From positions 4,154,001 through 4,218,000 of the forward strand of contig NZ_AP022561.1 in assembly GCF_010726245.1 (NCBI RefSeq): a stretch of 64,000 nucleotides of DNA, given 5' to 3'. The notes below the pieces were generated by a model. It was given only the letters and a program-made list of their open reading frames with translations, made no database searches and had not been told where the DNA came from. Shown here piece after piece: positions 1-64,000 of this stretch. Position numbers and translations under genes: made by a program. Position 1 is the stretch's first letter; the number at the start of each line of letters is the position of its first letter. This stretch comes from Mycolicibacterium aichiense. Lineage in GTDB: Bacteria; Actinomycetota; Actinomycetes; Mycobacteriales; Mycobacteriaceae.

Positions 1-20
1 GGTGACCAGAAGCTGCGCCA

Positions 21-890
21 CTACAGACCCCTCTCCAACAGATCCAACAGATACGAGCCGTACCCCGACTTCACCAACAGCTCGGCGCGCTCCCGCAGCT
101 CATCATCGGTGAGAAAGCCTTGCCGCCAGGCGATTTCCTCCGGCACCCCGATCTTCAACCCCGTCCGACGCTCCATCGTCCGGACAAAATCGGCAGCGTC
201 GGTCATCTGATCGAACGTCCCGGTGTCCAGCCACGCCGTGCCGCGCGGCAACACCTGCACGCGCAACCGTCCCTGGTCCAGGTACGCCCGGTTGACGTCG
301 GTGATCTCGTACTCGCCGCGATCGCTCGGTGACAGATCTCGGGCGATCGCCACCACGTTGTTGTCGTAGAAGTACAGCCCAGGGACTGCGAAGTTGCTTC
401 GGGGCTGCTTCGGCTTCTCCTCCAGCGACACCACCACACCGGTGGGGTCGAATTCCACCACACCGTAGGCCGACGGCTCGGCCACCCAGTAGGCGAAGAT
501 CTGGCCACCGTCGACATCGGCGAAACACTTGAGCTGAGTGCCCAACCCCGGTCCGTAGAGCAGGTTGTCACCCAGGATGAGGGCGACCTTGTCGTTGCCG
601 ATGAAGTCCGCACCGATGGTGAACGCCTGAGCCAGGCCGTCGGGAGACGGCTGCTGCGCGAACGTGATCGACACCCCGAACCGAGACCCATCCCCCAACA
701 ACCGCTCAAAACTCTCCGCATCATGCGGAGTCGTAATCACCAAAATGTCGCGAATCCCCGCCAACATCAACGTCGACAACGGGTAATACGCCATCGGTTT
801 GTCATACACCGGGATCAACTGCTTCGAGACCCCAAGAGTGATCGGGTGCAGGCGGGTACCGGAACCACCCGCCAGGATGATGCCCTTCAT
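21..890 (-). CDS. rmlA: Glucose-1-phosphate thymidylyltransferase (RmlA)
   Basis: The 289-aa protein joins dTTP and glucose-1-phosphate to give dTDP-glucose, the first step towards dTDP-rhamnose. The N-terminal nucleotidyltransferase signature GGSGTRLHP (residues 9-16 region) is followed by DKPMAYYPL near residue 30, ILGDNLLYG near 110 and the EEKPKQP sugar-binding stretch. Length is close to the roughly 288 aa of mycobacterial RmlA. The ATG at 890 fits the family's usual MKGIILAGG start; a longer in-frame reading to 941 adds only residues coded inside the upstream gene. The start overlaps the stop of the PfaC-like gene as ATGA, so it is probably translated from the pfa mRNA. It may be the housekeeping copy or a dedicated paralogue; the window cannot decide. 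Confidence 0.93.
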
Positions 891-3800
891 GACACCCGTC
901 GGATGACGCGAACGCCCATCCCACGGGTCTCGTAGATGCACAGGTCGTCACACCAGAACCGGCCGTCGAACACCGCGAGCACGCCGCGGTCGTCGCTTTG
1001 TGTCGACAGGATCTCGATCTCTGACTTGGTGCGCTTGTTGGTCGGTGTCACCTGCCCGCGGAACTTCCAGCTGAACATCTGGTCCAAAGCGACCGGCTCG
1101 AACTCGAATTCGTCGCCCGCGCCGGCCAAACCGGCCAGCCGGAACGCCGCGCGGGCCGCCTGCTGCATGGCTTCCAGACCCAGCGAACCCGGCTGCACCG
1201 GATCTTGGAAGAAGTGGGCTTTGAAGAACCACGCTTCCGGGGTGACGTCGTACTCGGCGACCAGCCGTCCCAGCCCGGCTTCTCCCCCGCCGGGCCAGAA
1301 CTTGACCCGGTCGAGCACCTGAAGCCGGCCCTGGTCCAGCCACGGTGCGCCGTCGAGCTCAGGCGCCCGGTACGGCAATTCGACCGGCGCCGGTTCGGAA
1401 AGCGCCTCGAGCACACCGGTTTTCATTCGCAAGCCGACTTGGTTGCGCAGCGCCTCGGGACTGAAGAAGCCGAATGCCGTCTTCATCGTCATGACGACGT
1501 CGTCGTTCTGGGTGCAGACGACGTCGAAGAAGACGATCGTCGAACCGGCGCCATCGGCAAACCGCTCCAGCGTCGAGGTCACCCGCAGGGTGCCTACCCG
1601 GGCCGGCCGATGCTGGATGACATCGCCGCCGTCGAGATTGCGGAACACCACGTCGTCGGGACGATTCGCGGCGAATCCGTTGTACGACGACAACCAGCCG
1701 CACGGCTGCAGCAGGATTTCGATGAGCACCGGCATCGGCACCGCGTCGACGTGCGCGTCGGCGAAGTACCACTCACCCTCTGGCACATCGTATTCCGCGA
1801 CGACAGTGCCACCCTTGGTCGGAACTCCCGGCGGGCTGGACACGCTGAGCACGCGGGACATGAAATGGTACGGCTCATCCGGCAGGCGCGGTGCCCGCCT
1901 CGTGCCATCGAACGGCGCATACAGGGCGCCGAACGCATCCGACGGCATCCCGCGCCCGCACGCCAGAAGCGCGCCCTGGTCACCGCGAACATCGTTGGTG
2001 CCGGCCAGGATCTGCACTGGCCCGGGCGCACCCGGCGGCATCGGCCAGTCCGGGACCAGGCGCATCCCGAAGCGCCGGGCGTGGAACACCTTGAAACCGT
2101 CACTGCGGCAGAGCAGTGCGGCGAAGACCGTCGGCGTGGGCCCGTCGATGATCTCTTCGATGAACACCTCGTAGTCGAGCATGTGGTCGGCGTCCGGCGT
2201 CACCTGGCCGCGGCAGACGAAACGGGCCATATCGTCGGGCACCGGCTCGAACCGCCACCCATCCTTCTCGATGGTAAAACCGTAGGCAGCCATCGCAAAC
2301 GACAGCGCCTGGGTGGCCGCATCGGCCATCAGTGTGCCGGGCATGCAGGGATCGTTCTTGAAATGCCCGTCGTAGAACCACATGTCCTTGGGCACGGCGG
2401 CGGTGGCACGCAGGTAACCGCGGCCCCATGGCCCGCCGGTGGGATCGAATTCGGCGATCTCGTCGATCAGCCGCAGTCTGCCCTTCGGCAGCGACGGCGT
2501 GCGGGTATGCGCAGCGGCCCGTTCGAAGCCGGGCCCGAAGCACCGGTAAGCGTGACCGTCGGTGAAGGCCTCGACGTCGGCGGCGCTGAAGGAACGCTTC
2601 TGGGTGACCACGGGTGGCTCGTCCCGGACTGCGCCATCGCGCGGCGCGTCGTCAGCGGCGTCCCACAGCACCCCGTCCGACTCGGCAAGCTCGGCATCGG
2701 AGAAGAATCCCGCCTGCCCGTTGCGCACCGAGATCATCAACCGGTCGCCGATGTAGCAGTCATAGTGGAAGAAGAACAACCGCGTATCACCGGTTTTCGC
2801 GTGACCGTCGATGTGGATCTCGTAATGCAGCGTGTCGCCACCCTTGGGCAGTTCACCCATGAACGTCAGGTCACAGCCGAGCAGGCGGTAGACCCGTTCG
2901 CTGCGGTTGGTGAAATCCGCGCCAAGCCAGGAGGCGAGCAACAGATCCGCTTGCCCGCTCTCGATCACCACACCCGGTGACATGCGGCCGTTGTGGATGT
3001 ACCAGGCGTCCGGGTCGACGTCGGTCTCGGTGACGATCAGGCCGGTCCCCATCGTTCCGGGCTCGCCCTCGATGCTCATCACCCGATCGGCCAGTAGCAG
3101 CGGCGGCTCCGGCATCCGCACCAGCCGCTCGTACTGGTCGTACTCGGCGAACTTCGGTCCCATCACCTCCGAGACCTTGCCGCCGGCAAGAACTTCCAGC
3201 TGAGCACGGGTCCACAGCGGCTCTTTCGACGCAGCCAACCGCTTGCTCGGCGCAGGCGCCTGCGCCGGCGCAGCGGGCGGCGCGGGCTGGCCGACGGTGA
3301 CCGGGGGCGGCGGCGGGGCGGGTGGTGCGGGTGGTGGTGGCGGCGGTGGTGGCGGTGCACTCGGCGCAGGCATGACCGGTGCGCTCGCCACGGGAGCGGG
3401 GGCAGCCGCCGGTGCGGGTGTGAAGACGGCCGGCGCGCTCGTCGCGACGGTGGAATTCGATCCCCGCCGTCCCGACACGAGGGCGAGAAGATCGCCGCGC
3501 GACTTCAGGAACGACGAGTGAGCCTCTGCCTGCCGCTCCAGGAACGCGGTGTGCGCGTGGCTGACCGAGGCGACCAGGTTCAACGCCGTCGTCGTCTGAT
3601 CGCTGCGCGTGGCAGCCGCCGGCGCGGCAGGCGCAACCGGCCGGGCCACGACAGTGCTTGTCTCCGTGACGCTGTGCACGACGAGGTCCTCGGCTACCAC
3701 CAGCGGCGTAAGTCGCGCGGGCGCGGGCGGCATGACTTGAACACTTCGCACTTCAGGCATTGGCGTACTTCCGTTTCTGGACGCCGCCGGCGTCGAGACA

Positions 3801-6800
3801 GGCATGGGTGGTGCGGGAGGCGAAACAGTCTGGGGCGCCTCGGGAACCGAAACGATGTCCGGCCAATGAGCGGCCAGCGTGAGCTTGCGGGTGCCCTCCG
3901 ACGACGCCGGCTCCCGCTGCTCGCGCAGTTGCCGGATACGCGCCTCGAACGCCTCGATGTCGACGGGCAGTCCGTGCACCCACAGCTTGGACACGCTCTC
4001 GGCCAACGCACGCAGCCCCCGCCGTTCTTGGGGGTCCAGCGCGACAGCCAGATGCGGTCGGTCGCCGAGGATCTTGCCGACCGCCCCGGTCAGGATGCTG
4101 CGCGGGCCGTGCTCGACGAAGATCCGGACACCGTCGTCCCAGGCTTGCAGAATCGTTGCCGGGAAGTCGATCGGCTCAAGGGCCTGGCGGGTGATCGCCT
4201 CGGCGGCTGCTTCACGGGTGGGCACATAGGCCCGGTTGACCGCGTTGGTGTAGAAGCGGATGTCGGGGACCTCGTGCGTCTCCCGGGTGTGAATGCTGCG
4301 CCAGGTTTCGGCGAACGGCGCCATGGCCTCGCAATGGATGACCATGTCCAGCCCCAGCGGGATCGCGGTGGCGCCGGCAAGCGCGTCGATCACCCGGCGG
4401 CATGCCGCGGGATCCCCACCGATGACGCAGTCGTCCGGTGCCTGCACGATCGTCATGTAGGCGCGCGGTTCGGTGGCCAGTGCAGCGTCGACCTCGGCCC
4501 GCGGCGCGGTGATCCGCCAGCACTCCCACGGTGCCGGCTGATCTCCGAGCCCCCAGTCGGCGGCGGCCACCCGGCAGTCACCGGTCAGCTCGTCGCCGTA
4601 CATGCCGGACGCTTCGATCTCCCCAAGCATCGGTTCCAGATCACGCCAGACCCCGAAGGCCAACAGCGAGTTAGTCTCACCCGACGAAAGTCCGATCGCC
4701 GCAGTCGGTGTGAGACCGAGTACGGCCCTTGAGAACTCGGCCTGCGATTGGCAGACCAGAGCGCAGCCGGTCAGCTGGGTGCGCGGATCCAGCGTGGTGA
4801 TCCCGGCGCCGTGCAGCGCGCGCGCCAGATCCCCGACACCGGAGAGTCGTTCGGTGAGCGCGTCACCGATCTCGGGCCACGCGAACAACAGATCACGCCC
4901 GGCGCCCGGGTACGCCGCGGCGGCACCGGTGAACGTGAACGCCAGCTCGCCGGCCATCGGTTCCTCGGCATAGGCGATGCCGGGGATCGCAGGCGCCTCG
5001 AAGCGTTCGAGGCGCTGGAGCGCCTGCTGGCGCAGTTTGTCCACCGTGGACTCGCTGTCACCGACCAATGAACACCGGACCGGTCCGGCGCCACCTGGCT
5101 CGCCACGCCGCATCCGCGCGAGCAGATCCGCCCGGCTGTTGCCGGCATAGCGTTGCGAAAACGGCACGACGCCAACAGCCAGTGGCTTGGGCGCGCCGTC
5201 GGCGGCGGATACGGTGATGCCGTCGGCATGCCCGCCCAGCGCCTCCACCCACACCGCCGCCGAGGTACCGCCCGGCGCCGGTTGAGCCCCGGCCTCGTCC
5301 ACCCGCACCCGGGCCCGGACTGCTTCGGCACGGGCCGCGATCTCCACGGCGGCACTGGCCGCATGGGTGCGGCCGATCCGGCCGACCGCGAAATTCGGAT
5401 CCGTTTCGAGCGGTTCGTCGTCGGTGTCGATGACAGCGATGATCTCGTCGCCGGCCTCCTCGGCGTCCGCACGCCGCTTGAGCACAAAGGCCACCGCGGC
5501 GTCGCCGTGACCCACGCTGGTGTCGGCGTCGAGCGCATCAGCTGCCCGCGAATGCGCCGGCTCACAACACATGTCGACCGCGCCGGCGACGACGGTGTCG
5601 AGCTCACCGTGCCGCAGCGCTCGAATGCCGATCTGCAGAGCGGTGATCGCGGACAGTTCTTCGGTGGACACCGTGAATCCGAATCCGCGGAAGTCGCGCT
5701 GCGCGTGGATGCGGTTGGCGGGAATGTTCGGCATGGTTCCCACTACGCCGTCGGCGGTCAGCTTGGGGGCCGCTTGCGCGTTGGCGTCCAGCCAGCGTTC
5801 GTTGTCGGTGTTGAGCACCCGCAACCGTTGCCGCGCGATCATGGCGTCGCAGCCCATACCGACGAACACTCCGGTGCGGTCCGGATCGGTGACGACACCG
5901 TCGAGCGCCTGTCCGGCCGCTGCCAGCATGACGGTCTGCTGGCTGAGGCTGCCCGCGAGTTCGTTGGGCGGGAATCCGAGCCCGGCGAGGTCCAGTGCGA
6001 CGCTGTCGAGTGGGGTGGGCTGCGCCTCCGGACCGAACACCCGGCGGCGGAATGCCTCCGGATCGCCTGCGTCGCCGGTGACCACACCGATTCCGCAGAT
6101 CACGATCTCGTCGGTCGGCGGCTGTTGCCGGGTCATCGACGGTTGTGGGCCGCGGTAATTCTCGACGATCAGGTGGGCGTTGTTGCCGCCGAACCCGAAG
6201 TTGCTGACCGCCGCGCGTTTGACCGGGCCGTCCCACGCCGTGGGAGTGGTCACCAAGGTGAACGGCGTATCGGCGAGCTTGTCGGTCGGCTTCCCACACA
6301 CGGTCGGCGGAATGGTCGACGCCTGCATGGCGGAGAGCACATTTACCAAGCTCGCCGCTCCGGACACCGTGATGGTGTGACCCAGGTTGCCTTTCAGCGC
6401 ACCCAATTTCAGCGGAACGTCACCGTAGGCGGCCGCGATGCTCTGCAGCTCGGTGGCATCACCCAGCGGGGTGCCGGTGGCGTGACAGTCCACGTAGTCG
6501 ATGTCGGCGGGGGTCAGCCCAGCCTGCTCCAGCGCGGACATCATGGCACGGGTCTGACCGCCCACCGCCGGTGCCAGGAAGCCGCTCTGGCGGCCGTCGT
6601 TCGAGAGCCCGACGCCCAGGATCACCCCGAGGATGTTGTCCCCGGCGCGCTCCGCGTCGGCCAGACGCTTCAGCGCCACCAGGGCGGCACCTTGCGACGG
6701 CACCAGTCCGTCGGCTTCCGCGTGAAACGGGCGAGACTGCCCTGTCGGGCTCAGCGCCTGCAGCGAGGTGAAACCCAGGTGCAGGAACAGGTCGTCCGAT

Positions 6801-7405
6801 CCGTTGACGCCGCCGGCGAGCATCACGTCGGCATCACCGTCGTGCAATGCGTCGCAGGCGAGTTTGATGGCGTAGAGCGACGATGCGCAGGCCGCGTCGA
6901 GCGCGAACACCGGACCATTCATCTCCATCGCCCCGGCAACCAGGTGCACGGGCAGCCCCGACGAGAACCGGTTACGCGGATCGTCGTTGCCCTCCCCCGT
7001 CCAGACGGCCTCGACGAACGCGGTGCCCATGGTGCTGGGGTAGGACAGATTGCCGACGATCAAGCCGGTGCGTGGCGCCGCGAGCGGACCGCCCAGCGCC
7101 TGCTGCGCGCACTGAGCCAGCCACCGAACGATCGGATCGAGTCGGTCGAAATCCGGTATGCGCGCGGCGAATTGACTCAGGTCGAACGACGTGTCGACAT
7201 AACCTCCGGTCGCCGACGACACCCGCAACCCTGGCTTGTCGCTGGCCAGCAGCTTGTTCGGGTCCACCCCCCGCCATCGATCACTCGGCGTGGGGGTCAG
7301 CAGACAGCGTCCGCTCAGCGATGCGTCGAACAACTCCTCGGGTGTCCCTGCGCCGGGCAGCACACAGCTGCGTCCGACGATCGCGACGGGTTCGAAAACG
7401 CTCAC
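887..7405 (-). CDS. pfaC: PUFA-synthase subunit, PfaC-like: KS-CLF-AT-DH-DH
   Basis: This 2172-aa multidomain protein should extend, dehydrate and release acyl chains held on the ACPs of PfaA. Domains in order: ketosynthase (about 4-425; DAACASS Cys173, DCHATGT His308, GNLGHT His343); chain-length-factor-like KS (about 433-705; the Cys site reads VSTEELS, so probably non-condensing); acyltransferase (about 818-1150; GLSSGE, nucleophile Ser907); a Pro/Ala linker (about 1230-1400) with a long proline run; then two FabA-like double-hotdog dehydratase units, each an inactive plus an active hotdog (active [11 protein letters not shown]is1681 and [12 protein letters not shown]is2064). Start: GTG at 7405 overlaps the pfaA stop as GTGA and gives the KS its normal N-terminus; the longer frame to 7636 is out-of-family. 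The layout resembles myxobacterial Pfa3 without its terminal acyltransferase. Confidence 0.93.
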
Positions 7406-10400
7406 GCCGGAGTGTCCGCGGCGCCGCCCGCGGCGTAGAACTCGACACCCTCGAGCGTTGCGATGAGCGCACCGTCGGAGGTTTCGTACGCGATGTCGAA
7501 GTCGACCCGCTTGTCGTTGACCGGGTGTGCGGCCAACCGGCAGCGTCCGATACTGCCCTCGCCGAACGCCCGGTGCAGAACAACACGCGCGATACGGATC
7601 GGCAGCACCAGCGGACGCCCCTGAGAAGCGGCCCACACGATGCCGAGCTGCAGCCCGCCGTCGACACCCGCGGCGTCGATTGCCCAGCCGTTCTGCGGCC
7701 AGCCGAGAGCGTCAAGGCTCTTGAGGTCCGCACTTCCGCCGGCAGCGCCGAACGTGTCGAGTCGCTCGACCACCGTGAACTGCGGTCCATGGAACAGGGG
7801 TCCGGCGTACGCCTCGTCGACGTTGACCGGCCAGGCCGATCCCGACACCGGCGGAACCGACAGTTGTGGCGCCGCGATGGCTGCGGTGTCGACGGTGGCG
7901 CGGTAGCGGGCCCGGCCCTGCGCATCACTGACCGACACCGCGTATTCCGAGCCGACGGGTTCGAAATCGATTCGCAGTGTCTGCTTTTCGCCTTCGGCGA
8001 AGGTGACACCGGAGAGCACCTGGAAATCACGGACCACCGGGCAGGTGTCGGCGACCAGGCCACGGGCCGCGCGCAGAATCGCATCCAGCGCGATCACCAC
8101 CGGCACCACCACCTTGCCGCGGACCTGGTGATCGGTGAGCACCGGCAGCTTTTCCGCCGACACATCCCACTCCAGGTGCGCTGCCCGCAGCCGGGGCTCG
8201 GCGGGGGCGGCAACCACGACCGCGGTGGCCGACGACCGGCACAGCGCGTGATCGGCGAAGAACTGTGCTCCCTCGTCGATGGGGATGACACCCACACCGC
8301 CCGCGAGGAATCGGCTCTTCAATGTCGCGTCGACCATTCCGCCGTCCCACGGTCCCCAGCCGAATGCGCGGACGACACATTCACCGTTGCGCCGTGCGGA
8401 CTCGCGGGCTGCGATGGCCTCCAGCGCCGCGTTGGCGGACGCGTATGCCGCCTGTCCGGGATTGCCTGCTCGCGCGGCAATGGAGGAAAACAACGAGATG
8501 AAGCGCAGGTCGTCACACGAGGTTGCATCGAGGAGTGACTCCGCACCAACCAGTTTCGTGCTGAACACCTTGAGGAATCCGTCGTCGTCGAGGTCTTCGA
8601 GGCGCTTGTCGGCGAGCACACCAGCGCCATGAACGACACCGACGATCGGTCCGAAGTTGGCCCGGACCTCGTTCAGCACGTTGTCCAGCGCGGCGCGGTC
8701 GGTGATGCTGGCCGCGAAGTAGCGCGCCGGCGTGCCCTGCTGCTCTGCGGTCGACAAGGTGGCCCGGACTTCCCGCTCGGCCAGCAGGGTTTCGGCCTGA
8801 GCACGTGCCTGCGGCAGGCTGAGCTGTTCACCGCGGGCCCGCGCCGATGCCGCCAGGGCGGTGGCGATCTCGGCGGCCGTGGTGCCGGCCGGTTCGTCGG
8901 CGCTCACCTCTCGCAGGGGCGTGCGGCCGAGCAGCGCGAGCCGCAGGCCATGGCGTTTGGCCAGCGCCAGCGCCGAGTCCGCAGTCACACCACGAGCGCC
9001 ACCGGTGACCAGTACAACGCCGCCCGTGGTGACGCTGATCGTCTCACCCTCGCCGACCGACGATTCGATGTCGTCGACCGCCACCAACCGGGTGCCGTCG
9101 GCGCGCAGCGCGACCTCGATACCGCTACCGCCCTCTAGCAGTTCGGCCGCGAGTCGCTCGGCGTCAAGGCTTTCCATGTCGATGGCTCGCACGGATGCGT
9201 TCGGCCATTCCCAGCCTGCGGTCTTCACCAAGCTCGCGACTCCGACCGGTACGTCGGCGGCGACGAACCGAGCGCCTGTCGACTGTACGGCGACGAATAC
9301 CCTTGTCGCAGCGCTGCTCCTGGCGACGCTGCGTGCGGCGTGGAATGCGCGCAGATGCATGGCGACACAGTCTTCGGGTGTGCGGGCTGCGGACAGGGCC
9401 GCAAGGCTTATGACGGCGCCCGCCTCGGCGGGTACCTCGTCGACAGTGCTGGCGTTGATGCCGCGAGCCGTCAACGAGGTGTGCAGAGCATCGGCGAAGT
9501 TAGGGTCCTCACGGGTGATGTAGACGACGCCGTCGCGCAGGCCCGCCATCGCGAGACCGGTGGGCGGAGCGGCGCGCAACTCGGCTTCGGTGCAGGACAG
9601 GCCGACCGGCGCGGAGGAGGACGCAGCCGGCTGCGGTGCAGTGGTGGGCTGTTCGGTGCGTCCACCGGAGGCGAATCCGGAGACGGTGTCGACGACGTCC
9701 TGCAGGGTGCGCAGGTTGGCCAGCTCCGAGGCCGGGATCTCCGGGGCACCCGGGAACTTCGCCTGCAACGCCGCCAAAATCTCGACCTGCTTGATCGAAT
9801 CGATCCCCAGCTCGGCCTCCATCTCCATGCCCAACCCGAGCATGTCCACCGGATAACCCGTCTTCTCCGAAACAATCGACAGCACAACATCACCGGCGTC
9901 GACGGTCGGGCCGGCGGCCGCCACTGCGACCGGGGCAGTCGAAACCGCGACCGGTGCGGGCGCCGCGAATCCGGAGACGGTGTCGACAACGTCCTGCAGG
10001 GTGCGCAGGTTGGCCAGCTCCGAGGCCGGGATCTCCGGGGCCCCCGGGAACTTGGCCTGCAATGCGGCGAGGATCTCGACCTGCTTGATCGAATCGATCC
10101 CCAGCTCGGCCTCCATCTCCATGCCCAACCCGAGCATGTCCACCGGATAACCCGTCTTCTCCGAAACAATCGACAGCACAACATCACCCGCAGCCGGACC
10201 CGCAGACGCAGCCGGCGCAGCGGATGTCGGTGCGGGCGCCGCGAATCCGGAGACGGTGTCGACAACGTCCTGCAGGGTGCGCAGGTTGGCCAGCTCCGAG
10301 GCCGGGATCTCCGGGGCCCCCGGGAACTTCGCCTGCAATGCGGCGAGGATCTCGACCTGCTTGATCGAATCGATCCCCAGCTCGGCCTCCATCTCCATGC

Positions 10401-13400
10401 CCAACCCCAGCATGTCCACCGGATAACCCGTCTTCTCCGAAACAATCGACAGCACAACATCACCCGCAGCCGGACCCGCAGAAACAGGCGCAGCCACCGC
10501 AACCGCAGCAGCCACCGGCGCCGCAAAACCGGCGACCGTATCCACCACATCCTGCAGAGTGCGCAACCCGGACAACTCCGAGGCCGGGATCTCCGGGGCA
10601 CCCGGGAACTTCGCCTGCAACGCCGCCAAAATCTCGACCTGCTTGATCGAATCGATCCCCAGCTCGGCCTCCATCTCCATGCCCAACCCGAGCATGTCCA
10701 CCGGATAACCCGTCTTCTCCGAAACAATCGACAGCACAACATCACCGGCGGCGACAGTCGGGCCCGCAGACACCGGCGCAGCCACCGCAACCGCAGCAGC
10801 CACCGGCGCCGCAAAACCGGCGACCGTATCCACCACATCCTGCAGAGTGCGCAACCCGGACAACTCCGAGGCCGGGATCTCCGGGGCACCCGGGAACTTC
10901 GCCTGCAACGCCGCCAAAATCTCGACCTGCTTGATCGAATCGATCCCCAGCTCGGCCTCCATCTCCATGCCCAACCCGAGCATGTCCACCGGATAACCCG
11001 TCTTCTCCGAAACAATCGACAGCACAACATCACCCGCAGCCGGACCCGCAGCCGCAGCCGGCGGAGTCACCGACGCGACCGGGGCAGCGGGAGTGACCGG
11101 CGGTGCGATCACCGGCGCGGGCGTAACCGCAGCCGCAGCCGCAGCCGAAACCGGCGCGGGCATAACCGGAACCGGCGCGGGCGCAACCGCGACGGGAGCA
11201 GGCGCAGGGGCCACAACCTGTGGCGCTGCAACGCTGGCCGTCACCATCGGAGTTTGCGCAGTCGTCCGCGGATCGCCCACGACGTGGGCCATCATCTGGG
11301 TGGACATGTCCAGGAATGCCTGATGGCTGCGCGTGACGACATCCATGTAGCGCTGGTGCTGTTCGGCGGTTTCCTTCTGGATACTGTCGATCACGCTCCA
11401 CACATCGCCGGACAGCGGCGCTTCGATGACCTCGGCCTGTACCTCCACCTGTTGCTGCACCACCGGTGCCTGCTGGTGAATCACGGGCGCTTGTGCCTGC
11501 GCCACCGGCGCCGGTGCGGCAGCCGCAGGCGACGCCATGCGCTGAACGGTCGGCGCCGGCTTCTCAATAGCGGGCGCCGTGGCGGCCGCCGGTGCCGGGC
11601 TGGGCGTGCTCACCCGAGTGCGCTTCGGGGTGATCGACACCTTGCCGTCGGCGGGCGGATACGGCTTGCCCAGGTTGGCGCCTCCCACCTTCACCGCATG
11701 CTTGGGGGCAGGAACGTACTGCAACGGCTCCTCGTAGTGATCGAAGAGGGCGCCGAGGTCCAGGGCCACGCCGTCGGCGGCCAACGCCGCGAGGCCGCGA
11801 TGCCAACCGCGCAGCCCATCGGCCTTCTGGTCGTCCAGGGAGATCGCGGCATGCGGAGTCGATCCGAGGATCTTCCCGACCAGTCCGGTCAACACCCGTC
11901 CTGGGCCGACCTCGACGAAACGCGTGACCCCGTCGCGGGCCATCGCCTCGATCATCTCGCGGAAACGCACCAGCTGTTGCACCTGATCGCCGAGCTGGGT
12001 GGCGACCTCCTCGCCGTACTGCTGCGCAGTGGCGTTGGCGTACACCGGGAAGTTCGGCTGGCCGATCTTCAGCGTCTTCAGATATGCGGTCAGGGGTGCG
12101 CAGCTCGAAGCCACGATCGGGGAGTGGAACGCCGAGGCGACCGGCAGGCGAACCGCCGTCCAGCCCTTGGCTTTCGCCGCATTCTCGGCCCACGCGATAT
12201 CGGTCTCGTGACCGGCAAGAACCACCTGAGTCGGCGCATTGTCGTTCGCGACGACCAGCGATCCGTTGTCCGGCTGCGATGCCACCAGCGCACGTACGTC
12301 ATCGGCGGTCGCCGACACCGCCAGCATCGCGCCGTCCTTGCCCTGGCCCGCCTCGTTCATCAGCGTGCCGCGGGTGCGTGCCGTCTCGACGAGACTCTCC
12401 ATCGGCAGGACACCGGCGGCTGCCAGCGCGGTGACTTCACCGAAGCTGTGGCCGGCCGCGGCATCGGCGCTCACACCGAGGAGGTCGAGCAGCGCCAGTT
12501 GCGCGAGACTGGTTGCGGCGATGGCCGGTTGCGCGTTGGCCATCGCGGTGAGTTCCTTCTTCTGCGCATCGGCCGCAGCGGCGTCGAACACCGGCTCCGG
12601 GAACACGACGCCGGGCAGGTCGGCCAGATCACCCTGCAGCCCGTCCCAGATCGCGAGCGCTTCGGGGAAGGCCAGTGCGAGGTCACCCCCCATCCCGACG
12701 TACTGGCTGCCCTGCCCCGGGAACAGGAAGGCGGTCTTGCCGTCGCGTGCCGGGCCCAGGCCGACGGCGATGTTGGCATCTTTGAGCGTCGCGACGGTGC
12801 CACCGGCCAGCGCAATGCTGAGCCGGTCAGCCACCGCGGCAAGTGATTCGGCGTCGGTCGCCACCAGCCCTGCACGCGCGTGCTGCGATGCGTCGAAGAC
12901 CTCTGCGGCATCGAAGGCGATGCGCGCGAGGCTTTCGCCGGCGCGGGCGGCCGCGGCAATATCGGAAGCCCGCTTCTGCAGTTCGGCCTCCGACGGCGCA
13001 CTGAGCACCACCAGCTCGCTGGGCAGGGTCCGCAGCCGCTTGGCACGGTGCTCGCCCTGATACTCCTCGAGCGTCACGTGGAAGTTGCTGCCGCCGAAGC
13101 CGAAGGAGCTGACGGCCGCTCGCCGGGGCTGATCGCCCTTACGCACCCAGGGCCGGGTCTGCGCGTTGACGTAGAACGGCGAATCTTCGATCCCCATTGC
13201 AGGATTGGGCCGATCGACCTTCAGGGTGCCGGGCAGCGTCGAATGCTGCAGCGCAAGAACGGCTTTGATGAGACCGGCGGCGCCCGCTGCGGCCTTCGTG
13301 TGACCGATCTGGGATTTCACCGATCCCAGCGCGATCCGAGCCGAATTGTCGGTGAATACCGACTTCAATCCGGCGAACTCGGCGACATCGCCGGCCTTGG

Positions 13401-14448
13401 TTGCCGTGCCGTGCGCCTCAACGAGTTCCACCGTCGAGGGGTCATAGCCGGCGCGCTCGTACGCCCGACGCAACGCCTTGGCCTGCCCCTCGGAACGAGG
13501 AGCGTAGACGCTGGACGCACGCCCATCCGACGACGAACCCAAACCGCGGATCACCGCGTGGATCTGGTCGCCATCACGCTCGGCGTCGGCGAGACGCTTG
13601 AGGGCCACCATGCCGACGCCCTCACCGATGATCGTGCCGTCCGCACCCTCGGAGAACGGCCGACAGTCACCGGTCGCGGAGAACGCCGGCGTCTTCGAGA
13701 AGCACATGTACATCATCACGTCGTTGAGCGCGTCGACGCCGCCCGTCAGCACCACGTCCGACTCGTGCAGATACAACCGGTGCAGCGCCGACTGCAGCGC
13801 GGAGAGTGAACTCGCACAGGCGGCGTCGGTGACGAAGTTGGCCCCGCCGAGATTGAGGCGGTTGGCGACGCGACCGGCGATCACGTTCCCGAGCAGACCC
13901 GGGAAGGTGCTCTCCTGCCACGGCACATAGTGATCGGCGATGTCCTGACAGATCTCGTCGGCTTCGCTCTCGGACAAACCGTTTTCCAGCAAGGCTTTAC
14001 GCCAGATCGGCCGCTGCATCCGCGAGCCCATCTGCACCACGAGTTCGGTCGTCGAAGCGACCCCGAGTACGACGTCCACCCGATCCAGGTCGATGTCGGC
14101 GCCGCCGCGCTGCACCTCGTCGAGCAGCTGCCGGGCCGCCACCAGGGCGAGAATCTGTCCGGTGTCGGTCGACGGCAAAGCGTTTGGCGGCAGCCCGAAC
14201 TTCACCGGGTCGAAGTCCACGGCCTCGATGAAACCGCCCCGCTTGCAATAGGTCCGGTCCGGCGCCTTCGGGTCGGCGTCGAAGTAGTCCTCGATCAGCC
14301 AATGCGAGGGAGGAACGTCGGCGATCGCGTCGCGGCCGGTGGTGATCGTGCGCCAGAAGCCGTCGAGCCCAGACTCACCCGGGTAGATCGCCGACATGGC
14401 GACCACCGCGATAGGAGTTGCAGTGGGCTGGTGCGTGTTGTCAGTCAA
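7402..14448 (-). CDS. pfaA: PUFA synthase subunit PfaA: KS-AT-(ACP)5-KR-DH
   Basis: A 2348-aa iterative synthase that carries the growing chain. Ketosynthase at about 12-440 (DAACASS Cys211; EAHGTAT; SQIGHTKAA). Malonyl acyltransferase at about 570-875 (PGQGSQ; GHSFGE Ser668). Ala/Pro linkers flank five acyl carrier proteins with phosphopantetheine serines in GIDSIKQ at 1171, 1267, 1361, 1453 and 1551. Ketoreductase at about 1805-2050 (VTGGARG, then SLFSS...YASAN). The C-terminal polyketide-type dehydratase has HxxxGxxxxP with His2107 and a DGGLQ motif near 2262. No ATG or GTG fits the N-terminus; the chosen TTG at 14448 lies 8 nt after the pfaD stop with AAGGG upstream. All catalytic residues I could locate are intact, so the enzyme looks functional. 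Confidence 0.95.
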   Translation of the reverse strand: MTDNTHQPTATPIAVVAMSAIYPGESGLDGFWRTITTGRDAIADVPPSHWLIEDYFDADPKAPDRTYCKRGGFIEAVDFDPVKFGLPPNALPSTDTGQILALVAARQLLDEVQRGGADIDLDRVDVVLGVASTTELVVQMGSRMQRPIWRKALLENGLSESEADEICQDIADHYVPWQESTFPGLLGNVIAGRVANRLNLGGANFVTDAACASSLSALQSALHRLYLHESDVVLTGGVDALNDVMMYMCFSKTPAFSATGDCRPFSEGADGTIIGEGVGMVALKRLADAERDGDQIHAVIRGLGSSSDGRASSVYAPRSEGQAKALRRAYERAGYDPSTVELVEAHGTATKAGDVAEFAGLKSVFTDNSARIALGSVKSQIGHTKAAAGAAGLIKAVLALQHSTLPGTLKVDRPNPAMGIEDSPFYVNAQTRPWVRKGDQPRRAAVSSFGFGGSNFHVTLEEYQGEHRAKRLRTLPSELVVLSAPSEAELQKRASDIAAAARAGESLARIAFDAAEVFDASQHARAGLVATDAESLAAVADRLSIALAGGTVATLKDANIAVGLGPARDGKTAFLFPGQGSQYVGMGGDLALAFPEALAIWDGLQGDLADLPGVVFPEPVFDAAAADAQKKELTAMANAQPAIAATSLAQLALLDLLGVSADAAAGHSFGEVTALAAAGVLPMESLVETARTRGTLMNEAGQGKDGAMLAVSATADDVRALVASQPDNGSLVVANDNAPTQVVLAGHETDIAWAENAAKAKGWTAVRLPVASAFHSPIVASSCAPLTAYLKTLKIGQPNFPVYANATAQQYGEEVATQLGDQVQQLVRFREMIEAMARDGVTRFVEVGPGRVLTGLVGKILGSTPHAAISLDDQKADGLRGWHRGLAALAADGVALDLGALFDHYEEPLQYVPAPKHAVKVGGANLGKPYPPADGKVSITPKRTRVSTPSPAPAAATAPAIEKPAPTVQRMASPAAAAPAPVAQAQAPVIHQQAPVVQQQVEVQAEVIEAPLSGDVWSVIDSIQKETAEQHQRYMDVVTRSHQAFLDMSTQMMAHVVGDPRTTAQTPMVTASVAAPQVVAPAPAPVAVAPAPVPVMPAPVSAAAAAAVTPAPVIAPPVTPAAPVASVTPPAAAAGPAAGDVVLSIVSEKTGYPVDMLGLGMEMEAELGIDSIKQVEILAALQAKFPGAPEIPASELSGLRTLQDVVDTVAGFAAPVAAAVAVAAPVSAGPTVAAGDVVLSIVSEKTGYPVDMLGLGMEMEAELGIDSIKQVEILAALQAKFPGAPEIPASELSGLRTLQDVVDTVAGFAAPVAAAVAVAAPVSAGPAAGDVVLSIVSEKTGYPVDMLGLGMEMEAELGIDSIKQVEILAALQAKFPGAPEIPASELANLRTLQDVVDTVSGFAAPAPTSAAPAASAGPAAGDVVLSIVSEKTGYPVDMLGLGMEMEAELGIDSIKQVEILAALQAKFPGAPEIPASELANLRTLQDVVDTVSGFAAPAPVAVSTAPVAVAAAGPTVDAGDVVLSIVSEKTGYPVDMLGLGMEMEAELGIDSIKQVEILAALQAKFPGAPEIPASELANLRTLQDVVDTVSGFASGGRTEQPTTAPQPAASSSAPVGLSCTEAELRAAPPTGLAMAGLRDGVVYITREDPNFADALHTSLTARGINASTVDEVPAEAGAVISLAALSAARTPEDCVAMHLRAFHAARSVARSSAATRVFVAVQSTGARFVAADVPVGVASLVKTAGWEWPNASVRAIDMESLDAERLAAELLEGGSGIEVALRADGTRLVAVDDIESSVGEGETISVTTGGVVLVTGGARGVTADSALALAKRHGLRLALLGRTPLREVSADEPAGTTAAEIATALAASARARGEQLSLPQARAQAETLLAEREVRATLSTAEQQGTPARYFAASITDRAALDNVLNEVRANFGPIVGVVHGAGVLADKRLEDLDDDGFLKVFSTKLVGAESLLDATSCDDLRFISLFSSIAARAGNPGQAAYASANAALEAIAARESARRNGECVVRAFGWGPWDGGMVDATLKSRFLAGGVGVIPIDEGAQFFADHALCRSSATAVVVAAPAEPRLRAAHLEWDVSAEKLPVLTDHQVRGKVVVPVVIALDAILRAARGLVADTCPVVRDFQVLSGVTFAEGEKQTLRIDFEPVGSEYAVSVSDAQGRARYRATVDTAAIAAPQLSVPPVSGSAWPVNVDEAYAGPLFHGPQFTVVERLDTFGAAGGSADLKSLDALGWPQNGWAIDAAGVDGGLQLGIVWAASQGRPLVLPIRIARVVLHRAFGEGSIGRCRLAAHPVNDKRVDFDIAYETSDGALIATLEGVEFYAAGGAADTPA
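9671..11034 (-). repeat. Five tandem 224-bp ACP-coding repeats within pfaA
   Basis: Five 224-bp units lie at 10811-11034 (ACP1), 10523-10746 (ACP2), 10241-10464 (ACP3), 9965-10188 (ACP4) and 9671-9894 (ACP5), separated by Ala/Pro-rich linkers of 52 to 76 bp. The half coding for the phosphopantetheine-serine region is essentially identical in all five, with one visible G/C difference in ACP3. The other half falls into two types: ACP1/2 (SGLRTLQ...VAGF) and ACP3/4/5 (ANLRTLQ...VSGF). ACP5 is a mosaic of the two at DNA level. Tandem ACPs are characteristic of PUFA synthases, where copy number is linked to product yield. Assemblers and aligners may collapse this region. Confidence 0.95.
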
Positions 14449-14456
14449 GATAACCC

Positions 14457-16067
14457 TTATCCGAGAGGACGTGGACGGAAATCGAAGGAGGCAGCAGGCA
14501 TCGCGACGCCCGCTGCCCGTAACTGGCCGGCACGGGTCACAGTCGCGGCTCCCTCGAGCAGGTTGAGCGCGATCTGGCGGACCGTCCGCGCTTCCACTGG
14601 CTCGAGGAAACTCCCCCGAACCCATTGGTTGAAGGCACCCATCGCAGGCCCACACCAGATCTGATAGTCGCCGCGGCGGGCGGTGTTTCCGTCGCGCGCC
14701 CACTGCGAACCCGTGAAGAGGTACCACCGGAACACCAGCGCCATGCGATGTTTCGGATCCGCCGCCGCGCGTTCCACCTGCCGCGGGTCACTTTTGGCGA
14801 AGAACGCCTCGGTGTCCGCCCAGATGTCGGCGACGCTGCGGCCGAGGACCGTCTTCTCCAGGTTCGCGAGTTCCTCGGCCGGCGCCTCCTCGAGTGAGGA
14901 GTAGCGACGATAGAATTCGGCCAGCCGGTGGCCGCGCTGAGCGAACATGGTGCCGCGCTTGAGGACCTGCACGGTCACGCCCATCTCGAACATGTCCGCG
15001 GCAGGCGCCATCGCCACATCGGTCGATTCGGCCATTCCGAGCAGCGCTCGCGCATCCGGCGAGAGACCGCTTTCCACCGCAGACTGGTTGACCGAACCGG
15101 TCAGCACGTACGCGGCTCCGGCGGCGAAGGCGGCGGCGACCGCCGCCGGTGTCCCCAACCCGCCGGCGGCACCGACCCGCGGCAGAACCGGATAGCGATA
15201 GGTGGAGGCGATCTCGTCGCGCAGGCTGATCAATCGCGGGAGAAGCACAGTCAGCGCGCGGTTGTCGGTGTGGCCGCCCGAATCCGCCTCGGCGGTGATG
15301 TCTTCCGCGATCGGGATGCCGGCGGCCAGCGCGGCCTCTTCCGCGGTGAGCCGGCCCTCGGCGACAAGTGCGGTCAACATCGCTTCCGGGGCGGGCGAGA
15401 GGAACTGGCGGGCGACCTCGTCGCGGGACACCTTGGCGAATATGTGCCCGGACCGCACGACCTGTCCGTGTGCGTCGCGGCGCAGCCCCTTGGCCGCGTA
15501 GAGGACGACGGCGGGCGTGAGTCGCATGAACGCCGAGGCGGAGACGTAGCGGACACCGAGCCGGTGGAACAGATCCACCGTCGCTAGTTCGACGCCGTCG
15601 CTCTGGACATTGTGGATCAGGTTGGCGCCCCACCCGCTGGCGTTCGGACCGAGCGCGGCCTGAATTTCACGCAGGCCCGCTTCCACGGTTGCCAGATCCA
15701 GCCCGGCACTTCCATAGAACGCCATCACCCCGGCGCGCACACCCTCGACAGTCATCTGGGGCGTAGCGATACCGCGGGCCATCTCGCCGACGACGTAGGG
15801 GAACCGCACACCATGCGTCGCGGTGAAACTCCGGTCGCCGAGCCATTCGGGATAGATCGGTGGCAAGACCGCGAGGATGTCGTGGCGCATGAGCTCCGGC
15901 GTCAGCACGCCGGCGCCGTCGAGAACCACCGTGCGGGGCCCGTGCGCCGAGGCCACGACTGCGACCGGACTGCGGATTGCGGCGAGCGCCTCGGTGACGT
16001 CCGACCCATCGAGCAACGCCGAAGAGGCGCCATTGGTCGGATGAGAGTTAGCCAACGTCGCCTGCAT
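14457..16067 (-). CDS. pfaD: PUFA synthase enoyl reductase PfaD
   Basis: This 536-aa FMN-dependent enoyl reductase of the nitronate-monooxygenase/FabK fold works in trans with PfaA and the PfaC-like subunit, reducing selected enoyl-ACP intermediates. The N-terminal part (residues 1-90) contains a Pfa-specific leader with VLDGAGVLTPELM. The TIM barrel follows, with NLIHNVQSD, EDITAEADSGGHTDNR and the glycine-rich FMN-phosphate segment GAAGGLGTP (about 300-310), then the C-terminal PfaD extension containing FRWYLFTGSQWARDG. The start is the ATG at 16067; the frame runs on to 16184 but that extension has no family similarity. It is the first gene of the minus-strand pfa operon; pfaA starts 8 nt after its stop. 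Confidence 0.93.
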   Translation of the reverse strand: MQATLANSHPTNGASSALLDGSDVTEALAAIRSPVAVVASAHGPRTVVLDGAGVLTPELMRHDILAVLPPIYPEWLGDRSFTATHGVRFPYVVGEMARGIATPQMTVEGVRAGVMAFYGSAGLDLATVEAGLREIQAALGPNASGWGANLIHNVQSDGVELATVDLFHRLGVRYVSASAFMRLTPAVVLYAAKGLRRDAHGQVVRSGHIFAKVSRDEVARQFLSPAPEAMLTALVAEGRLTAEEAALAAGIPIAEDITAEADSGGHTDNRALTVLLPRLISLRDEIASTYRYPVLPRVGAAGGLGTPAAVAAAFAAGAAYVLTGSVNQSAVESGLSPDARALLGMAESTDVAMAPAADMFEMGVTVQVLKRGTMFAQRGHRLAEFYRRYSSLEEAPAEELANLEKTVLGRSVADIWADTEAFFAKSDPRQVERAAADPKHRMALVFRWYLFTGSQWARDGNTARRGDYQIWCGPAMGAFNQWVRGSFLEPVEARTVRQIALNLLEGAATVTRAGQLRAAGVAMPAASFDFRPRPLG

Positions 16068-16406
16068 GAGGTGCGACTCTAGCTTTACGCGCGCGACAAA
16101 TCTTGGTTTTAGAACACGTTCATGCCCCCGGCGGCCTACCCGGCGGTAACTCTGAGACGACCCTACGCCGACGCTCGCCGGCACCGTTGCCGAAACGATA
16201 TGTCGCTGGTGCTTTTATCCCCAGTTCAACGAATTCCGTCGTCCGGAGTGCAGCAAAACAGGTGGTGACAGAATTCTCAGAAATCACGACCGTCCTGGCC
16301 AGGTCCGTCATGGCTGGGCGCAAATGCCATAACCACGTTTACGGTGTGCGGTTGGGCTCCCCGGCGCAACGGTCCCGGCCAACCCGGAATCCGGCCAAAC
16401 GCGGAG
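16068..16406. other. Intergenic region upstream of the pfa operon
   Basis: These 339 bp separate the hemophore-like gene from pfaD, both on the minus strand, so the region should hold the pfa promoter. I see a less GC-rich core (about 16190-16300) with an 8-bp AGAATTCT palindrome near 16271. I find no convincing paired -35/-10 at mycobacterial spacing and no strong terminator. Short frames here on both strands have no recognisable start signals or family features and are not called. Confidence 0.5.
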
Positions 16407-16766
16407 TCAGTAATTCATGCAGGTGTTCGCGACCTGCGTAATCTGTGGGCCGATCTGCGCGAAGATGAGCGCATTCAACTGTGGGTTCACCGCTTGCTGC
16501 TGGGCCAGCGCCTGCTGACGCTGGTCGGGGGACATGGCGAGGAACTGCTGAATATTGGCCTGCATATCGGGCCGTCCGTTGAGCTGTTTACCAAGGGCCG
16601 GTGCCTCCGCATTCAAGGCGGCCGTCACCTGCGCGTAGGTACACGAGGTGTTAGCCAGCGCATCCATGATCGGGTCCGCCGAGGCGGGCGTCGCCGGCAC
16701 GAGCGGAAATAGTGCGATCAGACTTCCCACAACGACGACTCGTCGTAAGCACCGCTCTGAGTTCAT
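16407..16766 (-). CDS. Secreted hemophore-like protein
   Basis: A 119-aa exported protein. A basic start (MNSERCLRR) and hydrophobic stretch are followed by a likely signal-peptidase site after PATPASA. The mature part is Gln/Ala-rich and has one cysteine near its N-terminus (TSCTYAQ) and one near its C-terminus (NTCMNY), suggesting one disulfide. Size, spacing and composition match the mycobacterial hemophore-related family around Rv0203, whose members carry haem outside the cell; haem binding is not shown here. I chose the ATG at 16766, with AAGGG about 12 nt upstream; the longer reading to 16826 would put hydrophilic residues ahead of the signal peptide. It is monocistronic as far as visible. 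Confidence 0.7.
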   Translation of the reverse strand: MNSERCLRRVVVVGSLIALFPLVPATPASADPIMDALANTSCTYAQVTAALNAEAPALGKQLNGRPDMQANIQQFLAMSPDQRQQALAQQQAVNPQLNALIFAQIGPQITQVANTCMNY

Positions 16767-16877
16767 GGACGAGTGCCCTTCTATTTGCCACAACTGCCGC
16801 ATCTTGAGAAGCCGCCAGTTAATCACGGTGCTCTTGCGTCGTGCGGAAAACGCCTCAACTCACAGCCGGCGGCAGGC

Positions 16878-17741
16878 TCACAGGCCCGGTTTACGGTCGT
16901 CCCGGTGCGTGCGCTGCAGTTCCCGCTCGGCATCCTCGAGTGCCTGACGCGCCAGCCGTAACCGCTCGAGCAGGTCATCGCTCTCGTGCTGCCTGCGGTC
17001 GGCTGCCCGTGCTTCCTCCATCGAGTTGAGCACGATGCCGATGAACAGGTTGAACACCAGGAAGCTGAGGATGACCGTGTAACTGATGAAGAAGAGCACC
17101 GACCACGGCGACACCTTCAGTCCCATGTCCACGTTCTCGGGCAGGTTCTCCAGCGTCAGCATCACGTACATCGTCATCATCCCGCGGCCGATGTTCCCGA
17201 AATGCTCGGGAGCGTAGTTGCCGAAGAACACCCAGCCGAGCATCCCGTAGATGTAGATGAGCAGCGCGGTGGCGGCCGCGAGCGACGCCACGCCGGGGAT
17301 GCTTCGTGCGATCGCGCCCATGACCACGTGCAGGTCGGGCAGGAAGCGGATGATGCGCACGATCCGCGCCAGTCGCACGAGACGCAACAGCATCGCGGTC
17401 GTCCGCATGCCCGGGATGAAGGACGCCGCGATCACGATGAAGTCGAAGATGTTCCACGGCGTCTTGGTGAACTCCCGAACGTTCCACCCGGCCGCGGTGA
17501 ACCTTATGAGCAACTCGACGACATAGATCGCGAGGATGACGTTGTAGCCCACATCGAAGGCGTGGTCGAGTCCGTCCGACACCGTGGGGAAGGTTTCCGC
17601 CCCCAGCATCGCGGCGTTGATCAAGATCACGATCACGATCAGGGTTTCGAAGACCGGATTACCGACCAGCCGTCGGCACAGCGCCACGACGGTCGGCACT
17701 GGCTTGGGGCTCAGCGGTTCGGGCGCTGTGGTGGGTTGCAC
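16878..17741 (-). CDS. Voltage-gated cation channel (bacterial NaV-like)
   Basis: A 287-aa single-domain six-helix channel of the ion-transport family, forming a homotetramer in the membrane. S1 begins near residue 31; the S4 voltage sensor carries arginines at 113, 120, 123, 126, 129 and 132 with three-residue spacing from 120. The pore helix leads to the filter TLENLPE (196-202), where NaChBac-type sodium channels have TLESW. After S6 (about 218-240) comes a charged helix to residue 278 that looks like the coiled coil used for tetramer assembly. The GTG at 17741 was preferred; a nearby ATG is out of frame. It is divergent from the amine oxidase gene. Sodium or calcium selectivity cannot be read from sequence alone. 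Confidence 0.85.
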   Translation of the reverse strand: MQPTTAPEPLSPKPVPTVVALCRRLVGNPVFETLIVIVILINAAMLGAETFPTVSDGLDHAFDVGYNVILAIYVVELLIRFTAAGWNVREFTKTPWNIFDFIVIAASFIPGMRTTAMLLRLVRLARIVRIIRFLPDLHVVMGAIARSIPGVASLAAATALLIYIYGMLGWVFFGNYAPEHFGNIGRGMMTMYVMLTLENLPENVDMGLKVSPWSVLFFISYTVILSFLVFNLFIGIVLNSMEEARAADRRQHESDDLLERLRLARQALEDAERELQRTHRDDRKPGL

Positions 17742-17843
17742 GCTTAGTGCATAGCAAAGGTCAGCACGAACCCCCGGCCGACCCGCTGGCGACATCGGCG
17801 AATCGGGCGCGATCGCCCGGGAAGGGCGTCTAGCGTCACCGCC

Positions 17844-19166
17844 ATGCGTGGGGTCGGGCGCCGCGGGTTCCTGTTGGGCTTCGGCGCGCTCGCGGCCACT
17901 CCACTGTTGCCGGGGTGCGGCGGCACGAACGACAAGGACCGCGATCATGTCGTGGTCGTCGGCGCCGGATTCTCCGGACTCGCCGCCGCGCGGAAGCTGG
18001 CCGACGCCGGTCTGCGGGTGACCGTGCTGGAAGCTCGGGACCGGATCGGTGGCCGCACGTGGACCGACACCTCGCTCGGCGTGCCGATCGACATCGGCGC
18101 CTCGTGGATCCACGGCACCGAGAGCAATCCCCTCACCACGCTGGCCCACGACGTCGGGGCAAAAACGGTACCGACCGATTTCGAGGACTTCGTCCTGCTC
18201 GAGGATCACCGGCTCGTCGACAAAAAGGCCGCCGCGGCGTCGGCGGATGACTGGCACCGGATCGCCCGCGAACTCGACGATCGCAGCGGTGACGCCTCGG
18301 CCGACGAGTCGGTGGCCGACGGACTGATCGGGATCGCGAACCTCGACGATCCGTTGGTCGCGTGGAACGTCACCTCACGCATCGCGGGCGAGTACGCGGC
18401 CGACCCGGCCCAGTTGTCCTTGCGCTGGCTGGGCAGCGAAGAACAGTTCACGGGTCCTGACGTCATACTTCCCGGCGGCTATACCCAGTTGTCCCAGCAC
18501 CTCGCGAAGGGCCTCGACGTCCGTCTGGGCACCGAGGTCACCCGCATCGCGCACGGCGGCAACCAGGTCCGCATCGACACCGCGCAGGGCACCGTCACCG
18601 CGGATCGGGTGATCGTCACCGTTCCACTCGGAGTCCTCAAGGCCGCAACCATCGCCTTCGACCCCCCGCTTCCCGAGGTCAAGCGGGGCGCCATCGAGCG
18701 CCTCGGGTTCGGCCTGTTGAACAAGGTGGTCGTGGCCTTCGATGCGCCCTTCTGGCCGGAAACCACGCCGATGATCGGCCTCGTGGGGGACAACCAGCCC
18801 GTCACCGATCTGGTCAATGGACTCGTCTTCGCCGGCAAACCTCTACTGGTGGGGTTGCGCGGCGGGCGGGCCGCCTGGTCGCGCGAGTCGATGTCGGATG
18901 CCGACGCGGTGGACGAACTGATCACCGCGATCGACGCCCCCAAGCCCACCGGGTCCATCGTGACGACGTGGGGAACCGACCGATTCGCCCGGGGCTCATA
19001 CAGTTTCATCGCCGTCGGGTCGAGCCCGGACGACATGCACGCTCTCGGCGAGCCCGTCGGTGAGCGGCTGATGTTCGCCGGCGAGGCCACCAATCCTGAG
19101 TGGTTCGGCACGGTCCACGGCGCCTACCTGAGCGGCCTGCGGGAAGCCGATCGCGTCCTCGCCTAG
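17844..19166 (+). CDS. Exported FAD-dependent amine oxidase, Tat lipoprotein
   Basis: A 440-aa flavin amine oxidase. The N-terminus has a twin-arginine motif (GRRGFLLGF) followed by a lipobox LLPGC with Cys25, so the folded flavoprotein is probably exported by Tat and lipid-anchored outside the membrane. The Rossmann motif VVGAGFSGLAAA and EARDRIGGRTWT give the FAD-binding half. GASWIHG and the C-terminal FAGEATNPEWFGTVHGA segment are typical of polyamine/monoamine oxidases. Likely reaction: oxidation of a polyamine or primary amine with release of hydrogen peroxide; the substrate is not determined. An amino-acid/polyamine transporter gene follows 42 bp downstream on the same strand, which fits amine use. 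Confidence 0.85.
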   Translation: MRGVGRRGFLLGFGALAATPLLPGCGGTNDKDRDHVVVVGAGFSGLAAARKLADAGLRVTVLEARDRIGGRTWTDTSLGVPIDIGASWIHGTESNPLTTLAHDVGAKTVPTDFEDFVLLEDHRLVDKKAAAASADDWHRIARELDDRSGDASADESVADGLIGIANLDDPLVAWNVTSRIAGEYAADPAQLSLRWLGSEEQFTGPDVILPGGYTQLSQHLAKGLDVRLGTEVTRIAHGGNQVRIDTAQGTVTADRVIVTVPLGVLKAATIAFDPPLPEVKRGAIERLGFGLLNKVVVAFDAPFWPETTPMIGLVGDNQPVTDLVNGLVFAGKPLLVGLRGGRAAWSRESMSDADAVDELITAIDAPKPTGSIVTTWGTDRFARGSYSFIAVGSSPDDMHALGEPVGERLMFAGEATNPEWFGTVHGAYLSGLREADRVLA

Positions 19167-19208
19167 TTCGTCGGTGTTTTTTGCCGCCGAGCGGCTATCC
19201 CCCACGCC

Positions 19209-20537
19209 ATGACTGCCGACGCGCTGGCGCGCGCTACCGACACCAAGCTGAAACGCAAGATCACCGGGCCGCTGCTCTATCTGTTCATCCTCGGCGACGT
19301 GCTCGGCGCGGGCGTCTACGCGTTGATGGGTGTGCTGTCCCAGAAAGTCGGCGGGGTGCTGTGGGCACCGCTGCTGATCGCGATGCTGCTCGCGCTGTGC
19401 ACCGCAGGCTCCTACGCCGAGCTGGTGACCAAGTATCCGCGGGCCGGCGGGGCGGCGGTCTTCGCCGAGCGTGCCTTCCACCGCCCGGCCATCTCTTTCC
19501 TCGTCGGGTTCAGCATGCTCGCGGCGGGCGTGACCAGTGCGGCCGGCCTGGCGCTGGCATTCGCCGGTGACTACCTCAAGACGTTCATCGACGTGCCCGC
19601 GGTGCCGGCCGCGGTCGTCTTCCTGCTGCTGGTGGCCTGCCTCAATGCCCGGGGTATCAGCGAGTCGGTCAAGAGCAACACCGTGATGACGGTCGTCGAG
19701 CTCAGCGGGTTGATCATCGTGGTGGTCACGGTCGCCGTCCTGATGAGCCGCGGTGGCGGGGATGTCTCGCGGGTGACCGCCTTCCCGCCGGACTCGTCGC
19801 CGGCGCTGGCGATCCTGGGTGCGGCGATTGTGGCGTACTACTCGTACGTCGGGTTCGAGACGTCGGCAAACGTGGCCGAGGAGATTCGTGACCCGAGCCG
19901 GGTCTACCCGCGGGCACTGTTCGGGGCGCTCCTCACGGCGGGTGTGGTGTACACGCTGGTCGGGCTCGCCAGCGCCATCGCCCTGCCGTCGGAGGAATTG
20001 TCGACATCGTCGGGCCCGCTGCTGTCGGTGGTCGCCGCGTCGGGCGTCGGCATACCCGACACGGTGTTCAGTCTGATTGCGCTCGTCGCGGTCGCCAACG
20101 GTGCGCTGCTCACGATGATCATGGCGAGCCGGCTGACCTTCGGCATGGCCGAGCATCGCCTGCTGCCTCGTGCACTCGGCGCAGTACTGCCCAATCGGCG
20201 CACTCCGTGGGCGGCGATCGTCGCCACCACCGTCGCGGCGATGGCGCTGACGTCGATCGGCGAGCTGTCGACGTTGGCCGAAACCGTTGTGCTGCTGCTG
20301 TTGTTCGTCTTCATCTCGACCAACGTCGCCGTCCTGGTGTTGCGCCGCGACACCGTGAACCACTCGCATTTCCAGGTGTGGACGCCGGTGCCGGTGCTGG
20401 GCGTGGCGTCCTGCCTGCTGTTGCTCACCCAGCAGAGTGCGAAGGTCTGGCTCTTCGGCGCGATCCTGCTCGCGGTCGGCCTGCTCTTGCATCTGGTCGC
20501 CGCCCGCCGTGCCGCGAACAGCGACAGTGCCGACTGA
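19209..20537 (+). CDS. APC-family amino acid/polyamine permease
   Basis: A 442-aa integral membrane protein of the amino acid-polyamine-organocation family with about 12 hydrophobic segments. The first helix contains the unwound GDVLGAGVYAL motif that binds substrate in APC transporters. A helix further on reads SYVGFETSANVAEEIRDPSR, the conserved family signature near helix 6. Substrate is likely an amino acid or amine imported with a proton; the exact one cannot be told. It follows the amine oxidase gene closely in the same direction, suggesting joint use. The ATG at 19209 has no strong Shine-Dalgarno but starts the expected cytoplasmic N-terminus. Confidence 0.85.
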   Translation: MTADALARATDTKLKRKITGPLLYLFILGDVLGAGVYALMGVLSQKVGGVLWAPLLIAMLLALCTAGSYAELVTKYPRAGGAAVFAERAFHRPAISFLVGFSMLAAGVTSAAGLALAFAGDYLKTFIDVPAVPAAVVFLLLVACLNARGISESVKSNTVMTVVELSGLIIVVVTVAVLMSRGGGDVSRVTAFPPDSSPALAILGAAIVAYYSYVGFETSANVAEEIRDPSRVYPRALFGALLTAGVVYTLVGLASAIALPSEELSTSSGPLLSVVAASGVGIPDTVFSLIALVAVANGALLTMIMASRLTFGMAEHRLLPRALGAVLPNRRTPWAAIVATTVAAMALTSIGELSTLAETVVLLLLFVFISTNVAVLVLRRDTVNHSHFQVWTPVPVLGVASCLLLLTQQSAKVWLFGAILLAVGLLLHLVAARRAANSDSAD

Positions 20538-20552
20538 TTCGCCGAATTTCGA

Positions 20553-20579
20553 TGTTCAGCGACCACGGGCTGGGGGTAT
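20553..20579 (+). promoter_or_regulatory. Candidate SigF-type promoter
   Basis: A GTTC element at 20554-20557 and GGGTAT at 20574-20579 are separated by 16 bp. This resembles the mycobacterial sigma-F pattern GGTTT/GTTT-N15-17-GGGTA, with one mismatch in the -35 half. It lies 32 bp before the start of the 75-aa gene, whose AGGAG ribosome site follows. The match is to a short motif only, so the call is tentative. Confidence 0.4.
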
Positions 20580-20611
20580 GGGAATATCTCCTTTCTCCCT
20601 AGGAGACGCCG

Positions 20612-20839
20612 ATGACCGCGACCGCCGAAACCCCGACCAGCTCGGAGGCTCAGTCGTTGTTGGTGATGGTCGAGCGGTTACGGGCCAAGCTGGTCCGCGA
20701 ACGGGCTGGGCTGGCGCGCCAGCTGCGCGAACTGTCCCACCGGGTGGAGGGTATCGACCGCCAACTCGACGATCTGACCGTCAGCGCCGAGTGGTTGGCT
20801 GCGATCGCCGCGCAGCCCACCGATGAGCTGTCCGCGTAG
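20612..20839 (+). CDS. Small coiled-coil protein, unknown function
   Basis: A 75-aa protein of no family I recognise. Residues about 15-60 form a continuous amphipathic helix rich in Arg, Leu and Glu (LLVMVERLRAKLVRERAG, then RQLRELSHRVEG), consistent with a short coiled coil. There is no signal peptide or membrane segment. A strong AGGAG ribosome site lies 8 nt before the ATG, supporting it as a real gene. A possible sigma-F promoter precedes it, hinting at stress or stationary-phase expression (inference). Confidence 0.65.
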   Translation: MTATAETPTSSEAQSLLVMVERLRAKLVRERAGLARQLRELSHRVEGIDRQLDDLTVSAEWLAAIAAQPTDELSA

Positions 20840-20866
20840 ACCCCTTCCGATACGGTGGGCTACACC

Positions 20867-21010
20867 GTGACCGAACCCATCCCACCCGAGCCCGATCGGC
20901 CCGACCAGCCGGCGACGCCGCCGCCGGAACACCGTGGCGAGGACGTCGCGTTTCCCGAGTGGTTCCGGACATTCTGGCGCAATCTGCTCGGGCCCAAAAA
21001 CCCCAGCTGA
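20867..21010 (+). CDS. Possible 47-aa small protein
   Basis: A GTG-initiated frame lies 27 bp after the 75-aa gene. It encodes a proline- and glutamate-rich N-terminal half and a Trp/Phe-rich C-terminal half (FPEWFRTFWRNLLGP), which looks like a short amphipathic or membrane-surface segment. There is no clear Shine-Dalgarno and no family match. It fills the gap before the MFS gene in the same direction. The aromatic-rich end is unlike random GC-rich translation, but coding status is unproven. Confidence 0.4.
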   Translation: MTEPIPPEPDRPDQPATPPPEHRGEDVAFPEWFRTFWRNLLGPKNPS

Positions 21011-21052
21011 ACAGCGGCGCGACGGGACGTCGTCACTTACGATGCATCCATC

Positions 21053-22480
21053 GTGAGCCAGCCGCCCAGTTCCGAGACGGATTCCCTGTCTCGCAGGCAG
21101 ATCGTCCTGTTGGTGGCCGCTCTGGTCTTCTCGCTGATGTCGTTCTCGCTGAACGCCACCATGCTGGCGCCGGCCGTCCGAGACATCAACGAAACCCTGG
21201 GACCTGGTGCGTTCGTCGCGATGTCGACCCCGTTCTACCTGGCCGGGGCGCTCGCCAACGTCGTGCTGATCCGTTGGAGTGACTACATCGGACGCAAGCG
21301 CGTCCTGATCGGCATCGTGGTGGTGATGTGCATCGGGACCGCGCTGTGCCTGAGCACCTCACTCCCCGTCGTCGTGGTCGGCAGGTTCCTGCAGGGCACA
21401 TCCAACATCACCTACGGTCTTGCTTTCCTGATTCTTCGAGCACGCCTGTCCGGAGCCACGTTTGGTGTGTGCTGCGGGGTGATGGCGTCCATCAACGGCG
21501 GGGTGGCCGGGGGCGACGCGTTCCTGGCCGGCATCATGACCGACGCGTTCGGCTACCGTTCGATCTTCGCCCTGATCCTCGTGGTCGGTCTCATCGCCGT
21601 CGCCTTCGTGTGGAAATGGGTTCCCGCTGACGAGGCTGCCCGCGCGGAGGGCCGGATGGACTGGATCGGTGCCGTTTTCATCGGCCTGACCGTCGCCGGA
21701 CTCACCATGTTCTTGTCCAACGGCGGCCACCAGGGGTGGGGGTCGACGCCCGCGCTCATCTGGTTGACGGCCGCCGTTGTGGGTTTCCTCGCCTTGGTGG
21801 TGGTCGACAGGAGAGTGGACCATCCCCTCGTCGCTCTCAAGCACATGCGTTCGCGTGAGGCCTGGCCGCTGCTTGTCGTCACCATTCTGGTGATGGGGTC
21901 CTTCATGGTGGTTCTCGGCTTCATCGTGCCCGCGATGGCCGAAGACCCGGACTCCGGCTTCGGTCTCAACGCGACGATGACCGCCCTGTTGTTCCTGACC
22001 CCCGGTGCGGTCGTGCAGGTCATCACCGCACCGTTCATCGGACGGTTGGCGGTACGCATCGGATTCGTCACCGTCCTGCGAGCCGGGATCGTGGCGTCGA
22101 TCGTCGTGGTCGCGCTGATGGCGGTGTTCGCCGACCACAAATATGCGGTTGCGGCGCTGATGGTGGTCTTCGGATTCACTTGCACCGCAGTGATACTCAC
22201 ACCGCTGAGCTCACTGGGCGTCCTGCAGGCATCCGACGAGGCGCCGGGGGCGCTGCCCGGCATCGCCAACGCCAGCTACGGAATGGGCTTCACCCTCGGC
22301 TTCGCCTGGGCCGGACCGATCGTCGGCTCGGGAACGGATTCGACGTTCCAGCAGGCATTCTGGTTTGCGGTCGGAATCGGCGTCGTGGCACTGGTTTTCA
22401 GTCTGATCCTCCGCCCGAAACCGTTCACTGACGAAACTGCCGCCCCCGCCGGTTCGACAGCTCACCAGTCATCGCCCTGA
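21053..22480 (+). CDS. MFS drug/solute exporter
   Basis: A 475-aa major facilitator with 12-14 hydrophobic segments. The loop after helix 2 reads RWSDYIGRKRVLIG, the MFS motif A, and helix 4 contains GRFLQGTSN. The extended length with additional central helices (residues 200-260) is like DHA2-type drug:proton antiporters. Substrate is unknown. The GTG at 21053 is the first reasonable start. The gene ends in a 56-bp convergent overlap with the split-barrel gene on the other strand, so the two share 3' coding DNA. Confidence 0.85.
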   Translation: MSQPPSSETDSLSRRQIVLLVAALVFSLMSFSLNATMLAPAVRDINETLGPGAFVAMSTPFYLAGALANVVLIRWSDYIGRKRVLIGIVVVMCIGTALCLSTSLPVVVVGRFLQGTSNITYGLAFLILRARLSGATFGVCCGVMASINGGVAGGDAFLAGIMTDAFGYRSIFALILVVGLIAVAFVWKWVPADEAARAEGRMDWIGAVFIGLTVAGLTMFLSNGGHQGWGSTPALIWLTAAVVGFLALVVVDRRVDHPLVALKHMRSREAWPLLVVTILVMGSFMVVLGFIVPAMAEDPDSGFGLNATMTALLFLTPGAVVQVITAPFIGRLAVRIGFVTVLRAGIVASIVVVALMAVFADHKYAVAALMVVFGFTCTAVILTPLSSLGVLQASDEAPGALPGIANASYGMGFTLGFAWAGPIVGSGTDSTFQQAFWFAVGIGVVALVFSLILRPKPFTDETAAPAGSTAHQSSP

Positions 22481-23102
22481 CCGACGGCGGCACCGGCGTT
22501 GCGGGATCGCAGTCCGGCGCCCGGCGCGGCTCGCCGTAAACGCATGTCAGCGGGACCACGCCCGCCCATGCCCCGGCAGCCACGTCGCCCTCATCGTCCT
22601 CGGGCCACCCATCGCCGATCTTGAGTGACCAGTTGTCATCGCTGATCTCCATCCGCAGCACCATGGTCGCGGCCAGCTCCTTGCGCGAACTCGCGCGAAG
22701 CTCCGCCACCCGGCCCGGGATGAAAGTGTCGGTCAGCGTCTCGAGATAGCGGGTTTTGTCGGGTTCCTCGATCGTGACGAAGGTTCCGAACAGTGTGGCG
22801 CTGCGGAATTGGAAGGACGACTCAAAGCCACTGCGCGCCACCAGGACTCCGTCGAGGGCGGTGACCGAGACCGCGGCCGCCGCACCGTCGGCGAGCTGGC
22901 GCAGCCAGGGCGAGCCCGTCGATCCGTGGATCACCAGTTCATCGCCGATCCGGGCGAAGCCTATCGGGAAGATCATCGGGTGCCCGTCCCGGATCAACGC
23001 GACGGTCGCCAGCGGAGTGGCATCGAGAAGCTCGTCGAGGCGCGCACGTTCGGTGTTCTGCTTCTCCGGCAGGCGGCTGACCCTGATAGACGGTTGCGGC
23101 AT
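22425..23102 (-). CDS. FMN-binding split-barrel (pyridoxamine-5'-phosphate-oxidase-like) protein
   Basis: A 225-aa flavin-reductase-like split barrel. The first half has the family pattern of a strand (ATVALIRDGHPMIFPIGFAR), a GSTGSPWLRQL turn that would hold the FMN phosphate, and AVSVTALDGVLVAR. The C-terminal part contains GEPRRAPDCDP, typical of the FMN-binding split-barrel subfamily seen in actinobacteria. Reaction unknown; such proteins reduce or bind F420 or FMN cofactors. It is the last gene of a three-gene operon, 4 bp after the lactate-monooxygenase-like gene, and its end overlaps the MFS gene by 56 bp. Confidence 0.75.
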   Translation of the reverse strand: MPQPSIRVSRLPEKQNTERARLDELLDATPLATVALIRDGHPMIFPIGFARIGDELVIHGSTGSPWLRQLADGAAAAVSVTALDGVLVARSGFESSFQFRSATLFGTFVTIEEPDKTRYLETLTDTFIPGRVAELRASSRKELAATMVLRMEISDDNWSLKIGDGWPEDDEGDVAAGAWAGVVPLTCVYGEPRRAPDCDPATPVPPSVRAMTGELSNRRGRQFRQ

Positions 23103-23106
23103 GGGA

Positions 23107-24276
23107 TTACTGTCGCACGGCCCGCAGCGCGTCGGGGGTCAGGTCCCCCAGCGTCGGGTAGCCGTCGATGGCCATGATCAGGTCCGTCTCGGCCAACAGT
23201 GAGCGCAGCACGTGCACGATCCCGTCGGTGCCGCCCAGCGCCGCGCCGTAGGCATAGGGGCGCCCGATACCCACGGCCTTGGCGCCCAGCGCCAGGGCCT
23301 TGACGATGTCGGCGCCCGAACGGATTCCGGAATCGAAGAGCACCGGAACGTCACCCGCCGCCGCCACCACATCGGGAAGGCAATCGATGGCCGGCACGCC
23401 GCCGTTGGCCTGCCGTCCGCCGTGATTGGAACAGTAGATGCCGTCGACACCGGCATCGATCGCGCGCCGGGCGTCGTCGGGATGACAGATACCCTTGAGG
23501 ATCAGCGGCAACGACGTCAGCGATCGCAGCCAGGTCAAGTCCTCCCACGTCAACGAGTTTCCGAAATTGCTGACCCAGGCCAGCACGGCGTTGCGGGGGT
23601 CGGCGTCGATGTCGGCATCGACCTTCGCGCGGAAGACGGGATCGCTGATGTAGTTGGACAGACACATGCCGCGCAGCTGCGGGAAGTTGGCGGTGGAGAG
23701 GTCGCGCGGCCGCCAGCCCGGCACCCAGGTGTCCAAGGTGACCACGATGCCGGTGTACCCGGCGGCTTCGGCGCGGTGCACGAAGCTCTCCGCCATCTCA
23801 CGGTCGGTGGGGGTGTACAGCTGGAAAAGCCCTGGCGTGTCGCCGAATTCGGCAGCGACGTCCTCCAGAGGATCCATCGTCAGCGTGGACACACACATCG
23901 GCACCCCGGTGCGGGCGGCCGCCCGCGCGGCGGCGAGGTCGCCGTGGTGGTCTTGGGTGCACAGCCCGATCACCCCGATCGGCGCCATGAACACCGGCGC
24001 GGGCCAGCGCCGTCCCCACAGCTCGACGGACAGGTCGCGCTCGGTGGCGCCGACCAGCATGCGTGGTATCAAGCCCCACTGTTCGAAGGCGCTGACATTG
24101 ACCCGTTGGGTGCGCTCGTCACCCGCGCCGCCGGCGACGTAGGACCAGATCGACGGCGGAAGGGCCTGGGCGGCACGGGCTTCCAACTCGTCGAACGACA
24201 TCGGCAGGCTGGGCACTGTACCGGTCAGACCCTGGAAGTAGATCTCGATCTGATAGTTGCCGTACGGCTGGGTCAT
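23107..24276 (-). CDS. Lactate 2-monooxygenase-like FMN enzyme
   Basis: A 389-aa FMN-dependent alpha-hydroxy-acid oxidase. It is very similar along its length to what I remember of the M. smegmatis lactate 2-monooxygenase: [10 protein letters not shown] near the N-terminus, the [15 protein letters not shown] segment, APIGVIGLC, and [14 protein letters not shown] with the catalytic-base region [11 protein letters not shown] and [19 protein letters not shown] for FMN phosphate. Expected reaction: L-lactate plus oxygen to acetate, CO2 and water, or simple oxidation of another 2-hydroxy acid. The loop near residue 215-235 is several residues shorter than I recall in the smegmatis enzyme, so substrate range may differ. 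It follows the LLM gene by 19 bp. Confidence 0.88.
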
Positions 24277-24295
24277 CGGTCATCCTCTCGCAGTT

Positions 24296-25210
24296 CTACG
24301 CCGAAACTCCCGTGTGGGCGGAAATCTCACCGACCAGCTCGGCGACCCGGCGCACCTGCTCGATGTCGCTGCTGGTCGGGATGAGGTGTACCTCGTCGGT
24401 CCCGATCTCGGCGAAGCCCCGCAGTACCGTGACGAGCTCCTCCTCGGTACCGGCCCAACCGCTGGTCGGGGCGATCACGTCGACGATCTCTCGCGGTATC
24501 CAGTTCATGTAGTGACGCAGATGATCGATGACCTGCTGGCGGGGCGCGTCGCCCTCGCCGAGTGCGAACCAAAACGACGTCGCCAGATGGGGTTTGGGCT
24601 TGCCCGCGGCGGCCCATGCGTCGCGGGCGACGTCGAACAAAGCGTTCTCCTTCTCGAGGTCGAGATCCATCGAGATACCGGCCAGACCCTCCGCCCACGG
24701 CGCGGCGCTGCGCACCGTCTTGGGCCCGGTGGTGCCGACCAGCAGCCGTGGTCCGCCTTCGCGGGCGGGGCTGGGTCCGACGGGCAGCACCGAATCGGTG
24801 ATCTTCTCCCCTGCCCACACCCGCTGCATGATGGCCACCCGCTCGGCCATGTCACGCATGGTCTGTGTCTTCGGGTCGGCGCCGACGGCGCGGTAGTCCT
24901 CGTGCCGGCCGCCCACACCCAGGCCGACGGTCAGCCGTCCGCCACACAGCAGATCCCCGGTCGCCAGCCCCTTGGCGAGCATCACCGGGTCGTGCAGCTG
25001 GGGTACGACGACGGTGGCCACCAGCGGCACCCGTTCGGTCCAGCCGGCCAGGGCGCCGAGCAGGGTCAGGGAATCGGGGTTGCCGAATGCAATCCGCTCC
25101 CCCCAACACAGCGAGGAAAACGGTCCTTCGTCGATCGTTTGCGCCCAGCGTTTGAGGATGTCTGCGTCAACGTCCGGTTCCATCACCGGCAATGTCATGC
25201 CAATCTGCAC
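24296..25210 (-). CDS. LLM-class flavin/F420-dependent oxidoreductase
   Basis: A 304-aa luciferase-like monooxygenase-fold protein, probably F420-dependent as is common in mycobacteria. It has the fold's typical start (MTLPV after the GTG), the ERIAFGNPDSLTLLGALAG helix, the GDLLCGGRLTVGLGVGGRHEDY segment and a C-terminal GTDEVHLIPTS strand. Substrate unknown. The GTG at 25210 is preferred; the frame to 25330 would run into the divergent VOC gene's leader and coding sequence. It heads a tight operon with the lactate-monooxygenase-like and split-barrel genes (19 and 4 bp spacing), so all three may act on one pathway. Confidence 0.8.
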   Translation of the reverse strand: MQIGMTLPVMEPDVDADILKRWAQTIDEGPFSSLCWGERIAFGNPDSLTLLGALAGWTERVPLVATVVVPQLHDPVMLAKGLATGDLLCGGRLTVGLGVGGRHEDYRAVGADPKTQTMRDMAERVAIMQRVWAGEKITDSVLPVGPSPAREGGPRLLVGTTGPKTVRSAAPWAEGLAGISMDLDLEKENALFDVARDAWAAAGKPKPHLATSFWFALGEGDAPRQQVIDHLRHYMNWIPREIVDVIAPTSGWAGTEEELVTVLRGFAEIGTDEVHLIPTSSDIEQVRRVAELVGEISAHTGVSA

Positions 25211-25277
25211 GTTCGCGATTCTGGCACGCCCCGGGCGACCACCCGCGCCGATCCGACCTACTGACAGGATGGAGCAC

Positions 25278-25691
25278 ATGCCGATCACCACTTCCGCCGT
25301 TGCCCACGTGCGGCTGACCGTCACCGACATCGGGGCTTCCCGCCGGTTCTACGACAGCGTGTTCGGCTGGCCGGTCTACGCCGAGCTGCCGGCGAACGCC
25401 GACGCAGCGACTCGCGAGCAGCTTTCGTTCCTCTTCGGTGGAGTCATCTACAACATCGGCGACAACCTGATCGGGCTGCGACCCACCGGCACCGGCGCCT
25501 TCGACGAGGACCGGGTCGGCCTCGACCACCTGGCCTTCACGCTGCCCAGCCTGGACGCCCTCGAGCAAGCCGCCGCCCACCTTGATTCCCTCGGCATCGA
25601 GCACGAGCAGATCAAGGACATCGGCGTGGCCTACATCCTTGAGTTCCGCGATCCCGACAACATCGCGTTGGAGCTCACCGCCCGCAAGTAA
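25278..25691 (+). CDS. VOC-family (glyoxalase/dioxygenase-like) protein
   Basis: A 137-aa vicinal-oxygen-chelate protein with two beta-alpha-beta-beta-beta modules. Probable metal ligands are His10 (AHVRLTV), His84 (GLDHLAF) and Glu132 (IALELTA). The central segment RRFYDSVFGWPVYAELP is the usual helix and strand of module 1. Function is not determined: glyoxalase, dioxygenase or resistance protein are all possible. ATG 25278 is favoured by AGGA 8 nt upstream over an ATG three codons earlier. It is divergent from the LLM operon. Confidence 0.8.
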   Translation: MPITTSAVAHVRLTVTDIGASRRFYDSVFGWPVYAELPANADAATREQLSFLFGGVIYNIGDNLIGLRPTGTGAFDEDRVGLDHLAFTLPSLDALEQAAAHLDSLGIEHEQIKDIGVAYILEFRDPDNIALELTARK

Positions 25692-25762
25692 CGCCCAACC
25701 GAACGTCCTTGAGCAGTGAGCTTGTCACGTCGTCACGTTCGCCCAACGGAAGGTGCAGTCAG

Positions 25763-26812
25763 ATGACAAAACTCGAGCGCAGCGAACATTCCATGTCGTT
25801 GCTCGACGGTGAGATCGTCGAAGAATCGGACCTCGGTTCGATCCGCCGCGTCACTGCCGACAACCTGCCTATCCTGTCCGGCTTGTCGATCAAACGCCTG
25901 GTGATCAATCCCGGTGCGATGCGCACGCCGCATTGGCATGCCAACGCCAACGAACTGGCGTACTGCGTGTCGGGAACATCGCTGGTGTCGGTGCTCGACA
26001 GCGGCAGCCAATTTTCGTCGTTCACAATCGGTGCCGGCGAGATGTTCCACGTCGACTCAGGGTCGCTGCACCACATCGAGAACATCGGCGAGGAGCCTGC
26101 CGAGTTCATCCTGTCGTTCCGGCACGAGCGGCCCGAGGACTTCGGCCTCGGCGCCGCGTTCGGCGCGATGACAGATGCGGTGCTGGGTAACACCTACGAC
26201 CTGCCGGCCTCGGATTTCGCGAAGATCCGCCGCGACACCACGGACCGGAAACTGGCGGCGCGCGTGGGCGATCCGTCAGTTCCGAGCACCGCTCACTTCA
26301 ACGATCCGCACAAATTCGGGGTCGAAGCCCAAAGCCCGCCGGTCGGCAGCGCGGTCGGATCGGCACGCCTGGCCCGGGTCCAATTCTGGCCCGCACTCAA
26401 GGACATGTCGATGTACTCCCTTCGAATCCGCGAGGACGGCATGCGCGAACCCCACTGGCATCCGATCACCGCGGAGATGGGCTATGTGGCGTCGGGAAGT
26501 TCGCGGATGACCGTGATGAACCCCGACGGAACATTGGACACCTGGTATCTGGAGCAGGGTGACATGTACTTCATCCCTCGCGCCTACCCGCACCACATCG
26601 AAGTGTTCGATGCTCCCGACCTGCATTTCGCGATCTTCTTCGACCAGCCCACCCCCGGCGATATCGGGTATCGGGCGTCGGCGAGCGCGTACTCGCGCGA
26701 AGTGCTCGCTGCGACGTTCAACGTTCACATCGACGATCTGCCCAATTTCCCGTTCACCAAGGCTGATCCGCTGATCGTCAACCGGGTCAACCCGCTCGAT
26801 CCACGCGACTAG
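25763..26812 (+). CDS. Bicupin, oxalate-decarboxylase-like
   Basis: A 349-aa protein with two cupin barrels. The first has HWHANANE with ligands His57, His59 and Glu64, and a second-motif His near 103. The second has HWHPITAE with His231, His233 and Glu238, and FIPRAYPHHIEVF as its second motif. Duplicated metal sites and the spacing match manganese oxalate decarboxylases/oxidases. Expected reaction would be oxalate to formate and CO2, but related bicupins have other substrates. There is no signal peptide. The ATG at 25763 follows GGAAGG by 9 nt; the longer frame to 25709 lacks such a site. Confidence 0.8.
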   Translation: MTKLERSEHSMSLLDGEIVEESDLGSIRRVTADNLPILSGLSIKRLVINPGAMRTPHWHANANELAYCVSGTSLVSVLDSGSQFSSFTIGAGEMFHVDSGSLHHIENIGEEPAEFILSFRHERPEDFGLGAAFGAMTDAVLGNTYDLPASDFAKIRRDTTDRKLAARVGDPSVPSTAHFNDPHKFGVEAQSPPVGSAVGSARLARVQFWPALKDMSMYSLRIREDGMREPHWHPITAEMGYVASGSSRMTVMNPDGTLDTWYLEQGDMYFIPRAYPHHIEVFDAPDLHFAIFFDQPTPGDIGYRASASAYSREVLAATFNVHIDDLPNFPFTKADPLIVNRVNPLDPRD

Positions 26813-26822
26813 TTGTCGAAGC

Positions 26823-26886
26823 ACCTCGAGATCGACGTTTTCCCCGCGTGGCACTCGAACTTTCGCGGCGAATCGTCGGTTTGGGC
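26823..26886 (-). repeat. Dispersed intergenic repeat, copy A
   Basis: On the minus strand this 64-bp stretch reads GCCCAA(A)CCGAC, then CGCCGCGAAAG, CGAG, a variable middle, and CGTCGATCTCGA-GT. The same blocks occur in the same order and near-identical spacing in copy B (45419-45481). It lies between the convergent bicupin and TDT transporter genes. Confidence 0.65.
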
Positions 26887-26895
26887 GCTAGCTGA

Positions 26896-28041
26896 TTAGC
26901 GCGCGGGGTCCTTCTGGGCGCGGATCGGCCCGGCGGCGGGCGGCGGGTTGAGCAGATTGCCCCGCAGGCTGCCTCGTGCGGTCCGCACCGCAACCAGCAG
27001 CCAGGTGCTCAGCAACCCGGCGTAGGCGACCACCGCCGCGACCTCGAACGCGGGCAGGTTGGTGTGCACCGCCAGCTGAGTGGTGCCGGTGACGAAGGTG
27101 CCCACCGGGAAGGTGAGGCTCCACCACGTCAGGGCGAACGGCATACCCCGGCGCAGCGTGCGAATCGTCAGTGCGGCGGCCAGCGCGATCCACAGGATCG
27201 CAAAGCCCCACACCGGAACTCCGAAGATGACGGCGAACGCATTCAGGCCCGCGGCGAGCTCGGGCTCGACGGCCGATGCCGCGACGTGGCCGAGAAGTCC
27301 TGCGGCGGTGATGGATTGGCCGAGCGGACCGAGCACGATCCACAGCGTGGGAACCCGCGCGGTGCCGGACGTTCCGTAGAGCGCCAGGCGACTCCAGATC
27401 AGTGTGATGATGATGAACGCGGCAACCAGGGACAGTCCGAACATCGCGTAGCAGCCGTACAGCATGGTGGTGCGCCCCGTGCCCGGCGCCATGTGCGGGA
27501 TGAGCAACGCCCCGGCGGCCGCCGAGACCATCGGCGGCACAACCGGCATCAGCCAGCCGCCGAATGCGGCGTCGGGTTCGACGTTGTGCTGGGTGAACAT
27601 CAGGAATGGGATGCTCACCGCGGTGAACAGCCCACCCACGGTGCCGGCCGTCCACAGCACCCAGTCCAGGTCGACGGCGAGCCGCTCGCCGATCAGATCA
27701 CGGCCGATCAGTACGGCACCGCTGCCGACGGTCAGTAGCGCCATCGGTGCCGCACCGTAGAAATGCGCCATCTGCGGATTACGGGCATGGGTGCGGGCAA
27801 CCGTCGGATGGCGCAGCCAATGCAGGCCGACAATCGCGATCAGCACGACGAGTAGCCCCGCGGCGATCACCCAGACCACCTCGGTGAAGCCGCGCAGTCC
27901 AGGAAACTGCAGCGGCAGCGTCGCGCCCGCGGTCGCGACGATCCCGGTGCCCATCACCGATGCGAACCAGTTGGGCCCGATGTTGCCCAGCACTTCGACC
28001 CGGGTCTGCGGTGTTGCCATAAGCAACAGACGGTACGGCAT
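26896..28041 (-). CDS. TDT-family (TehA/SLAC1-like) transporter
   Basis: A 381-aa membrane protein of about ten helices belonging to the tellurite-resistance/dicarboxylate transporter family, also related to plant SLAC1 anion channels. Typical features: NIGPNWFASVMGTGIVA at the first helix, and late helices reading WWSLTFPVGTFVTGT and LPAFEVAAVVAYAGLL. Substrate could be a dicarboxylate, sulfite or another anion. The ATG at 28041 has GGAG seven nt upstream; a second ATG at 28020 would also keep the fold. It is divergent from a VOC gene. Confidence 0.82.
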   Translation of the reverse strand: MPYRLLLMATPQTRVEVLGNIGPNWFASVMGTGIVATAGATLPLQFPGLRGFTEVVWVIAAGLLVVLIAIVGLHWLRHPTVARTHARNPQMAHFYGAAPMALLTVGSGAVLIGRDLIGERLAVDLDWVLWTAGTVGGLFTAVSIPFLMFTQHNVEPDAAFGGWLMPVVPPMVSAAAGALLIPHMAPGTGRTTMLYGCYAMFGLSLVAAFIIITLIWSRLALYGTSGTARVPTLWIVLGPLGQSITAAGLLGHVAASAVEPELAAGLNAFAVIFGVPVWGFAILWIALAAALTIRTLRRGMPFALTWWSLTFPVGTFVTGTTQLAVHTNLPAFEVAAVVAYAGLLSTWLLVAVRTARGSLRGNLLNPPPAAGPIRAQKDPAR

Positions 28042-28112
28042 CCGAGGGCTCCGACCGGGCAGGCCGGCGATGATTGCACGGGGTGACCCAAAGTGCTTGA
28101 CTGGCAAGGGTA

Positions 28113-28505
28113 ATGGCAATCGAGCTGAACCACACCATCGTCGCGGCACATGACAAGCAGCAATCCGCCGATTTCCTGACGGAGCTGTTCGGGCTACCGG
28201 ATGCGGTGCCGTTCGGGCATTTCCTCGTTGTCACCCTCCAGCACGGGCTGAGCCTGGATTTCGCCGACGTTCCCGCCGAGCAACCAATCCACCCACAGCA
28301 CTACGCCTTCCTGGTGTCCGAGGACGACTTCGACGCGATCTATCGCAAGATCTCCGATCGAGAGCTGCCGCACTGGGCTGATCCCCGCGCCGCCCGGCCC
28401 GGCGAGATCAACCACAACGACGGCGGTCGCGGCGTCTACTTCCGTGACCTGGGGGGCCACTACCTCGAGATCATCACCCGGCCGTACGGATCGGGCGCCG
28501 GCTAG
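28113..28505 (+). CDS. VOC-family protein
   Basis: A 130-aa vicinal-oxygen-chelate protein. Probable metal ligands are His7 (LNHTIV), His63 (PQHYAFLV) and Glu119 (HYLEII). The segment between includes [20 protein letters not shown] and [19 protein letters not shown], typical of glyoxalase/fosfomycin-resistance-like members. Substrate unknown. AAGGGTA precedes the ATG. Its last 4 bp overlap the convergent Rrf2 regulator gene. Confidence 0.8.
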
Positions 28506-28975
28506 CCGTGGTGCCCGCGCCGGTTCTCCTGCCTGAGATAGTCGTGCGCCAGATCGGCAACGTGGGCTGGCAGTTGCCCGCCGGCCACATCGGCCAGGCT
28601 GGTCTCCTCGAGCACTGAGCGCATGCTGGCACGTAGCGCCCGCCACACATCGGTCAGCGCCGCCGTCGGTCCGCTGTAGGGCAGGTCGCCCAAGCCGATA
28701 TCACGCACACTTGCCAACGGCCCGTCGATGCAGCGCAACACGTCAGCGATGCTGATGTCGGCGGCCGGTCGGCCCAGCTCGTAGCCGCCGTCGCGGCCGC
28801 GGTGGCTGCGCACCAGCCGGTCGGTCCGCAGACCGGAGAGAATGTCGACCAGGAATTGCGCGGGGATGCCCTGGGCTTTGGCCAGATCCTCCGTCTTGAC
28901 CAGTGCGCCCGAGTCGACTGACGCGAGCTGGATCATGGCGCGGACGGCGTATTCCGCCTTCGCTGACATCCGCAT
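28502..28975 (-). CDS. Rrf2-family transcriptional regulator
   Basis: A 157-aa winged-helix regulator. The start [14 protein letters not shown], the helix [22 protein letters not shown] and the wing [21 protein letters not shown] are standard Rrf2. The three cysteines that hold an iron-sulfur cluster in IscR/NsrR are absent (only one Cys, in VLRCIDG), so it should sense something else, as cysteine-pathway regulator CymR does. In M. tuberculosis an Rrf2 gene (Rv1287, from memory) follows cysN; here one lies on the same strand as cysD-cysNC-cysQ but with four genes in between. Control of sulfur genes is a reasonable inference. Confidence 0.85.
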
Positions 28976-29011
28976 TCCGCGAATTCTGCCACTGCCTGGT
29001 CGGCAGCAGGC

Positions 29012-30169
29012 TCACGAGGCGTCTGAGGCCGGTGCTGGTGTGGTGCCGGTGCGCTGCGGAGCCCGATGGGGTGTGAGCGCCTTGCGGAGGGTGTCGGCGA
29101 ACCGGTCCAGCGAGGTACGAACCTGGGTTACCGGGTTCTGGGCCCGCTGCTGGACCGGGGACTGGGAAGCCGTGGTGCTGGGCACCGCCTTGTTTCCGTC
29201 GCTCAGATCCGTCGCGCCGTTGGCAGCCGTCGGCTTGGCGTCGCTGTCGGTGGTGGCGGTGCCCGTCGTGTCGACCGCCGCCCCGGGCTTGGTCGACGTC
29301 TCGGGCTCGGTGGAGGTCCCCGGCTTGGAGGATGCCCCCGGTCTGGCCGTGAGAGTCACGCCGCGGCGATGGCCCAGCGAGCGGCGAAGCGATGCCACGC
29401 TGTCAGCGACGGATGAGAGGCTGACCGTCGGAGTCAGGGTCGCCTTCGGCCGGGACGGCACCGGCCGACGCAAAATATCCGTCAGCTCGGTCAGCCGCTG
29501 ACGGACCTCCCCGCGGATCGCCTTGACGATCTTCGACGGCGGCCCGACGGGCACCGCGACCACCCGCAGGGCAGTGGAGATGGCGGCATCGACGTCACCG
29601 TCGGTGAGCGCAGCCAGCGTGTCCGCGATCAGCCGCGGTTTGGCCACGGCGATCCGGGCGGCCGCGACGGTGGTCTCGACGACCTGCACGCTGACATAGC
29701 CCACGTAATCCCCGACCGAAGTCACGGCATGTTGGAGGGCTCGATCCTCGATGATCGCGGGGGACGCATTGGCTGACGGCACGACGGCCGGCTTCCCGCT
29801 GAGCAGATCGGCGACCGCTTTCGGCGGCACCGGCGGCGGGTACGGGACGCGCACCGGCGTCGGTCTCCCGGGAACGTCGGTCCACAACGCTTCATCCACT
29901 GCTCGACCGCTGAGCATCGTGACGTTGGTGACGACCCCGGCGACCACTCTCTTCAGCGGGTCCGCGGGGCTTGCGCCACCGGCGTCTCGGGTCAACGTCT
30001 CGAGCAGAGCCCGGTCGAGAGCGGTGGTTGATGCCGTGCTGTCGGCCGAGAGCTTGACCGGGGGAACGCGAACATCCGACGCGGGTGCCGACACCGGGTT
30101 GGCGACGACGACCGTCGCTCCCACGAGGGCTACTCCAGTCGTGAAAATCGCACCAATGCCGCGCCGCAC
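29012..30169 (-). CDS. Exported protein of unknown function
   Basis: A 385-aa protein I do not recognise. The GTG at 30169 is fixed by an excellent ribosome site GGAGGTGAG six nt upstream; it gives a signal peptide (RRG, then a hydrophobic stretch to about residue 22, with probable cleavage after VANPVSA). The middle (about 45-230) is Val/Ala-rich and largely helical. From about 265 onwards the chain is Thr/Ser/Pro/Lys-rich low complexity, which suggests a wall-spanning or surface tail. A 7-4-7 direct repeat upstream matches one before the neighbouring GjpA-like gene, suggesting joint control. Confidence 0.65.
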   Translation of the reverse strand: MRRGIGAIFTTGVALVGATVVVANPVSAPASDVRVPPVKLSADSTASTTALDRALLETLTRDAGGASPADPLKRVVAGVVTNVTMLSGRAVDEALWTDVPGRPTPVRVPYPPPVPPKAVADLLSGKPAVVPSANASPAIIEDRALQHAVTSVGDYVGYVSVQVVETTVAAARIAVAKPRLIADTLAALTDGDVDAAISTALRVVAVPVGPPSKIVKAIRGEVRQRLTELTDILRRPVPSRPKATLTPTVSLSSVADSVASLRRSLGHRRGVTLTARPGASSKPGTSTEPETSTKPGAAVDTTGTATTDSDAKPTAANGATDLSDGNKAVPSTTASQSPVQQRAQNPVTQVRTSLDRFADTLRKALTPHRAPQRTGTTPAPASDAS

Positions 30170-30215
30170 CGTGTGCTCACCTCCCGGCACTCAGGCCAAT
30201 TGCGGCCTTAAGAAT

Positions 30216-30233
30216 ACCTGAGAGGAAACTTAG
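30216..30233 (-). promoter_or_regulatory. Direct-repeat site upstream of the exported protein
   Basis: On the minus strand CTAAGTT-TCCT-CTCAGGT: two 7-bp half-sites separated by 4 bp, an 11-bp period. This is the layout used by OmpR/PhoB-type response regulators. The start-proximal edge is 47 bp before the GTG. A better copy lies 46 bp before the GjpA-like gene. Confidence 0.45.
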
Positions 30234-30290
30234 AGAGAAAGACCCAATTGCTATTCGAGTAATAGGCTTAATTTGACGAAGGGGAAAACA

Positions 30291-30333
30291 GGGTGCCCCT
30301 CCTTTTCAAAGACCTCGAAAAGCAGGGGCACCC
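30291..30333 (-). terminator. Strong hairpin terminator after the GjpA-like gene
   Basis: Arms GGGTGCCCCT (30291-30300) and AGGGGCACCC pair, then after a single C/C mismatch CTTTTC (30302-30307) pairs with GAAAAG: 16 paired bases around a 9-nt loop. On the minus strand the stem is followed by TGTTTTCCCC. It begins 28 bp after the stop of the GjpA-like gene. Confidence 0.75.
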
Positions 30334-30360
30334 CATCGATGCCGCGGATTACTCCGCGGA

Positions 30361-31539
30361 CTAACCGGCCGAGGCCTTGGCGGGCCGTTTGGAGCCGGCC
30401 ACGCCCTTCTTGGCGCCGGACTTGCCTGCGCTGCCGGCCTTGCCCTTGCTGGCGGTGGAGTGGTCGGAAGCGGACGTATCGCTGCCGCTACCGGACTTGG
30501 CGTTGCCGGCACCGCTGTCATCCGCGGGCGACGACTCCACAGCCGCGACACGCAGTGCCGACGCGGACGGGGATGCCGTCTTCGCGGCGGCGGCGGCCGG
30601 CGGCGGAACGGGCGGCGCCGATCCGGTCTGCGACAGCGCGTCGGCGATGCCATGGACGGCGGCTTGGATCACGCCGCGAACGCTCGGCACGACCGTGGTC
30701 GCATCCGTTTGCACACCCGCGCCGACCGTCAGGTTGAGGATTGCGCCAGGGACGCCCCGCGGTCCGAAGAATCCGTCCACCGCGGCGTTCCACGCCTCCT
30801 CGGCATTACCGTTCGTGATGCCCGTGATCACGTTCTGCACGACGGCGCTGAACGTGCCCGCAAGCACCTGAGCTTGCCCGATGGAGCTCTGGACGACCAG
30901 GTTGACCAGGTCCGGAACGGCACCGAGCAGGGCGGTACCCCGTGCGACCGCGTTGTCCAGCATGTAGTTGGCGCTGGCGAGGGCGACCTGGCCAGCGGCC
31001 ACGAACGGTCCCACGATCGCCGACTGCAACGTCGCGATGGCGCCGGGGATATCCCCGGAGAGCGCCTGCTGAGTGGCCGTCACGAAGGCGCCGGGTAGGT
31101 TCCACACACCTTCGCTGGCGATCAGCCCGATCGTTGTCGCGGCGTTGGCGGCGCTCCCCAGGGAGGCCGCCCCGTTGTACCCGAGCTGACTGATGATCGG
31201 CAGGTGGTCGTTGATGATCTGCGGAAGCAGACCGACCGCGTTGAACTGGTAGCCGCCCTTCGCGATGGCGACGCCACCAGCGGTGACCAGGCCGCCGAGG
31301 TCGGTGTAGCCGGCGGTCGTGTTATCGGCGCTCAGCACCCACTGATTGAAGGAACTGAACGTGCCGAGGAGTTCCGATAGTGGGCTGTCGAACCCGGCCA
31401 GGGCCACCTGGCCGGCCGACGGCACCTGGAGGTCGGGCAGAGCGAGATTGGCCTGCGTTACTGGCGTCATTGCAATCGCGCTGGCGCCGACAACGGCAGC
31501 GGTTCCCGCAATGAGCTGAGAGCGTATGGAGATTTGCAT
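30361..31539 (-). CDS. Exported GjpA-porin-like mycobacterial protein
   Basis: A 392-aa exported protein. MQISIRSQLIAGTAAVVGASAIAMTPV is a classic signal-peptide start; the mature part has conserved PLSELLGTFSSFNQWVLS, NAVGLLPQIINDHLP and repeated amphipathic helical units ending in DGFFGPRGVPGAILNLTVGAG. This N-terminus and layout match proteins that databases label outer-membrane porin GjpA in Gordonia and mycobacteria (my recollection); pore activity here is not shown. The C-terminal 70 residues are Ser/Ala/Lys-rich and strongly basic (GKAGSAGKSGAKKG), resembling mycobacterial wall- or DNA-binding tails. GGGAGGG lies 7 nt before the ATG. Confidence 0.65.
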   Translation of the reverse strand: MQISIRSQLIAGTAAVVGASAIAMTPVTQANLALPDLQVPSAGQVALAGFDSPLSELLGTFSSFNQWVLSADNTTAGYTDLGGLVTAGGVAIAKGGYQFNAVGLLPQIINDHLPIISQLGYNGAASLGSAANAATTIGLIASEGVWNLPGAFVTATQQALSGDIPGAIATLQSAIVGPFVAAGQVALASANYMLDNAVARGTALLGAVPDLVNLVVQSSIGQAQVLAGTFSAVVQNVITGITNGNAEEAWNAAVDGFFGPRGVPGAILNLTVGAGVQTDATTVVPSVRGVIQAAVHGIADALSQTGSAPPVPPPAAAAAKTASPSASALRVAAVESSPADDSGAGNAKSGSGSDTSASDHSTASKGKAGSAGKSGAKKGVAGSKRPAKASAG

Positions 31540-31584
31540 TTCAATCCCTCCCGGGCTGGGGTCAACACTGACAAAGCTGAACGT

Positions 31585-31602
31585 ACCTGAGAAAAACCTG
31601 AG
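31585..31602 (-). promoter_or_regulatory. Perfect 7-4-7 direct repeat before the GjpA-like gene
   Basis: On the minus strand CTCAGGT-TTTT-CTCAGGT, two identical 7-bp half-sites with 4-bp spacing, 46 bp upstream of the ATG. The architecture is that of OmpR/PhoB-family response-regulator sites. A degenerate copy sits at almost the same distance from the start of the next exported-protein gene (30216-30233). The actual binding protein is unknown; MprA is one candidate of the right family. Confidence 0.5.
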
Positions 31603-31637
31603 GGAAAGCGATAATTGACGATTTAGCCGAAAATATT

Positions 31638-31657
31638 TTCTGACGGAAACGTCAGAA
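31638..31657 (-). terminator. Hairpin with 4-nt loop and T-rich flank
   Basis: TTCTGACG and CGTCAGAA form an 8-bp perfect stem around a GAAA loop (plus strand) or TTTC loop (minus strand). On the minus strand the stem is followed by AATATTTT, so it could end transcripts from the cysD-cysNC-cysQ-isochorismatase operon about 200 bp past its last gene. It might instead act in the leader of the GjpA-like transcript. Confidence 0.45.
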
Positions 31658-31858
31658 TCACCAAGACGTGTCGGATAGCTAATCTTCTTACCGGCGCTGA
31701 CATGCAGGTGAGTCGTCCTGGAGCTCGATCAGCAAATTTGCGATCGCACCAGCACGCGTTTAGAAAACCACCCGATGAGCGTGTCGCAGAGCCACATCGG
31801 GCCCGCGGAATCTCAGGTTCATGGCCTCAATCTCTCAGGAAAGGGCCGAAGCGCGGCC

Positions 31859-32458
31859 TCAGTCTGAGATCGCACCCGAATCGGCGACGACGACAGCGAA
31901 CAAATCCTTGAGAGCGGCAAGACTCGCGGCGTGCAGCGATGCCGCAGGGATGTCGGTACCGTCCACACCTGGCAACGACCTTGTGGCGGTCGCGGCTGCG
32001 ACCACCGTGGGTGCATACCCGAGGTTGAACGCACCACGCGCGGTCGAATTCACGCACATATGCGTCATGAATCCGGCGATGATCAGATTCTCGGCAGCCA
32101 CCGATTTGAGCCGCTCATCCAAGTCGGTCTGCACGAACGAATTGGGGTAGTTCTTGATCACCACCGGTTCCCCGTCGCGAGGGGCGACCCGGGGCACGAT
32201 CGCCCCGCTCTCGCCACTGACGTCGTACAGCGACCCCGGGCCGTCGTCGTGCTGGATGTGGATCACCGGAATGCCCGCAGTCCGCGCGCGATCCAACAGC
32301 GCGGCCGCCTCATCCAGTGCGGCCTCAACACCCTCGAGTTCCATCACGCCCTGGGTGTAGGTGTTCTGGCAGTCGATCAGGATCAGCGTCGACGTGGCCA
32401 GACTCGGCGGGTCGAGCGGTAGGCCCGCGAGCGCCCGCAGGGTGTTGAGTTCAGTCAT
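31859..32458 (-). CDS. Isochorismatase-family cysteine hydrolase
   Basis: A 199-aa cysteine hydrolase with the family's Asp-Lys-Cys triad at Asp29 (LILIDCQNTY), Lys102 (VVIKNYPNSF) and Cys135 (THMCVNSTARGAF). The HMCVNSTAR loop is typical of nicotinamidase/ureidoacrylate-hydrolase-like members. Substrate unknown; likely an amide or N-carbamoyl compound. It begins 9 bp after cysQ and is the last gene of the cysD-cysNC-cysQ run, so it is probably co-transcribed with sulfate assimilation genes. Confidence 0.85.
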   Translation of the reverse strand: MTELNTLRALAGLPLDPPSLATSTLILIDCQNTYTQGVMELEGVEAALDEAAALLDRARTAGIPVIHIQHDDGPGSLYDVSGESGAIVPRVAPRDGEPVVIKNYPNSFVQTDLDERLKSVAAENLIIAGFMTHMCVNSTARGAFNLGYAPTVVAAATATRSLPGVDGTDIPAASLHAASLAALKDLFAVVVADSGAISD

Positions 32459-32467
32459 GGCGCAACG

Positions 32468-33196
32468 CTACTGCGTCGCGGCCAGCACCGCCTCGGCCAA
32501 TTCCGGCCGACACACCACGACATCGGGCAACAGCGGGTCGGGCCGGTTGTACTGAAGCGGTGAGCCGTCGATACGTGAGGTGTGCAACCCGGCGGCGCGG
32601 GCGACAGCCACCGGGGCAGCCGAATCCCATTCGTATTGACCACCCGCGTGCACGTACACGTCAGCGCGGCCCTGAATCACGGCTGCGACCTTGGCTCCGG
32701 CAGAACCCATCTCGACCAGCACGCCGCCCAACGCGTCGCGAACTGCCAGCGCGACCGCCGGGGGCCGGGTCCTCGACACCACGATCCGCGGCGCGCTCGG
32801 CGCAGCCGGGGGCGGCGACACGGCGGGGGTCGCCAACGTAATGCCCTGGGCGGGAAGCGCAACCGCGCCGGCGATCAACTCGCCGTCCTCCCACAGTGCC
32901 ACGTGCACCGCCCAGTCGTCGCGGTCGAGTTCGGAGAACTCCCGCGTCCCGTCGAGCGGATCGACGATCCACACCCGTCGGCTGCGAAGCCGGATCGGAT
33001 CGTCGGCACCCTCCTCCGACAACACCGCGTCCTCGGGCCGTGCCGCGGCGAGCGCTTCCATCAGGTAATCGTGAGAGCGCTTGTCGCCCGCTGCTTTTCG
33101 CTCCGCACCTGAGGCGTCGGCCAGCTCGGCACGAACGTCGAGCAGAAGCTTGCCGGCCTGCGTGGCCAGCTCGGCTGCCAGATCGTGGTCGCTCAC
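32468..33196 (-). CDS. cysQ: 3'(2'),5'-bisphosphate nucleotidase CysQ
   Basis: A 242-aa member of the lithium-sensitive IMPase/FBPase superfamily. Metal-binding motifs are visible: SEEGADD, WIVDPLDGTREF and, near the C-terminus, GGQYEWDSAAPVAVARAAG. CysQ dephosphorylates PAP/PAPS to AMP/APS, preventing build-up after sulfation or sulfate reduction. The GTG at 33196 overlaps the cysNC stop as GTGA. Placement within the cysD operon fits this role directly; in M. tuberculosis the known cysQ is elsewhere (Rv2131c, from memory), so this may be a second copy or a relocated gene. Confidence 0.85.
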   Translation of the reverse strand: MSDHDLAAELATQAGKLLLDVRAELADASGAERKAAGDKRSHDYLMEALAAARPEDAVLSEEGADDPIRLRSRRVWIVDPLDGTREFSELDRDDWAVHVALWEDGELIAGAVALPAQGITLATPAVSPPPAAPSAPRIVVSRTRPPAVALAVRDALGGVLVEMGSAGAKVAAVIQGRADVYVHAGGQYEWDSAAPVAVARAAGLHTSRIDGSPLQYNRPDPLLPDVVVCRPELAEAVLAATQ

Positions 33197-35043
33197 GCCT
33201 GGGCCTCCAGCAGATCGATGACCTGCTGGGCCAGCTCGTCGCATTCGTGATCGGGGGTCAGCCGCAGATCCGGGTTCTTCGGCCGCTGATAGGGGCTGTC
33301 GATTCCCGTGAAGTGAGTGATCTCCCCCGCCCTGGCTTTGGCGTAGAGCCCCTTGGGATCCCGTCGCTCACAGTCTTCGAGCGGAGTGTCGACGAATATC
33401 TCGTAGAACTCCACGCCGGCGTCGGCGTGCACCTTGCGGGCCAGCTCCCGGTGTTCCTCGAGCGGGCTGATCGCGGGCACCAGGATCGTCAGACCGGCAT
33501 CGGCCATCAGCGTGGCGATGTGGGCTAGCCTGCGCAGGTTCTCAGCCCGATCCGCCATCGAGAAGCCCAGGTCGGCGTTGAGCCCGTGGCGCAGGTTGTC
33601 ACCGTCGAGAATATAAGCGGGGCAACCATGTTCGAGCAGCTTCTGCTCCACCAGTACCGCCACCGAGGACTTCCCCGAGCCGGAGAGGCCGGTGAACCAC
33701 AGGGTGCGCCCCTTCGTGAGCCGGTCACCGGAGTCCACCAGCGACTGGTGGCGCACCGTGTTCGGCGACGCGCTGCGAGCGGCCGTCGGCGCGGTGTCGC
33801 GGACCATGCCCGCGGCCACCGTCACGTTGGTGTCGGGATCGATCAGGATGAACGATCCCGTCGCGGCGTTGCGGGAGTACTCGTCGAGCAACAGCGGCAC
33901 CTGGGTGCGCAGGGTGACCCGGCCGAGTTCGTTGAGCTTCAACGCCGTTGCGCTCTTGTCGCGGTGCAGGGTATTGACGTCCAGGCGATAGTCCAGCGCG
34001 CCGACCCGGGCCCGAGTGGTGCGGGTGGTGTGCTTGATGATGTAGTCGCGTCCCGGCTCCAGCGAGGACTCGTCGGCCATCCAGCAGACCGTGGCGTCGA
34101 ATTCCCGGCTGGCCACCGGCTGGTTCTGCGGGCGGGCCAGCAGGTCTCCGCGGGAGATGTCGATATCGTCGGCAAGACTGATCGACACCGCCATCGGGGG
34201 GAACGCCTCCTCGACCGGTCCGGTCGGCCCGTCGATTGTGGTGATACGACTGGTTTTTCCGCTCGGCAATACGACGATCTCGTCCCCGGGGCGCATCACG
34301 CCGCCGGCGATCGTGCCCGCGTAGCTGCGATGGTCGGCGTGCTCGACGGTCTGCGGCCGGATCACATACTGCACCGGGAAGCGCACGTCGACCAGGTTGC
34401 GGTCGCCGGCGATGTAGACCTCTTCAAGGTGGCTCAGCAGCGGCGGACCGTCGTACCAGGGCGCCTTGTCCGACTTCGTCACCACGTTGTCACCCTTGAG
34501 CGCCGACATCGGGATGGTGGTGACATCGTGGATGTCGAGGCGGGCGGCGAAGGCGTGGAACTCCTCGCGGATCCATTCGAAACGCTCACGGTCCCAATCG
34601 ATGAGATCCATCTTGTTTACCGCCAGCACGACGTGCTGAACGCCCAGCAGCGAGGCCAGGAACGCATGCCTGCGGGACTGCTCGAGCAGGCCGTGCCGCG
34701 CGTCGACGAGCACGATCACCAGTTGCGCGGTCGAGGTTCCGGTGACCATGTTGCGGGTGTACTGAATGTGGCCAGGGGTGTCGGCGATGATGAATTTCCG
34801 CTTCGCCGTGGCGAAATAGCGGTAGGCGACGTCGATGGTGATGCCTTGCTCCCGCTCGGAGCGCAGGCCATCAGTGACCAGTGCGAGGTCGGTGTAGTCG
34901 TTGCCACGCTCGCGCGACGTCCGCTCGACAGCGGCGAGCTGGTCTTCCATCACGGCTTTGGAGTCGTAGAGCAAGCGGCCGATCAGGGTCGACTTGCCGT
35001 CATCGACGGAGCCGGCGGTGGCAATCCTCAACAGAGTGCTCAT
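33193..35043 (-). CDS. cysNC: Bifunctional sulfate adenylyltransferase GTPase / APS kinase CysNC
   Basis: A 616-aa fusion that activates sulfate. Residues 1-430 are the CysN GTPase with P-loop GSVDDGKS (about 12-19), DTPGHIQY and NKMDLID, which drives APS synthesis by CysD. Residues about 440-616 are APS kinase with its own P-loop GLSGSGKSS and DGDNLRHGLNADLGFS, making PAPS. The fused form is normal in mycobacteria. The ATG shares one base with the cysD stop (TGATG). Product PAPS supplies cysteine synthesis and sulfolipid sulfation. Confidence 0.96.
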   Translation of the reverse strand: MSTLLRIATAGSVDDGKSTLIGRLLYDSKAVMEDQLAAVERTSRERGNDYTDLALVTDGLRSEREQGITIDVAYRYFATAKRKFIIADTPGHIQYTRNMVTGTSTAQLVIVLVDARHGLLEQSRRHAFLASLLGVQHVVLAVNKMDLIDWDRERFEWIREEFHAFAARLDIHDVTTIPMSALKGDNVVTKSDKAPWYDGPPLLSHLEEVYIAGDRNLVDVRFPVQYVIRPQTVEHADHRSYAGTIAGGVMRPGDEIVVLPSGKTSRITTIDGPTGPVEEAFPPMAVSISLADDIDISRGDLLARPQNQPVASREFDATVCWMADESSLEPGRDYIIKHTTRTTRARVGALDYRLDVNTLHRDKSATALKLNELGRVTLRTQVPLLLDEYSRNAATGSFILIDPDTNVTVAAGMVRDTAPTAARSASPNTVRHQSLVDSGDRLTKGRTLWFTGLSGSGKSSVAVLVEQKLLEHGCPAYILDGDNLRHGLNADLGFSMADRAENLRRLAHIATLMADAGLTILVPAISPLEEHRELARKVHADAGVEFYEIFVDTPLEDCERRDPKGLYAKARAGEITHFTGIDSPYQRPKNPDLRLTPDHECDELAQQVIDLLEAQA

Positions 35044-35972
35044 CAGAAATACCCCTCGCGCTTGCGGTCTTCCATGCCGGCTTCGGAAATACGGTCGTCG
35101 GCGCGGGTGGCGCCACGTTCGGTCAGACGAGACACCGCGGTCTCGGCGATCACTTCCTCGACGGTGGAGGCGGTCGACTCCACGCAGCCGGTGCAGGTCA
35201 CGTCGCCCACCGTGCGGAACCGCACCGAGGTCTCGAAGACCGGTTCATCGGGGGTGGGCTGCAGGAACTCGTGGACGGCCAGCAGCATCCCGTCACGCTG
35301 GAAGACCTGCCGGGGGTGGGCATAGTAGATGCCCGGCAGCGTGATCTCCTCGGCACCGATGTAGGCCCAGATGTCGTACTCGGTCCAGTTGGACAACGGG
35401 AAGACGCGGATGTGCTCACCCTTGCGGTGACGCCCGTTGTAGAGGTTCCACAGCTCGGGGCGCTGCGCCTTCGGATCCCACTGACCGAACTCGTCGCGGA
35501 AGCTGAACACCCGCTCCTTGGCCCGAGCCTTCTCCTCGTCGCGGCGGGCACCGCCGAAGGCAGCGTCGAACTTGTTCTCCCGGATGCCCCGCAGCAACGT
35601 GACGGTCTGCAGCGGGTTGCGCGACGGGCCATTGTCGACGACCCGGCCTGCCGCGATGTCCTCCTCGACACTGGCCACCACCAGGCGCAGGCCGTACCGC
35701 TCGACCAACGCGTCGCGGGTGGCGATCACTTCCTCGAAGTTGTGACCGGTGTCGACATGCATCACCGGGAACGGCAGCCGGCCGGGCGCGAACGCCTTGA
35801 TCGCCAGATGCAGCATCACGATCGAGTCCTTGCCGCCGGAGAACAGCAGCACCGGCCGTTCGAACTCGGCTGCGACCTCGCGAATGATGTGAATTGCCTC
35901 GGCCTCCAGGGACCGAAGGTGGCTCAGCTCGTACTGCCCCGGCTTGGGGCGTTCGACCACCGGACTCGCCAT
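35043..35972 (-). CDS. cysD: Sulfate adenylyltransferase subunit CysD
   Basis: A 309-aa subunit of the PAPS-reductase/ATP-pyrophosphatase superfamily that forms APS from ATP and sulfate with CysN. The PP-loop LLFSGGKDSIVMLHLA is at about residue 41-56, and FDAAFGGARRDEEKARAKER and the NWTEYDIWAYI segment are diagnostic of CysD. It heads the operon, with a sigma-A-type promoter at 36024-36052 and GAGGAAATC just before the ATG. Confidence 0.96.
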   Translation of the reverse strand: MASPVVERPKPGQYELSHLRSLEAEAIHIIREVAAEFERPVLLFSGGKDSIVMLHLAIKAFAPGRLPFPVMHVDTGHNFEEVIATRDALVERYGLRLVVASVEEDIAAGRVVDNGPSRNPLQTVTLLRGIRENKFDAAFGGARRDEEKARAKERVFSFRDEFGQWDPKAQRPELWNLYNGRHRKGEHIRVFPLSNWTEYDIWAYIGAEEITLPGIYYAHPRQVFQRDGMLLAVHEFLQPTPDEPVFETSVRFRTVGDVTCTGCVESTASTVEEVIAETAVSRLTERGATRADDRISEAGMEDRKREGYF

Positions 35973-36023
35973 GATTTCCTCGTAAAGTTGGTAGATTTGA
36001 CCAGAATTACAAAGCTAACCCGG

Positions 36024-36052
36024 AATCTAACCAGCATGACGAAGCAAGTCAA
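36024..36052 (-). promoter_or_regulatory. cysD: Sigma-A-type promoter of the cysD operon
   Basis: On the minus strand TTGACT (36052-36047), a 17-bp spacer and TAGATT (36029-36024), 51 bp before the cysD ATG. Both hexamers and spacing fit a housekeeping promoter. GGTTAG occurs at the -10 and again 12 bp further downstream, a possible operator repeat. Confidence 0.6.
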
Positions 36053-36071
36053 GGGTTACGCGCAGACCGAA

Positions 36072-36563
36072 CTACAGAGTGACTTCGGCTAGCTTGCCGG
36101 TGGCCACGTCGAAAACGAATCCGCGCAGCGACTCGTGCTTGGTGACGAACGGGCTGGCCTCGATCCGACGCAGGGACTGCCGCACGTCGGCCTCGAGGTC
36201 GGTGAACGCTTCGGCGGCCCACTCGGGCTTGATGCCGATCTCATCCTCAATTTCGCCTTTGAAGACATCGTCGGTGAAGGTGAGCATCCCGCAATCCGTG
36301 TGGTGAATCAGGATGATCTCTTTGGTCCCCAACAGCCGCTGGCTGATCGCGAGCGAGCGGATCTCGTCGTCGGTGATCACTCCCCCGGCATTGCGGATGA
36401 CGTGTGCTTCACCGTCGCCCAGGCCCAAGATCCGATACACATCCAGCCGGGCGTCCATGCACGCCACCACCGCGACATGCTTGCTGGGTGGCAACGGCAA
36501 CGGACCGGTGAAGGTCTTTGCGTATTCCGCGTTGTTCGCCAGGTACTGATCGGTGACGCTCAT
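36072..36563 (-). CDS. canA: Beta-class carbonic anhydrase
   Basis: A 163-aa beta-carbonic anhydrase that interconverts CO2 and bicarbonate. Zinc ligands Cys35, His88 and Cys91 lie in VACMDARLD and HHTDCGM, and the Asp37-Arg39 catalytic dyad is intact. Length and ligand positions equal those I recall for M. tuberculosis Rv1284, which also lies next to cysD. The ATG at 36563 starts the family sequence MSVTDQYLANNAEYA; 13 further upstream residues in frame are not conserved-looking. The cysD promoter begins 20 bp after its stop. Confidence 0.92.
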   Translation of the reverse strand: MSVTDQYLANNAEYAKTFTGPLPLPPSKHVAVVACMDARLDVYRILGLGDGEAHVIRNAGGVITDDEIRSLAISQRLLGTKEIILIHHTDCGMLTFTDDVFKGEIEDEIGIKPEWAAEAFTDLEADVRQSLRRIEASPFVTKHESLRGFVFDVATGKLAEVTL

Positions 36564-36626
36564 GATCGCGATGCTAGCGACGTAGTCCGCCGCCGCCACC
36601 ATGAACGATCAGGCTGATTGCAAGTC

Positions 36627-36872
36627 TCAGGGCGCTTCGGGAGTCGTCGCGGTGACCGGCGGCGCCGCGACTTCCGGCGTCTTCGTCGGCTCCACCGCGG
36701 TTTCCTTCGTGGTCTCGCCTGTCGTCATCGAGGACGTCGCGGGCGAGGTGAAGGTGCCCGGGTCGGACACGATCGTGCCGCTCCCGTTATCGGTTATCGC
36801 GACGCCCAGTGCACCCATGGCCACAATCGCACTGCCGCCGACCACGGCGGACAGCGTTTTGATGTTTGTCAT
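36627..36872 (-). CDS. Small exported Thr/Pro-rich protein
   Basis: An 81-aa protein of unknown function. Residues 1-27 look like a signal peptide or single N-terminal membrane anchor (KTLSAVVGGSAIVAMGALGVA). The remaining 50 residues are low-complexity Thr, Pro, Glu and Ala, without cysteine. GGAAG lies 8 nt before the ATG. It may be co-transcribed with the carbonic anhydrase gene 63 bp downstream. Confidence 0.65.
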   Translation of the reverse strand: MTNIKTLSAVVGGSAIVAMGALGVAITDNGSGTIVSDPGTFTSPATSSMTTGETTKETAVEPTKTPEVAAPPVTATTPEAP

Positions 36873-36988
36873 CTCGACACTTCCAATCGGTCTCGGACCA
36901 GTTCTGCGGGCCGGCTACCCTGCCAAACCGCTGGCAATTGGTTAACCCGAAGCTGTGAGACCAAACCTGCGCGCCGCTGACGTGCGGG

Positions 36989-37201
36989 TTAGCCGCCGCC
37001 GGGGGTCGGTGGTTGCGGACTGGCCGACGCAATCGACGAACTCGGCAGCATCGGTTTCGACGTCTGCGCTGTCGTCGGGCTGGGACTGGTCGTGGTCGGA
37101 TCGACGGTGGTGCCCTTGTCCTGGCATGCCGCCAGTGCCGGGAGCGCCACTGCGACGAGCAGGGCTGGAGCCAATCGTTGTGTGATCTGCTTCACGTGCA
37201 C
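36989..37201 (-). CDS. Small Ser/Thr/Pro-rich lipoprotein
   Basis: A 70-aa putative lipoprotein. A hydrophobic stretch APALLVAVALPALAAC ends in a lipobox with Cys26, after which the chain is almost entirely Thr, Ser, Pro and Gln. Two GTG starts are possible: 37201 has GGGAAG nine nt upstream and is preferred; 37195 would shorten it by two residues. No function is known. It is divergent from oppB and lies upstream of another small exported protein in the same direction. Confidence 0.65.
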   Translation of the reverse strand: MHVKQITQRLAPALLVAVALPALAACQDKGTTVDPTTTSPSPTTAQTSKPMLPSSSIASASPQPPTPGGG

Positions 37202-37320
37202 GCACGCAGTCTTCCCATGTCCCCGGCCGCCTAACCGTGCACCGCCCGTAGGTCTTGGCGCCGTTTCGACCGACCATCTCCTACCCTGTGCTGCATGCAC
37301 CCTGCGCCGGGCAGCGGCCC

Positions 37321-38298
37321 ATGACGCGTTTTCTGGCGCGCCGGCTGCTCAACTATGTGGTGCTGCTGGCCTTGGCGTCGTTTCTCACGTTCACGCTGAC
37401 GTCATTGACGTTCGCGCCGTTGAACAGTCTGATGCAACGCAATCCGCGTCCGCCGCAGGCTGTGATCGACGCCAAAGCCGCCGAACTCGATCTCGACAAG
37501 CCGATCCCTCTGCGCTACGCCCACTGGGTGGCCGGCGCGGTACGCGGTGATTTCGGCACGACCGTCACGGGGCAGCCGGTCTCCGACGAACTGGGCCGCC
37601 GCATCGGGGTCAGCCTGCGACTGCTGGTGATCGGCTCGGTACTGGGCACCGTGATCGGCGTCGTGGTCGGCGCCTGGGGTGCGATCAGGCAATATCGATT
37701 ATCCGATCGGGTGATCACTCTGCTGTCGTTGTTGGTGATCAGTACGCCGACGTTCGTCATCGCCAACTTGGCGATTTTGGCCGCGCTGCGGGTTAATTCG
37801 ATTCTCGGAGTGCACCTTTTCGAATACATCGGGGAGACCTCCCCGAACGCCGTCGGCGGCTCCTGGAATCAGTTCGTCGACCGGATGCAGCACCTGATCC
37901 TGCCCTCGGTCACGCTTGCGCTCGGCGCGATCGCCGGTTACAGCCGCTACCAACGTAATGCGATGCTCGACGTGCTGGGCCAGGACTTCATCCGCACTGC
38001 GCGGGCCAAGGGGCTCACCCGGCGCAAGGCGTTGTTCAAGCACGGGCTGCGGACCGCACTGATTCCGATGGCAACGCTGTTCGCCTACGGCGTCGCGGGT
38101 TTGGTCACCGGGGCAGTGTTCGTGGAGAAGATCTTCGGCTGGCATGGCATGGGCGAGTGGGTGGTCCAGGGCATAGCGACCCAGGACACGAACATCGTGG
38201 CGGCGATCACGGTGTTCTCCGGTGCGGTCGTGCTTCTGGCCGGGCTGCTGTCCGATGTCATCTACGCGATGCTCGATCCCCGGGTGAGGGTGACGTGA
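37321..38298 (+). CDS. oppB: Oligopeptide ABC importer permease OppB
   Basis: A 325-aa permease with six transmembrane helices. The cytoplasmic coupling loop GQDFIRTARAKGLTRRKALFKHGL is the EAA motif of DppB/OppB permeases. Length equals my recollection of M. tuberculosis OppB (Rv1283c). The ATG at 37321 gives the usual MTRFLARRLLNYVVLL start; upstream in-frame residues lie in the leader. It is first of four tightly linked genes (GTGA, ATGA and 10-bp spacing) divergent from the carbonic anhydrase side. Confidence 0.92.
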   Translation: MTRFLARRLLNYVVLLALASFLTFTLTSLTFAPLNSLMQRNPRPPQAVIDAKAAELDLDKPIPLRYAHWVAGAVRGDFGTTVTGQPVSDELGRRIGVSLRLLVIGSVLGTVIGVVVGAWGAIRQYRLSDRVITLLSLLVISTPTFVIANLAILAALRVNSILGVHLFEYIGETSPNAVGGSWNQFVDRMQHLILPSVTLALGAIAGYSRYQRNAMLDVLGQDFIRTARAKGLTRRKALFKHGLRTALIPMATLFAYGVAGLVTGAVFVEKIFGWHGMGEWVVQGIATQDTNIVAAITVFSGAVVLLAGLLSDVIYAMLDPRVRVT

Positions 38299-39227
38299 CC
38301 GAGACGACCGATAGCGCCCGCTCCGGTGTGAAGCCCGAGGAGTTCGCCTCGCGGCGAACACTGGTGCTGCGCCGCTTCGCCCGCAACCGGGGTGCGATGG
38401 CGTCGCTGGTGATCCTGGCCGTGCTGTTCATCGGGTGCTACGCCCTGCCGCCGCTATTGCCCTGGTCCTACACCGATCTCGACTTCTATGCGCTGCAGGA
38501 CCCACCCAGTGCCGACCACTGGTTCGGCACCAACGCATTGGGCCAAGACCTGTTCGCTCAGATCCTGCGCGGTATGCAGAAGTCGATGCTCATCGGCGTA
38601 TGTGTGGCGGTGATCTCGACCGGGATCGCCGCGACCGTCGGCTCCATCGCGGGTTACTTCGGCGGTTGGCGCGACCGGACGCTGATGTGGTTGGTGGACC
38701 TGCTGCTGGTTGTGCCGTCGTTCATCCTGATCGCGATCCTCACGCCGATCACCAAGAGCTCGGCCAACGTCATCTTGTTGATCGTCCTGCTGGCCGGGTT
38801 CAGCTGGATGGTGAGCTCGCGCATGGTGCGAGGCCTCACGATGAGCCTTCGGGAGCGCGAATTCGTCCAAGCCGCACGGTATATGGGCGTCTCGAGTCGG
38901 CGGATCATCACCCGTCACATCATCCCGAATGTGGCCTCGATCCTGATCATCGACGCCGCACTCAACGTGGCGGTGGCGATCCTCGCCGAAACCGGGCTGA
39001 GCTTCCTGGGTTTCGGCATCCAGCCACCCGATATCTCGCTCGGCACGTTGATCGCCGACGGCACCAAATCGGCGACGACGTTCCCGTGGGTGTTCCTGTT
39101 CCCCGCCGGTGTTCTGGTGCTGATCCTGGTGTGCGCCAACCTCACCGGGGACGGGCTGCGCGACGCGCTGGACCCCGGCAGCGCCACGCTGCGCCGCGGT
39201 CGCAGGAAGAAGAAGACGAAGCCATGA
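38295..39227 (+). CDS. oppC: Oligopeptide ABC importer permease OppC
   Basis: A 310-aa second permease. An N-terminal cytoplasmic leader is followed by six helices with the OppC/DppC features [19 protein letters not shown] near residue 75 and the coupling loop [23 protein letters not shown]. It ends in a strongly basic tail ([12 protein letters not shown]). The GTG start overlaps the oppB stop. It pairs with OppB to form the membrane channel. Confidence 0.92.
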
Positions 39228-41074
39228 GCGAGGCTCTGCTGGAGGTCACCGACCTCGCGGTCAGCTTCCCCACCGACGGCGACGACCTGACCGCGGTGCG
39301 GGGCCTGACCTATCAGGTGCGCCCCGGCGAGGTCGTCGCGATGGTCGGCGAATCCGGGTCGGGCAAGTCCGCGGCGGCCATGGCCGTCATCGGCCTGCTC
39401 CCGGAGTATGCCGCCGTGTCGGGTTCGGTGCGGCTGTCCGGCCGGGAGCTGCTCGGCCTGTCCGACGCCGAGATGTCGAAGATCCGGGGGCGCCGCATCG
39501 GAACGGTGTTCCAGGACCCGATGTCGGCGCTGACCCCGGTCTACACCGTCGGCGACCAGATCGCCGAGGCCATCACCGTGCACCACCGCGACGTCGGCAA
39601 GCAGGCTGCGCGCACGCGCGCCGTCGAGCTGCTCGAGTTGGTGGGAATCGCCCAGCCGGAACGGCGGGCCCGGGCCTTTCCGCATGAGTTGTCCGGCGGT
39701 GAGCGCCAACGGGTGGTCATCGCGATCGCCATCGCCAATGATCCGGACCTGCTGATCTGTGACGAGCCGACAACCGCACTCGATGTGACCGTTCAGGCTC
39801 AGATCCTCGAGGTGCTCAAGACCGCCCGCGACGTCACCGGCGCGGGCGTGCTGATCATCACCCACGACCTGGGCGTGGTCGCGGAGTTCGCCGATCGGGC
39901 TCTGGTGATGTACGCCGGGCGCCCCGTCGAGGTCGCCTCGGTGGACGAACTGTATCGCGACCGTCGAATGCCCTATACCGCAGGACTATTGGGCTCCGTT
40001 CCACGCCTCGATTCGCCGCAGGGAACGCGACTGGTGCCCATTCCGGGGGCACCGCCCTCGCTGGTGGATGTGCCACCCGGCTGCCCGTTCAACCCGCGCT
40101 GTCCGCTGGCCATCGACGAGTGCCGCGCAGATGAACCGGCACTGGTGCCCGTCGACCCGGCATCCGCAGGCCACCTGGCGGCATGCATCCGCACCGACCA
40201 GGTCACCGGCCGCACCGCGGCCGAGATTTACGGCGTGTCCACTCAGCCGGTGGCCGTCGACGACTCCGCGGAACCGGCGCCGGTGATCACGGTGCGGGAC
40301 CTGGTGAAGACCTATCGGCTGACCAAAGGCGTGGTGTTCCGCCGCACCATCGGCGAGGTTCGCGCTGTCGACGGCCTCAGCTTCGACCTGATGCGCGGGC
40401 AGACCCTGGGCATTGTCGGCGAGTCCGGCTCCGGCAAATCCACCACGCTGCACCAGATCCTCGACCTGGCGGCGCCGGAGTCCGGCTCCATCGAGGTTCT
40501 GGGCAATGACGTCGCCACCCTGACAGCCGCCCGGCGCCGGGAACTGCGCCGCGATCTGCAGGTGGTGTTCCAGGATCCGGTGGCATCCCTCGACCCCCGG
40601 CTGCCGGTGTTCGAACTGCTGGCTGAACCGTTGCGCGCCAATGGTTTCGATAAGACGAGCAGTGACACGCGGGTTGCCGAACTGCTCGAGATCGTCGGGC
40701 TTCGTCGCGCCGACGCCAGCCGCTACCCCAGTGAGTTCTCCGGCGGCCAGAAGCAGCGGATCGGCATCGCCCGGGCATTGGCGCTCCAGCCCAAGATTCT
40801 GGCGCTCGACGAACCGGTGTCGGCGCTGGATGTGTCCATTCAGGCGGGCATCATCAACCTGCTGCTGGACCTGCAGCGCGAGTTCGACCTGTCCTATCTG
40901 TTCGTCTCGCACGATCTGTCGGTGGTCAAGCATCTCGCCCATCGCATCGTCGTGATGTACCGCGGGGCGATGGTGGAGTACGGCGATGCCGACGACATCT
41001 TCGCCAACCCGCAGCACGACTACACCAGAAAGTTGCTGGCCGCTATCCCGCAACCGGATCCCACTCGCAGTTAG
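39224..41074 (+). CDS. oppD: Oligopeptide importer ATPase, fused OppDF-type
   Basis: A 616-aa protein with two complete nucleotide-binding domains. The first (1-265) has [16 protein letters not shown] and DEPTTALD, followed by the OppD C-terminal cysteine cluster region ([14 protein letters not shown], then AAC) that in related ATPases holds an iron-sulfur cluster. The second (about 345-600) has [17 protein letters not shown] and DEPVSALD. One polypeptide therefore supplies both ATP sites, as in M. tuberculosis OppD (Rv1281c, about 612 aa by memory). ATGA overlap with oppC. Confidence 0.93.
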
Positions 41075-41084
41075 CATCAGTGGC

Positions 41085-42770
41085 GTGACCCGATCGATCC
41101 GCCGGAGCGCCGGCCGAATTGCAGTGCTGGCAGTCGTGGCAAGTCTGGTGGTGGCGGGCTGCTCAGGCAGCAAGCGCGACGTCCCCTCGGCCGGCGGCAA
41201 CGCCGAGCTCGGCTCGACCAGCGATATCAATCCGCAGGACCCGGCCACCTTGCAGCCGGGCGGCAATCTGCGACTGGCGTTGTCGTCGTTCCCGTCGAAC
41301 TGGAACACACTGAACATCGATGGCAATGAGGCCGACACCGGCGCGATCCTGCGGCCCACCATGCCGCGCGCGTTCGTCATCGCCGCCGACGGTTCGATGA
41401 AGGTCAACACCGACTACTTCACCAACGTGGAGCTGACCGGCACCGACCCGCAGGTGGTCACCTACACCATCAACCCCAAGGCCGTCTGGTCCGACGGAAC
41501 CCCGATCACCTGGGAGGACATCGCCTCCCAGATCAACGCGACCAGCGGCAAGGACAAGGCCTTCGCGATCGCCTCACCCAACGGCAGCGATCGGGTCGCA
41601 TCGGTCACCAAGGGTGTCGACGACCGGCAGGCCGTCATCACCTTCGCCAAGCATTACGCCGAATGGCGAGGCATGTTCGCAGGCAACACCATGCTGCTGC
41701 CCAAGGCCATGACTGCCAACCCTGACGTGTTCAACAAGGGACAACTCAACGGTCCGGGACCGTCGGCAGGACCGTTCCTGATCTCGTCACTGGACCGCAC
41801 CGCCCAGCGGATCGTGCTGACCCGCAACCCGAAATGGTGGGGCACTGCGCCGGTGTTGGACTCGTTCACCTTCCTGGTGCTCGATGACGCGGCGAGACTG
41901 CCTGCGCTGCAGAACAACACGATCGATGCCACCGGTCTGGGCTCGCTGGACGAACTGACCATCGCCCGGCGCACTGCCGGCATCTCGATCCGGCGATCGC
42001 CGGGTCTGAGCTGGTATCACTTCACCTTCAACGGCGCGCCCGGCTCCATCCTCTCGGACAAGGCGCTGCGGCTGGCCGTCTCCAAGGGTATCGACCGTCA
42101 GGCGATTGCCGATGTGACCCAACGCGGTTTGGTCGACAAACCCGTTCCGCTGAACAACCACATCTTCGTGGCGGGCCAGCAGGGCTACCAGGACAACAGC
42201 GAAGTGATCGCCTTCAACCCGGAGAAGGCCAAACAAGAACTCGATGCCCTCGGCTGGAAACAGGCCGGGCAGTTCCGGGAGAAGGACGGCAAACAGCTGG
42301 TCATTCGCGACGTCCTCTACGACGCGCAGACCACCAGGCAGGTAGCCCTCGTCGCACAGAACAGCCTCGCCCAGATCGGGGTGAATCTGCAGATCGATGC
42401 CAAGCCCGGCAACGGGTTCTTCACCAACCACATCATCCCCGGCGACTTCGACATCGCTCAATTCTCCTGGGTGGGTGATGCTTTCGCGTTGTGCTGCCTG
42501 AACCAGATCTACACCACCGGAGCCGAGAGCAACTTCGGCAAGATCAGCAGCCCCGATATCGACGCCAAGGTCGAGCAAGTCCTCAACGAACTCGACCCGG
42601 ATAAGGCCCGCGGCCTGGCCAACGATGTGGACAAGCTGATCTTCGGCGAGGGGTTCAGCCTGCCGTTGTTCCAGTCCGCGGGCAACGTCGCGGTGCGCAG
42701 CAACCTGGCCAACTACGGGCCGGCCGGGTTGGGCGACCTGAACTACACCGCAATAGGATTCATGAAGTAA
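41085..42770 (+). CDS. oppA: Oligopeptide-binding lipoprotein OppA
   Basis: A 561-aa substrate-binding lipoprotein of family 5 (SBP_bac_5). The GTG at 41085 gives a signal peptide with lipobox VVAGC and Cys26. The domain shows the family pattern YTINPKAVWSDGTPITWEDI and, near residue 320, ALRLAVSKGIDRQAI. It captures peptides outside the membrane for OppBCD. It starts 10 bp after oppD and its last 11 bp overlap the convergent hydrolase gene. Confidence 0.92.
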   Translation: MTRSIRRSAGRIAVLAVVASLVVAGCSGSKRDVPSAGGNAELGSTSDINPQDPATLQPGGNLRLALSSFPSNWNTLNIDGNEADTGAILRPTMPRAFVIAADGSMKVNTDYFTNVELTGTDPQVVTYTINPKAVWSDGTPITWEDIASQINATSGKDKAFAIASPNGSDRVASVTKGVDDRQAVITFAKHYAEWRGMFAGNTMLLPKAMTANPDVFNKGQLNGPGPSAGPFLISSLDRTAQRIVLTRNPKWWGTAPVLDSFTFLVLDDAARLPALQNNTIDATGLGSLDELTIARRTAGISIRRSPGLSWYHFTFNGAPGSILSDKALRLAVSKGIDRQAIADVTQRGLVDKPVPLNNHIFVAGQQGYQDNSEVIAFNPEKAKQELDALGWKQAGQFREKDGKQLVIRDVLYDAQTTRQVALVAQNSLAQIGVNLQIDAKPGNGFFTNHIIPGDFDIAQFSWVGDAFALCCLNQIYTTGAESNFGKISSPDIDAKVEQVLNELDPDKARGLANDVDKLIFGEGFSLPLFQSAGNVAVRSNLANYGPAGLGDLNYTAIGFMK

Positions 42771-44031
42771 CGGGCTTGGGGATAGTCCGGGCCACCGCGC
42801 GCGGAAGCGCTGCGGGCAGCACCGCCTCGACCCGAGCGGCCACCTCCAACGCAGACACCATCAGCCGCACCGCGGGGACGCTCGGCATCCCGTCGAGCTC
42901 TGCCTCCTGTCCCCGCAGGGTATCGATCCGACCGATGGCTGCCGCCTCGGCGATTCGCAGCGCTGCCCGCTCCTTGGTGTCGAGCACGCTGTGGCCGGTG
43001 GTCGGTAGTCGTACCAGCACCGAGCCGGGAATCAACTCGGCGATGCGATCGGCGACCGCGGGCGGCGTGATCAGGTCGCGTCCGCCGGAGACGACCACGG
43101 TGGGCCAGGTGAACTTCGGCATCTCCGCAACCAGGTCGAACGGTTCGGCCTCGAACCGCGTCGCCTCGCCGGCGGCGAACTCGCGCATGGCCACAGCCGG
43201 ATCCAGCGGCAGACCGTCCGGATCGGCCGCGTAGTTGAGCTCGCGATAGCCGATCCGTCCGACCAGGTCGCTCTCGTTGCGGTACGGCGCTTTTCGGTTC
43301 ACCATCAGATCCCCGAAGTGACCCATCGCCGTCCAGACCAGGTTGCGGCCGGCCAGCAGCAGGTCCAACTGCCGGTCCAGCAGTCGCGCGCCACCGAATC
43401 CGTACACGGTGGCGGCCAGCTGCGCCCCGGCCGGGGTCATCACGCCCTCGTCGGCCAGCCGGCGGACCTTGTCCGCCAGTTCCTCGGTGTCGGGATGCCT
43501 GCCGTGCCACAGCACGCTGCGCACGGTCTGGCGGACCACCTCGATGTCGTCGCCGGCCAGCAGCGGCGAATCCAAGATCATCGCGAACACCCGAGACGGG
43601 TGGCGCACCCCGACCCCGGCGGCGACATATGTCCCGTAGGACGTGCCGTAGATGACGGCGCTGTCCACCTGGGCGTCGTCGAGCACGGCGGCGACATCGT
43701 CCACCACCTGCTCGATGGTCAGCGCCTCGGGCGGCAGGTCGGCGCCGTTGTCGTCGTGGCGGGACATCCCGATGCCCCGGTGTTCGATCATGATCACGTC
43801 GAGGCCCTCGGCGGCGGCCCGGCGGCGCAGGCCCCGGTAGAGCGCGATCGAGGCCGCACCGGGCCCACCGGGGATGATGACCAGCGGATGTCGGGTCTTG
43901 CGGCCGGTGCGCACGTAATACAGGTCGAACTCGTCGGATCCGGTCGCCGTGACCGGGCGGCGGATCGGCCGAACTCCGGGCAGCGCCGCGAGTTTCTCGT
44001 GGGCGCGGCGGCGCTTCTCGTTCAGAGTCAT
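42760..44031 (-). CDS. Alpha/beta hydrolase, S33 peptidase-like
   Basis: A 423-aa alpha/beta hydrolase close to prolyl-aminopeptidase-like S33 proteins. The oxyanion motif PGGPGAAS is near residue 54, the nucleophile elbow GTSYGT near 130, the acid in SGGRDLITP and the histidine in TTGHSVL. A cap domain lies between about 180 and 290. It has no signal peptide, so is probably cytosolic. A peptide substrate would fit its place next to the peptide importer, with which it overlaps tail-to-tail by 11 bp, but this is inference. Confidence 0.82.
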   Translation of the reverse strand: MTLNEKRRRAHEKLAALPGVRPIRRPVTATGSDEFDLYYVRTGRKTRHPLVIIPGGPGAASIALYRGLRRRAAAEGLDVIMIEHRGIGMSRHDDNGADLPPEALTIEQVVDDVAAVLDDAQVDSAVIYGTSYGTYVAAGVGVRHPSRVFAMILDSPLLAGDDIEVVRQTVRSVLWHGRHPDTEELADKVRRLADEGVMTPAGAQLAATVYGFGGARLLDRQLDLLLAGRNLVWTAMGHFGDLMVNRKAPYRNESDLVGRIGYRELNYAADPDGLPLDPAVAMREFAAGEATRFEAEPFDLVAEMPKFTWPTVVVSGGRDLITPPAVADRIAELIPGSVLVRLPTTGHSVLDTKERAALRIAEAAAIGRIDTLRGQEAELDGMPSVPAVRLMVSALEVAARVEAVLPAALPRAVARTIPKPVTS

Positions 44032-44160
44032 CGCCGCCGGCCTGTCATGCCGTCGATTCTGCCTCGCCGGGCGCGGGAATGGAATGCGCCGTCGCGCTCC
44101 TTAGGTTCGGGGTGAGTCAAAGCAGTGCTTGCCGACGCGGCTCCGGCGTAGAACGAAACC

Positions 44161-45408
44161 ATGACCACAGTGCAGCCTGTCAACCGTATCCTGCCCGGCA
44201 CCGCAGAGTTCGATGATCTGCTGAATCAGATCCGATCCGGCGCCAGGGACCGAGACCTCAACGACGAGAACCCCTTTGACCAAGTCAGCGCGCTCAAGCA
44301 GGCCGGCTTCGGCACCTTGCGACTACCGATCGACCTCGGTGGATCGAACTTCACTGTCCGTCAGCTATTTTCGACCGTCATCGATGTGGCCGCTGCGGAT
44401 CCCATTGTGGCACATATCTTCCGGACCCATTTCTGGTTCGTGGAGGAACGACTTCGCACCCTCTCCGGAGGGCAGGAGCGAAGCGACTCGGGAAATAGCG
44501 AGGAGCCGCGGTCACGGCAGTGGCTGGCCACGGTCGCCGACGGTCACATAGTGGGCAACGCCTTCAGCGAGAAAGGCTCGAACGCCGTCGGCAGCCTGGT
44601 GTTCAACACCCGGTTGCTGCCCGTGCCCGGCGGCTATCGGCTGACCGGCGAGAAGTACTACAGCACCGGGACGCTGTTCGCCGACTATCTGACCGTCACC
44701 GCGACCACCGACCACGACTCGGTGGCCACCGTCATCGTGCCCGCCGACCGGGACGGCGTTCGGCTGGTGGACGACTGGGACGGCTTCGGCCAGCGCCGGA
44801 CCGGTACCGGGACCACCGTCTTCACCGGCGTCGACGTCGCGCCCGACGAAATTCTGACCGACACCCCGTACGACGCCGAGCCGGTGCCGACCGTGCAGTA
44901 CGCGGCACTGCAGCTCTACATCCATGCCGTTGTCGCCGGTGTGCTCCAGTCGATCGTCGACGACGGCGCCGAGCTGCTGCGCTCGCGCGCCCGCAGCTTC
45001 AGCCACGCGCTGACCGAGCGTCCGGTCGACGATCCGCTGTATCAGCGTCAGCTCGGCGAGCTGGCCAGCACCGCTTACATCGCGCGGGCGGCCGTGCTGG
45101 ACGCGGCGTCTGCCATCGAGGCGGCGACAGACTCGGTGCAAGACGGCGTGCCCGACGCCGCTCAGGCGGCTGACGCGCAGCTCAAGGTCGCCAAGGTGAA
45201 GGTCCACCTCGACGCCGTCGCACTGGACGCGGCCACCCGGCTGCTCGAGCTCGGCGGGGCCAGCGCGGCCAGCCGTCAGCGCAATCTGGACCGGCACTGG
45301 CGCAACATCCGCACCATCACCCTGCACAACCCGGTTGCCTACAAGGCCCGGGTGGTCGGCCAGAACCTGCTGCACGGCACGCCGATCCCCGCGAACGCCT
45401 ACTTCTGA
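44161..45408 (+). CDS. DszC/SfnB-like flavin-dependent monooxygenase
   Basis: A 415-aa member of the acyl-CoA-dehydrogenase fold that works as a flavin-dependent monooxygenase rather than a dehydrogenase. Features: FGTLRLPIDLGGSNFTVRQLF, AFSEKGSNAVGSLVF, the DGVRLVDDWDGFGQRRTGTG segment and the C-terminal HWRNIRTITLHNPVAYKARVVG, typical of DszC/SfnB/dibenzothiophene-monooxygenase relatives. Likely role: oxygenation of an organosulfur or amine compound with FMNH2 supplied by a reductase not seen nearby. The next gene is a DszA/NtaA-type monooxygenase in the same operon, supporting sulfur scavenging. Confidence 0.82.
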   Translation: MTTVQPVNRILPGTAEFDDLLNQIRSGARDRDLNDENPFDQVSALKQAGFGTLRLPIDLGGSNFTVRQLFSTVIDVAAADPIVAHIFRTHFWFVEERLRTLSGGQERSDSGNSEEPRSRQWLATVADGHIVGNAFSEKGSNAVGSLVFNTRLLPVPGGYRLTGEKYYSTGTLFADYLTVTATTDHDSVATVIVPADRDGVRLVDDWDGFGQRRTGTGTTVFTGVDVAPDEILTDTPYDAEPVPTVQYAALQLYIHAVVAGVLQSIVDDGAELLRSRARSFSHALTERPVDDPLYQRQLGELASTAYIARAAVLDAASAIEAATDSVQDGVPDAAQAADAQLKVAKVKVHLDAVALDAATRLLELGGASAASRQRNLDRHWRNIRTITLHNPVAYKARVVGQNLLHGTPIPANAYF

Positions 45409-45418
45409 TCCCTCTTTC

Positions 45419-45481
45419 GCCCAACCGACATGTCGCCGCGAAAGCGCGAGCAGACCCCCACATTTCGTCGATCTCGACGTA
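45419..45481 (+). repeat. Dispersed intergenic repeat, copy B
   Basis: GCCCAACCGAC, then CGCCGCGAAAG, CGAG, a variable middle, and CGTCGATCTCGACGT. The blocks and spacing match copy A on the opposite strand at 26823-26886. This copy sits inside the DszC-like/DszA-like operon and ends 15 bp before the ATG of the second gene, so it may form structure in the mRNA. Confidence 0.65.
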
Positions 45482-45496
45482 CCTGAAGGACACCTC

Positions 45497-46864
45497 ATGA
45501 CCCGGCAACTGCACCTCGGTGGCTTCCAGATCGCCTCCCAGGTCACCCATTCACATGCCGCGTGGCGGCATCCGGCCAGCGACACCGGCTTCCTCACCCC
45601 GGAGTACTACCACCGCATCGGGCGCATCCTGGAGCGCGGCAAGTTCGACTTCCTGTTCTTCGCCGACCTGCTGGCCGCGCCGGTCCGGTTCGGTGACGGA
45701 ATCGCCGAGCCGCTGCGGCGCGGCACTCAAGCCACTGCCACCCTGGACCCGTCGATCGTGGCCGCCAGTATCGCGGCCGTCACGTCGAAGCTGGGATTGG
45801 CAATCACCAAATCCGCCACCTATTTTCATCCGTACGAGCTGGCGCGGATCTTCGCGAGCCTCGATCACATCACCCGCGGACGCGTGGCGTGGAACATCGT
45901 GACATCGCTGACCCAAGGAGAGGCGCAGAACTTCGGCCACGACGAGCACCTCGGTCACGAGTTCCGGTACGAGCGGGCCGACGAGTTCGTCCGGACCACC
46001 CTCGAATTGTGGTCGAGCTGGGAACCCGACGCGCTGGTCCTGGACAAAGAGTCCGGGGTGTTCGCCGACCCTGACCGGATCAGGCACGTCGATCACAACG
46101 GTCGCTATTTCCGCTCCCGCGGGCCGCTGAATGTGCCGCACTCCCCGCAGGGCAGGCCGGTGTTGATCCAGGCCGGGTCGTCGAGTACCGGCCGGGACTT
46201 CGCGGCGCGGTGGGCGGAGGCGATCTTCGAGATCGACCCGACTCCCGAAGGCCGGCGGGCCTACTACGACGACATCAAGTCGCGCGCAGAGACCTTCGGC
46301 CGCAACCCCGACACGGTGCTGATCTTCCCGGCATTCATCCCGTTCATCGGCGAGACCGAGTCCATCGCTCGGGAGAAGCAGGCCTATCACAACGAGCTCG
46401 CCGACCCGATCTCCGGGCTGATCACACTGAGCGTCCATACCGACCACGACTTCTCCGGCTACGACCTGGACGCCCCGGTCGAAGACGTCCAAGTCAGCGG
46501 TACCCAAGGACTTTTCGACGCGGTCCGCCGCGTGGCCAAACGCGACAGCCTGACCCTGCGCGATATCGGCGCCTGGTATGCGCAGGGTGTGCTGCTGCCG
46601 CAGTTCGTCGGCACCGCGGCGCAGGTCGCCGACCAGATCGAGGAATCGTTTCATGCCGGGGAGGCCGACGGATTCATGGTGTCCTCGGCGGCGACGCCAG
46701 GGACTTTCAACGATTTCGTCGACTCGGTGGTCCCCGAGTTGCAGCGTCGCGGGCTGTTCCGCACCGAGTACACCGGCACGACACTGCGCGAGCATCTCGG
46801 GCTGGGCGATGCCGCCGATGCGAACGTGGGAGCTCTGAGCCCACCCTTGCCTGTCGCAGGCTGA
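45497..46864 (+). CDS. NtaA/SnaA/DszA-type FMNH2-dependent monooxygenase
   Basis: A 455-aa luciferase-fold monooxygenase. Family landmarks: THSHAAWRHP, YYHRIGRILERGKFDFLFFAD at the N-terminus, ITRGRVAWNIVTSLTQGEAQNFG, RGPLNVPHSPQGRPVLIQAGSS and the C-terminal GTAAQVADQIEESF. Enzymes of this group oxygenate sulfones, nitrilotriacetate or related compounds with FMNH2. Together with the DszC-like gene it suggests use of an organosulfur source. GAAGGA precedes the ATG at 45497. It may be read from the same mRNA as the gene before it (88-bp gap). Confidence 0.88.
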   Translation: MTRQLHLGGFQIASQVTHSHAAWRHPASDTGFLTPEYYHRIGRILERGKFDFLFFADLLAAPVRFGDGIAEPLRRGTQATATLDPSIVAASIAAVTSKLGLAITKSATYFHPYELARIFASLDHITRGRVAWNIVTSLTQGEAQNFGHDEHLGHEFRYERADEFVRTTLELWSSWEPDALVLDKESGVFADPDRIRHVDHNGRYFRSRGPLNVPHSPQGRPVLIQAGSSSTGRDFAARWAEAIFEIDPTPEGRRAYYDDIKSRAETFGRNPDTVLIFPAFIPFIGETESIAREKQAYHNELADPISGLITLSVHTDHDFSGYDLDAPVEDVQVSGTQGLFDAVRRVAKRDSLTLRDIGAWYAQGVLLPQFVGTAAQVADQIEESFHAGEADGFMVSSAATPGTFNDFVDSVVPELQRRGLFRTEYTGTTLREHLGLGDAADANVGALSPPLPVAG

Positions 46865-46955
46865 GGTCCCCAGTGTCAGGGAACAAAGTCACCAGCTGAC
46901 CCGGTGACGTATTGCCCGCTGCCGTGGCGTCGTACGTTCATGGTGGGAGCAGATC

Positions 46956-48320
46956 ATGACCGAATTCATGCGCAACACAGACGCGTTCACCTGGTCGATG
47001 GAAGCCGATCCGCGGCTGAGATCCACGGTGGTGACGGTGATACTTCTCGACCGGTCCCCGGATTGGAACCTGGTGCGGGAGCGGTTCGATCTGGTCAGCC
47101 GCGAGCTGCCGATGTTCCGGCAGCGGGTGGTCAACTCACCGCCGCCGACGCCGCCGCGCTGGGAGTATGCCCCCGACTTCGATCTGAACTATCACATGCG
47201 CCGGGTATCGGCGCCGGAGCCGGGGAATCTGGACGGTGTGCTCGAGATGGCCCGGCTGGCCGCGATGTCCGACTTCGACCGGGCCCGGCCGATGTGGGAG
47301 GTCACCCTGATCGAGGGCCTCGACGACGGCGCGGCTGCCGTGTTGTGCAAATTCCACCACGCACTGACCGATGGCGTCGGTGGCGTTCAGATCGCGATGC
47401 GGCTCTTCGATCTGAGTGAGGATGCTCAGGGCGTCGAGACGATGCCCGCGGCGCCGGCCGTTTCTGCGCGCCAACCCCTGGCGGAGTACGGCGATGCCCT
47501 GCGCTACGACGCCGGCGTGATCGGCACTCTGCTCAGCGAGTCGGTCAAGATCGCTCCGAGATTGTTGTTCAACATCATTCGACGTCCCCGGCATACCGTC
47601 GAGTCCGCGGGCGAACTGGCCGCGTCGGTGTACCGGACGATTCGCCCGGTGAACAAACCGGGCTCTGCGCTGATGAAAGACCGGACACTGGTTCGCAGGC
47701 TCGGCGTGCTCGACGTTCCGATGCCGCGACTGCGCGAAGCCGCCCACCGCAGCGGTGGCGCACTCAACGACGCGTTCGTCGCAGGGGTGGCCGGCGGCCT
47801 GCGCCGCTACCACGACAAACACGGTGTCGGCGTCTTCGACCTGCATCTGACGATGCCGATCAACCTACGCACCGAAGACGACGAGACTGGCGGTAACCGG
47901 ATCACCTTGATGCGGTTCGACGTTCATGCCGGGATCACCGATCCGGCACGACGCATCAGAAGCATTCACGACTGCACCGGCCGGGTGCGCAACGAAAAGT
48001 CGATTCCGTACACGCAATTGATCGCCGGCGCCCTCAACGCGATGCCGCGCTGGTACATCGGATCGATCCTGCGCAACGTCGACTTCCTGTGCAGTGACGT
48101 CCCGGGGGTTCCCGTGCCTGTCTATCTCGGCGGCGCGCGGGTGCGCAAGCAATACGCCTTCGGCCCGACCGTGGGCGCGGCGGTCAACGTGACCTTGCTG
48201 ACCTACGTCGACACCTGCGCCCTCGGCATCGACGTCGACGCGGGCGCTATCCCGGACTTCGAGGTGTTCTGCGATTGTCTGGCAGCGGGATTCGACGAGA
48301 TTCTGGCGCTAGCGGACTGA
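46956..48320 (+). CDS. Wax-ester synthase/diacylglycerol acyltransferase
   Basis: A 454-aa WS/DGAT (triacylglycerol synthase) that joins acyl-CoA to an alcohol or diacylglycerol for storage lipid or wall wax. The HHxxxDG catalytic motif is present as FHHALTDG (His134, His135, Asp139). PRWEYAPDFDLNYHMR, the PxWE-like element RPMWEVTLIEGL, and the C-terminal NVTLLTYVDTCALGIDVD segment are typical. GGGAGCAGATC precedes the ATG. It ends 3 bp from the convergent FAAL gene. Confidence 0.92.
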   Translation: MTEFMRNTDAFTWSMEADPRLRSTVVTVILLDRSPDWNLVRERFDLVSRELPMFRQRVVNSPPPTPPRWEYAPDFDLNYHMRRVSAPEPGNLDGVLEMARLAAMSDFDRARPMWEVTLIEGLDDGAAAVLCKFHHALTDGVGGVQIAMRLFDLSEDAQGVETMPAAPAVSARQPLAEYGDALRYDAGVIGTLLSESVKIAPRLLFNIIRRPRHTVESAGELAASVYRTIRPVNKPGSALMKDRTLVRRLGVLDVPMPRLREAAHRSGGALNDAFVAGVAGGLRRYHDKHGVGVFDLHLTMPINLRTEDDETGGNRITLMRFDVHAGITDPARRIRSIHDCTGRVRNEKSIPYTQLIAGALNAMPRWYIGSILRNVDFLCSDVPGVPVPVYLGGARVRKQYAFGPTVGAAVNVTLLTYVDTCALGIDVDAGAIPDFEVFCDCLAAGFDEILALAD

Positions 48321-48323
48321 GAC

Positions 48324-50171
48324 TCAGCAGAATTCCCCTGCGAGATACGCCGCGCGACAGGCTTGCCGTGCCAGCTTGCCGCTGGTGGTGCGCGGGATCG
48401 TCCCGGCAGGAACCAGCCGGAAATCACTGACCGGGATGTGATGGGTGCGGGCCACTGCCGCCCGTACCGCCTCCACCACGACGGCGGAGTCCATCCGACT
48501 CGAACCGACGGCGCGTTCGGCCACGACGATGAGAAGCTCGCCCGCAGTGCCGGAGCCCGAGTCGCATGGTTTCGACGCAATGGCGAACGCCGCAACGTAT
48601 CCGTCCCGAATCGCCGGGGTGGACTGGCTCACGGTGGCCTCGATGTCGACCGGGTAGTGGTTGCGGCCATCGATGATGATCAGGTCCTTCCTACGGCCGG
48701 TGATGTAGAGCTCACCGTCGAGGTAGACACCGAGATCTCCTGTCGCAAGCCATGTTCCGTTCTCAGCCACACCATCGGCGTGACTCGAGGTCTCCAGGCG
48801 GGTTTGCAGCTTGTTCCCGAAGACTTCTCGGGTCTCGTCTGCACGTCCCCAGTACCCTCGCCCGATGTTGTTGCCGTGCAGCCAGATCTCCCCCACGCAC
48901 CCATCGGGCAGTTCGGCACCGGAAGCCGCGTCGACGATGACGAGCCATTGGTCGGGTATCGGTTGGCCGCAGGACACGAGTGACACGCCCCCCGCAGCGC
49001 CGGCGTCCACCGGAACCGCATGGCCCTTGGCCAGCGCGCTCCTGTCGAGATGGATCGCGGAGGCGGCGGCGCCGGCGGCGATACTGGCCACCGACAACGT
49101 CGCCTCGGCCATTCCATACGACGGCTTGATCGCCGTGGCGGGCAAGCCGTAGGGAGCGAACGCGGCGGTGAACTTGTCGATCGCATCCATCGTCACGGGC
49201 TCCGAGCCGTTGAGCAAACCGGCGACGTTGCCGAGATCCACCTGCTCGCCGGCCGGCGGGAGGCCGCGTTCAGCGCAGAGCGCGAAGGCGAAATTGGGTG
49301 CTGCTGCGAAAGTCCGACCGTGCACCGCCTCGTCGGCGAGCTGCCGAATCCATCGATAGGGGCGACGGACGAATGCCATCGGGTCCATCAGCGTGATCTG
49401 ACCACCGCACAACATCGGAAACATGATCATGACCAGTCCCATGTCATGGTAGAGCGGAAGCCAGCTCACGCTTCGAATTCCCATGTCCAGCCGGCCGGCC
49501 AGGATCATCTGTGCGACGTTGGTGCACGCGGACCGGTGAGTGATCTCGACACCGACCGGTGTGCGCGTCGAACCAGAGGTGTACTGCAGGTAAGCGACGT
49601 CATCGGCAGTGTGCTCTATGTGGATCGCGTTCTGGCCGAGGGAAACCGGGACGGCATCGACGGCGATGACGCGCGGCCGATCTGCCGTGGCTATCGCGCG
49701 TAGCATGTCACGAACTGATTCTGCTGCACCTGCGGTGGTCAGGATTACGCGCGGATTCGAGTCCGCAAGAACCGCTCTCAGCCGTTCGGCATGGCCGGAG
49801 AGTGCCGGCACGAACAACGGCACCGCGATGGTTCCGGCGTGGATGGCGGCGAAGAAACCGATGACGTAGTGCAGCCCTTGGGGGGCCAGTATCGCCACTC
49901 GGTCTCCAGGTGCGGTGACCTGGCGGAGCCTGGCCGCCACAGCGTTGGAAGCGGTCGCCAACGACCGCCAGCTCAGCTCCTCGATGCTGCCGTCAGCATC
50001 GTGCGAGTAGTCGACGAAGCGATAGGCGGCGCGGTACTCCTCCTGCTCAGCATGGTCGGCGAGAAAAGAGGTGAGGGTGAGGTCATCAGGGACGGATATG
50101 GTGCCGTCCGGCGACATGTATTGCGCCAACAGATCGTCAGTAGTACTGCAACACAGGCTATCCCGACTCAT
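48324..50171 (-). CDS. Fatty-acyl-AMP ligase (FAAL, FadD-type)
   Basis: A 615-aa adenylate-forming enzyme of the FAAL group, which activates fatty acids as acyl-AMP for transfer to an ACP or PKS. The P-loop-like A3 motif is YTSGSTRTPVG (about 196); others are WLPLYHDMGL, PSYGMAEATLSV, TGDLGVYLDGELYITGRRKDLII and the C-terminal Lys region RTTSGKLARQACR. Length and the PLYHDMGL motif are like FadD26/FadD32-type FAALs. No PKS adjoins it; its acceptor could be a carrier elsewhere. It is convergent with the WS/DGAT gene. The ATG at 50171 follows an AT-rich leader. Confidence 0.88.
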   Translation of the reverse strand: MSRDSLCCSTTDDLLAQYMSPDGTISVPDDLTLTSFLADHAEQEEYRAAYRFVDYSHDADGSIEELSWRSLATASNAVAARLRQVTAPGDRVAILAPQGLHYVIGFFAAIHAGTIAVPLFVPALSGHAERLRAVLADSNPRVILTTAGAAESVRDMLRAIATADRPRVIAVDAVPVSLGQNAIHIEHTADDVAYLQYTSGSTRTPVGVEITHRSACTNVAQMILAGRLDMGIRSVSWLPLYHDMGLVMIMFPMLCGGQITLMDPMAFVRRPYRWIRQLADEAVHGRTFAAAPNFAFALCAERGLPPAGEQVDLGNVAGLLNGSEPVTMDAIDKFTAAFAPYGLPATAIKPSYGMAEATLSVASIAAGAAASAIHLDRSALAKGHAVPVDAGAAGGVSLVSCGQPIPDQWLVIVDAASGAELPDGCVGEIWLHGNNIGRGYWGRADETREVFGNKLQTRLETSSHADGVAENGTWLATGDLGVYLDGELYITGRRKDLIIIDGRNHYPVDIEATVSQSTPAIRDGYVAAFAIASKPCDSGSGTAGELLIVVAERAVGSSRMDSAVVVEAVRAAVARTHHIPVSDFRLVPAGTIPRTTSGKLARQACRAAYLAGEFC

Positions 50172-50416
50172 CCGGAAACAATATTAGACATTCTAGATAA
50201 ACGAGACGGTGCGGTCCTGTAATTCGCCTCACCCGGTTGCGCCGGGATGGCCCACGTCACACAGCGACTTTCCAGAATTATTGCCGCGCAGTGTCGCTCG
50301 CCGATCGGCTGAATACCGAATACCGGCGTTCACGGCGAGTTCTCAGCACAGGCACAGCGATTCCTCGGCTCGGGCGGCCGCAGACGAACCGGAATGACCA
50401 ACCCGCGAGGGACAGT

Positions 50417-53038
50417 TCAGGCGATCAGTTCGATGACGTGGGCATCGTGCACGCCCAGGTAGCGGGCCGGTGTGCAGGTCAGCACGATGACCTGCCCGTT
50501 GTCTCCGACGGTGTCGAACACCGCACCCATCTTCGTCAGCCGGTCCGGGTCGGTGAAGCCGAGCGCGTCGTCGATGACCACCGGTACGGAGTCTTCCTTT
50601 GCGACCAGCGCTGCACCGGCCAGCCGAGCCAGAATGCCGAGTTGTTCCTTGGCACCTCCGGACAGCGAGTCGTAGGGAACAGTCCGACCATCCAGGGTGC
50701 GGTTGCAGATTCGTAGATCGCTGTCGATCTCGACTTCGAAGCTCGGCCCGAACACCGGACGGCCCAGCCGCTCGATTTCGCTGCGGAACGGTGCGACGTA
50801 ACGCTGCCGGGTGTTGTCCCGGTGGCGGGCCATCACCGATCGCAACAACTGCGCGGCCCGAGCCCGGCGAGACACCCGTGAATGCTCGGCGAAGGCGTGT
50901 TCGCGGGCGATCTGGGCAGTGTCGAGGCTGCCTTGCCGGCCCTCGTTGCCGATGATGCCGAGCTCGACGGTGATGTCGTTGAGAGCCTGGCCGACCTGCG
51001 CGTACTCGCCCTCCAGCGCAGCTGCCGCGGCGCTGGCCTCGGCAAGCTCCGCTTGGACGGCAGCGGGGTCGCAGGCGGCATACGCCGTCGCCAGCTCGGC
51101 CACCGCCGCGTCGGCCTGTCGTTGAGCCTCGACGTCGGCGGCCGCCTGCGCGGCCAGCTGCTCGTCGTCGCTGTCGGCGCGCAGTGCTGCCAACCGCTCT
51201 CTGGCCACATCGAGTTCGGCACCGGCGTCGGTCGCCTTTGCCCGAAGAACCGTTGCCGCCGTGCTGCTTTCGGTCAGCCGGACATTGGCACCGGCCATCG
51301 CCCGCTGATGCAGATCGGCGTCGGCACGCGCGGTTTCACGCGCCTCGATCGCGCTCACGAACGCCGCGCGCGCGGCGGCAGCGTCGATACCCGCGGCCAG
51401 CAGGACAGGCGAGATCGTCTCACGCAGAGATGCCAGCCGCGCGCGCATCTCCACCACGCCTTCGTCTTCGCACAACCCGGCCAGTGTCGCGGCCAACTGA
51501 TCGCGGTTGCTGACCAGTTCCCGGCGGCGGCGGTCGAGATTCCGCGCACTCTCGAGGTCGACGGCACCGCCCTGCCGCAGCGCCTCGGCCAGAACCAGTT
51601 GTGCCGCTTCCAGTTTGGCCTGAACGCTGGAGGTGGTAGCGCCCGGATCGATCCGCACACTGAGCATCCCGGGCAGCTCGACTGCCGTCGGCGATGACGT
51701 GGGGGGCGCCCAGCTCTGTCCAGCAGTCAGCCGGATGGTCTGCGCCCCCACCGTCAGCTCGAGATCGGTGGCCGCCGTGAACTCCACCGTCGTCGCAGTG
51801 GCGGTGAGCTGTGCCTCGATCCGCTCGACGAGTGCCGCGGCCGACTCGACATCGGCCATCACCTCAGAGGTCAGCGTGATCCCGGCGAGCTCCTTGGTCA
51901 GGGTGGCCAGGTCGTGCTCGATCGTCTCGATCCGCTCCAGCCGCGCGGCGAGACGCTGCGCCTGCTCGTCGGCGGCCAGCGCATCCACCACCCGACGGGC
52001 CTGGTCTACCGTCTCCTGCGCGGTGGCGAGGACGGCGGTCGATTCCGCGGCTGCCGCACACGCCATTTCGACGACTTCGCGGGCGGTGTGTTCGGCCTCG
52101 ATGGCGGCTGCCAGCCGCGATTGGACGTCGGCAACGGCGGCGATGCGCGCCGCCACATCCTCGCGCAGGCGAGCCCGTTGCGCCTGCGCGGCGCTCGATG
52201 CGGCGCAGGTGCCCTGCGCCGCGGTCGCGATCAGCTCGGCCTGACGCAGCTGGTCGCCGAGCGCGGCCAGCGCGGTGGCCGCCGTCTGGGCGGCCGCCAG
52301 CCGCTGGGCGACACTGGGGCCGCGGTCGGCCAGCACGGCTTGTCGCTCGGCGAGATCGGCATGCCTGCGCACGCGTTCGTCGACTTCGGCGACCGCGGCC
52401 GCGCACCGGGCCACGTCCTCGTCGGCCGCACGCAGCTGGGCTATCGCCGCCGCCCACTCACCGGTCGGCCGACCCGTCGCCGTGAAGTACTTGCCGTATT
52501 CAGCGTCGATCCGTTCGATCAACAGGGGTTCGGTGCCCGAGAGCGCCGCGTCGTCGCCCGCCGCCAAATCCAGTGCCCGCGAAAGGGCGTCGCATTCGGA
52601 CAGGTCCACCGCCGCCGTCGAGCCGGCCTGCAGAACCCGCTGCGCGTGCCACAGCTCGGTGTCGACCGTCTCCCCGAGCATGGCCAGGACCCGCTCGTGC
52701 GCCTCGTCCCCGGTGAGCTGTTCGCGCCGGGGCGCCGAGATCGTGAGTTCGGTCTCGCACTTCTTGTGAAAGCGTTTCCGGTAAACGAAACGGTATGGGC
52801 CGGTGCTGATTTCGGCGAGGACTTCGGATCCGACATCGGCGTGCGTCGGCTTGACCTGCTTGACGTCTTTCTTCGTCGAGCGGTCCTTCGATTCCAGCAG
52901 CAGGTCGAGCGCCTCGATCATCGACGTCTTGCCGATCTCATTGGCACCGCATACGACGACCACGCCGTGGTCGGGAAATTGGATGTCGCGGTGGGTGATT
53001 CCGCGATAGTTCGTCAGAGCCAGCCGATGCAGTTTCAC
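50417..53038 (-). CDS. SbcC/Rad50-like AAA ATPase
   Basis: An 873-aa ATPase of the SMC/Rad50 superfamily. An N-terminal Walker A (GANEIGKTS, about 32-40) and a C-terminal half with LSGGAKEQL and Walker B VPVVIDDALGFTD are separated by about 500 residues of Ala/Glu/Arg-rich coiled coil. The CxxC zinc hook of true Rad50 is not seen. The gene overlaps the metallophosphoesterase gene by ATGA; the pair matches M. tuberculosis Rv1277-Rv1278 in order and size (from memory), where the protein is about 875 aa. Likely role: nuclease complex for broken or structured DNA ends. Confidence 0.85.
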   Translation of the reverse strand: MKLHRLALTNYRGITHRDIQFPDHGVVVVCGANEIGKTSMIEALDLLLESKDRSTKKDVKQVKPTHADVGSEVLAEISTGPYRFVYRKRFHKKCETELTISAPRREQLTGDEAHERVLAMLGETVDTELWHAQRVLQAGSTAAVDLSECDALSRALDLAAGDDAALSGTEPLLIERIDAEYGKYFTATGRPTGEWAAAIAQLRAADEDVARCAAAVAEVDERVRRHADLAERQAVLADRGPSVAQRLAAAQTAATALAALGDQLRQAELIATAAQGTCAASSAAQAQRARLREDVAARIAAVADVQSRLAAAIEAEHTAREVVEMACAAAAESTAVLATAQETVDQARRVVDALAADEQAQRLAARLERIETIEHDLATLTKELAGITLTSEVMADVESAAALVERIEAQLTATATTVEFTAATDLELTVGAQTIRLTAGQSWAPPTSSPTAVELPGMLSVRIDPGATTSSVQAKLEAAQLVLAEALRQGGAVDLESARNLDRRRRELVSNRDQLAATLAGLCEDEGVVEMRARLASLRETISPVLLAAGIDAAAARAAFVSAIEARETARADADLHQRAMAGANVRLTESSTAATVLRAKATDAGAELDVARERLAALRADSDDEQLAAQAAADVEAQRQADAAVAELATAYAACDPAAVQAELAEASAAAAALEGEYAQVGQALNDITVELGIIGNEGRQGSLDTAQIAREHAFAEHSRVSRRARAAQLLRSVMARHRDNTRQRYVAPFRSEIERLGRPVFGPSFEVEIDSDLRICNRTLDGRTVPYDSLSGGAKEQLGILARLAGAALVAKEDSVPVVIDDALGFTDPDRLTKMGAVFDTVGDNGQVIVLTCTPARYLGVHDAHVIELIA

Positions 53039-54186
53039 GCCGCGCTCCCCCCGGCCAGCCGGAGCAACAGCCCGAGCGCGCTCTGGGCATCCTGGGCGGC
53101 TTCGTCGTCACCGGAGCGGGCCGTGTCGACCAGCTCGTCGACGGCGGCCGCGGCGAACCCACCGATGCCCAGGTCGTCGAACTCGCCGTCGGCAGGCATG
53201 ACCGCGATGTTGGTGTGTCGTTCCCAGGTGCCGAGCCAGGCGAACAGCCGGGCGTACTTGTCCAGGCAGGCATCCAGCGCCGCACGGTCGGTGACGGTCA
53301 GCGAGCCGGTCAACCCCAACCGAACGACCGTACGGTCCTTGTCCGCCAGCAGATCCAGATTGAGGTCGAGATCGGCGATGTCGCGGGTGTCGTCGACCTG
53401 GCGGTGCAACGTCACGAACCGCCACCGTCCGACCTGGTGGGAATCGACGGTGACCGGATGCGCAGGGTCCGCCTCGTCGATGTCGACCAGCAGGACATGA
53501 CCCGGATCGGCCTCGACGTCATCGAAGTTCGTCACTTCCGGCGAGCCGGAATACCACACCCTGCGACTCTCGCCGACGCAGGTACGGGAGTGCTTGTCGC
53601 CCAAGGCGACATAGTGGACGGCGCCGCGCGCGACAGCATCGGTCACGGCAGCCATCCGGATCAGCGACGGCTTGCCGGGATCGGGGTCGAGCACGTCGAC
53701 TCCGCCGTGGGCGACCAGAACGCGCGCGGTGCCGTCGGCCGGAAGGTCCCCCAGCACCGCGGCTGCCAGGTCGGTGGTCGGTGCCTTGGTGCGCCATGGC
53801 GCCGCGACCAACTGCACCCCGGGACGCACCTCCCACACCCCGTCGCGGTCCAGCACGGTCACGTTGTCCGGGCATTCGGCCCGGAAGAGGGCACTGGTAT
53901 ACACCGACGACGCGTCGAGTGGATCGTGGTTGCCCGGCAGCAGATACACCGGAACGCCGATGGCGCGCATCGCTTCCAGCGACTGGCTGACCACCTTGGG
54001 CGCAAGCTGATTGTGCTCGAACACGTCACCGGCGACGACGACGAACTCCGCGGAGGTCCGCCGGGCCAGCGCGCCGAGGCCTGCGACCGCATCACGCCGG
54101 GCGGCCGAGTACCGCGGCTGGGCTTCACCTTCCAGGAAATGCCGCGTCATGCCGAGTTGCCAGTCGGCGGTGTGCAGAAATCGCAT
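53035..54186 (-). CDS. SbcD/Mre11-like metallophosphoesterase
   Basis: A 383-aa calcineurin-like phosphoesterase. Metal-binding motifs: HTADWQLG (Asp8), VVAGDVFEHNQ, PGNHDPLD, VAHGGVD and ALGDKHSR. These are the conserved set of Mre11/SbcD-type nucleases. Partner of the SbcC-like ATPase encoded directly after it. The ATG at 54186 follows AGGAAGGA by about 9 nt; the longer frame to 54249 lies in the leader. Sequence alone does not show whether it acts as an exo- or endonuclease. Confidence 0.85.
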   Translation of the reverse strand: MRFLHTADWQLGMTRHFLEGEAQPRYSAARRDAVAGLGALARRTSAEFVVVAGDVFEHNQLAPKVVSQSLEAMRAIGVPVYLLPGNHDPLDASSVYTSALFRAECPDNVTVLDRDGVWEVRPGVQLVAAPWRTKAPTTDLAAAVLGDLPADGTARVLVAHGGVDVLDPDPGKPSLIRMAAVTDAVARGAVHYVALGDKHSRTCVGESRRVWYSGSPEVTNFDDVEADPGHVLLVDIDEADPAHPVTVDSHQVGRWRFVTLHRQVDDTRDIADLDLNLDLLADKDRTVVRLGLTGSLTVTDRAALDACLDKYARLFAWLGTWERHTNIAVMPADGEFDDLGIGGFAAAAVDELVDTARSGDDEAAQDAQSALGLLLRLAGGSAA

Positions 54187-54298
54187 TCGCGGGCGTCCTT
54201 CCTGTTCTCGGTGGGGTGCTGCGGCGAGTGTAGGGCGCGGCGCCGACAAGTCCGTGGACCTCGTCCGGCATGTACCGATCGGGGTTTAGCCTGGGCCG

Positions 54299-54805
54299 GT
54301 GACTGCTGGAGAACGCACCCTCGTCCTGATGCGCCACGCCAAGTCGGACTACCCCAACGGGGTGCCCGACCACGACCGGCCGCTGGCGTCCCGCGGTGTC
54401 CGGGAAGGCGGCCTGGCCGGCGAGTGGCTGCGGGCCAACATCCCGGCGATCGATCTGGTGCTGTGCTCCACGGCGACCCGCACCCGTCAAACCCTCGAGC
54501 GCACCGGTATCACGGCGCCCGTCACCTACTCCCAACGGCTCTACGGCGCCACCCCGGGAACGATGCTGCTCGAAATCAACCAGGTGCCCGATGATGTCGC
54601 GACGCTCATGGTGGTGGGCCACGAACCGACGATGAGCCAGCTGTCACTGGGCCTGGCCGACCCCGACCGTTCGGACCGCGGGGCGGCCGACGGCATCGCG
54701 ATGAAGTACCCGACGTCGGCCATCGCCGTGCTGCGGGTGCCGGTCGGCTGGGCGGCCCTGGAACTCAGCTGTGCCGAGCTGACCTCATTCCACGTGCCGC
54801 GTTAG
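54299..54805 (+). CDS. SixA-type phosphohistidine phosphatase
   Basis: A 168-aa histidine-phosphatase-superfamily protein. The catalytic RHG-type motif reads LMRHAKSD near residue 10, with STATRTRQT and VVGHEPTM as the second arginine and second histidine motifs. Size and lack of a long insertion match SixA, which removes phosphate from phosphohistidine in phosphorelay proteins; small-molecule substrates are also possible. The GTG at 54299 is divergent from the SbcD-like gene. The end overlaps lprC by 4 bp tail-to-tail. Confidence 0.85.
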   Translation: MTAGERTLVLMRHAKSDYPNGVPDHDRPLASRGVREGGLAGEWLRANIPAIDLVLCSTATRTRQTLERTGITAPVTYSQRLYGATPGTMLLEINQVPDDVATLMVVGHEPTMSQLSLGLADPDRSDRGAADGIAMKYPTSAIAVLRVPVGWAALELSCAELTSFHVPR

Positions 54806-55350
54806 GAGTTGGTGGCCAGCGTCAGTTCCATCAGCTTGATGGCCTGACCGCACGCGTCGATGCCGGGGGCCTGCGGGTTGACCCACCACCCGACGACACC
54901 GCCTGCGTCGCTGGCGACACCGCACCCACCATTGGGATCGCTGGTCCGCATCACGATCGACGGCACACCGGCGATCGACCGGTTCTCGATCTGGTACTTG
55001 AGGAACTGCCCGACCGAACGCTCATTGTCGAGGCTGCCCTGCTCGTACCAGAAGCGGGTGATGTCGACCAGGCCGGCCGGGTTGGCGGCCTGCCAGCGGC
55101 AGACGGCACCGACGAAGGTGCTCTGGATGTCCAGCGGGTCCGCGCCCACCGTCTTGGCCAGGATGTCGGTGGTGAGGACGTCACATTCCTTGAGCAGGTT
55201 CGGGTACTGCTGGGCCGAGTTGTCGTTGCGCGGCACGCTGCCCGAGCCCGACTTGGCCGCGGTGCCCTCGACTGTCTTGGCGCAGCCGCTGACCATCACC
55301 AGAGCGCACAGCGCCGCACCCACCGCGGTTGCTACCCGGCGCGGGCTCAT
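54802..55350 (-). CDS. lprC: Lipoprotein LprC-like (DUF3558-type)
   Basis: A 182-aa lipoprotein. Signal peptide with lipobox MVSGC, Cys23. The mature domain has four further cysteines in two close groups (LKECDVL, GAVCRWQ, GGCGVAS, GIDACGQ) that probably form disulfides, as in DUF3558 proteins. Function is unknown. Assignment to LprC rather than LprB rests on gene order: it lies next to the SixA gene as in M. tuberculosis Rv1275-Rv1276c (from memory). The ATG overlaps the lprB stop as ATGA. Confidence 0.75.
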   Translation of the reverse strand: MSPRRVATAVGAALCALVMVSGCAKTVEGTAAKSGSGSVPRNDNSAQQYPNLLKECDVLTTDILAKTVGADPLDIQSTFVGAVCRWQAANPAGLVDITRFWYEQGSLDNERSVGQFLKYQIENRSIAGVPSIVMRTSDPNGGCGVASDAGGVVGWWVNPQAPGIDACGQAIKLMELTLATNS

Positions 55351-55904
55351 TTGGAATTCACGATCGATTGACGGGTCAATTCCTTGGCCACGTCGCAGGC
55401 CGGCGGGAAGGGCTTCTCGGCGAAACTGACCGACCATTCGATGAAGTCGTCGTTGAACTGGATGCCGACCTCGCACAGGTTGTCCCCCAGAGTCGGATCG
55501 GTGCCGACGGCGATGAACCCGCTGTGGCCCTCGATGTTGATGTCCTCGACGCTGGTGCGCGACAGCTCTTCGGTCTTGCGTTCCCGCCCGATCGGGCTGC
55601 CCCGGTACCAGGTGAAGGAGAAGTGCGGTCCCAGGATCCCGCCGCCGGCCAGCCACTGACAGCCGACCGAGTTCTTGGCCGTGTTCACCAAGCCGGTCAC
55701 CCGGGTCTGCTCGGCCATCGTCTGGTCAGTGATGCCACCGCATTCGGGGAACATCGGACCGTGTTTGGCGTTGCCCGACTGCGGCGCGGGAGCCTGCGAA
55801 CCCTGTGGCTGGCTGGGGCCGCTGCCCGAATCCGAGCATGCGCCGATAGAGGCCGCGATGGCTACAACCCCGGCAGCCAACGCGAGTTTGCGCGTCGCTG
55901 TCAT
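55347..55904 (-). CDS. lprB: Lipoprotein LprB-like (DUF3558-type)
   Basis: A 185-aa lipoprotein, the length I recall for M. tuberculosis LprB (Rv1274). The signal peptide ends in the lipobox IGAC, Cys23. The mature part begins with a Ser/Gly/Gln-rich linker and holds cysteines in FPECGGI, SVGCQWL, NLCEVGI and PPACDVA. Function unknown. The ATG at 55904 has CAGGTG just upstream. It and lprC form a two-gene operon divergent from the ABC exporter pair. Confidence 0.78.
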   Translation of the reverse strand: MTATRKLALAAGVVAIAASIGACSDSGSGPSQPQGSQAPAPQSGNAKHGPMFPECGGITDQTMAEQTRVTGLVNTAKNSVGCQWLAGGGILGPHFSFTWYRGSPIGRERKTEELSRTSVEDINIEGHSGFIAVGTDPTLGDNLCEVGIQFNDDFIEWSVSFAEKPFPPACDVAKELTRQSIVNSK

Positions 55905-55986
55905 GCGCACCTGCTGCAAGTCACAGCATGCACTGTAGCGGCAGCCCCTCGACACAACCACCGACAGGCCGCTTGACCTGCCACTT

Positions 55987-56006
55987 TGTCGCGATTCTCG
56001 GCGACA
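55987..56006. other. Inverted repeat in the lprB/ABC divergent region
   Basis: TGTCGC (55987-55992) and GCGACA (56001-56006) form a 6-bp stem with an 8-bp loop between the divergent lprB and ABC exporter genes, 62 bp before the ATG at 56068. It could be an operator or a small intergenic repeat. Confidence 0.35.
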
Positions 56007-56067
56007 GAAAACGGCGCGGCCCGACAACGTCAGCGGTGCCCCGGTAGCGGTGTGCAACAGTAGCGAA

Positions 56068-57822
56068 ATGCTCCTGGCGCTGCTGAGACAGTATGTCCGG
56101 CCGTACCGGTGGCTGGTCGCGGCGGTGATGGCGTTACAGACCGTCAGCACGCTGGCCTCCTTGTATCTGCCGACCGTCAACGCAGCGATCATCGACGACG
56201 GCGTGGCCAAGGGCGACACCGGGCTGATCACCGAACTCGGGCTGGTCATGCTGGCCGTCACCGGACTTCAGGTGGTGTGCGCGGTGGTCGCGGTCTACTT
56301 CGGGTCCCGGACCGGCATGGGGTTCGGTCGCGACCTGCGCTCGGCGATGTTTCACCACGTCACCACGTTCTCCGAGCGGGAGACCGCGCGGTTCGGGGCG
56401 CCGTCGCTGCTGACCCGGACGACCAACGACGTCCAGCAGATCCAGGTGCTCATCCAGATGACCACGACGACCCTGGTGACAGCACCGATCATGTGCGTCG
56501 GCGGCATCATCATGGCGATCCATCAGGACGCCGGCCTGTCCTGGCTTCTCCTCGTCAGCGTTCCGGTGCTGGCGCTGTCCAACTTCTGGATCGTGTCGCG
56601 GATGCTGCCGATCTTCCGCAGCATGCAGCGGCTCATCGACGGCATCAACCGGGTGATGCGCGAACAGCTCTCGGGCATCCGGGTGATCCGCGCGTTCGCC
56701 CGAGAGCCGTTCGAGCGCGACCGGTTCGCTGTCGCCAACGCGGCCGTGTCCAACACGGCGCTGGCCGCCGGACGCTGGCAGGCCCTGATGCTGCCGGTGA
56801 CCACCTTGACCATCAACATCTCCAGCGTCGCCCTGATCTGGTTCGGCGGCCTGCGCATCGATTCCGGACACATGCAGGTGGGCTCGCTGATCGCGTTCCT
56901 GTCGTATTTCATGCAGATCCTGATGGCCGTTCTGATGGCCACCCTGATTCTGGTCATACTGCCCCGGGCCTCGGTCTGCGCCGAACGGATCACCGAAGTG
57001 CTGGACACCGAGCCGGCGATCAGCAGCCCCGCCTCGCCACGACTCCCGGACGGCGGCATCCGCGGTGCGGTCACACTCGACAACGCGACGTTCTGCTACC
57101 CGGGTGCGGAGCGCCCTGTGCTGGAGGGTGTTTCGCTGACCGCCCGGCCGGGGACGACAACGGCGATCGTCGGGAGCACCGGGTCCGGGAAGTCGACGCT
57201 GATATCCCTGATCTGCCGGCTCTACGACGTCACCGACGGCGCGATCCGGGTCGACGGGATCGACGTACGCGAGTACGACCCCGAGCATCTGTGGGCCACC
57301 CTCGGCCTGGTTCCGCAACGGGGGTATCTGTTCTCCGGCACCGTCGCCGACAACTTGGCGCTCGGCGCGGCCCCGGGACAGGTAGTGACTGACGACGAGA
57401 TGTGGCGGGCGCTGCGGGTCGCCGCGGCCGACGACTTCGTTCGCGCCCATCCCGATGGTCTCGAGATGAGGGTCGCGCAGGCAGGTATCAATTTCTCCGG
57501 CGGGCAACGTCAGCGACTGGCGATCGCACGTGCGGTGATCCGGCGTCCGGCGATCTACCTGTTCGACGACGCGTTCTCCGCACTCGACGTCCACACCGAC
57601 GCCCGGGTACGGGCCGCGCTTCGTGAAGAATCCGCGAATTCCACGGTGATCATTGTCTCCCAGCGCATTTCGACCGTCATGCAGGCCGACTCCATCGTCG
57701 TGATGGATGGCGGCCGGGTGGTCGGCACCGGGACCCACGACGCGCTGCTGGCCGGCTGTGAGACCTATGCGCAGTTCGCCGACTCCCAGTCGGTCGACTT
57801 GAGCGTCGGCGGCGGCCGATGA
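56068..57822 (+). CDS. ABC exporter half-transporter, degenerate-site subunit
   Basis: A 584-aa half-transporter with six N-terminal helices and an ATPase domain. Walker [10 protein letters not shown], signature FSGGQRQR, and Walker [12 protein letters not shown] in which the catalytic glutamate is aspartate. This substitution marks the degenerate-site partner of heterodimeric exporters. The next gene encodes the other half, overlapping as ATGA. Order and size match M. tuberculosis Rv1273c (about 582 aa, from memory). Cargo unknown; multidrug or lipid export are usual for this group. The ATG at 56068 was chosen over a GTG six codons earlier. Confidence 0.88.
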
Positions 57823-59726
57823 CCGGGCCCGCGTTCCGCGGCGGTGGCATGCGCGCGATGAGCCAAGACCCGCGGCAGGCCCGATCGCGCGACTTCACGG
57901 GTTCGGCGCTGCGGCTGCTCCGGCGGCTCACACCGCACCGGTGGCCGACCGCGGCGGTCATCGGCTTGTCCATCGTCGGCATCGCGCTGGGTGTCATCGG
58001 TCCCCGCATCCTCGGCCACGCGACCGACCTGCTGTTCAACGGAGTCATCGGCCGGCAGCTGCCGGCCGGGATCACCAAAGACCAAGCGGTGGCGGCGGCC
58101 CGGGCGCGCGGTGACACCACGTTCGCCGACCTGCTGTCCGGAACCGATGTGGTACCCGGCCGCGGAGTCGACTTCGCCGCGGTGGGCCGCACCCTGTTGT
58201 TGGCGCTGGCACTGTACGTGGTTGCCGCACTGTTGATCTGGGCGCAGGCCCGGCTGCTCAACGTGATCGTGCAACGCACCATCACCGCACTGCGCGCCGA
58301 CGTGGAGGAGAAGATCCACCGGTTGCCATTGTCCTACTTCGATTCCCGGCAGCGTGGCGAGTTGCTGAGCCGAGTCACCAACGATGTGGACAACATCCAG
58401 ACCTCGGTGTCGATGACGATCAGCCAGTTGCTGACATCGGTGCTCACCGTGCTTGCGGTGCTGGCGATGATGCTGAGCATCTCCCCGCTGCTGGCATTGA
58501 TCACCGTCGTGACGGTTCCGTTGTCGCTGTGGGTGACCCGGGTGATCGCACGCCGTTCGCAGCGGATGTTCATCGCCCAGTGGACCAACACCGGCCGGCT
58601 GAACGCTCACATCGAGGAGACCTACAGCGGCTTCACCGTGGTCAAGACCTTCGGCCACCGGGCCGCCGCCCAGGAGAAGTTCCGTGAGTTCAACTCCGAC
58701 GTCTACCACGCAAGCTTTGGCGCACAGTTCTTCTCCGGCCTGGTCTCCCCCGCGACGACGTTCATCGGGAATCTCAGTTACGTCGCAGTCGCCGTGGTCG
58801 GCGGTTATCAGGTCGCCACCGGCCAGATCACGCTGGGCAGCATCCAGGCCTTCATCCAGTACGTCCGCCAGTTCAACCAGCCCCTGACCCAGGTCGCCGG
58901 CATGTACAACACACTGCAGTCCGGCGTGGCCAGCGCCGAACGGGTCTTCGACTTTCTCGACGAGCCCGAAGAAACCCCGGACGTGCCAATCGCCTTGGCC
59001 GGCAACGGCGGCGGCCGCGTCGAATTCCAGAACGTGTCGTTCAGCTATCGGCCCGACACCCCGGTCATCGAAGACCTGTCGCTGGTCGCCGAGCCGGGCA
59101 GCACGGTGGCGATCGTCGGTCCGACCGGGGCCGGCAAGACCACTCTGGTCAATCTGCTGATGCGGTTCTACGACGTCGACGCCGGGAGGATCCTGCTCGA
59201 CGGCACCGACATCAGAGACGTCAGCCGGGAGTCGCTGCGCTCACGAATCGGGATGGTTCTGCAGGACACCTGGCTGTTCGGCGGCACGATCGCCGAGAAC
59301 ATCGCCTACGGGAAGCCCGGCGCGGGTGAGGACGAGGTCATCGAGGCGGCCCGGGCCGCGTATGTCGACCGGTTCGTCCACACGCTGCCCAATGGTTATG
59401 AGACCCGGGTCAGCGATGACGGCGGCAATATCAGTGCCGGCGAGAAGCAACTGATCACCATCGCGAGGGCGTTCCTGGCCCGCCCCCAGCTGCTGATCCT
59501 CGACGAGGCGACCAGTTCGGTGGACACCCGCACCGAGCTGCTGATCCAGCATGCGATGACAAAGTTGCGCCGGGACCGAACCAGTTTCATCATCGCCCAC
59601 CGGCTGTCGACCATCCGCGACGCCGACAGCATCCTGGTCATGGAAGCCGGCCGGATCGTCGAAACCGGCAGCCACGCCGAGCTTCTCGCTCGCCGGGGCG
59701 CTTATTACGCGATGACGCAGGCCTAA
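57819..59726 (+). CDS. ABC exporter half-transporter, active-site subunit
   Basis: A 635-aa partner half-transporter. It has an extra periplasmic-side loop after helix 1 (about 65-110) absent from its partner. The ATPase domain carries Walker [10 protein letters not shown] and canonical Walker [13 protein letters not shown] with the glutamate, but the signature motif is altered to ISAGEKQ. In a heterodimer this altered signature pairs with the partner's DD Walker B to form the degenerate ATP site, while the other site stays active. Matches M. tuberculosis Rv1272c by order and size (from memory). Confidence 0.88.
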
Positions 59727-59739
59727 CCCCCTCGCGACG

Positions 59740-60312
59740 TCAGAGCCCGGGGCCTTCGGCCCGCAGGTCGTCCACCTCGGCCATGGCCGAGCGCAACTTG
59801 GCCAACCATTCCTCGGCGTGCTCACCGACGAGGCGCACACTCCAGGCCAGCGCGTCCGAGCGCGACCGGGCGACGCCCGCGTCGACCAGCGTGTCGAGCA
59901 CCTGGCGTTCAGGTTGCTTGAGGCGGGTCATCACCGGAACGGCGATGTGCGTGAACAGAATTCGTTCCGGTTCCGCGGAGCCTTCTGAGACGATGTCCAA
60001 GCCCCAGGAGACTTTGCGGCCGTACTTGTCCTGGGCCTCCTCGGCGATCCGGATTCGCTCGGAGCGAGTGTCCTCCCGGAACCGGGATGCCCGGCCCGCC
60101 GCCCGCGCGTCGCTGTCCGGTGTGTCCGCCGCGGGTAGCCGCCCGATCACGGTGATCTCTTCACGGTCGACGATGACCGTCGGGTCTCCGGCGAACCATC
60201 CATCGGGCAGACGACCGGCGAACCACTCGCCGGCGTCGGTGGCGTCGGGCTGGTCGGCCTGTTGCCAGCCGCCGGGGCGGCCGGGCCGACGATGTGCATG
60301 TTGGTGCTTCAT
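59740..60312 (-). CDS. Ribbon-helix-helix-like DNA-binding protein (putative)
   Basis: A 190-aa protein without a named family. The first 120 residues are hydrophilic with a short strand region (TVIVDREEITVIGRL). Residues about 125-165 fit the ribbon-helix-helix pattern: strand AVPVMTRLK, helix QVLDTLVDAG, then the SRSDALAWSVRLV helix. Three tandem 8-bp boxes lie against the start codon, as expected of a self-regulating RHH protein. It follows the cyclase gene on the same strand, the position of Rv1265 in M. tuberculosis (from memory); homology is unverified. No Shine-Dalgarno is possible, so translation may be leaderless. Confidence 0.65.
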   Translation of the reverse strand: MKHQHAHRRPGRPGGWQQADQPDATDAGEWFAGRLPDGWFAGDPTVIVDREEITVIGRLPAADTPDSDARAAGRASRFREDTRSERIRIAEEAQDKYGRKVSWGLDIVSEGSAEPERILFTHIAVPVMTRLKQPERQVLDTLVDAGVARSRSDALAWSVRLVGEHAEEWLAKLRSAMAEVDDLRAEGPGL

Positions 60313-60336
60313 GTATTACATGATTACACCGTTACA
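60313..60336 (-). promoter_or_regulatory. Three tandem 8-bp boxes at the start of the RHH-like gene
   Basis: On the minus strand TGTAACGG-TGTAATCA-TGTAATAC runs directly into the ATG at 60312. The TGTAAY core repeats with an exact 8-bp period. Tandem 8-bp boxes are the known layout for ribbon-helix-helix repressors such as MetJ. Likely an autoregulatory operator. Confidence 0.5.
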
Positions 60337-60404
60337 GAGTATGCGCCAGGCATTCTCTGTGGGCGAACGGCCGCCACGCGGCGGGCACGTGGAAGGGCTG
60401 TCGA

Positions 60405-61529
60405 TCAGAGCTTTTCGGCCCGGCGGGCCCGGAACAGTTTGACCTCGTCCTGAATGCCTTTGAGGTGCCGCGCCCGAGCGAACGACCAGCTGAAGGAGGG
60501 GTCGTCCCCGATCTGTTCCCGCGCCGCCTCGGACACCAGGACCGACCCGGGCCGGGCCGCCGAGGTCACCCGGCTGGCCAGGTTGACCGGGCTGCCGAAC
60601 CAGTCACCCGCGCGACTGACGGCCTGGCCATGAGACACACCCACCCGCAGTTGCGGCAGGGCGTCGTCGGCTTCGGTGGCTTCTACGAGCGTCAGCATCG
60701 CGTCGAGCAATGCCGCAGTGTCCGTGGACACCATCATCACCGCGTCGCCGATCGTCTTGATGAATCGCACCGGCGGCACCGCCACATCGCGCGCGGCGTC
60801 GGCGAGCCGGTTGGCGAGCTGTTCGAGCTCCTCGGGCGGGACCGTCTCGCCCAGCCTGGTGAACCCGACGAGGTCGGCGAAGGCGACCGCGACGTCGCGG
60901 GCGCCGGGAAGCGATGCGCCGACAGCCCTTTCATTGGCGTTGATCGCCTCGGTTTCCATGGCGTGGCGCAGCTGCAGCATGAGCATGTCCTGCACCATCG
61001 GGCCGAGCAGCGGTGCCACCGCGCTGACCAACACCTGCGCGCCCTGCGCCATCTCGAGTTCGGTGGTGCCGGGATGTTGCATCGTCGTGGCGACTGCAAT
61101 GTAGCGCATCGCCTCGGCGGCACGCGAAAGGCCTTCTGCCAGAGTGCGATACACGGCCAGCAGCCGGTCGGGATCGAATCCCAGATCCAGAAGCCGCTTG
61201 ACGTGCACGGCGGTCTCGGCGTCAGGTTTGAGGAACACCGCCGCGTCGGGATCATCGACCGTCGCAAGGCCGCTGGCGCGCTGGAAGCGCCGGAGCAGAT
61301 CGAGGTCCAGTCCGGTCTGCTCGCTGATCTGCCGAGCCGACAGCCTCGTCCCGTCATCGCCGAGGATCCGGCGCCCGGGGAGCAGCATTGGCGCGAACGC
61401 CCCCCGGATCTCCTCGACGGTGATGCCCTGCTCGATCAACCAGGGAATCAATTCAGCTCGCTGGGCACGGGCATCGCCCGTGAGCCCGTCGAGCAGCCCG
61501 GCGGCCTCTGGGTCGACGGTGTCGGTCAC
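60405..61529 (-). CDS. Class III adenylate cyclase (Rv1264-type)
   Basis: A 374-aa cytosolic cyclase. The C-terminal catalytic domain (about 205-374) has the metal motif [10 protein letters not shown], the substrate lysine in [10 protein letters not shown] and the transition-state segment [14 protein letters not shown] with Asn and Arg in place, so it should make cAMP. The N-terminal 200 residues are helical with [18 protein letters not shown], similar to the autoinhibitory module of M. tuberculosis Rv1264/Rv2212, which in Rv1264 responds to pH. The GTG at 61529 is preferred over longer frames that overlap the divergent glycosylase gene. The neighbouring amidase gene also fits the Rv1263-Rv1264 order. 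Confidence 0.88.
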
Positions 61530-61555
61530 CGACCCAACGTATACCGTCGACCCCG

Positions 61556-62107
61556 ATGTCACGATCCCCGCTCCTGGAAGGGCTGCCTCCCATCGGCTCG
61601 TCCGATGCGCGGCTGCTGATTCTCGGCAACATGCCCAGCGTGCTCTCGCTGGCCAGCGGGCAGTACTACGGGAACCCACGAAATGCGTTCTGGCACATCA
61701 TCGGTGAGGTGTTCGGGTGTGAGCCCGACGCTCCGTATCAGCATCGCACCGAGGTACTACGCCGCCACCGCATCGCCGTCTGGGACGTACTCAAGCACTG
61801 CAGACGGGTCGGGAGCCTGGATTCCGCCGTCGAGCCGGACAGTATGGTGCCCAACGACTTCGGGACATACTTCTCCTCCCAGCCGCGCATCGAACGGGTG
61901 TGCTTCAACGGAGCGGCGGCCGAACGCAACTTCGGCCGGCTGGTGCGCGCTGATACGCCTGCCACGTTCGTGCGTCTGCCCTCGACCAGCCCCGCGCAGA
62001 CCATGCGCTACGCCGCCAAACTCGCGACCTGGAGCGCGGCGCTCGCGCCGTTCGGAAATGCCGCAGCCGACGCGCCGAGCGAATCAACGTATGGCCAGAC
62101 GCGCTGA
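61556..62107 (+). CDS. Uracil/hypoxanthine-DNA-glycosylase-superfamily protein
   Basis: A 183-aa protein of the UDG superfamily, closest to the DNA-deoxyinosine (family 6) type. Motif 1 [12 protein letters not shown] and the segment [15 protein letters not shown] are diagnostic; the motif-2 region reads LPSTSPAQT. It would remove hypoxanthine or another deaminated base from DNA, giving an abasic site for repair. It is divergent from the cyclase gene with only 26 bp between starts. The inverted repeat at 62138 may end its transcript. Confidence 0.82.
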
Positions 62108-62137
62108 ACTGTCACAATCGCTAGGTAGAGCCTGTTG

Positions 62138-62174
62138 GGTTGACCTCGGAGTCCGCCCACGGACGTTGTCAACC
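62138..62174. terminator. Nested inverted repeat after the DNA glycosylase gene
   Basis: GGTTGAC (62138-62144) pairs with GTCAACC (62168-62174), and inside GTCCG pairs with CGGAC around a CCCA loop. It begins 30 bp after the glycosylase stop and 89 bp before the TetR start. There is no T-run, so it may be a weak terminator or an operator for the TetR gene. Confidence 0.4.
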
Positions 62175-62262
62175 GCGGGGCGACGGCCGTAGTGGCGCGG
62201 TGGCGGGTCGCCGGTGGCTCGCTATGGAGGGACAACTGACGCCGTAACGGACAGGTGAGATT

Positions 62263-62877
62263 GTGGACTCGGACGTTGCCGCAGAGGGCTCCAGACGGAG
62301 CGCGATTATTCACGCGGCGTTGGAACTTTTCGCTCTACGTGGTACCGCCGAGACGACGCTGCAGATGATCGCCGACGCCGCCGGGGTGTCGGTGGGATTG
62401 GTACAGCACCACTTCACGTCGAAGGTGGGCTTGATCGAAGCGGCGGAGGCGCACGCGCTCGAGGTCATCGGCACCGTGATGGCCCAGCCAATGCCAGAGT
62501 CGCCGGCCGAGTCGGCCCCTGAGATCGGGCGTCGAGTGAGCCGGCTGTTCGCCGAACATGTGGCGGCGCTGGATTTCATGGGGCGCCAGCTTGTGGAGGG
62601 TGCCGCCGGCGGCGTCGGGCTCTTCGACGCGATGGCGCGGATGGGAATCGCGCGATGGGAGCAGCTCGCCCAGGCCGGAGCAGTCCATCGCGATCTCGAT
62701 GTGGTGTGGGCGGCACTCAACCCTCTGCTGCTGGTCTTCGGTGCCATTGTCTTCCGCCGGCAGCTCGAGCAGCACCTCACCGAGCCGCTCACCAACCCGT
62801 CCCAACTTCGCCGTTGGGAGGACTCGGTGAACATCCTGATCACCCAGGGCCAGCTCCGACGCGAGTTCTGGCCGTGA
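62263..62877 (+). CDS. TetR-family transcriptional regulator
   Basis: A 204-aa regulator. Residues 12-60 form the TetR helix-turn-helix (AALELFALRGTAETTLQMIADAAGVSVGLVQHHFTSK); the rest is a helical ligand domain. The GTG at 62263 has a weak AGGTGAG upstream. Candidate operators near it are the inverted repeat at 62138 and the palindrome at 62918, before the following Clp-N-like gene. Ligand unknown. Confidence 0.88.
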   Translation: MDSDVAAEGSRRSAIIHAALELFALRGTAETTLQMIADAAGVSVGLVQHHFTSKVGLIEAAEAHALEVIGTVMAQPMPESPAESAPEIGRRVSRLFAEHVAALDFMGRQLVEGAAGGVGLFDAMARMGIARWEQLAQAGAVHRDLDVVWAALNPLLLVFGAIVFRRQLEQHLTEPLTNPSQLRRWEDSVNILITQGQLRREFWP

Positions 62878-62917
62878 CCTGCCCTTACGCGGGCGGGCAA
62901 TTAAATTAGCTGAACTA

Positions 62918-62933
62918 CAATATCGCGATATTG
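62918..62933. promoter_or_regulatory. 16-bp perfect palindrome before the Clp-N-like gene
   Basis: CAATATCGCGATATTG reads the same on both strands and lies 32 bp before the ATG at 62966, in an AT-rich pocket (62900-62940) within GC-rich DNA. It is probably an operator for a dimeric regulator; the adjacent TetR protein is one candidate. Confidence 0.55.
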
Positions 62934-62965
62934 CGCAACTGCCTTCGCTATCGTAAATTTCGCGG

Positions 62966-63481
62966 ATGATCGCGGGTGCCCCGATTCCGGAAGGCGACCT
63001 CAGCGCCGCACGAATGGCACAGGCGCTGGCGTCGCTGAACAGGCCCGCGGAGCAGGCGCTGAGCGGCGCGCACTCGGTGGCATATCGGTACGGCAGCGAC
63101 GTCCTCGGATCCGCCCACGTACTCATGGGCCTGCTTGCCGATCCCGGACACCTGGTGACGGCAACTTTGGACGAGCGCGACAGCGGCAGTCTTGCCGTCA
63201 TGCAGCTCTACGAAAACAGCTACGGCGCCAGAACCCGCGCGACGCCGCGAATCATTCATCTGCCCTACAGCATTCACGCGCGAGCTATCGTCATCAACGC
63301 CGCCGGCCATGCCCGTCAACAGGCCACCCCGGCTCGGCGGGCGCACCTTTGGTGGGCTACGACAGGCGCCACCGGATCGATCGCCGCGCGACTGCTGACC
63401 GAACTCGGGCAGCTCGAATTCCTCCGAACTCAGCTGCTACCGGCCATCAGTGCTCCCGCATCACCCGCCACTCCGCGCTGA
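62966..63481 (+). CDS. Clp N-terminal-domain-like protein
   Basis: A 171-aa protein whose first 70 residues resemble one Clp repeat (Clp_N): ALASLNRPAEQALSGAHSVAYRYGSDVLGSAHVLMGLLADP. Clp_N domains bind substrates or adaptors for ClpC/ClpB unfoldases; free-standing versions occur in mycobacteria (ClpC adaptor-like and heat-shock-linked proteins). The second half is not recognised and carries WW in RRAHLWWATTG. It has no ATPase domain, so it is an accessory protein at most. A perfect palindrome precedes it; it is convergent with the amidase gene. Confidence 0.65.
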   Translation: MIAGAPIPEGDLSAARMAQALASLNRPAEQALSGAHSVAYRYGSDVLGSAHVLMGLLADPGHLVTATLDERDSGSLAVMQLYENSYGARTRATPRIIHLPYSIHARAIVINAAGHARQQATPARRAHLWWATTGATGSIAARLLTELGQLEFLRTQLLPAISAPASPATPR

Positions 63482-63497
63482 GAGGCGCCCACTCCCG

Positions 63498-64000
63498 TCA
63501 GGAGACGGGCGGTCTTCGGTTCGCCCATGGCCGCGCCATCTCGATCTGGTGGCTCAACGACAACAGCGTCGCCTCGTCCGAGGGCCGGCCGACCAGCTGG
63601 ATCGACATCGGCACCCCGGCGTCGTCGAGACCCCACGGGACCACGGCGGCGGGCTGGCCCGTCGCGTTGAACATCGCGTTGAACGGCACCCGAGCCGAGA
63701 CCATGGCCAGCGTCGCGACCCCGCCGCGGTGCTGATACTGCCCGATACGCGACGGACCGGTCGCGGTGCCGGGGGTGATCAACACGTCGACGTGGTCGAA
63801 GATCGACTGGACCCGCGCGGCGAGCGCCGGCTCGGCCGCACGCACCTTGGCGATCTGCGCCTCGGAGATCAAGCGGCCAAGCCGGGCAATGCCTTTGGTC
63901 CTCGGCTCGAGCCGTTCCCGGTGCGGCAGAGCGGTCGCATCCTGGAAGGCGCCCCGCCACATCCGCGGCAGCACATGGCCGTATACCGCCCACGCCGGAT
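63498..64000 (-). CDS. Amidase, C-terminal part (cut by window edge)
   Basis: At least 167 residues of an amidase-signature enzyme, its N-terminal part lying beyond the window. The visible part has VLITPGTATGPSRIG, the NATGQPAAVVPWG segment and the terminal GVPMSIQLVGRPSDEATLLSLSHQIE, all typical of the C-terminal third of AmiB2/GatA-like amidases; the catalytic Ser-Ser-Lys residues would be upstream. Position beyond the cyclase fits M. tuberculosis amiB2 (Rv1263, from memory). It is incomplete only because of the window edge. Confidence 0.85.
   Translation of the reverse strand, partial: PAWAVYGHVLPRMWRGAFQDATALPHRERLEPRTKGIARLGRLISEAQIAKVRAAEPALAARVQSIFDHVDVLITPGTATGPSRIGQYQHRGGVATLAMVSARVPFNAMFNATGQPAAVVPWGLDDAGVPMSIQLVGRPSDEATLLSLSHQIEMARPWANRRPPVS

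Follow-up and report, generated by a model that had tools for sequence, protein, structure and literature searches.

The 64,000-nucleotide stretch analysed here (the window) carries an intact Pfa-type operon, PfaD-PfaA-PfaBC, that is under purifying selection. We consider it probable that this iterative synthase is the dedicated acyl-chain supplier of a locus resembling those for glycopeptidolipids (GPLs), the end product being an exported rhamnosylated lipopeptide. The gene content points to a cell-surface lipid as the candidate product of the cluster, and the Pfa chain is possibly polyunsaturated. The genes and domains of the operon and its immediate flanks are as follows.

1..21, minus strand: start of rmlB, the gene continuing left of the window (TIGR01181, 459.6 against a cut-off of 365.1)
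21..890, minus strand: rmlA, glucose-1-phosphate thymidylyltransferase (TIGR01207, 461.6 against a cut-off of 360.65)
887..7405, minus strand: pfaC-like (pfaBC-like) gene, KS-CLF-AT-four hotdogs, 2172 aa, GTG start
926..3169, minus strand: FabA-like dehydratase region, four hotdogs (PF07977, three stretches)
4037..4954, minus strand: PfaB-like acyltransferase (AT) in PfaC, GLSSG (TIGR02816 below cut-off; residue comparison)
5327..6115, minus strand: PfaC chain-length factor (CLF), VSTEELSA, without active-site Cys (from the sequence)
6299..7393, minus strand: PfaC ketosynthase (KS) domain (PF00109 and PF02801)
7402..14448, minus strand: pfaA, KS-MAT-5xACP-KR-DH(PKS), 2348 aa, TTG start (TIGR02813, Pfam)
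7402..8175, minus strand: PfaA PKS-type dehydratase (DH) domain, HxxxGxxxxP and DGGLQ (PF21089)
8344..9021, minus strand: PfaA ketoreductase (KR) domain (PF08659)
9658..11040, minus strand: five tandem, almost identical PfaA ACP domains, GIDSIKQVEIL (five PF00550 stretches, translation)
11878..12729, minus strand: PfaA malonyl-CoA acyltransferase (MAT) domain, GHSFG (PF00698)
13216..14418, minus strand: PfaA KS domain (PF00109 and PF02801)
14457..16067, minus strand: pfaD, trans-acting enoyl reductase (ER), 536 aa, ATG start (TIGR02814)
16407..16766, minus strand: small hemophore-related protein, hydrophobic over a stretch at its N-terminus, directly upstream of pfaD (TIGR04529, 68.8 against a cut-off of 32)

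The three pfa genes are closely joined, as the original prediction had described: 8 nt separate the pfaD stop from the pfaA start, and pfaA and the pfaC-like gene overlap by 4 bp. The predicted domain set (two KS, CLF, two AT, five ACP, KR, PKS-type DH, two active FabA-like hotdogs and ER) was recovered with Pfam, TIGR models and motifs, and the tandem ACPs in PfaA and the KS-CLF and FabA-like DH in PfaC that a Pfa-type synthase requires are all present. PfaA scores 1533.5 bits with TIGR02813 (cut-off 1010.1), which makes it Pfa-type by the curated model, whereas the same model gives two type I PKSs 308 and 347 bits; PfaD scores 605 bits with TIGR02814 (cut-off 449.25). The KS phylogeny that had been proposed as a check agrees with the assignment to Pfa-type rather than ordinary type I synthases. 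The window KS and 63 other PfaA-type KS share one branch (64 rows; 99/99), separate from the KS of two mycobacterial type I PKSs. The two type I branches are long, and the set compared had no characterised reference from Shewanella, Moritella, myxobacteria or heterocyst-glycolipid synthases and no sequence from TNTM28 or CBMA 234.

The AT fused into PfaC stays below the TIGR02816 cut-off (50.5 bits against 144.3). It has no His before the Ser in GLSSG, Ile precedes its catalytic His, and its signature residues match those given in the accessible text of PMC12895367. As read from the sequence, the second (H..D) and fourth (H..E) hotdogs of the FabA-like region are active and the first and third degenerate; the fourth could be aligned to FabA of solved structure. 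The pfa-rml gene row contains no phosphopantetheinyl transferase, and two ACPS-family matches lie elsewhere in the genome, outside the row. A tRNA scan and an Rfam scan (gathering scores) across the window gave no matches.

Pfa genes of the window's lineage (class I) occur in 41 of the 396 genomes of the genus. Among the class I stretches that span the given motif, PfaA keeps the KS Cys (21/21), the MAT GHS (GHSFG, 21/21), the ACP Ser (49/49) and the DH Asp motif (14/14), and PfaC keeps the KS Cys (14/14) and each active hotdog (6/6); the CLF position is without Cys in 14/14. Whole-operon intactness was looked at in six other class I operons having all domains. Four relatives provided 16 gene comparisons, 15 of which gave a dN/dS of 0.03-0.19; for the sixteenth (rmlA in L086) no gene was found. 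A plasmid search for close pfaD copies returned 23 records, all below 60% identity and none mycobacterial, and so gave no sign of plasmid carriage in the collection searched.

The original prediction saw a complete operon at 21..16067. The pfa genes within this span are indeed intact, but positions 21-890 are rmlA, which it did not name, and the gene row runs on into the rml pathway and a cluster of ~95 kb. The pfaC stop overlaps rmlA by 4 bp (ATGA) and rmlA overlaps rmlB by 1 bp; rmlA-rmlB-rmlCD continue in the same direction past pfaC with these overlaps and one 16-nt gap. rmlC and rmlD form one fused gene (RmlCD) beyond the window, and the genome has rmlA twice, once in this row and once elsewhere.

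The Pfa operon lies at one end of the ~95-kb cluster. The cluster's further members are an mmpS/mmpL/mmpL set, EryCIII-like glycosyltransferases, methyltransferases, AT3-acyltransferases, MbtH, NRPSs, FAAL and a Pks2-type PKS. MmpS matches PF05423, both MmpL proteins exceed the TIGR00833 cut-off, and the best PDB match of the second is MmpL4; the exporter set is thus of the mmpS4-mmpL4a-mmpL4b type of the GPL locus. The NRPS layout is C-A-T-E plus (C-A-T)x4-E-C-T, with five A domains, a TIGR01720 domain (108.4 against 74.2) and no thioesterase or reductase at the NRPS end (Pfam at 1e-5 for the reductase). FAAL scores 899.3 bits with NF004509 (cut-off 775), the one-module PKS 3561 bits with NF041183 (cut-off 2400), and an ICMT-like gene sits in the expected place between PKS and NRPS, although its score of 49.4 bits does not reach the cut-off of 160. 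A 465-aa protein beside mmpS was at first labelled PapA, a label dropped when no NCBIfam or Pfam family (at the thresholds applied), PDB relative or PapA5-like profile matched; from its H-x3-DG-like motif we would guess a putative acyltransferase. Its family occurs in 310 of the 396 genomes and was therefore not used as a marker.

This inventory resembles the GPL locus as described in the accessible text of PMC1885439, where mmpS/mmpL/mmpL, rmlA, rmlB, glycosyltransferases, methyltransferases, an acyltransferase, mbtH, NRPS, PKS and a fatty-acyl-AMP ligase are found together. A wall lipid, the destination proposed in the original prediction, is likely because the surroundings are GPL-like. Unlike the GPL locus, however, the present one has a Pfa synthase and an rmlC-rmlD fusion, and its five A domains and terminal C-T differ from Mps1/Mps2, which make a tripeptide-aminoalcohol.

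Hybrid Pfa-PKS-NRPS clusters of this type were mined from two mycobacteria in June 2026 (PMC13291983), a source absent from the original prediction. The clusters of TNTM28 and CBMA 234 (JACS Au clade IV) share with ours, in the part of that paper available, Pfa-like genes, a one-module PKS, FAAL/CAL, an NRPS with TIGR01720 and an ICMT-like gene between PKS and NRPS; the PfaD matches named for the two strains are 82% and 80% identical to the window PfaD. There the three machineries were mined within 20 kb and the intervening region was called little conserved, whereas here conservation of rml and MmpL extends through the lineage and the NRPS lies ~50 kb from pfaC. The main text of PMC13291983 contains no 'MmpL', 'rhamnos' or 'glycopeptidolipid', and the sugar and export context of the cluster type is absent from it.

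Compared with PfaA-D of EPA/DHA producers, the same source gives the same KS, AT, tandem ACPs, KR and DH, KS-CLF-DH2 and PfaD, but here pfaD comes first, the pfaB-like AT is inside pfaC, the row is without pfaE and the surroundings are those of a glycolipid. Among the secondary lipid synthases of types A-R, the pfaBC fusion recurs and type L likewise has pfaD at its 5' end, but the domain order is KS-CLF-AT-DH2 here and KS-CLF-DH2-AT there (PMC3098273, accessible text). Its main text has 'mycobacteri' only twice, in a family name and a reference title, and it lists actinobacterial Pfa types among the uncharacterised ones, in line with the original prediction that such homologues mostly have no known products. 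No aminotransferase, as a zeamine-like reading (a Pfa-derived polyamine) would call for, was recognised among the annotated genes. The phleic acids of trehalose polyphleates come from another PKS locus. These polyunsaturated C36-C40 chains (PMC11633156) contradict the earlier statement that no long polyunsaturated acids are known to be made by mycobacteria. Like the lipid proposed here they are mycobacterial, very long-chained and MmpL-exported, but they use an MmpL10/PE pathway, and the available text names no Pfa synthase.

The pfa, rml, MmpL and NRPS genes remain together in relatives. RmlCD-type matches occur in 35 of 41 class I genomes and in none of the 31 genomes of a second lineage (class II; one genome has both classes). 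They also occur in 53 of the 355 genomes that lack class I pfa, which shows that the sugar part can do without pfa; the Fisher p of 4e-20 takes no account of relatedness. The nearest RmlCD copy is ≤25 kb from pfaD in 24/24 class I cases sharing one contig, 10 at a short distance (5-6 kb) and 14 at 16-17 kb. MmpL homologues lie within 20 kb from the pfaC end onward in 17/18 class I but 0/14 class II stretches, and in 6 of those 17 the rml block sits across pfaD, in the opposite direction, 5-6 kb off. Of 18 selected class I genomes, 15 have a full-length NRPS1 ortholog, at distances of 43-102 kb from pfaD. The distance between the cluster and argS is 54-110 kb in 10 of the 18 and ~1.2-1.4 Mb in 5, and the cluster stays together in both settings. 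NRPS1 is missing from two of the 18 genomes examined, and it is in these two that a pfa gene is cut. In species G241, pfaC is truncated after the AT, argS comes next, and NRPS1, RmlCD and nearby MmpL are all absent; the pfaC end and the remaining cluster are lost, which offers a natural contrast. In G004, pfaD is reduced to a fragment and NRPS1 is missing, yet RmlCD has been kept.

In class II, a putative PDIM-like locus adjoins pfa in 8 of 14 sampled loci. Locus L028 has DrrA, DrrC and DrrB-family models over cut-off, a PKS fragment with a condensation-like end, and PapA5-type models of up to 552.6 bits, each below its cut-off. FAAL was found in one class I and one class II locus (899 and 880 bits, cut-off 775), as was the Pks2-type PKS (NF041183, 3561 and 2655 bits, cut-off 2400); on the pfa strand of class II stretches, FAAL lies downstream of pfa in 9/14 and PKS in 8/14. 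GPLs and PDIMs are major mycobacterial surface lipids. We tentatively propose two or more captures of PUFA-type synthases by mycobacteria, after which each lineage, with FAAL and a Pks2/Mas-like PKS, became the dedicated chain maker of a classical envelope-lipid system, in class I a rhamnosylated, MmpL-exported GPL-like lipopeptide and in class II a PDIM/PGL-like lipid. If so, the envelope lipids of dozens of mycobacterial species would contain very long acyl chains that are Pfa-derived and possibly polyunsaturated, and a surface-lipid group with a second, Pfa-type acyl route (seen among the 396 genomes in 41 as class I and in 31 as class II) would have been overlooked. We found no description of it: in the literature covered, which includes few subscription papers, PUFA synthase nowhere appears together with phthiocerol dimycocerosate or glycopeptidolipid.

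For the window's cluster, the PfaA MAT would load malonyl-CoA and KS-CLF would elongate the chain on the five ACPs, with KR, the two DH types and PfaD setting, cycle by cycle, the fate of each newly added C2 unit: reduction, dehydration or retention of a double bond. The long chain would be off-loaded by the PfaB-like AT, which lacks the malonyl-stabilising His, and the first C domain of NRPS1 would use it to N-acylate the peptide; alternatively, FAAL might first activate the chain and the Pks2-type PKS lengthen it. The lipopeptide would then be rhamnosylated with dTDP-L-Rha from the coupled rml genes, receive methyl and acyl groups, and be exported by MmpS/MmpL. Against a supplier role, the NRPSs and PKS, ~50-80 kb from pfaC, may make a lipopeptide without Pfa, FAAL and the Pks2-type PKS alone could provide the lipid, no releasing thioesterase or reductase was found at the NRPS end, RmlCD-type matches occur without class I pfa, and G004 has RmlCD despite its fragmentary pfaD.

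The chain supplied may instead be long and saturated or hydroxylated, like a heterocyst glycolipid or an Azotobacter phenolic lipid, an option a little short of an even chance that overlaps the supplier role rather than excluding it. PKS-type DH and FabA-type hotdogs give the cis double bonds in PUFA synthases, and the retention here of the PKS-type DH and two active FabA-type hotdogs, the second with a FabA-type Asp, argues for unsaturation. The PfaD ER, on the other hand, suits a saturated chain, and such chains occur among characterised Pfa-like secondary lipid synthases (PMC13291983 and PMC3098273, accessible text). A special form of the supplier role, possible if somewhat doubtful, is serial assembly, in which the Pfa product is released and FAAL-activated, the Pks2-type PKS extends it into a Pfa-primed methyl-branched acid, and this acid is attached through an ester or amide bond. 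The FAAL and PKS of both classes and their position downstream of class II pfa favour it; in the window's genome, however, the two lie ~85-93 kb from pfaD, and two separate chains are equally possible.

That Pfa, as in marine Gammaproteobacteria, makes a stand-alone PUFA destined for phospholipids or storage lipid, with the glycolipid cluster a mere neighbour, seems unlikely. Every PUFA-synthase domain is intact and, in the text available from PMC12895367, the second AT shares residues with the terminal AT of EPA/DHA producers, but the 4-bp pfaC/rmlA overlap, the constant RmlCD linkage, the joint location in two chromosomal settings and the coincidence of NRPS1 loss with cut pfa genes all argue against it. 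Equally improbable is a chance overlap, in which pfa was inserted without functional link upstream of a GPL-like rmlA already beside mmpL4b, as M. smegmatis rmlA is close to mmpL4b (PMC1885439, accessible text), since rml also occurs reversed across pfaD, still 5-6 kb off, and the one-contig cases fall into the two distance groups.

Of 18 other class I loci, 15 likewise have the hemophore-related gene upstream of pfaD.

The window covers bases 4154001-4218000 of a single contig of 5,925,482 bases. The genes of its pfa operon and those adjoining them are as follows, negative coordinates running to the left of the window.

Genes of the operon and its borders
16407-16766: hemophore-related small protein (TIGR04529), directly upstream of pfaD
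14457-16067, minus strand: pfaD (TIGR02814, 605 bits; cut-off 449.25)
7402-14448, minus strand: pfaA, KS-MAT-ACP(5)-KR-DH (TIGR02813, 1533.5 bits; cut-off 1010.1)
887-7405, minus strand: pfaC-like gene, KS-CLF-AT-FabA-like (Pfam, NCBIfam)
21-890, minus strand: rmlA, overlapping the pfaC stop by 4 bp (RmlA over its cut-off)
-2424 to -994 (L003:17576-19006): rmlC-rmlD fusion encoding one protein, in the direction of rmlB and 16 nt after it

The original prediction of a Pfa-type operon in a mycobacterium was right, and Pfam and NCBIfam bear out both its pfaD-pfaA-pfaC-like gene set and its domain list. An 8-nt gap separates pfaD from pfaA, and the ends of pfaA and pfaC share 4 bp. On our own reading of the sequence, the C-terminal third of the pfaC-like protein holds four hotdogs, of which the first and third are degenerate and the second and fourth retain His and Asp/Glu in register with FabA; an alignment to a FabA of solved structure covers the fourth. 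The AT fused into this protein has GLSSG in place of the GHSxG of malonyl transferases, and Ile precedes its catalytic His; the AT residues described for PfaB in the accessible text of PMC12895367 are the same. Against TIGR02816 this AT scores 50.5 bits, under the cut-off of 144.3. The catalytic motifs are conserved in the stretches covering them from class I, the one of two mycobacterial Pfa lineages, split by PfaD identity, to which the window belongs. Four relatives were compared gene by gene, and dN/dS came out at 0.03-0.19 in 15 of the 16 comparisons; in the remaining one, stretch L086 yielded no rmlA gene. The synthase is almost certainly intact and of the Pfa type.

The operon extends beyond the pfa genes: a same-direction rmlA-rmlB-rmlCD row continues past pfaC. 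The rmlB gene overlaps rmlA by 1 bp in the same direction, and its product is over the RmlB cut-off. Both halves of the fusion fall under theirs (RmlC, 95.4 bits against 155.75; RmlD, 210.1 against 224.05). The same genome has a second RmlA over the cut-off, 1.15 Mb distant.

Further to the left, from FAAL to pfaD, a cluster spans about 95 kb.

Cluster genes to the left of the window
-5372 and -8255: two copies of MmpL
-8647: MmpS
-10603: protein of no known family
-68908 to -53324 (L079): NRPS2, 5194 aa, (C-A-T)x4-E-C-T
-78977: FAAL
NRPS1, 1512 aa, C-A-T-E, with a TIGR01720 domain
Pks2-type PKS
MbtH
EryCIII-like glycosyltransferases, two by Pfam and three further alike by eye
GT4-type glycosyltransferase
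TylF methyltransferase
GFO and GMC oxidoreductases
nucleotide-sugar dehydrogenase
DrrA-type ABC protein
AT3-SGNH acyltransferase, one annotated and two further alike by eye
sulfotransferase (weak match)
ICMT-like protein (weak match)

The two NRPSs have five adenylation domains in total; the final C-T pair of NRPS2 lacks an adenylation domain. Pfam finds no thioesterase or reductase in either protein. Beyond FAAL, at -91962, lies a gene which we take to be argS, with neighbours that are presumably lysA, hom and thrC. The best reading is that Pfa supplies the acyl chain of a rhamnosylated lipopeptide destined for export. The chain it makes probably ends up in the glycolipid of the cluster; that this chain is polyunsaturated is a tentative proposal, to which we give slightly less than even weight. 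Polyunsaturated phleic acids are known from mycobacteria, according to the available sections of PMC11633156.

Fifteen of 18 further class I loci also have the hemophore-related protein beside pfaD, and Rv1174c, we assume, belongs to the same family, TIGR04529. The glycopeptidolipid (GPL) locus of M. smegmatis, as far as the accessible part of PMC1885439 describes it, has a gene called Rv1174 between mmpL4b and rmlA, and its gene content is similar to that of the window's cluster. However, the NRPSs of the two differ, and the cluster was therefore not classed as a GPL locus.

Searching 396 genomes of the genus with TIGR02814 gave matches in 72 (E <= 1e-20), 69 of them over the cut-off, and the 72 genomes fall cleanly into groups by identity to the window's PfaD. 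Class I (78-100% identity) comprises 41 genomes, 39 with a full gene and two with fragments (G253, G004); class II (52-59%) comprises 31, with G226 and G076 in pieces, and G023 has both. An outlier, G031 (G031:C1:2492059-2493381), has a PfaD-like sequence of 41% identity with an in-frame stop and adjoining PKS-type matches. RmlCD-type matches occur in 88 of the 396 genomes (E <= 1e-100; four cover about one half only), namely in 35 of 41 class I genomes, none of 31 class II genomes and 53 of 355 genomes without class I (Fisher's test for class I, 4e-20, with relatedness ignored). In all 24 class I genomes where pfaD and RmlCD share a contig, less than 25 kb separates pfaD from the closest RmlCD copy, the distance being 16-17 kb in 14 and 5-6 kb in 10. 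The remaining class I genomes are six without an RmlCD match and 11 drafts with the two on separate contigs, perhaps because several draft contigs break near the ACP repeats. In 20-kb downstream stretches, MmpL homologues were found in 17 of 18 from class I and none of 14 from class II, nor in the 33rd, from the outlier. The rml block lies on the far side of pfaD and runs in the opposite direction in six of the 17 MmpL-bearing stretches (G140, G056, G084, G082, G099 and G142).

In 18 class I genomes, chosen mainly for contiguity, NRPS1 and the argS-like gene were mapped relative to pfaD. Fifteen carry a full-length NRPS1 ortholog (62-100% identity) at a distance of 43-102 kb; in G151 the NRPS matches are partial and begin at 20 kb, and G241 and G004 have no ortholog at E <= 1e-150. 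The argS-like gene is 54-110 kb away in ten, 15.7 kb in G241, 32 kb in G004 and on a different contig in G289. In five (G099, G056, G140, G082 and, read around a circle, G084) it is about 1.2-1.4 Mb away, and these are the five of the 18 that have the other rml arrangement. The cluster thus stays together in two chromosomal settings. The G241 locus (L085, from about 10700) is a natural deletion: the pfaC match ends near residue 1339, past the AT, with the argS-like gene 3.5 kb further along, and NRPS1, RmlCD and a nearby MmpL are all missing.

Besides the window's own, operons complete with all domains were read from six class I genomes (G140, G172, G009, G056, G098 and G151), with two to four full ACP matches, some in pieces in G056. 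Class I operons differ in ACP number, and the copies are nearly identical (9658-11040 in the window, and relatives).

In a KS tree of 70 rows, 64 PfaA KS domains form one branch apart from those of two mycobacterial type I PKSs (99/99, with a long-branch warning). This covers part of the comparison proposed originally, as the tree contains no Shewanella, Moritella or heterocyst-glycolipid reference. The sister of class I is a sequence from the Hyphomonadaceae (100/100), with Gemmatimonadota next (100/98), and class II forms a separate branch with M. simulans and M. szulgai (100/100), which fits at least two captures of Pfa by mycobacteria. The nearest non-mycobacterial operon in the set, L105 from a member of the Hyphomonadaceae (an alphaproteobacterium), has a KS 79% identical, and its 10 kb upstream contain no homologue of the other cluster genes; this suggests horizontal transfer. 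Among 80 loci, the non-mycobacterial ones gave no rml or MmpL match in stretches of at most 10 kb per side of pfaD, many of them shorter, which often leave the operon end uncovered.

The accessible text of PMC13291983 (June 2026) describes a CBMA 234 cluster (clade IV) with the same core, names a related cluster without PKS for M. simulans and rates the region between as little conserved; the window's cluster has the core features of clade IV. MmpL, rhamnose and glycopeptidolipid go unmentioned in its main text. In the available part of a 2011 survey of Pfa homologues (PMC3098273), no cluster is named as mycobacterial. Our literature search, mostly outside subscription papers, retrieved no paper pairing 'PUFA synthase' with GPL or PDIM.

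Class II loci have FAAL downstream of pfa in nine of 14 sampled stretches. Eight of the 14 show a full layout of pfa, FAAL and a large PKS, then PapA5-like and DrrA/B/C-like ABC proteins in the opposite direction and, in seven, a further PKS. In L028 (from G143), NCBIfam confirms FAAL (879.9 against 775), a Pks2-type PKS (2655 against 2400), DrrA, DrrC and DrrB-family proteins; PapA5-type models reach up to 552.6 bits, each under its cut-off. On our own reading of gene content, this neighbourhood would be PDIM-like. It is thus possible to connect class I as well as class II with a FAAL and a Pks2-type PKS. Loci of the PDIM-like type were seen in G143, G277, G164, G242, G235, G244, G110 and others.
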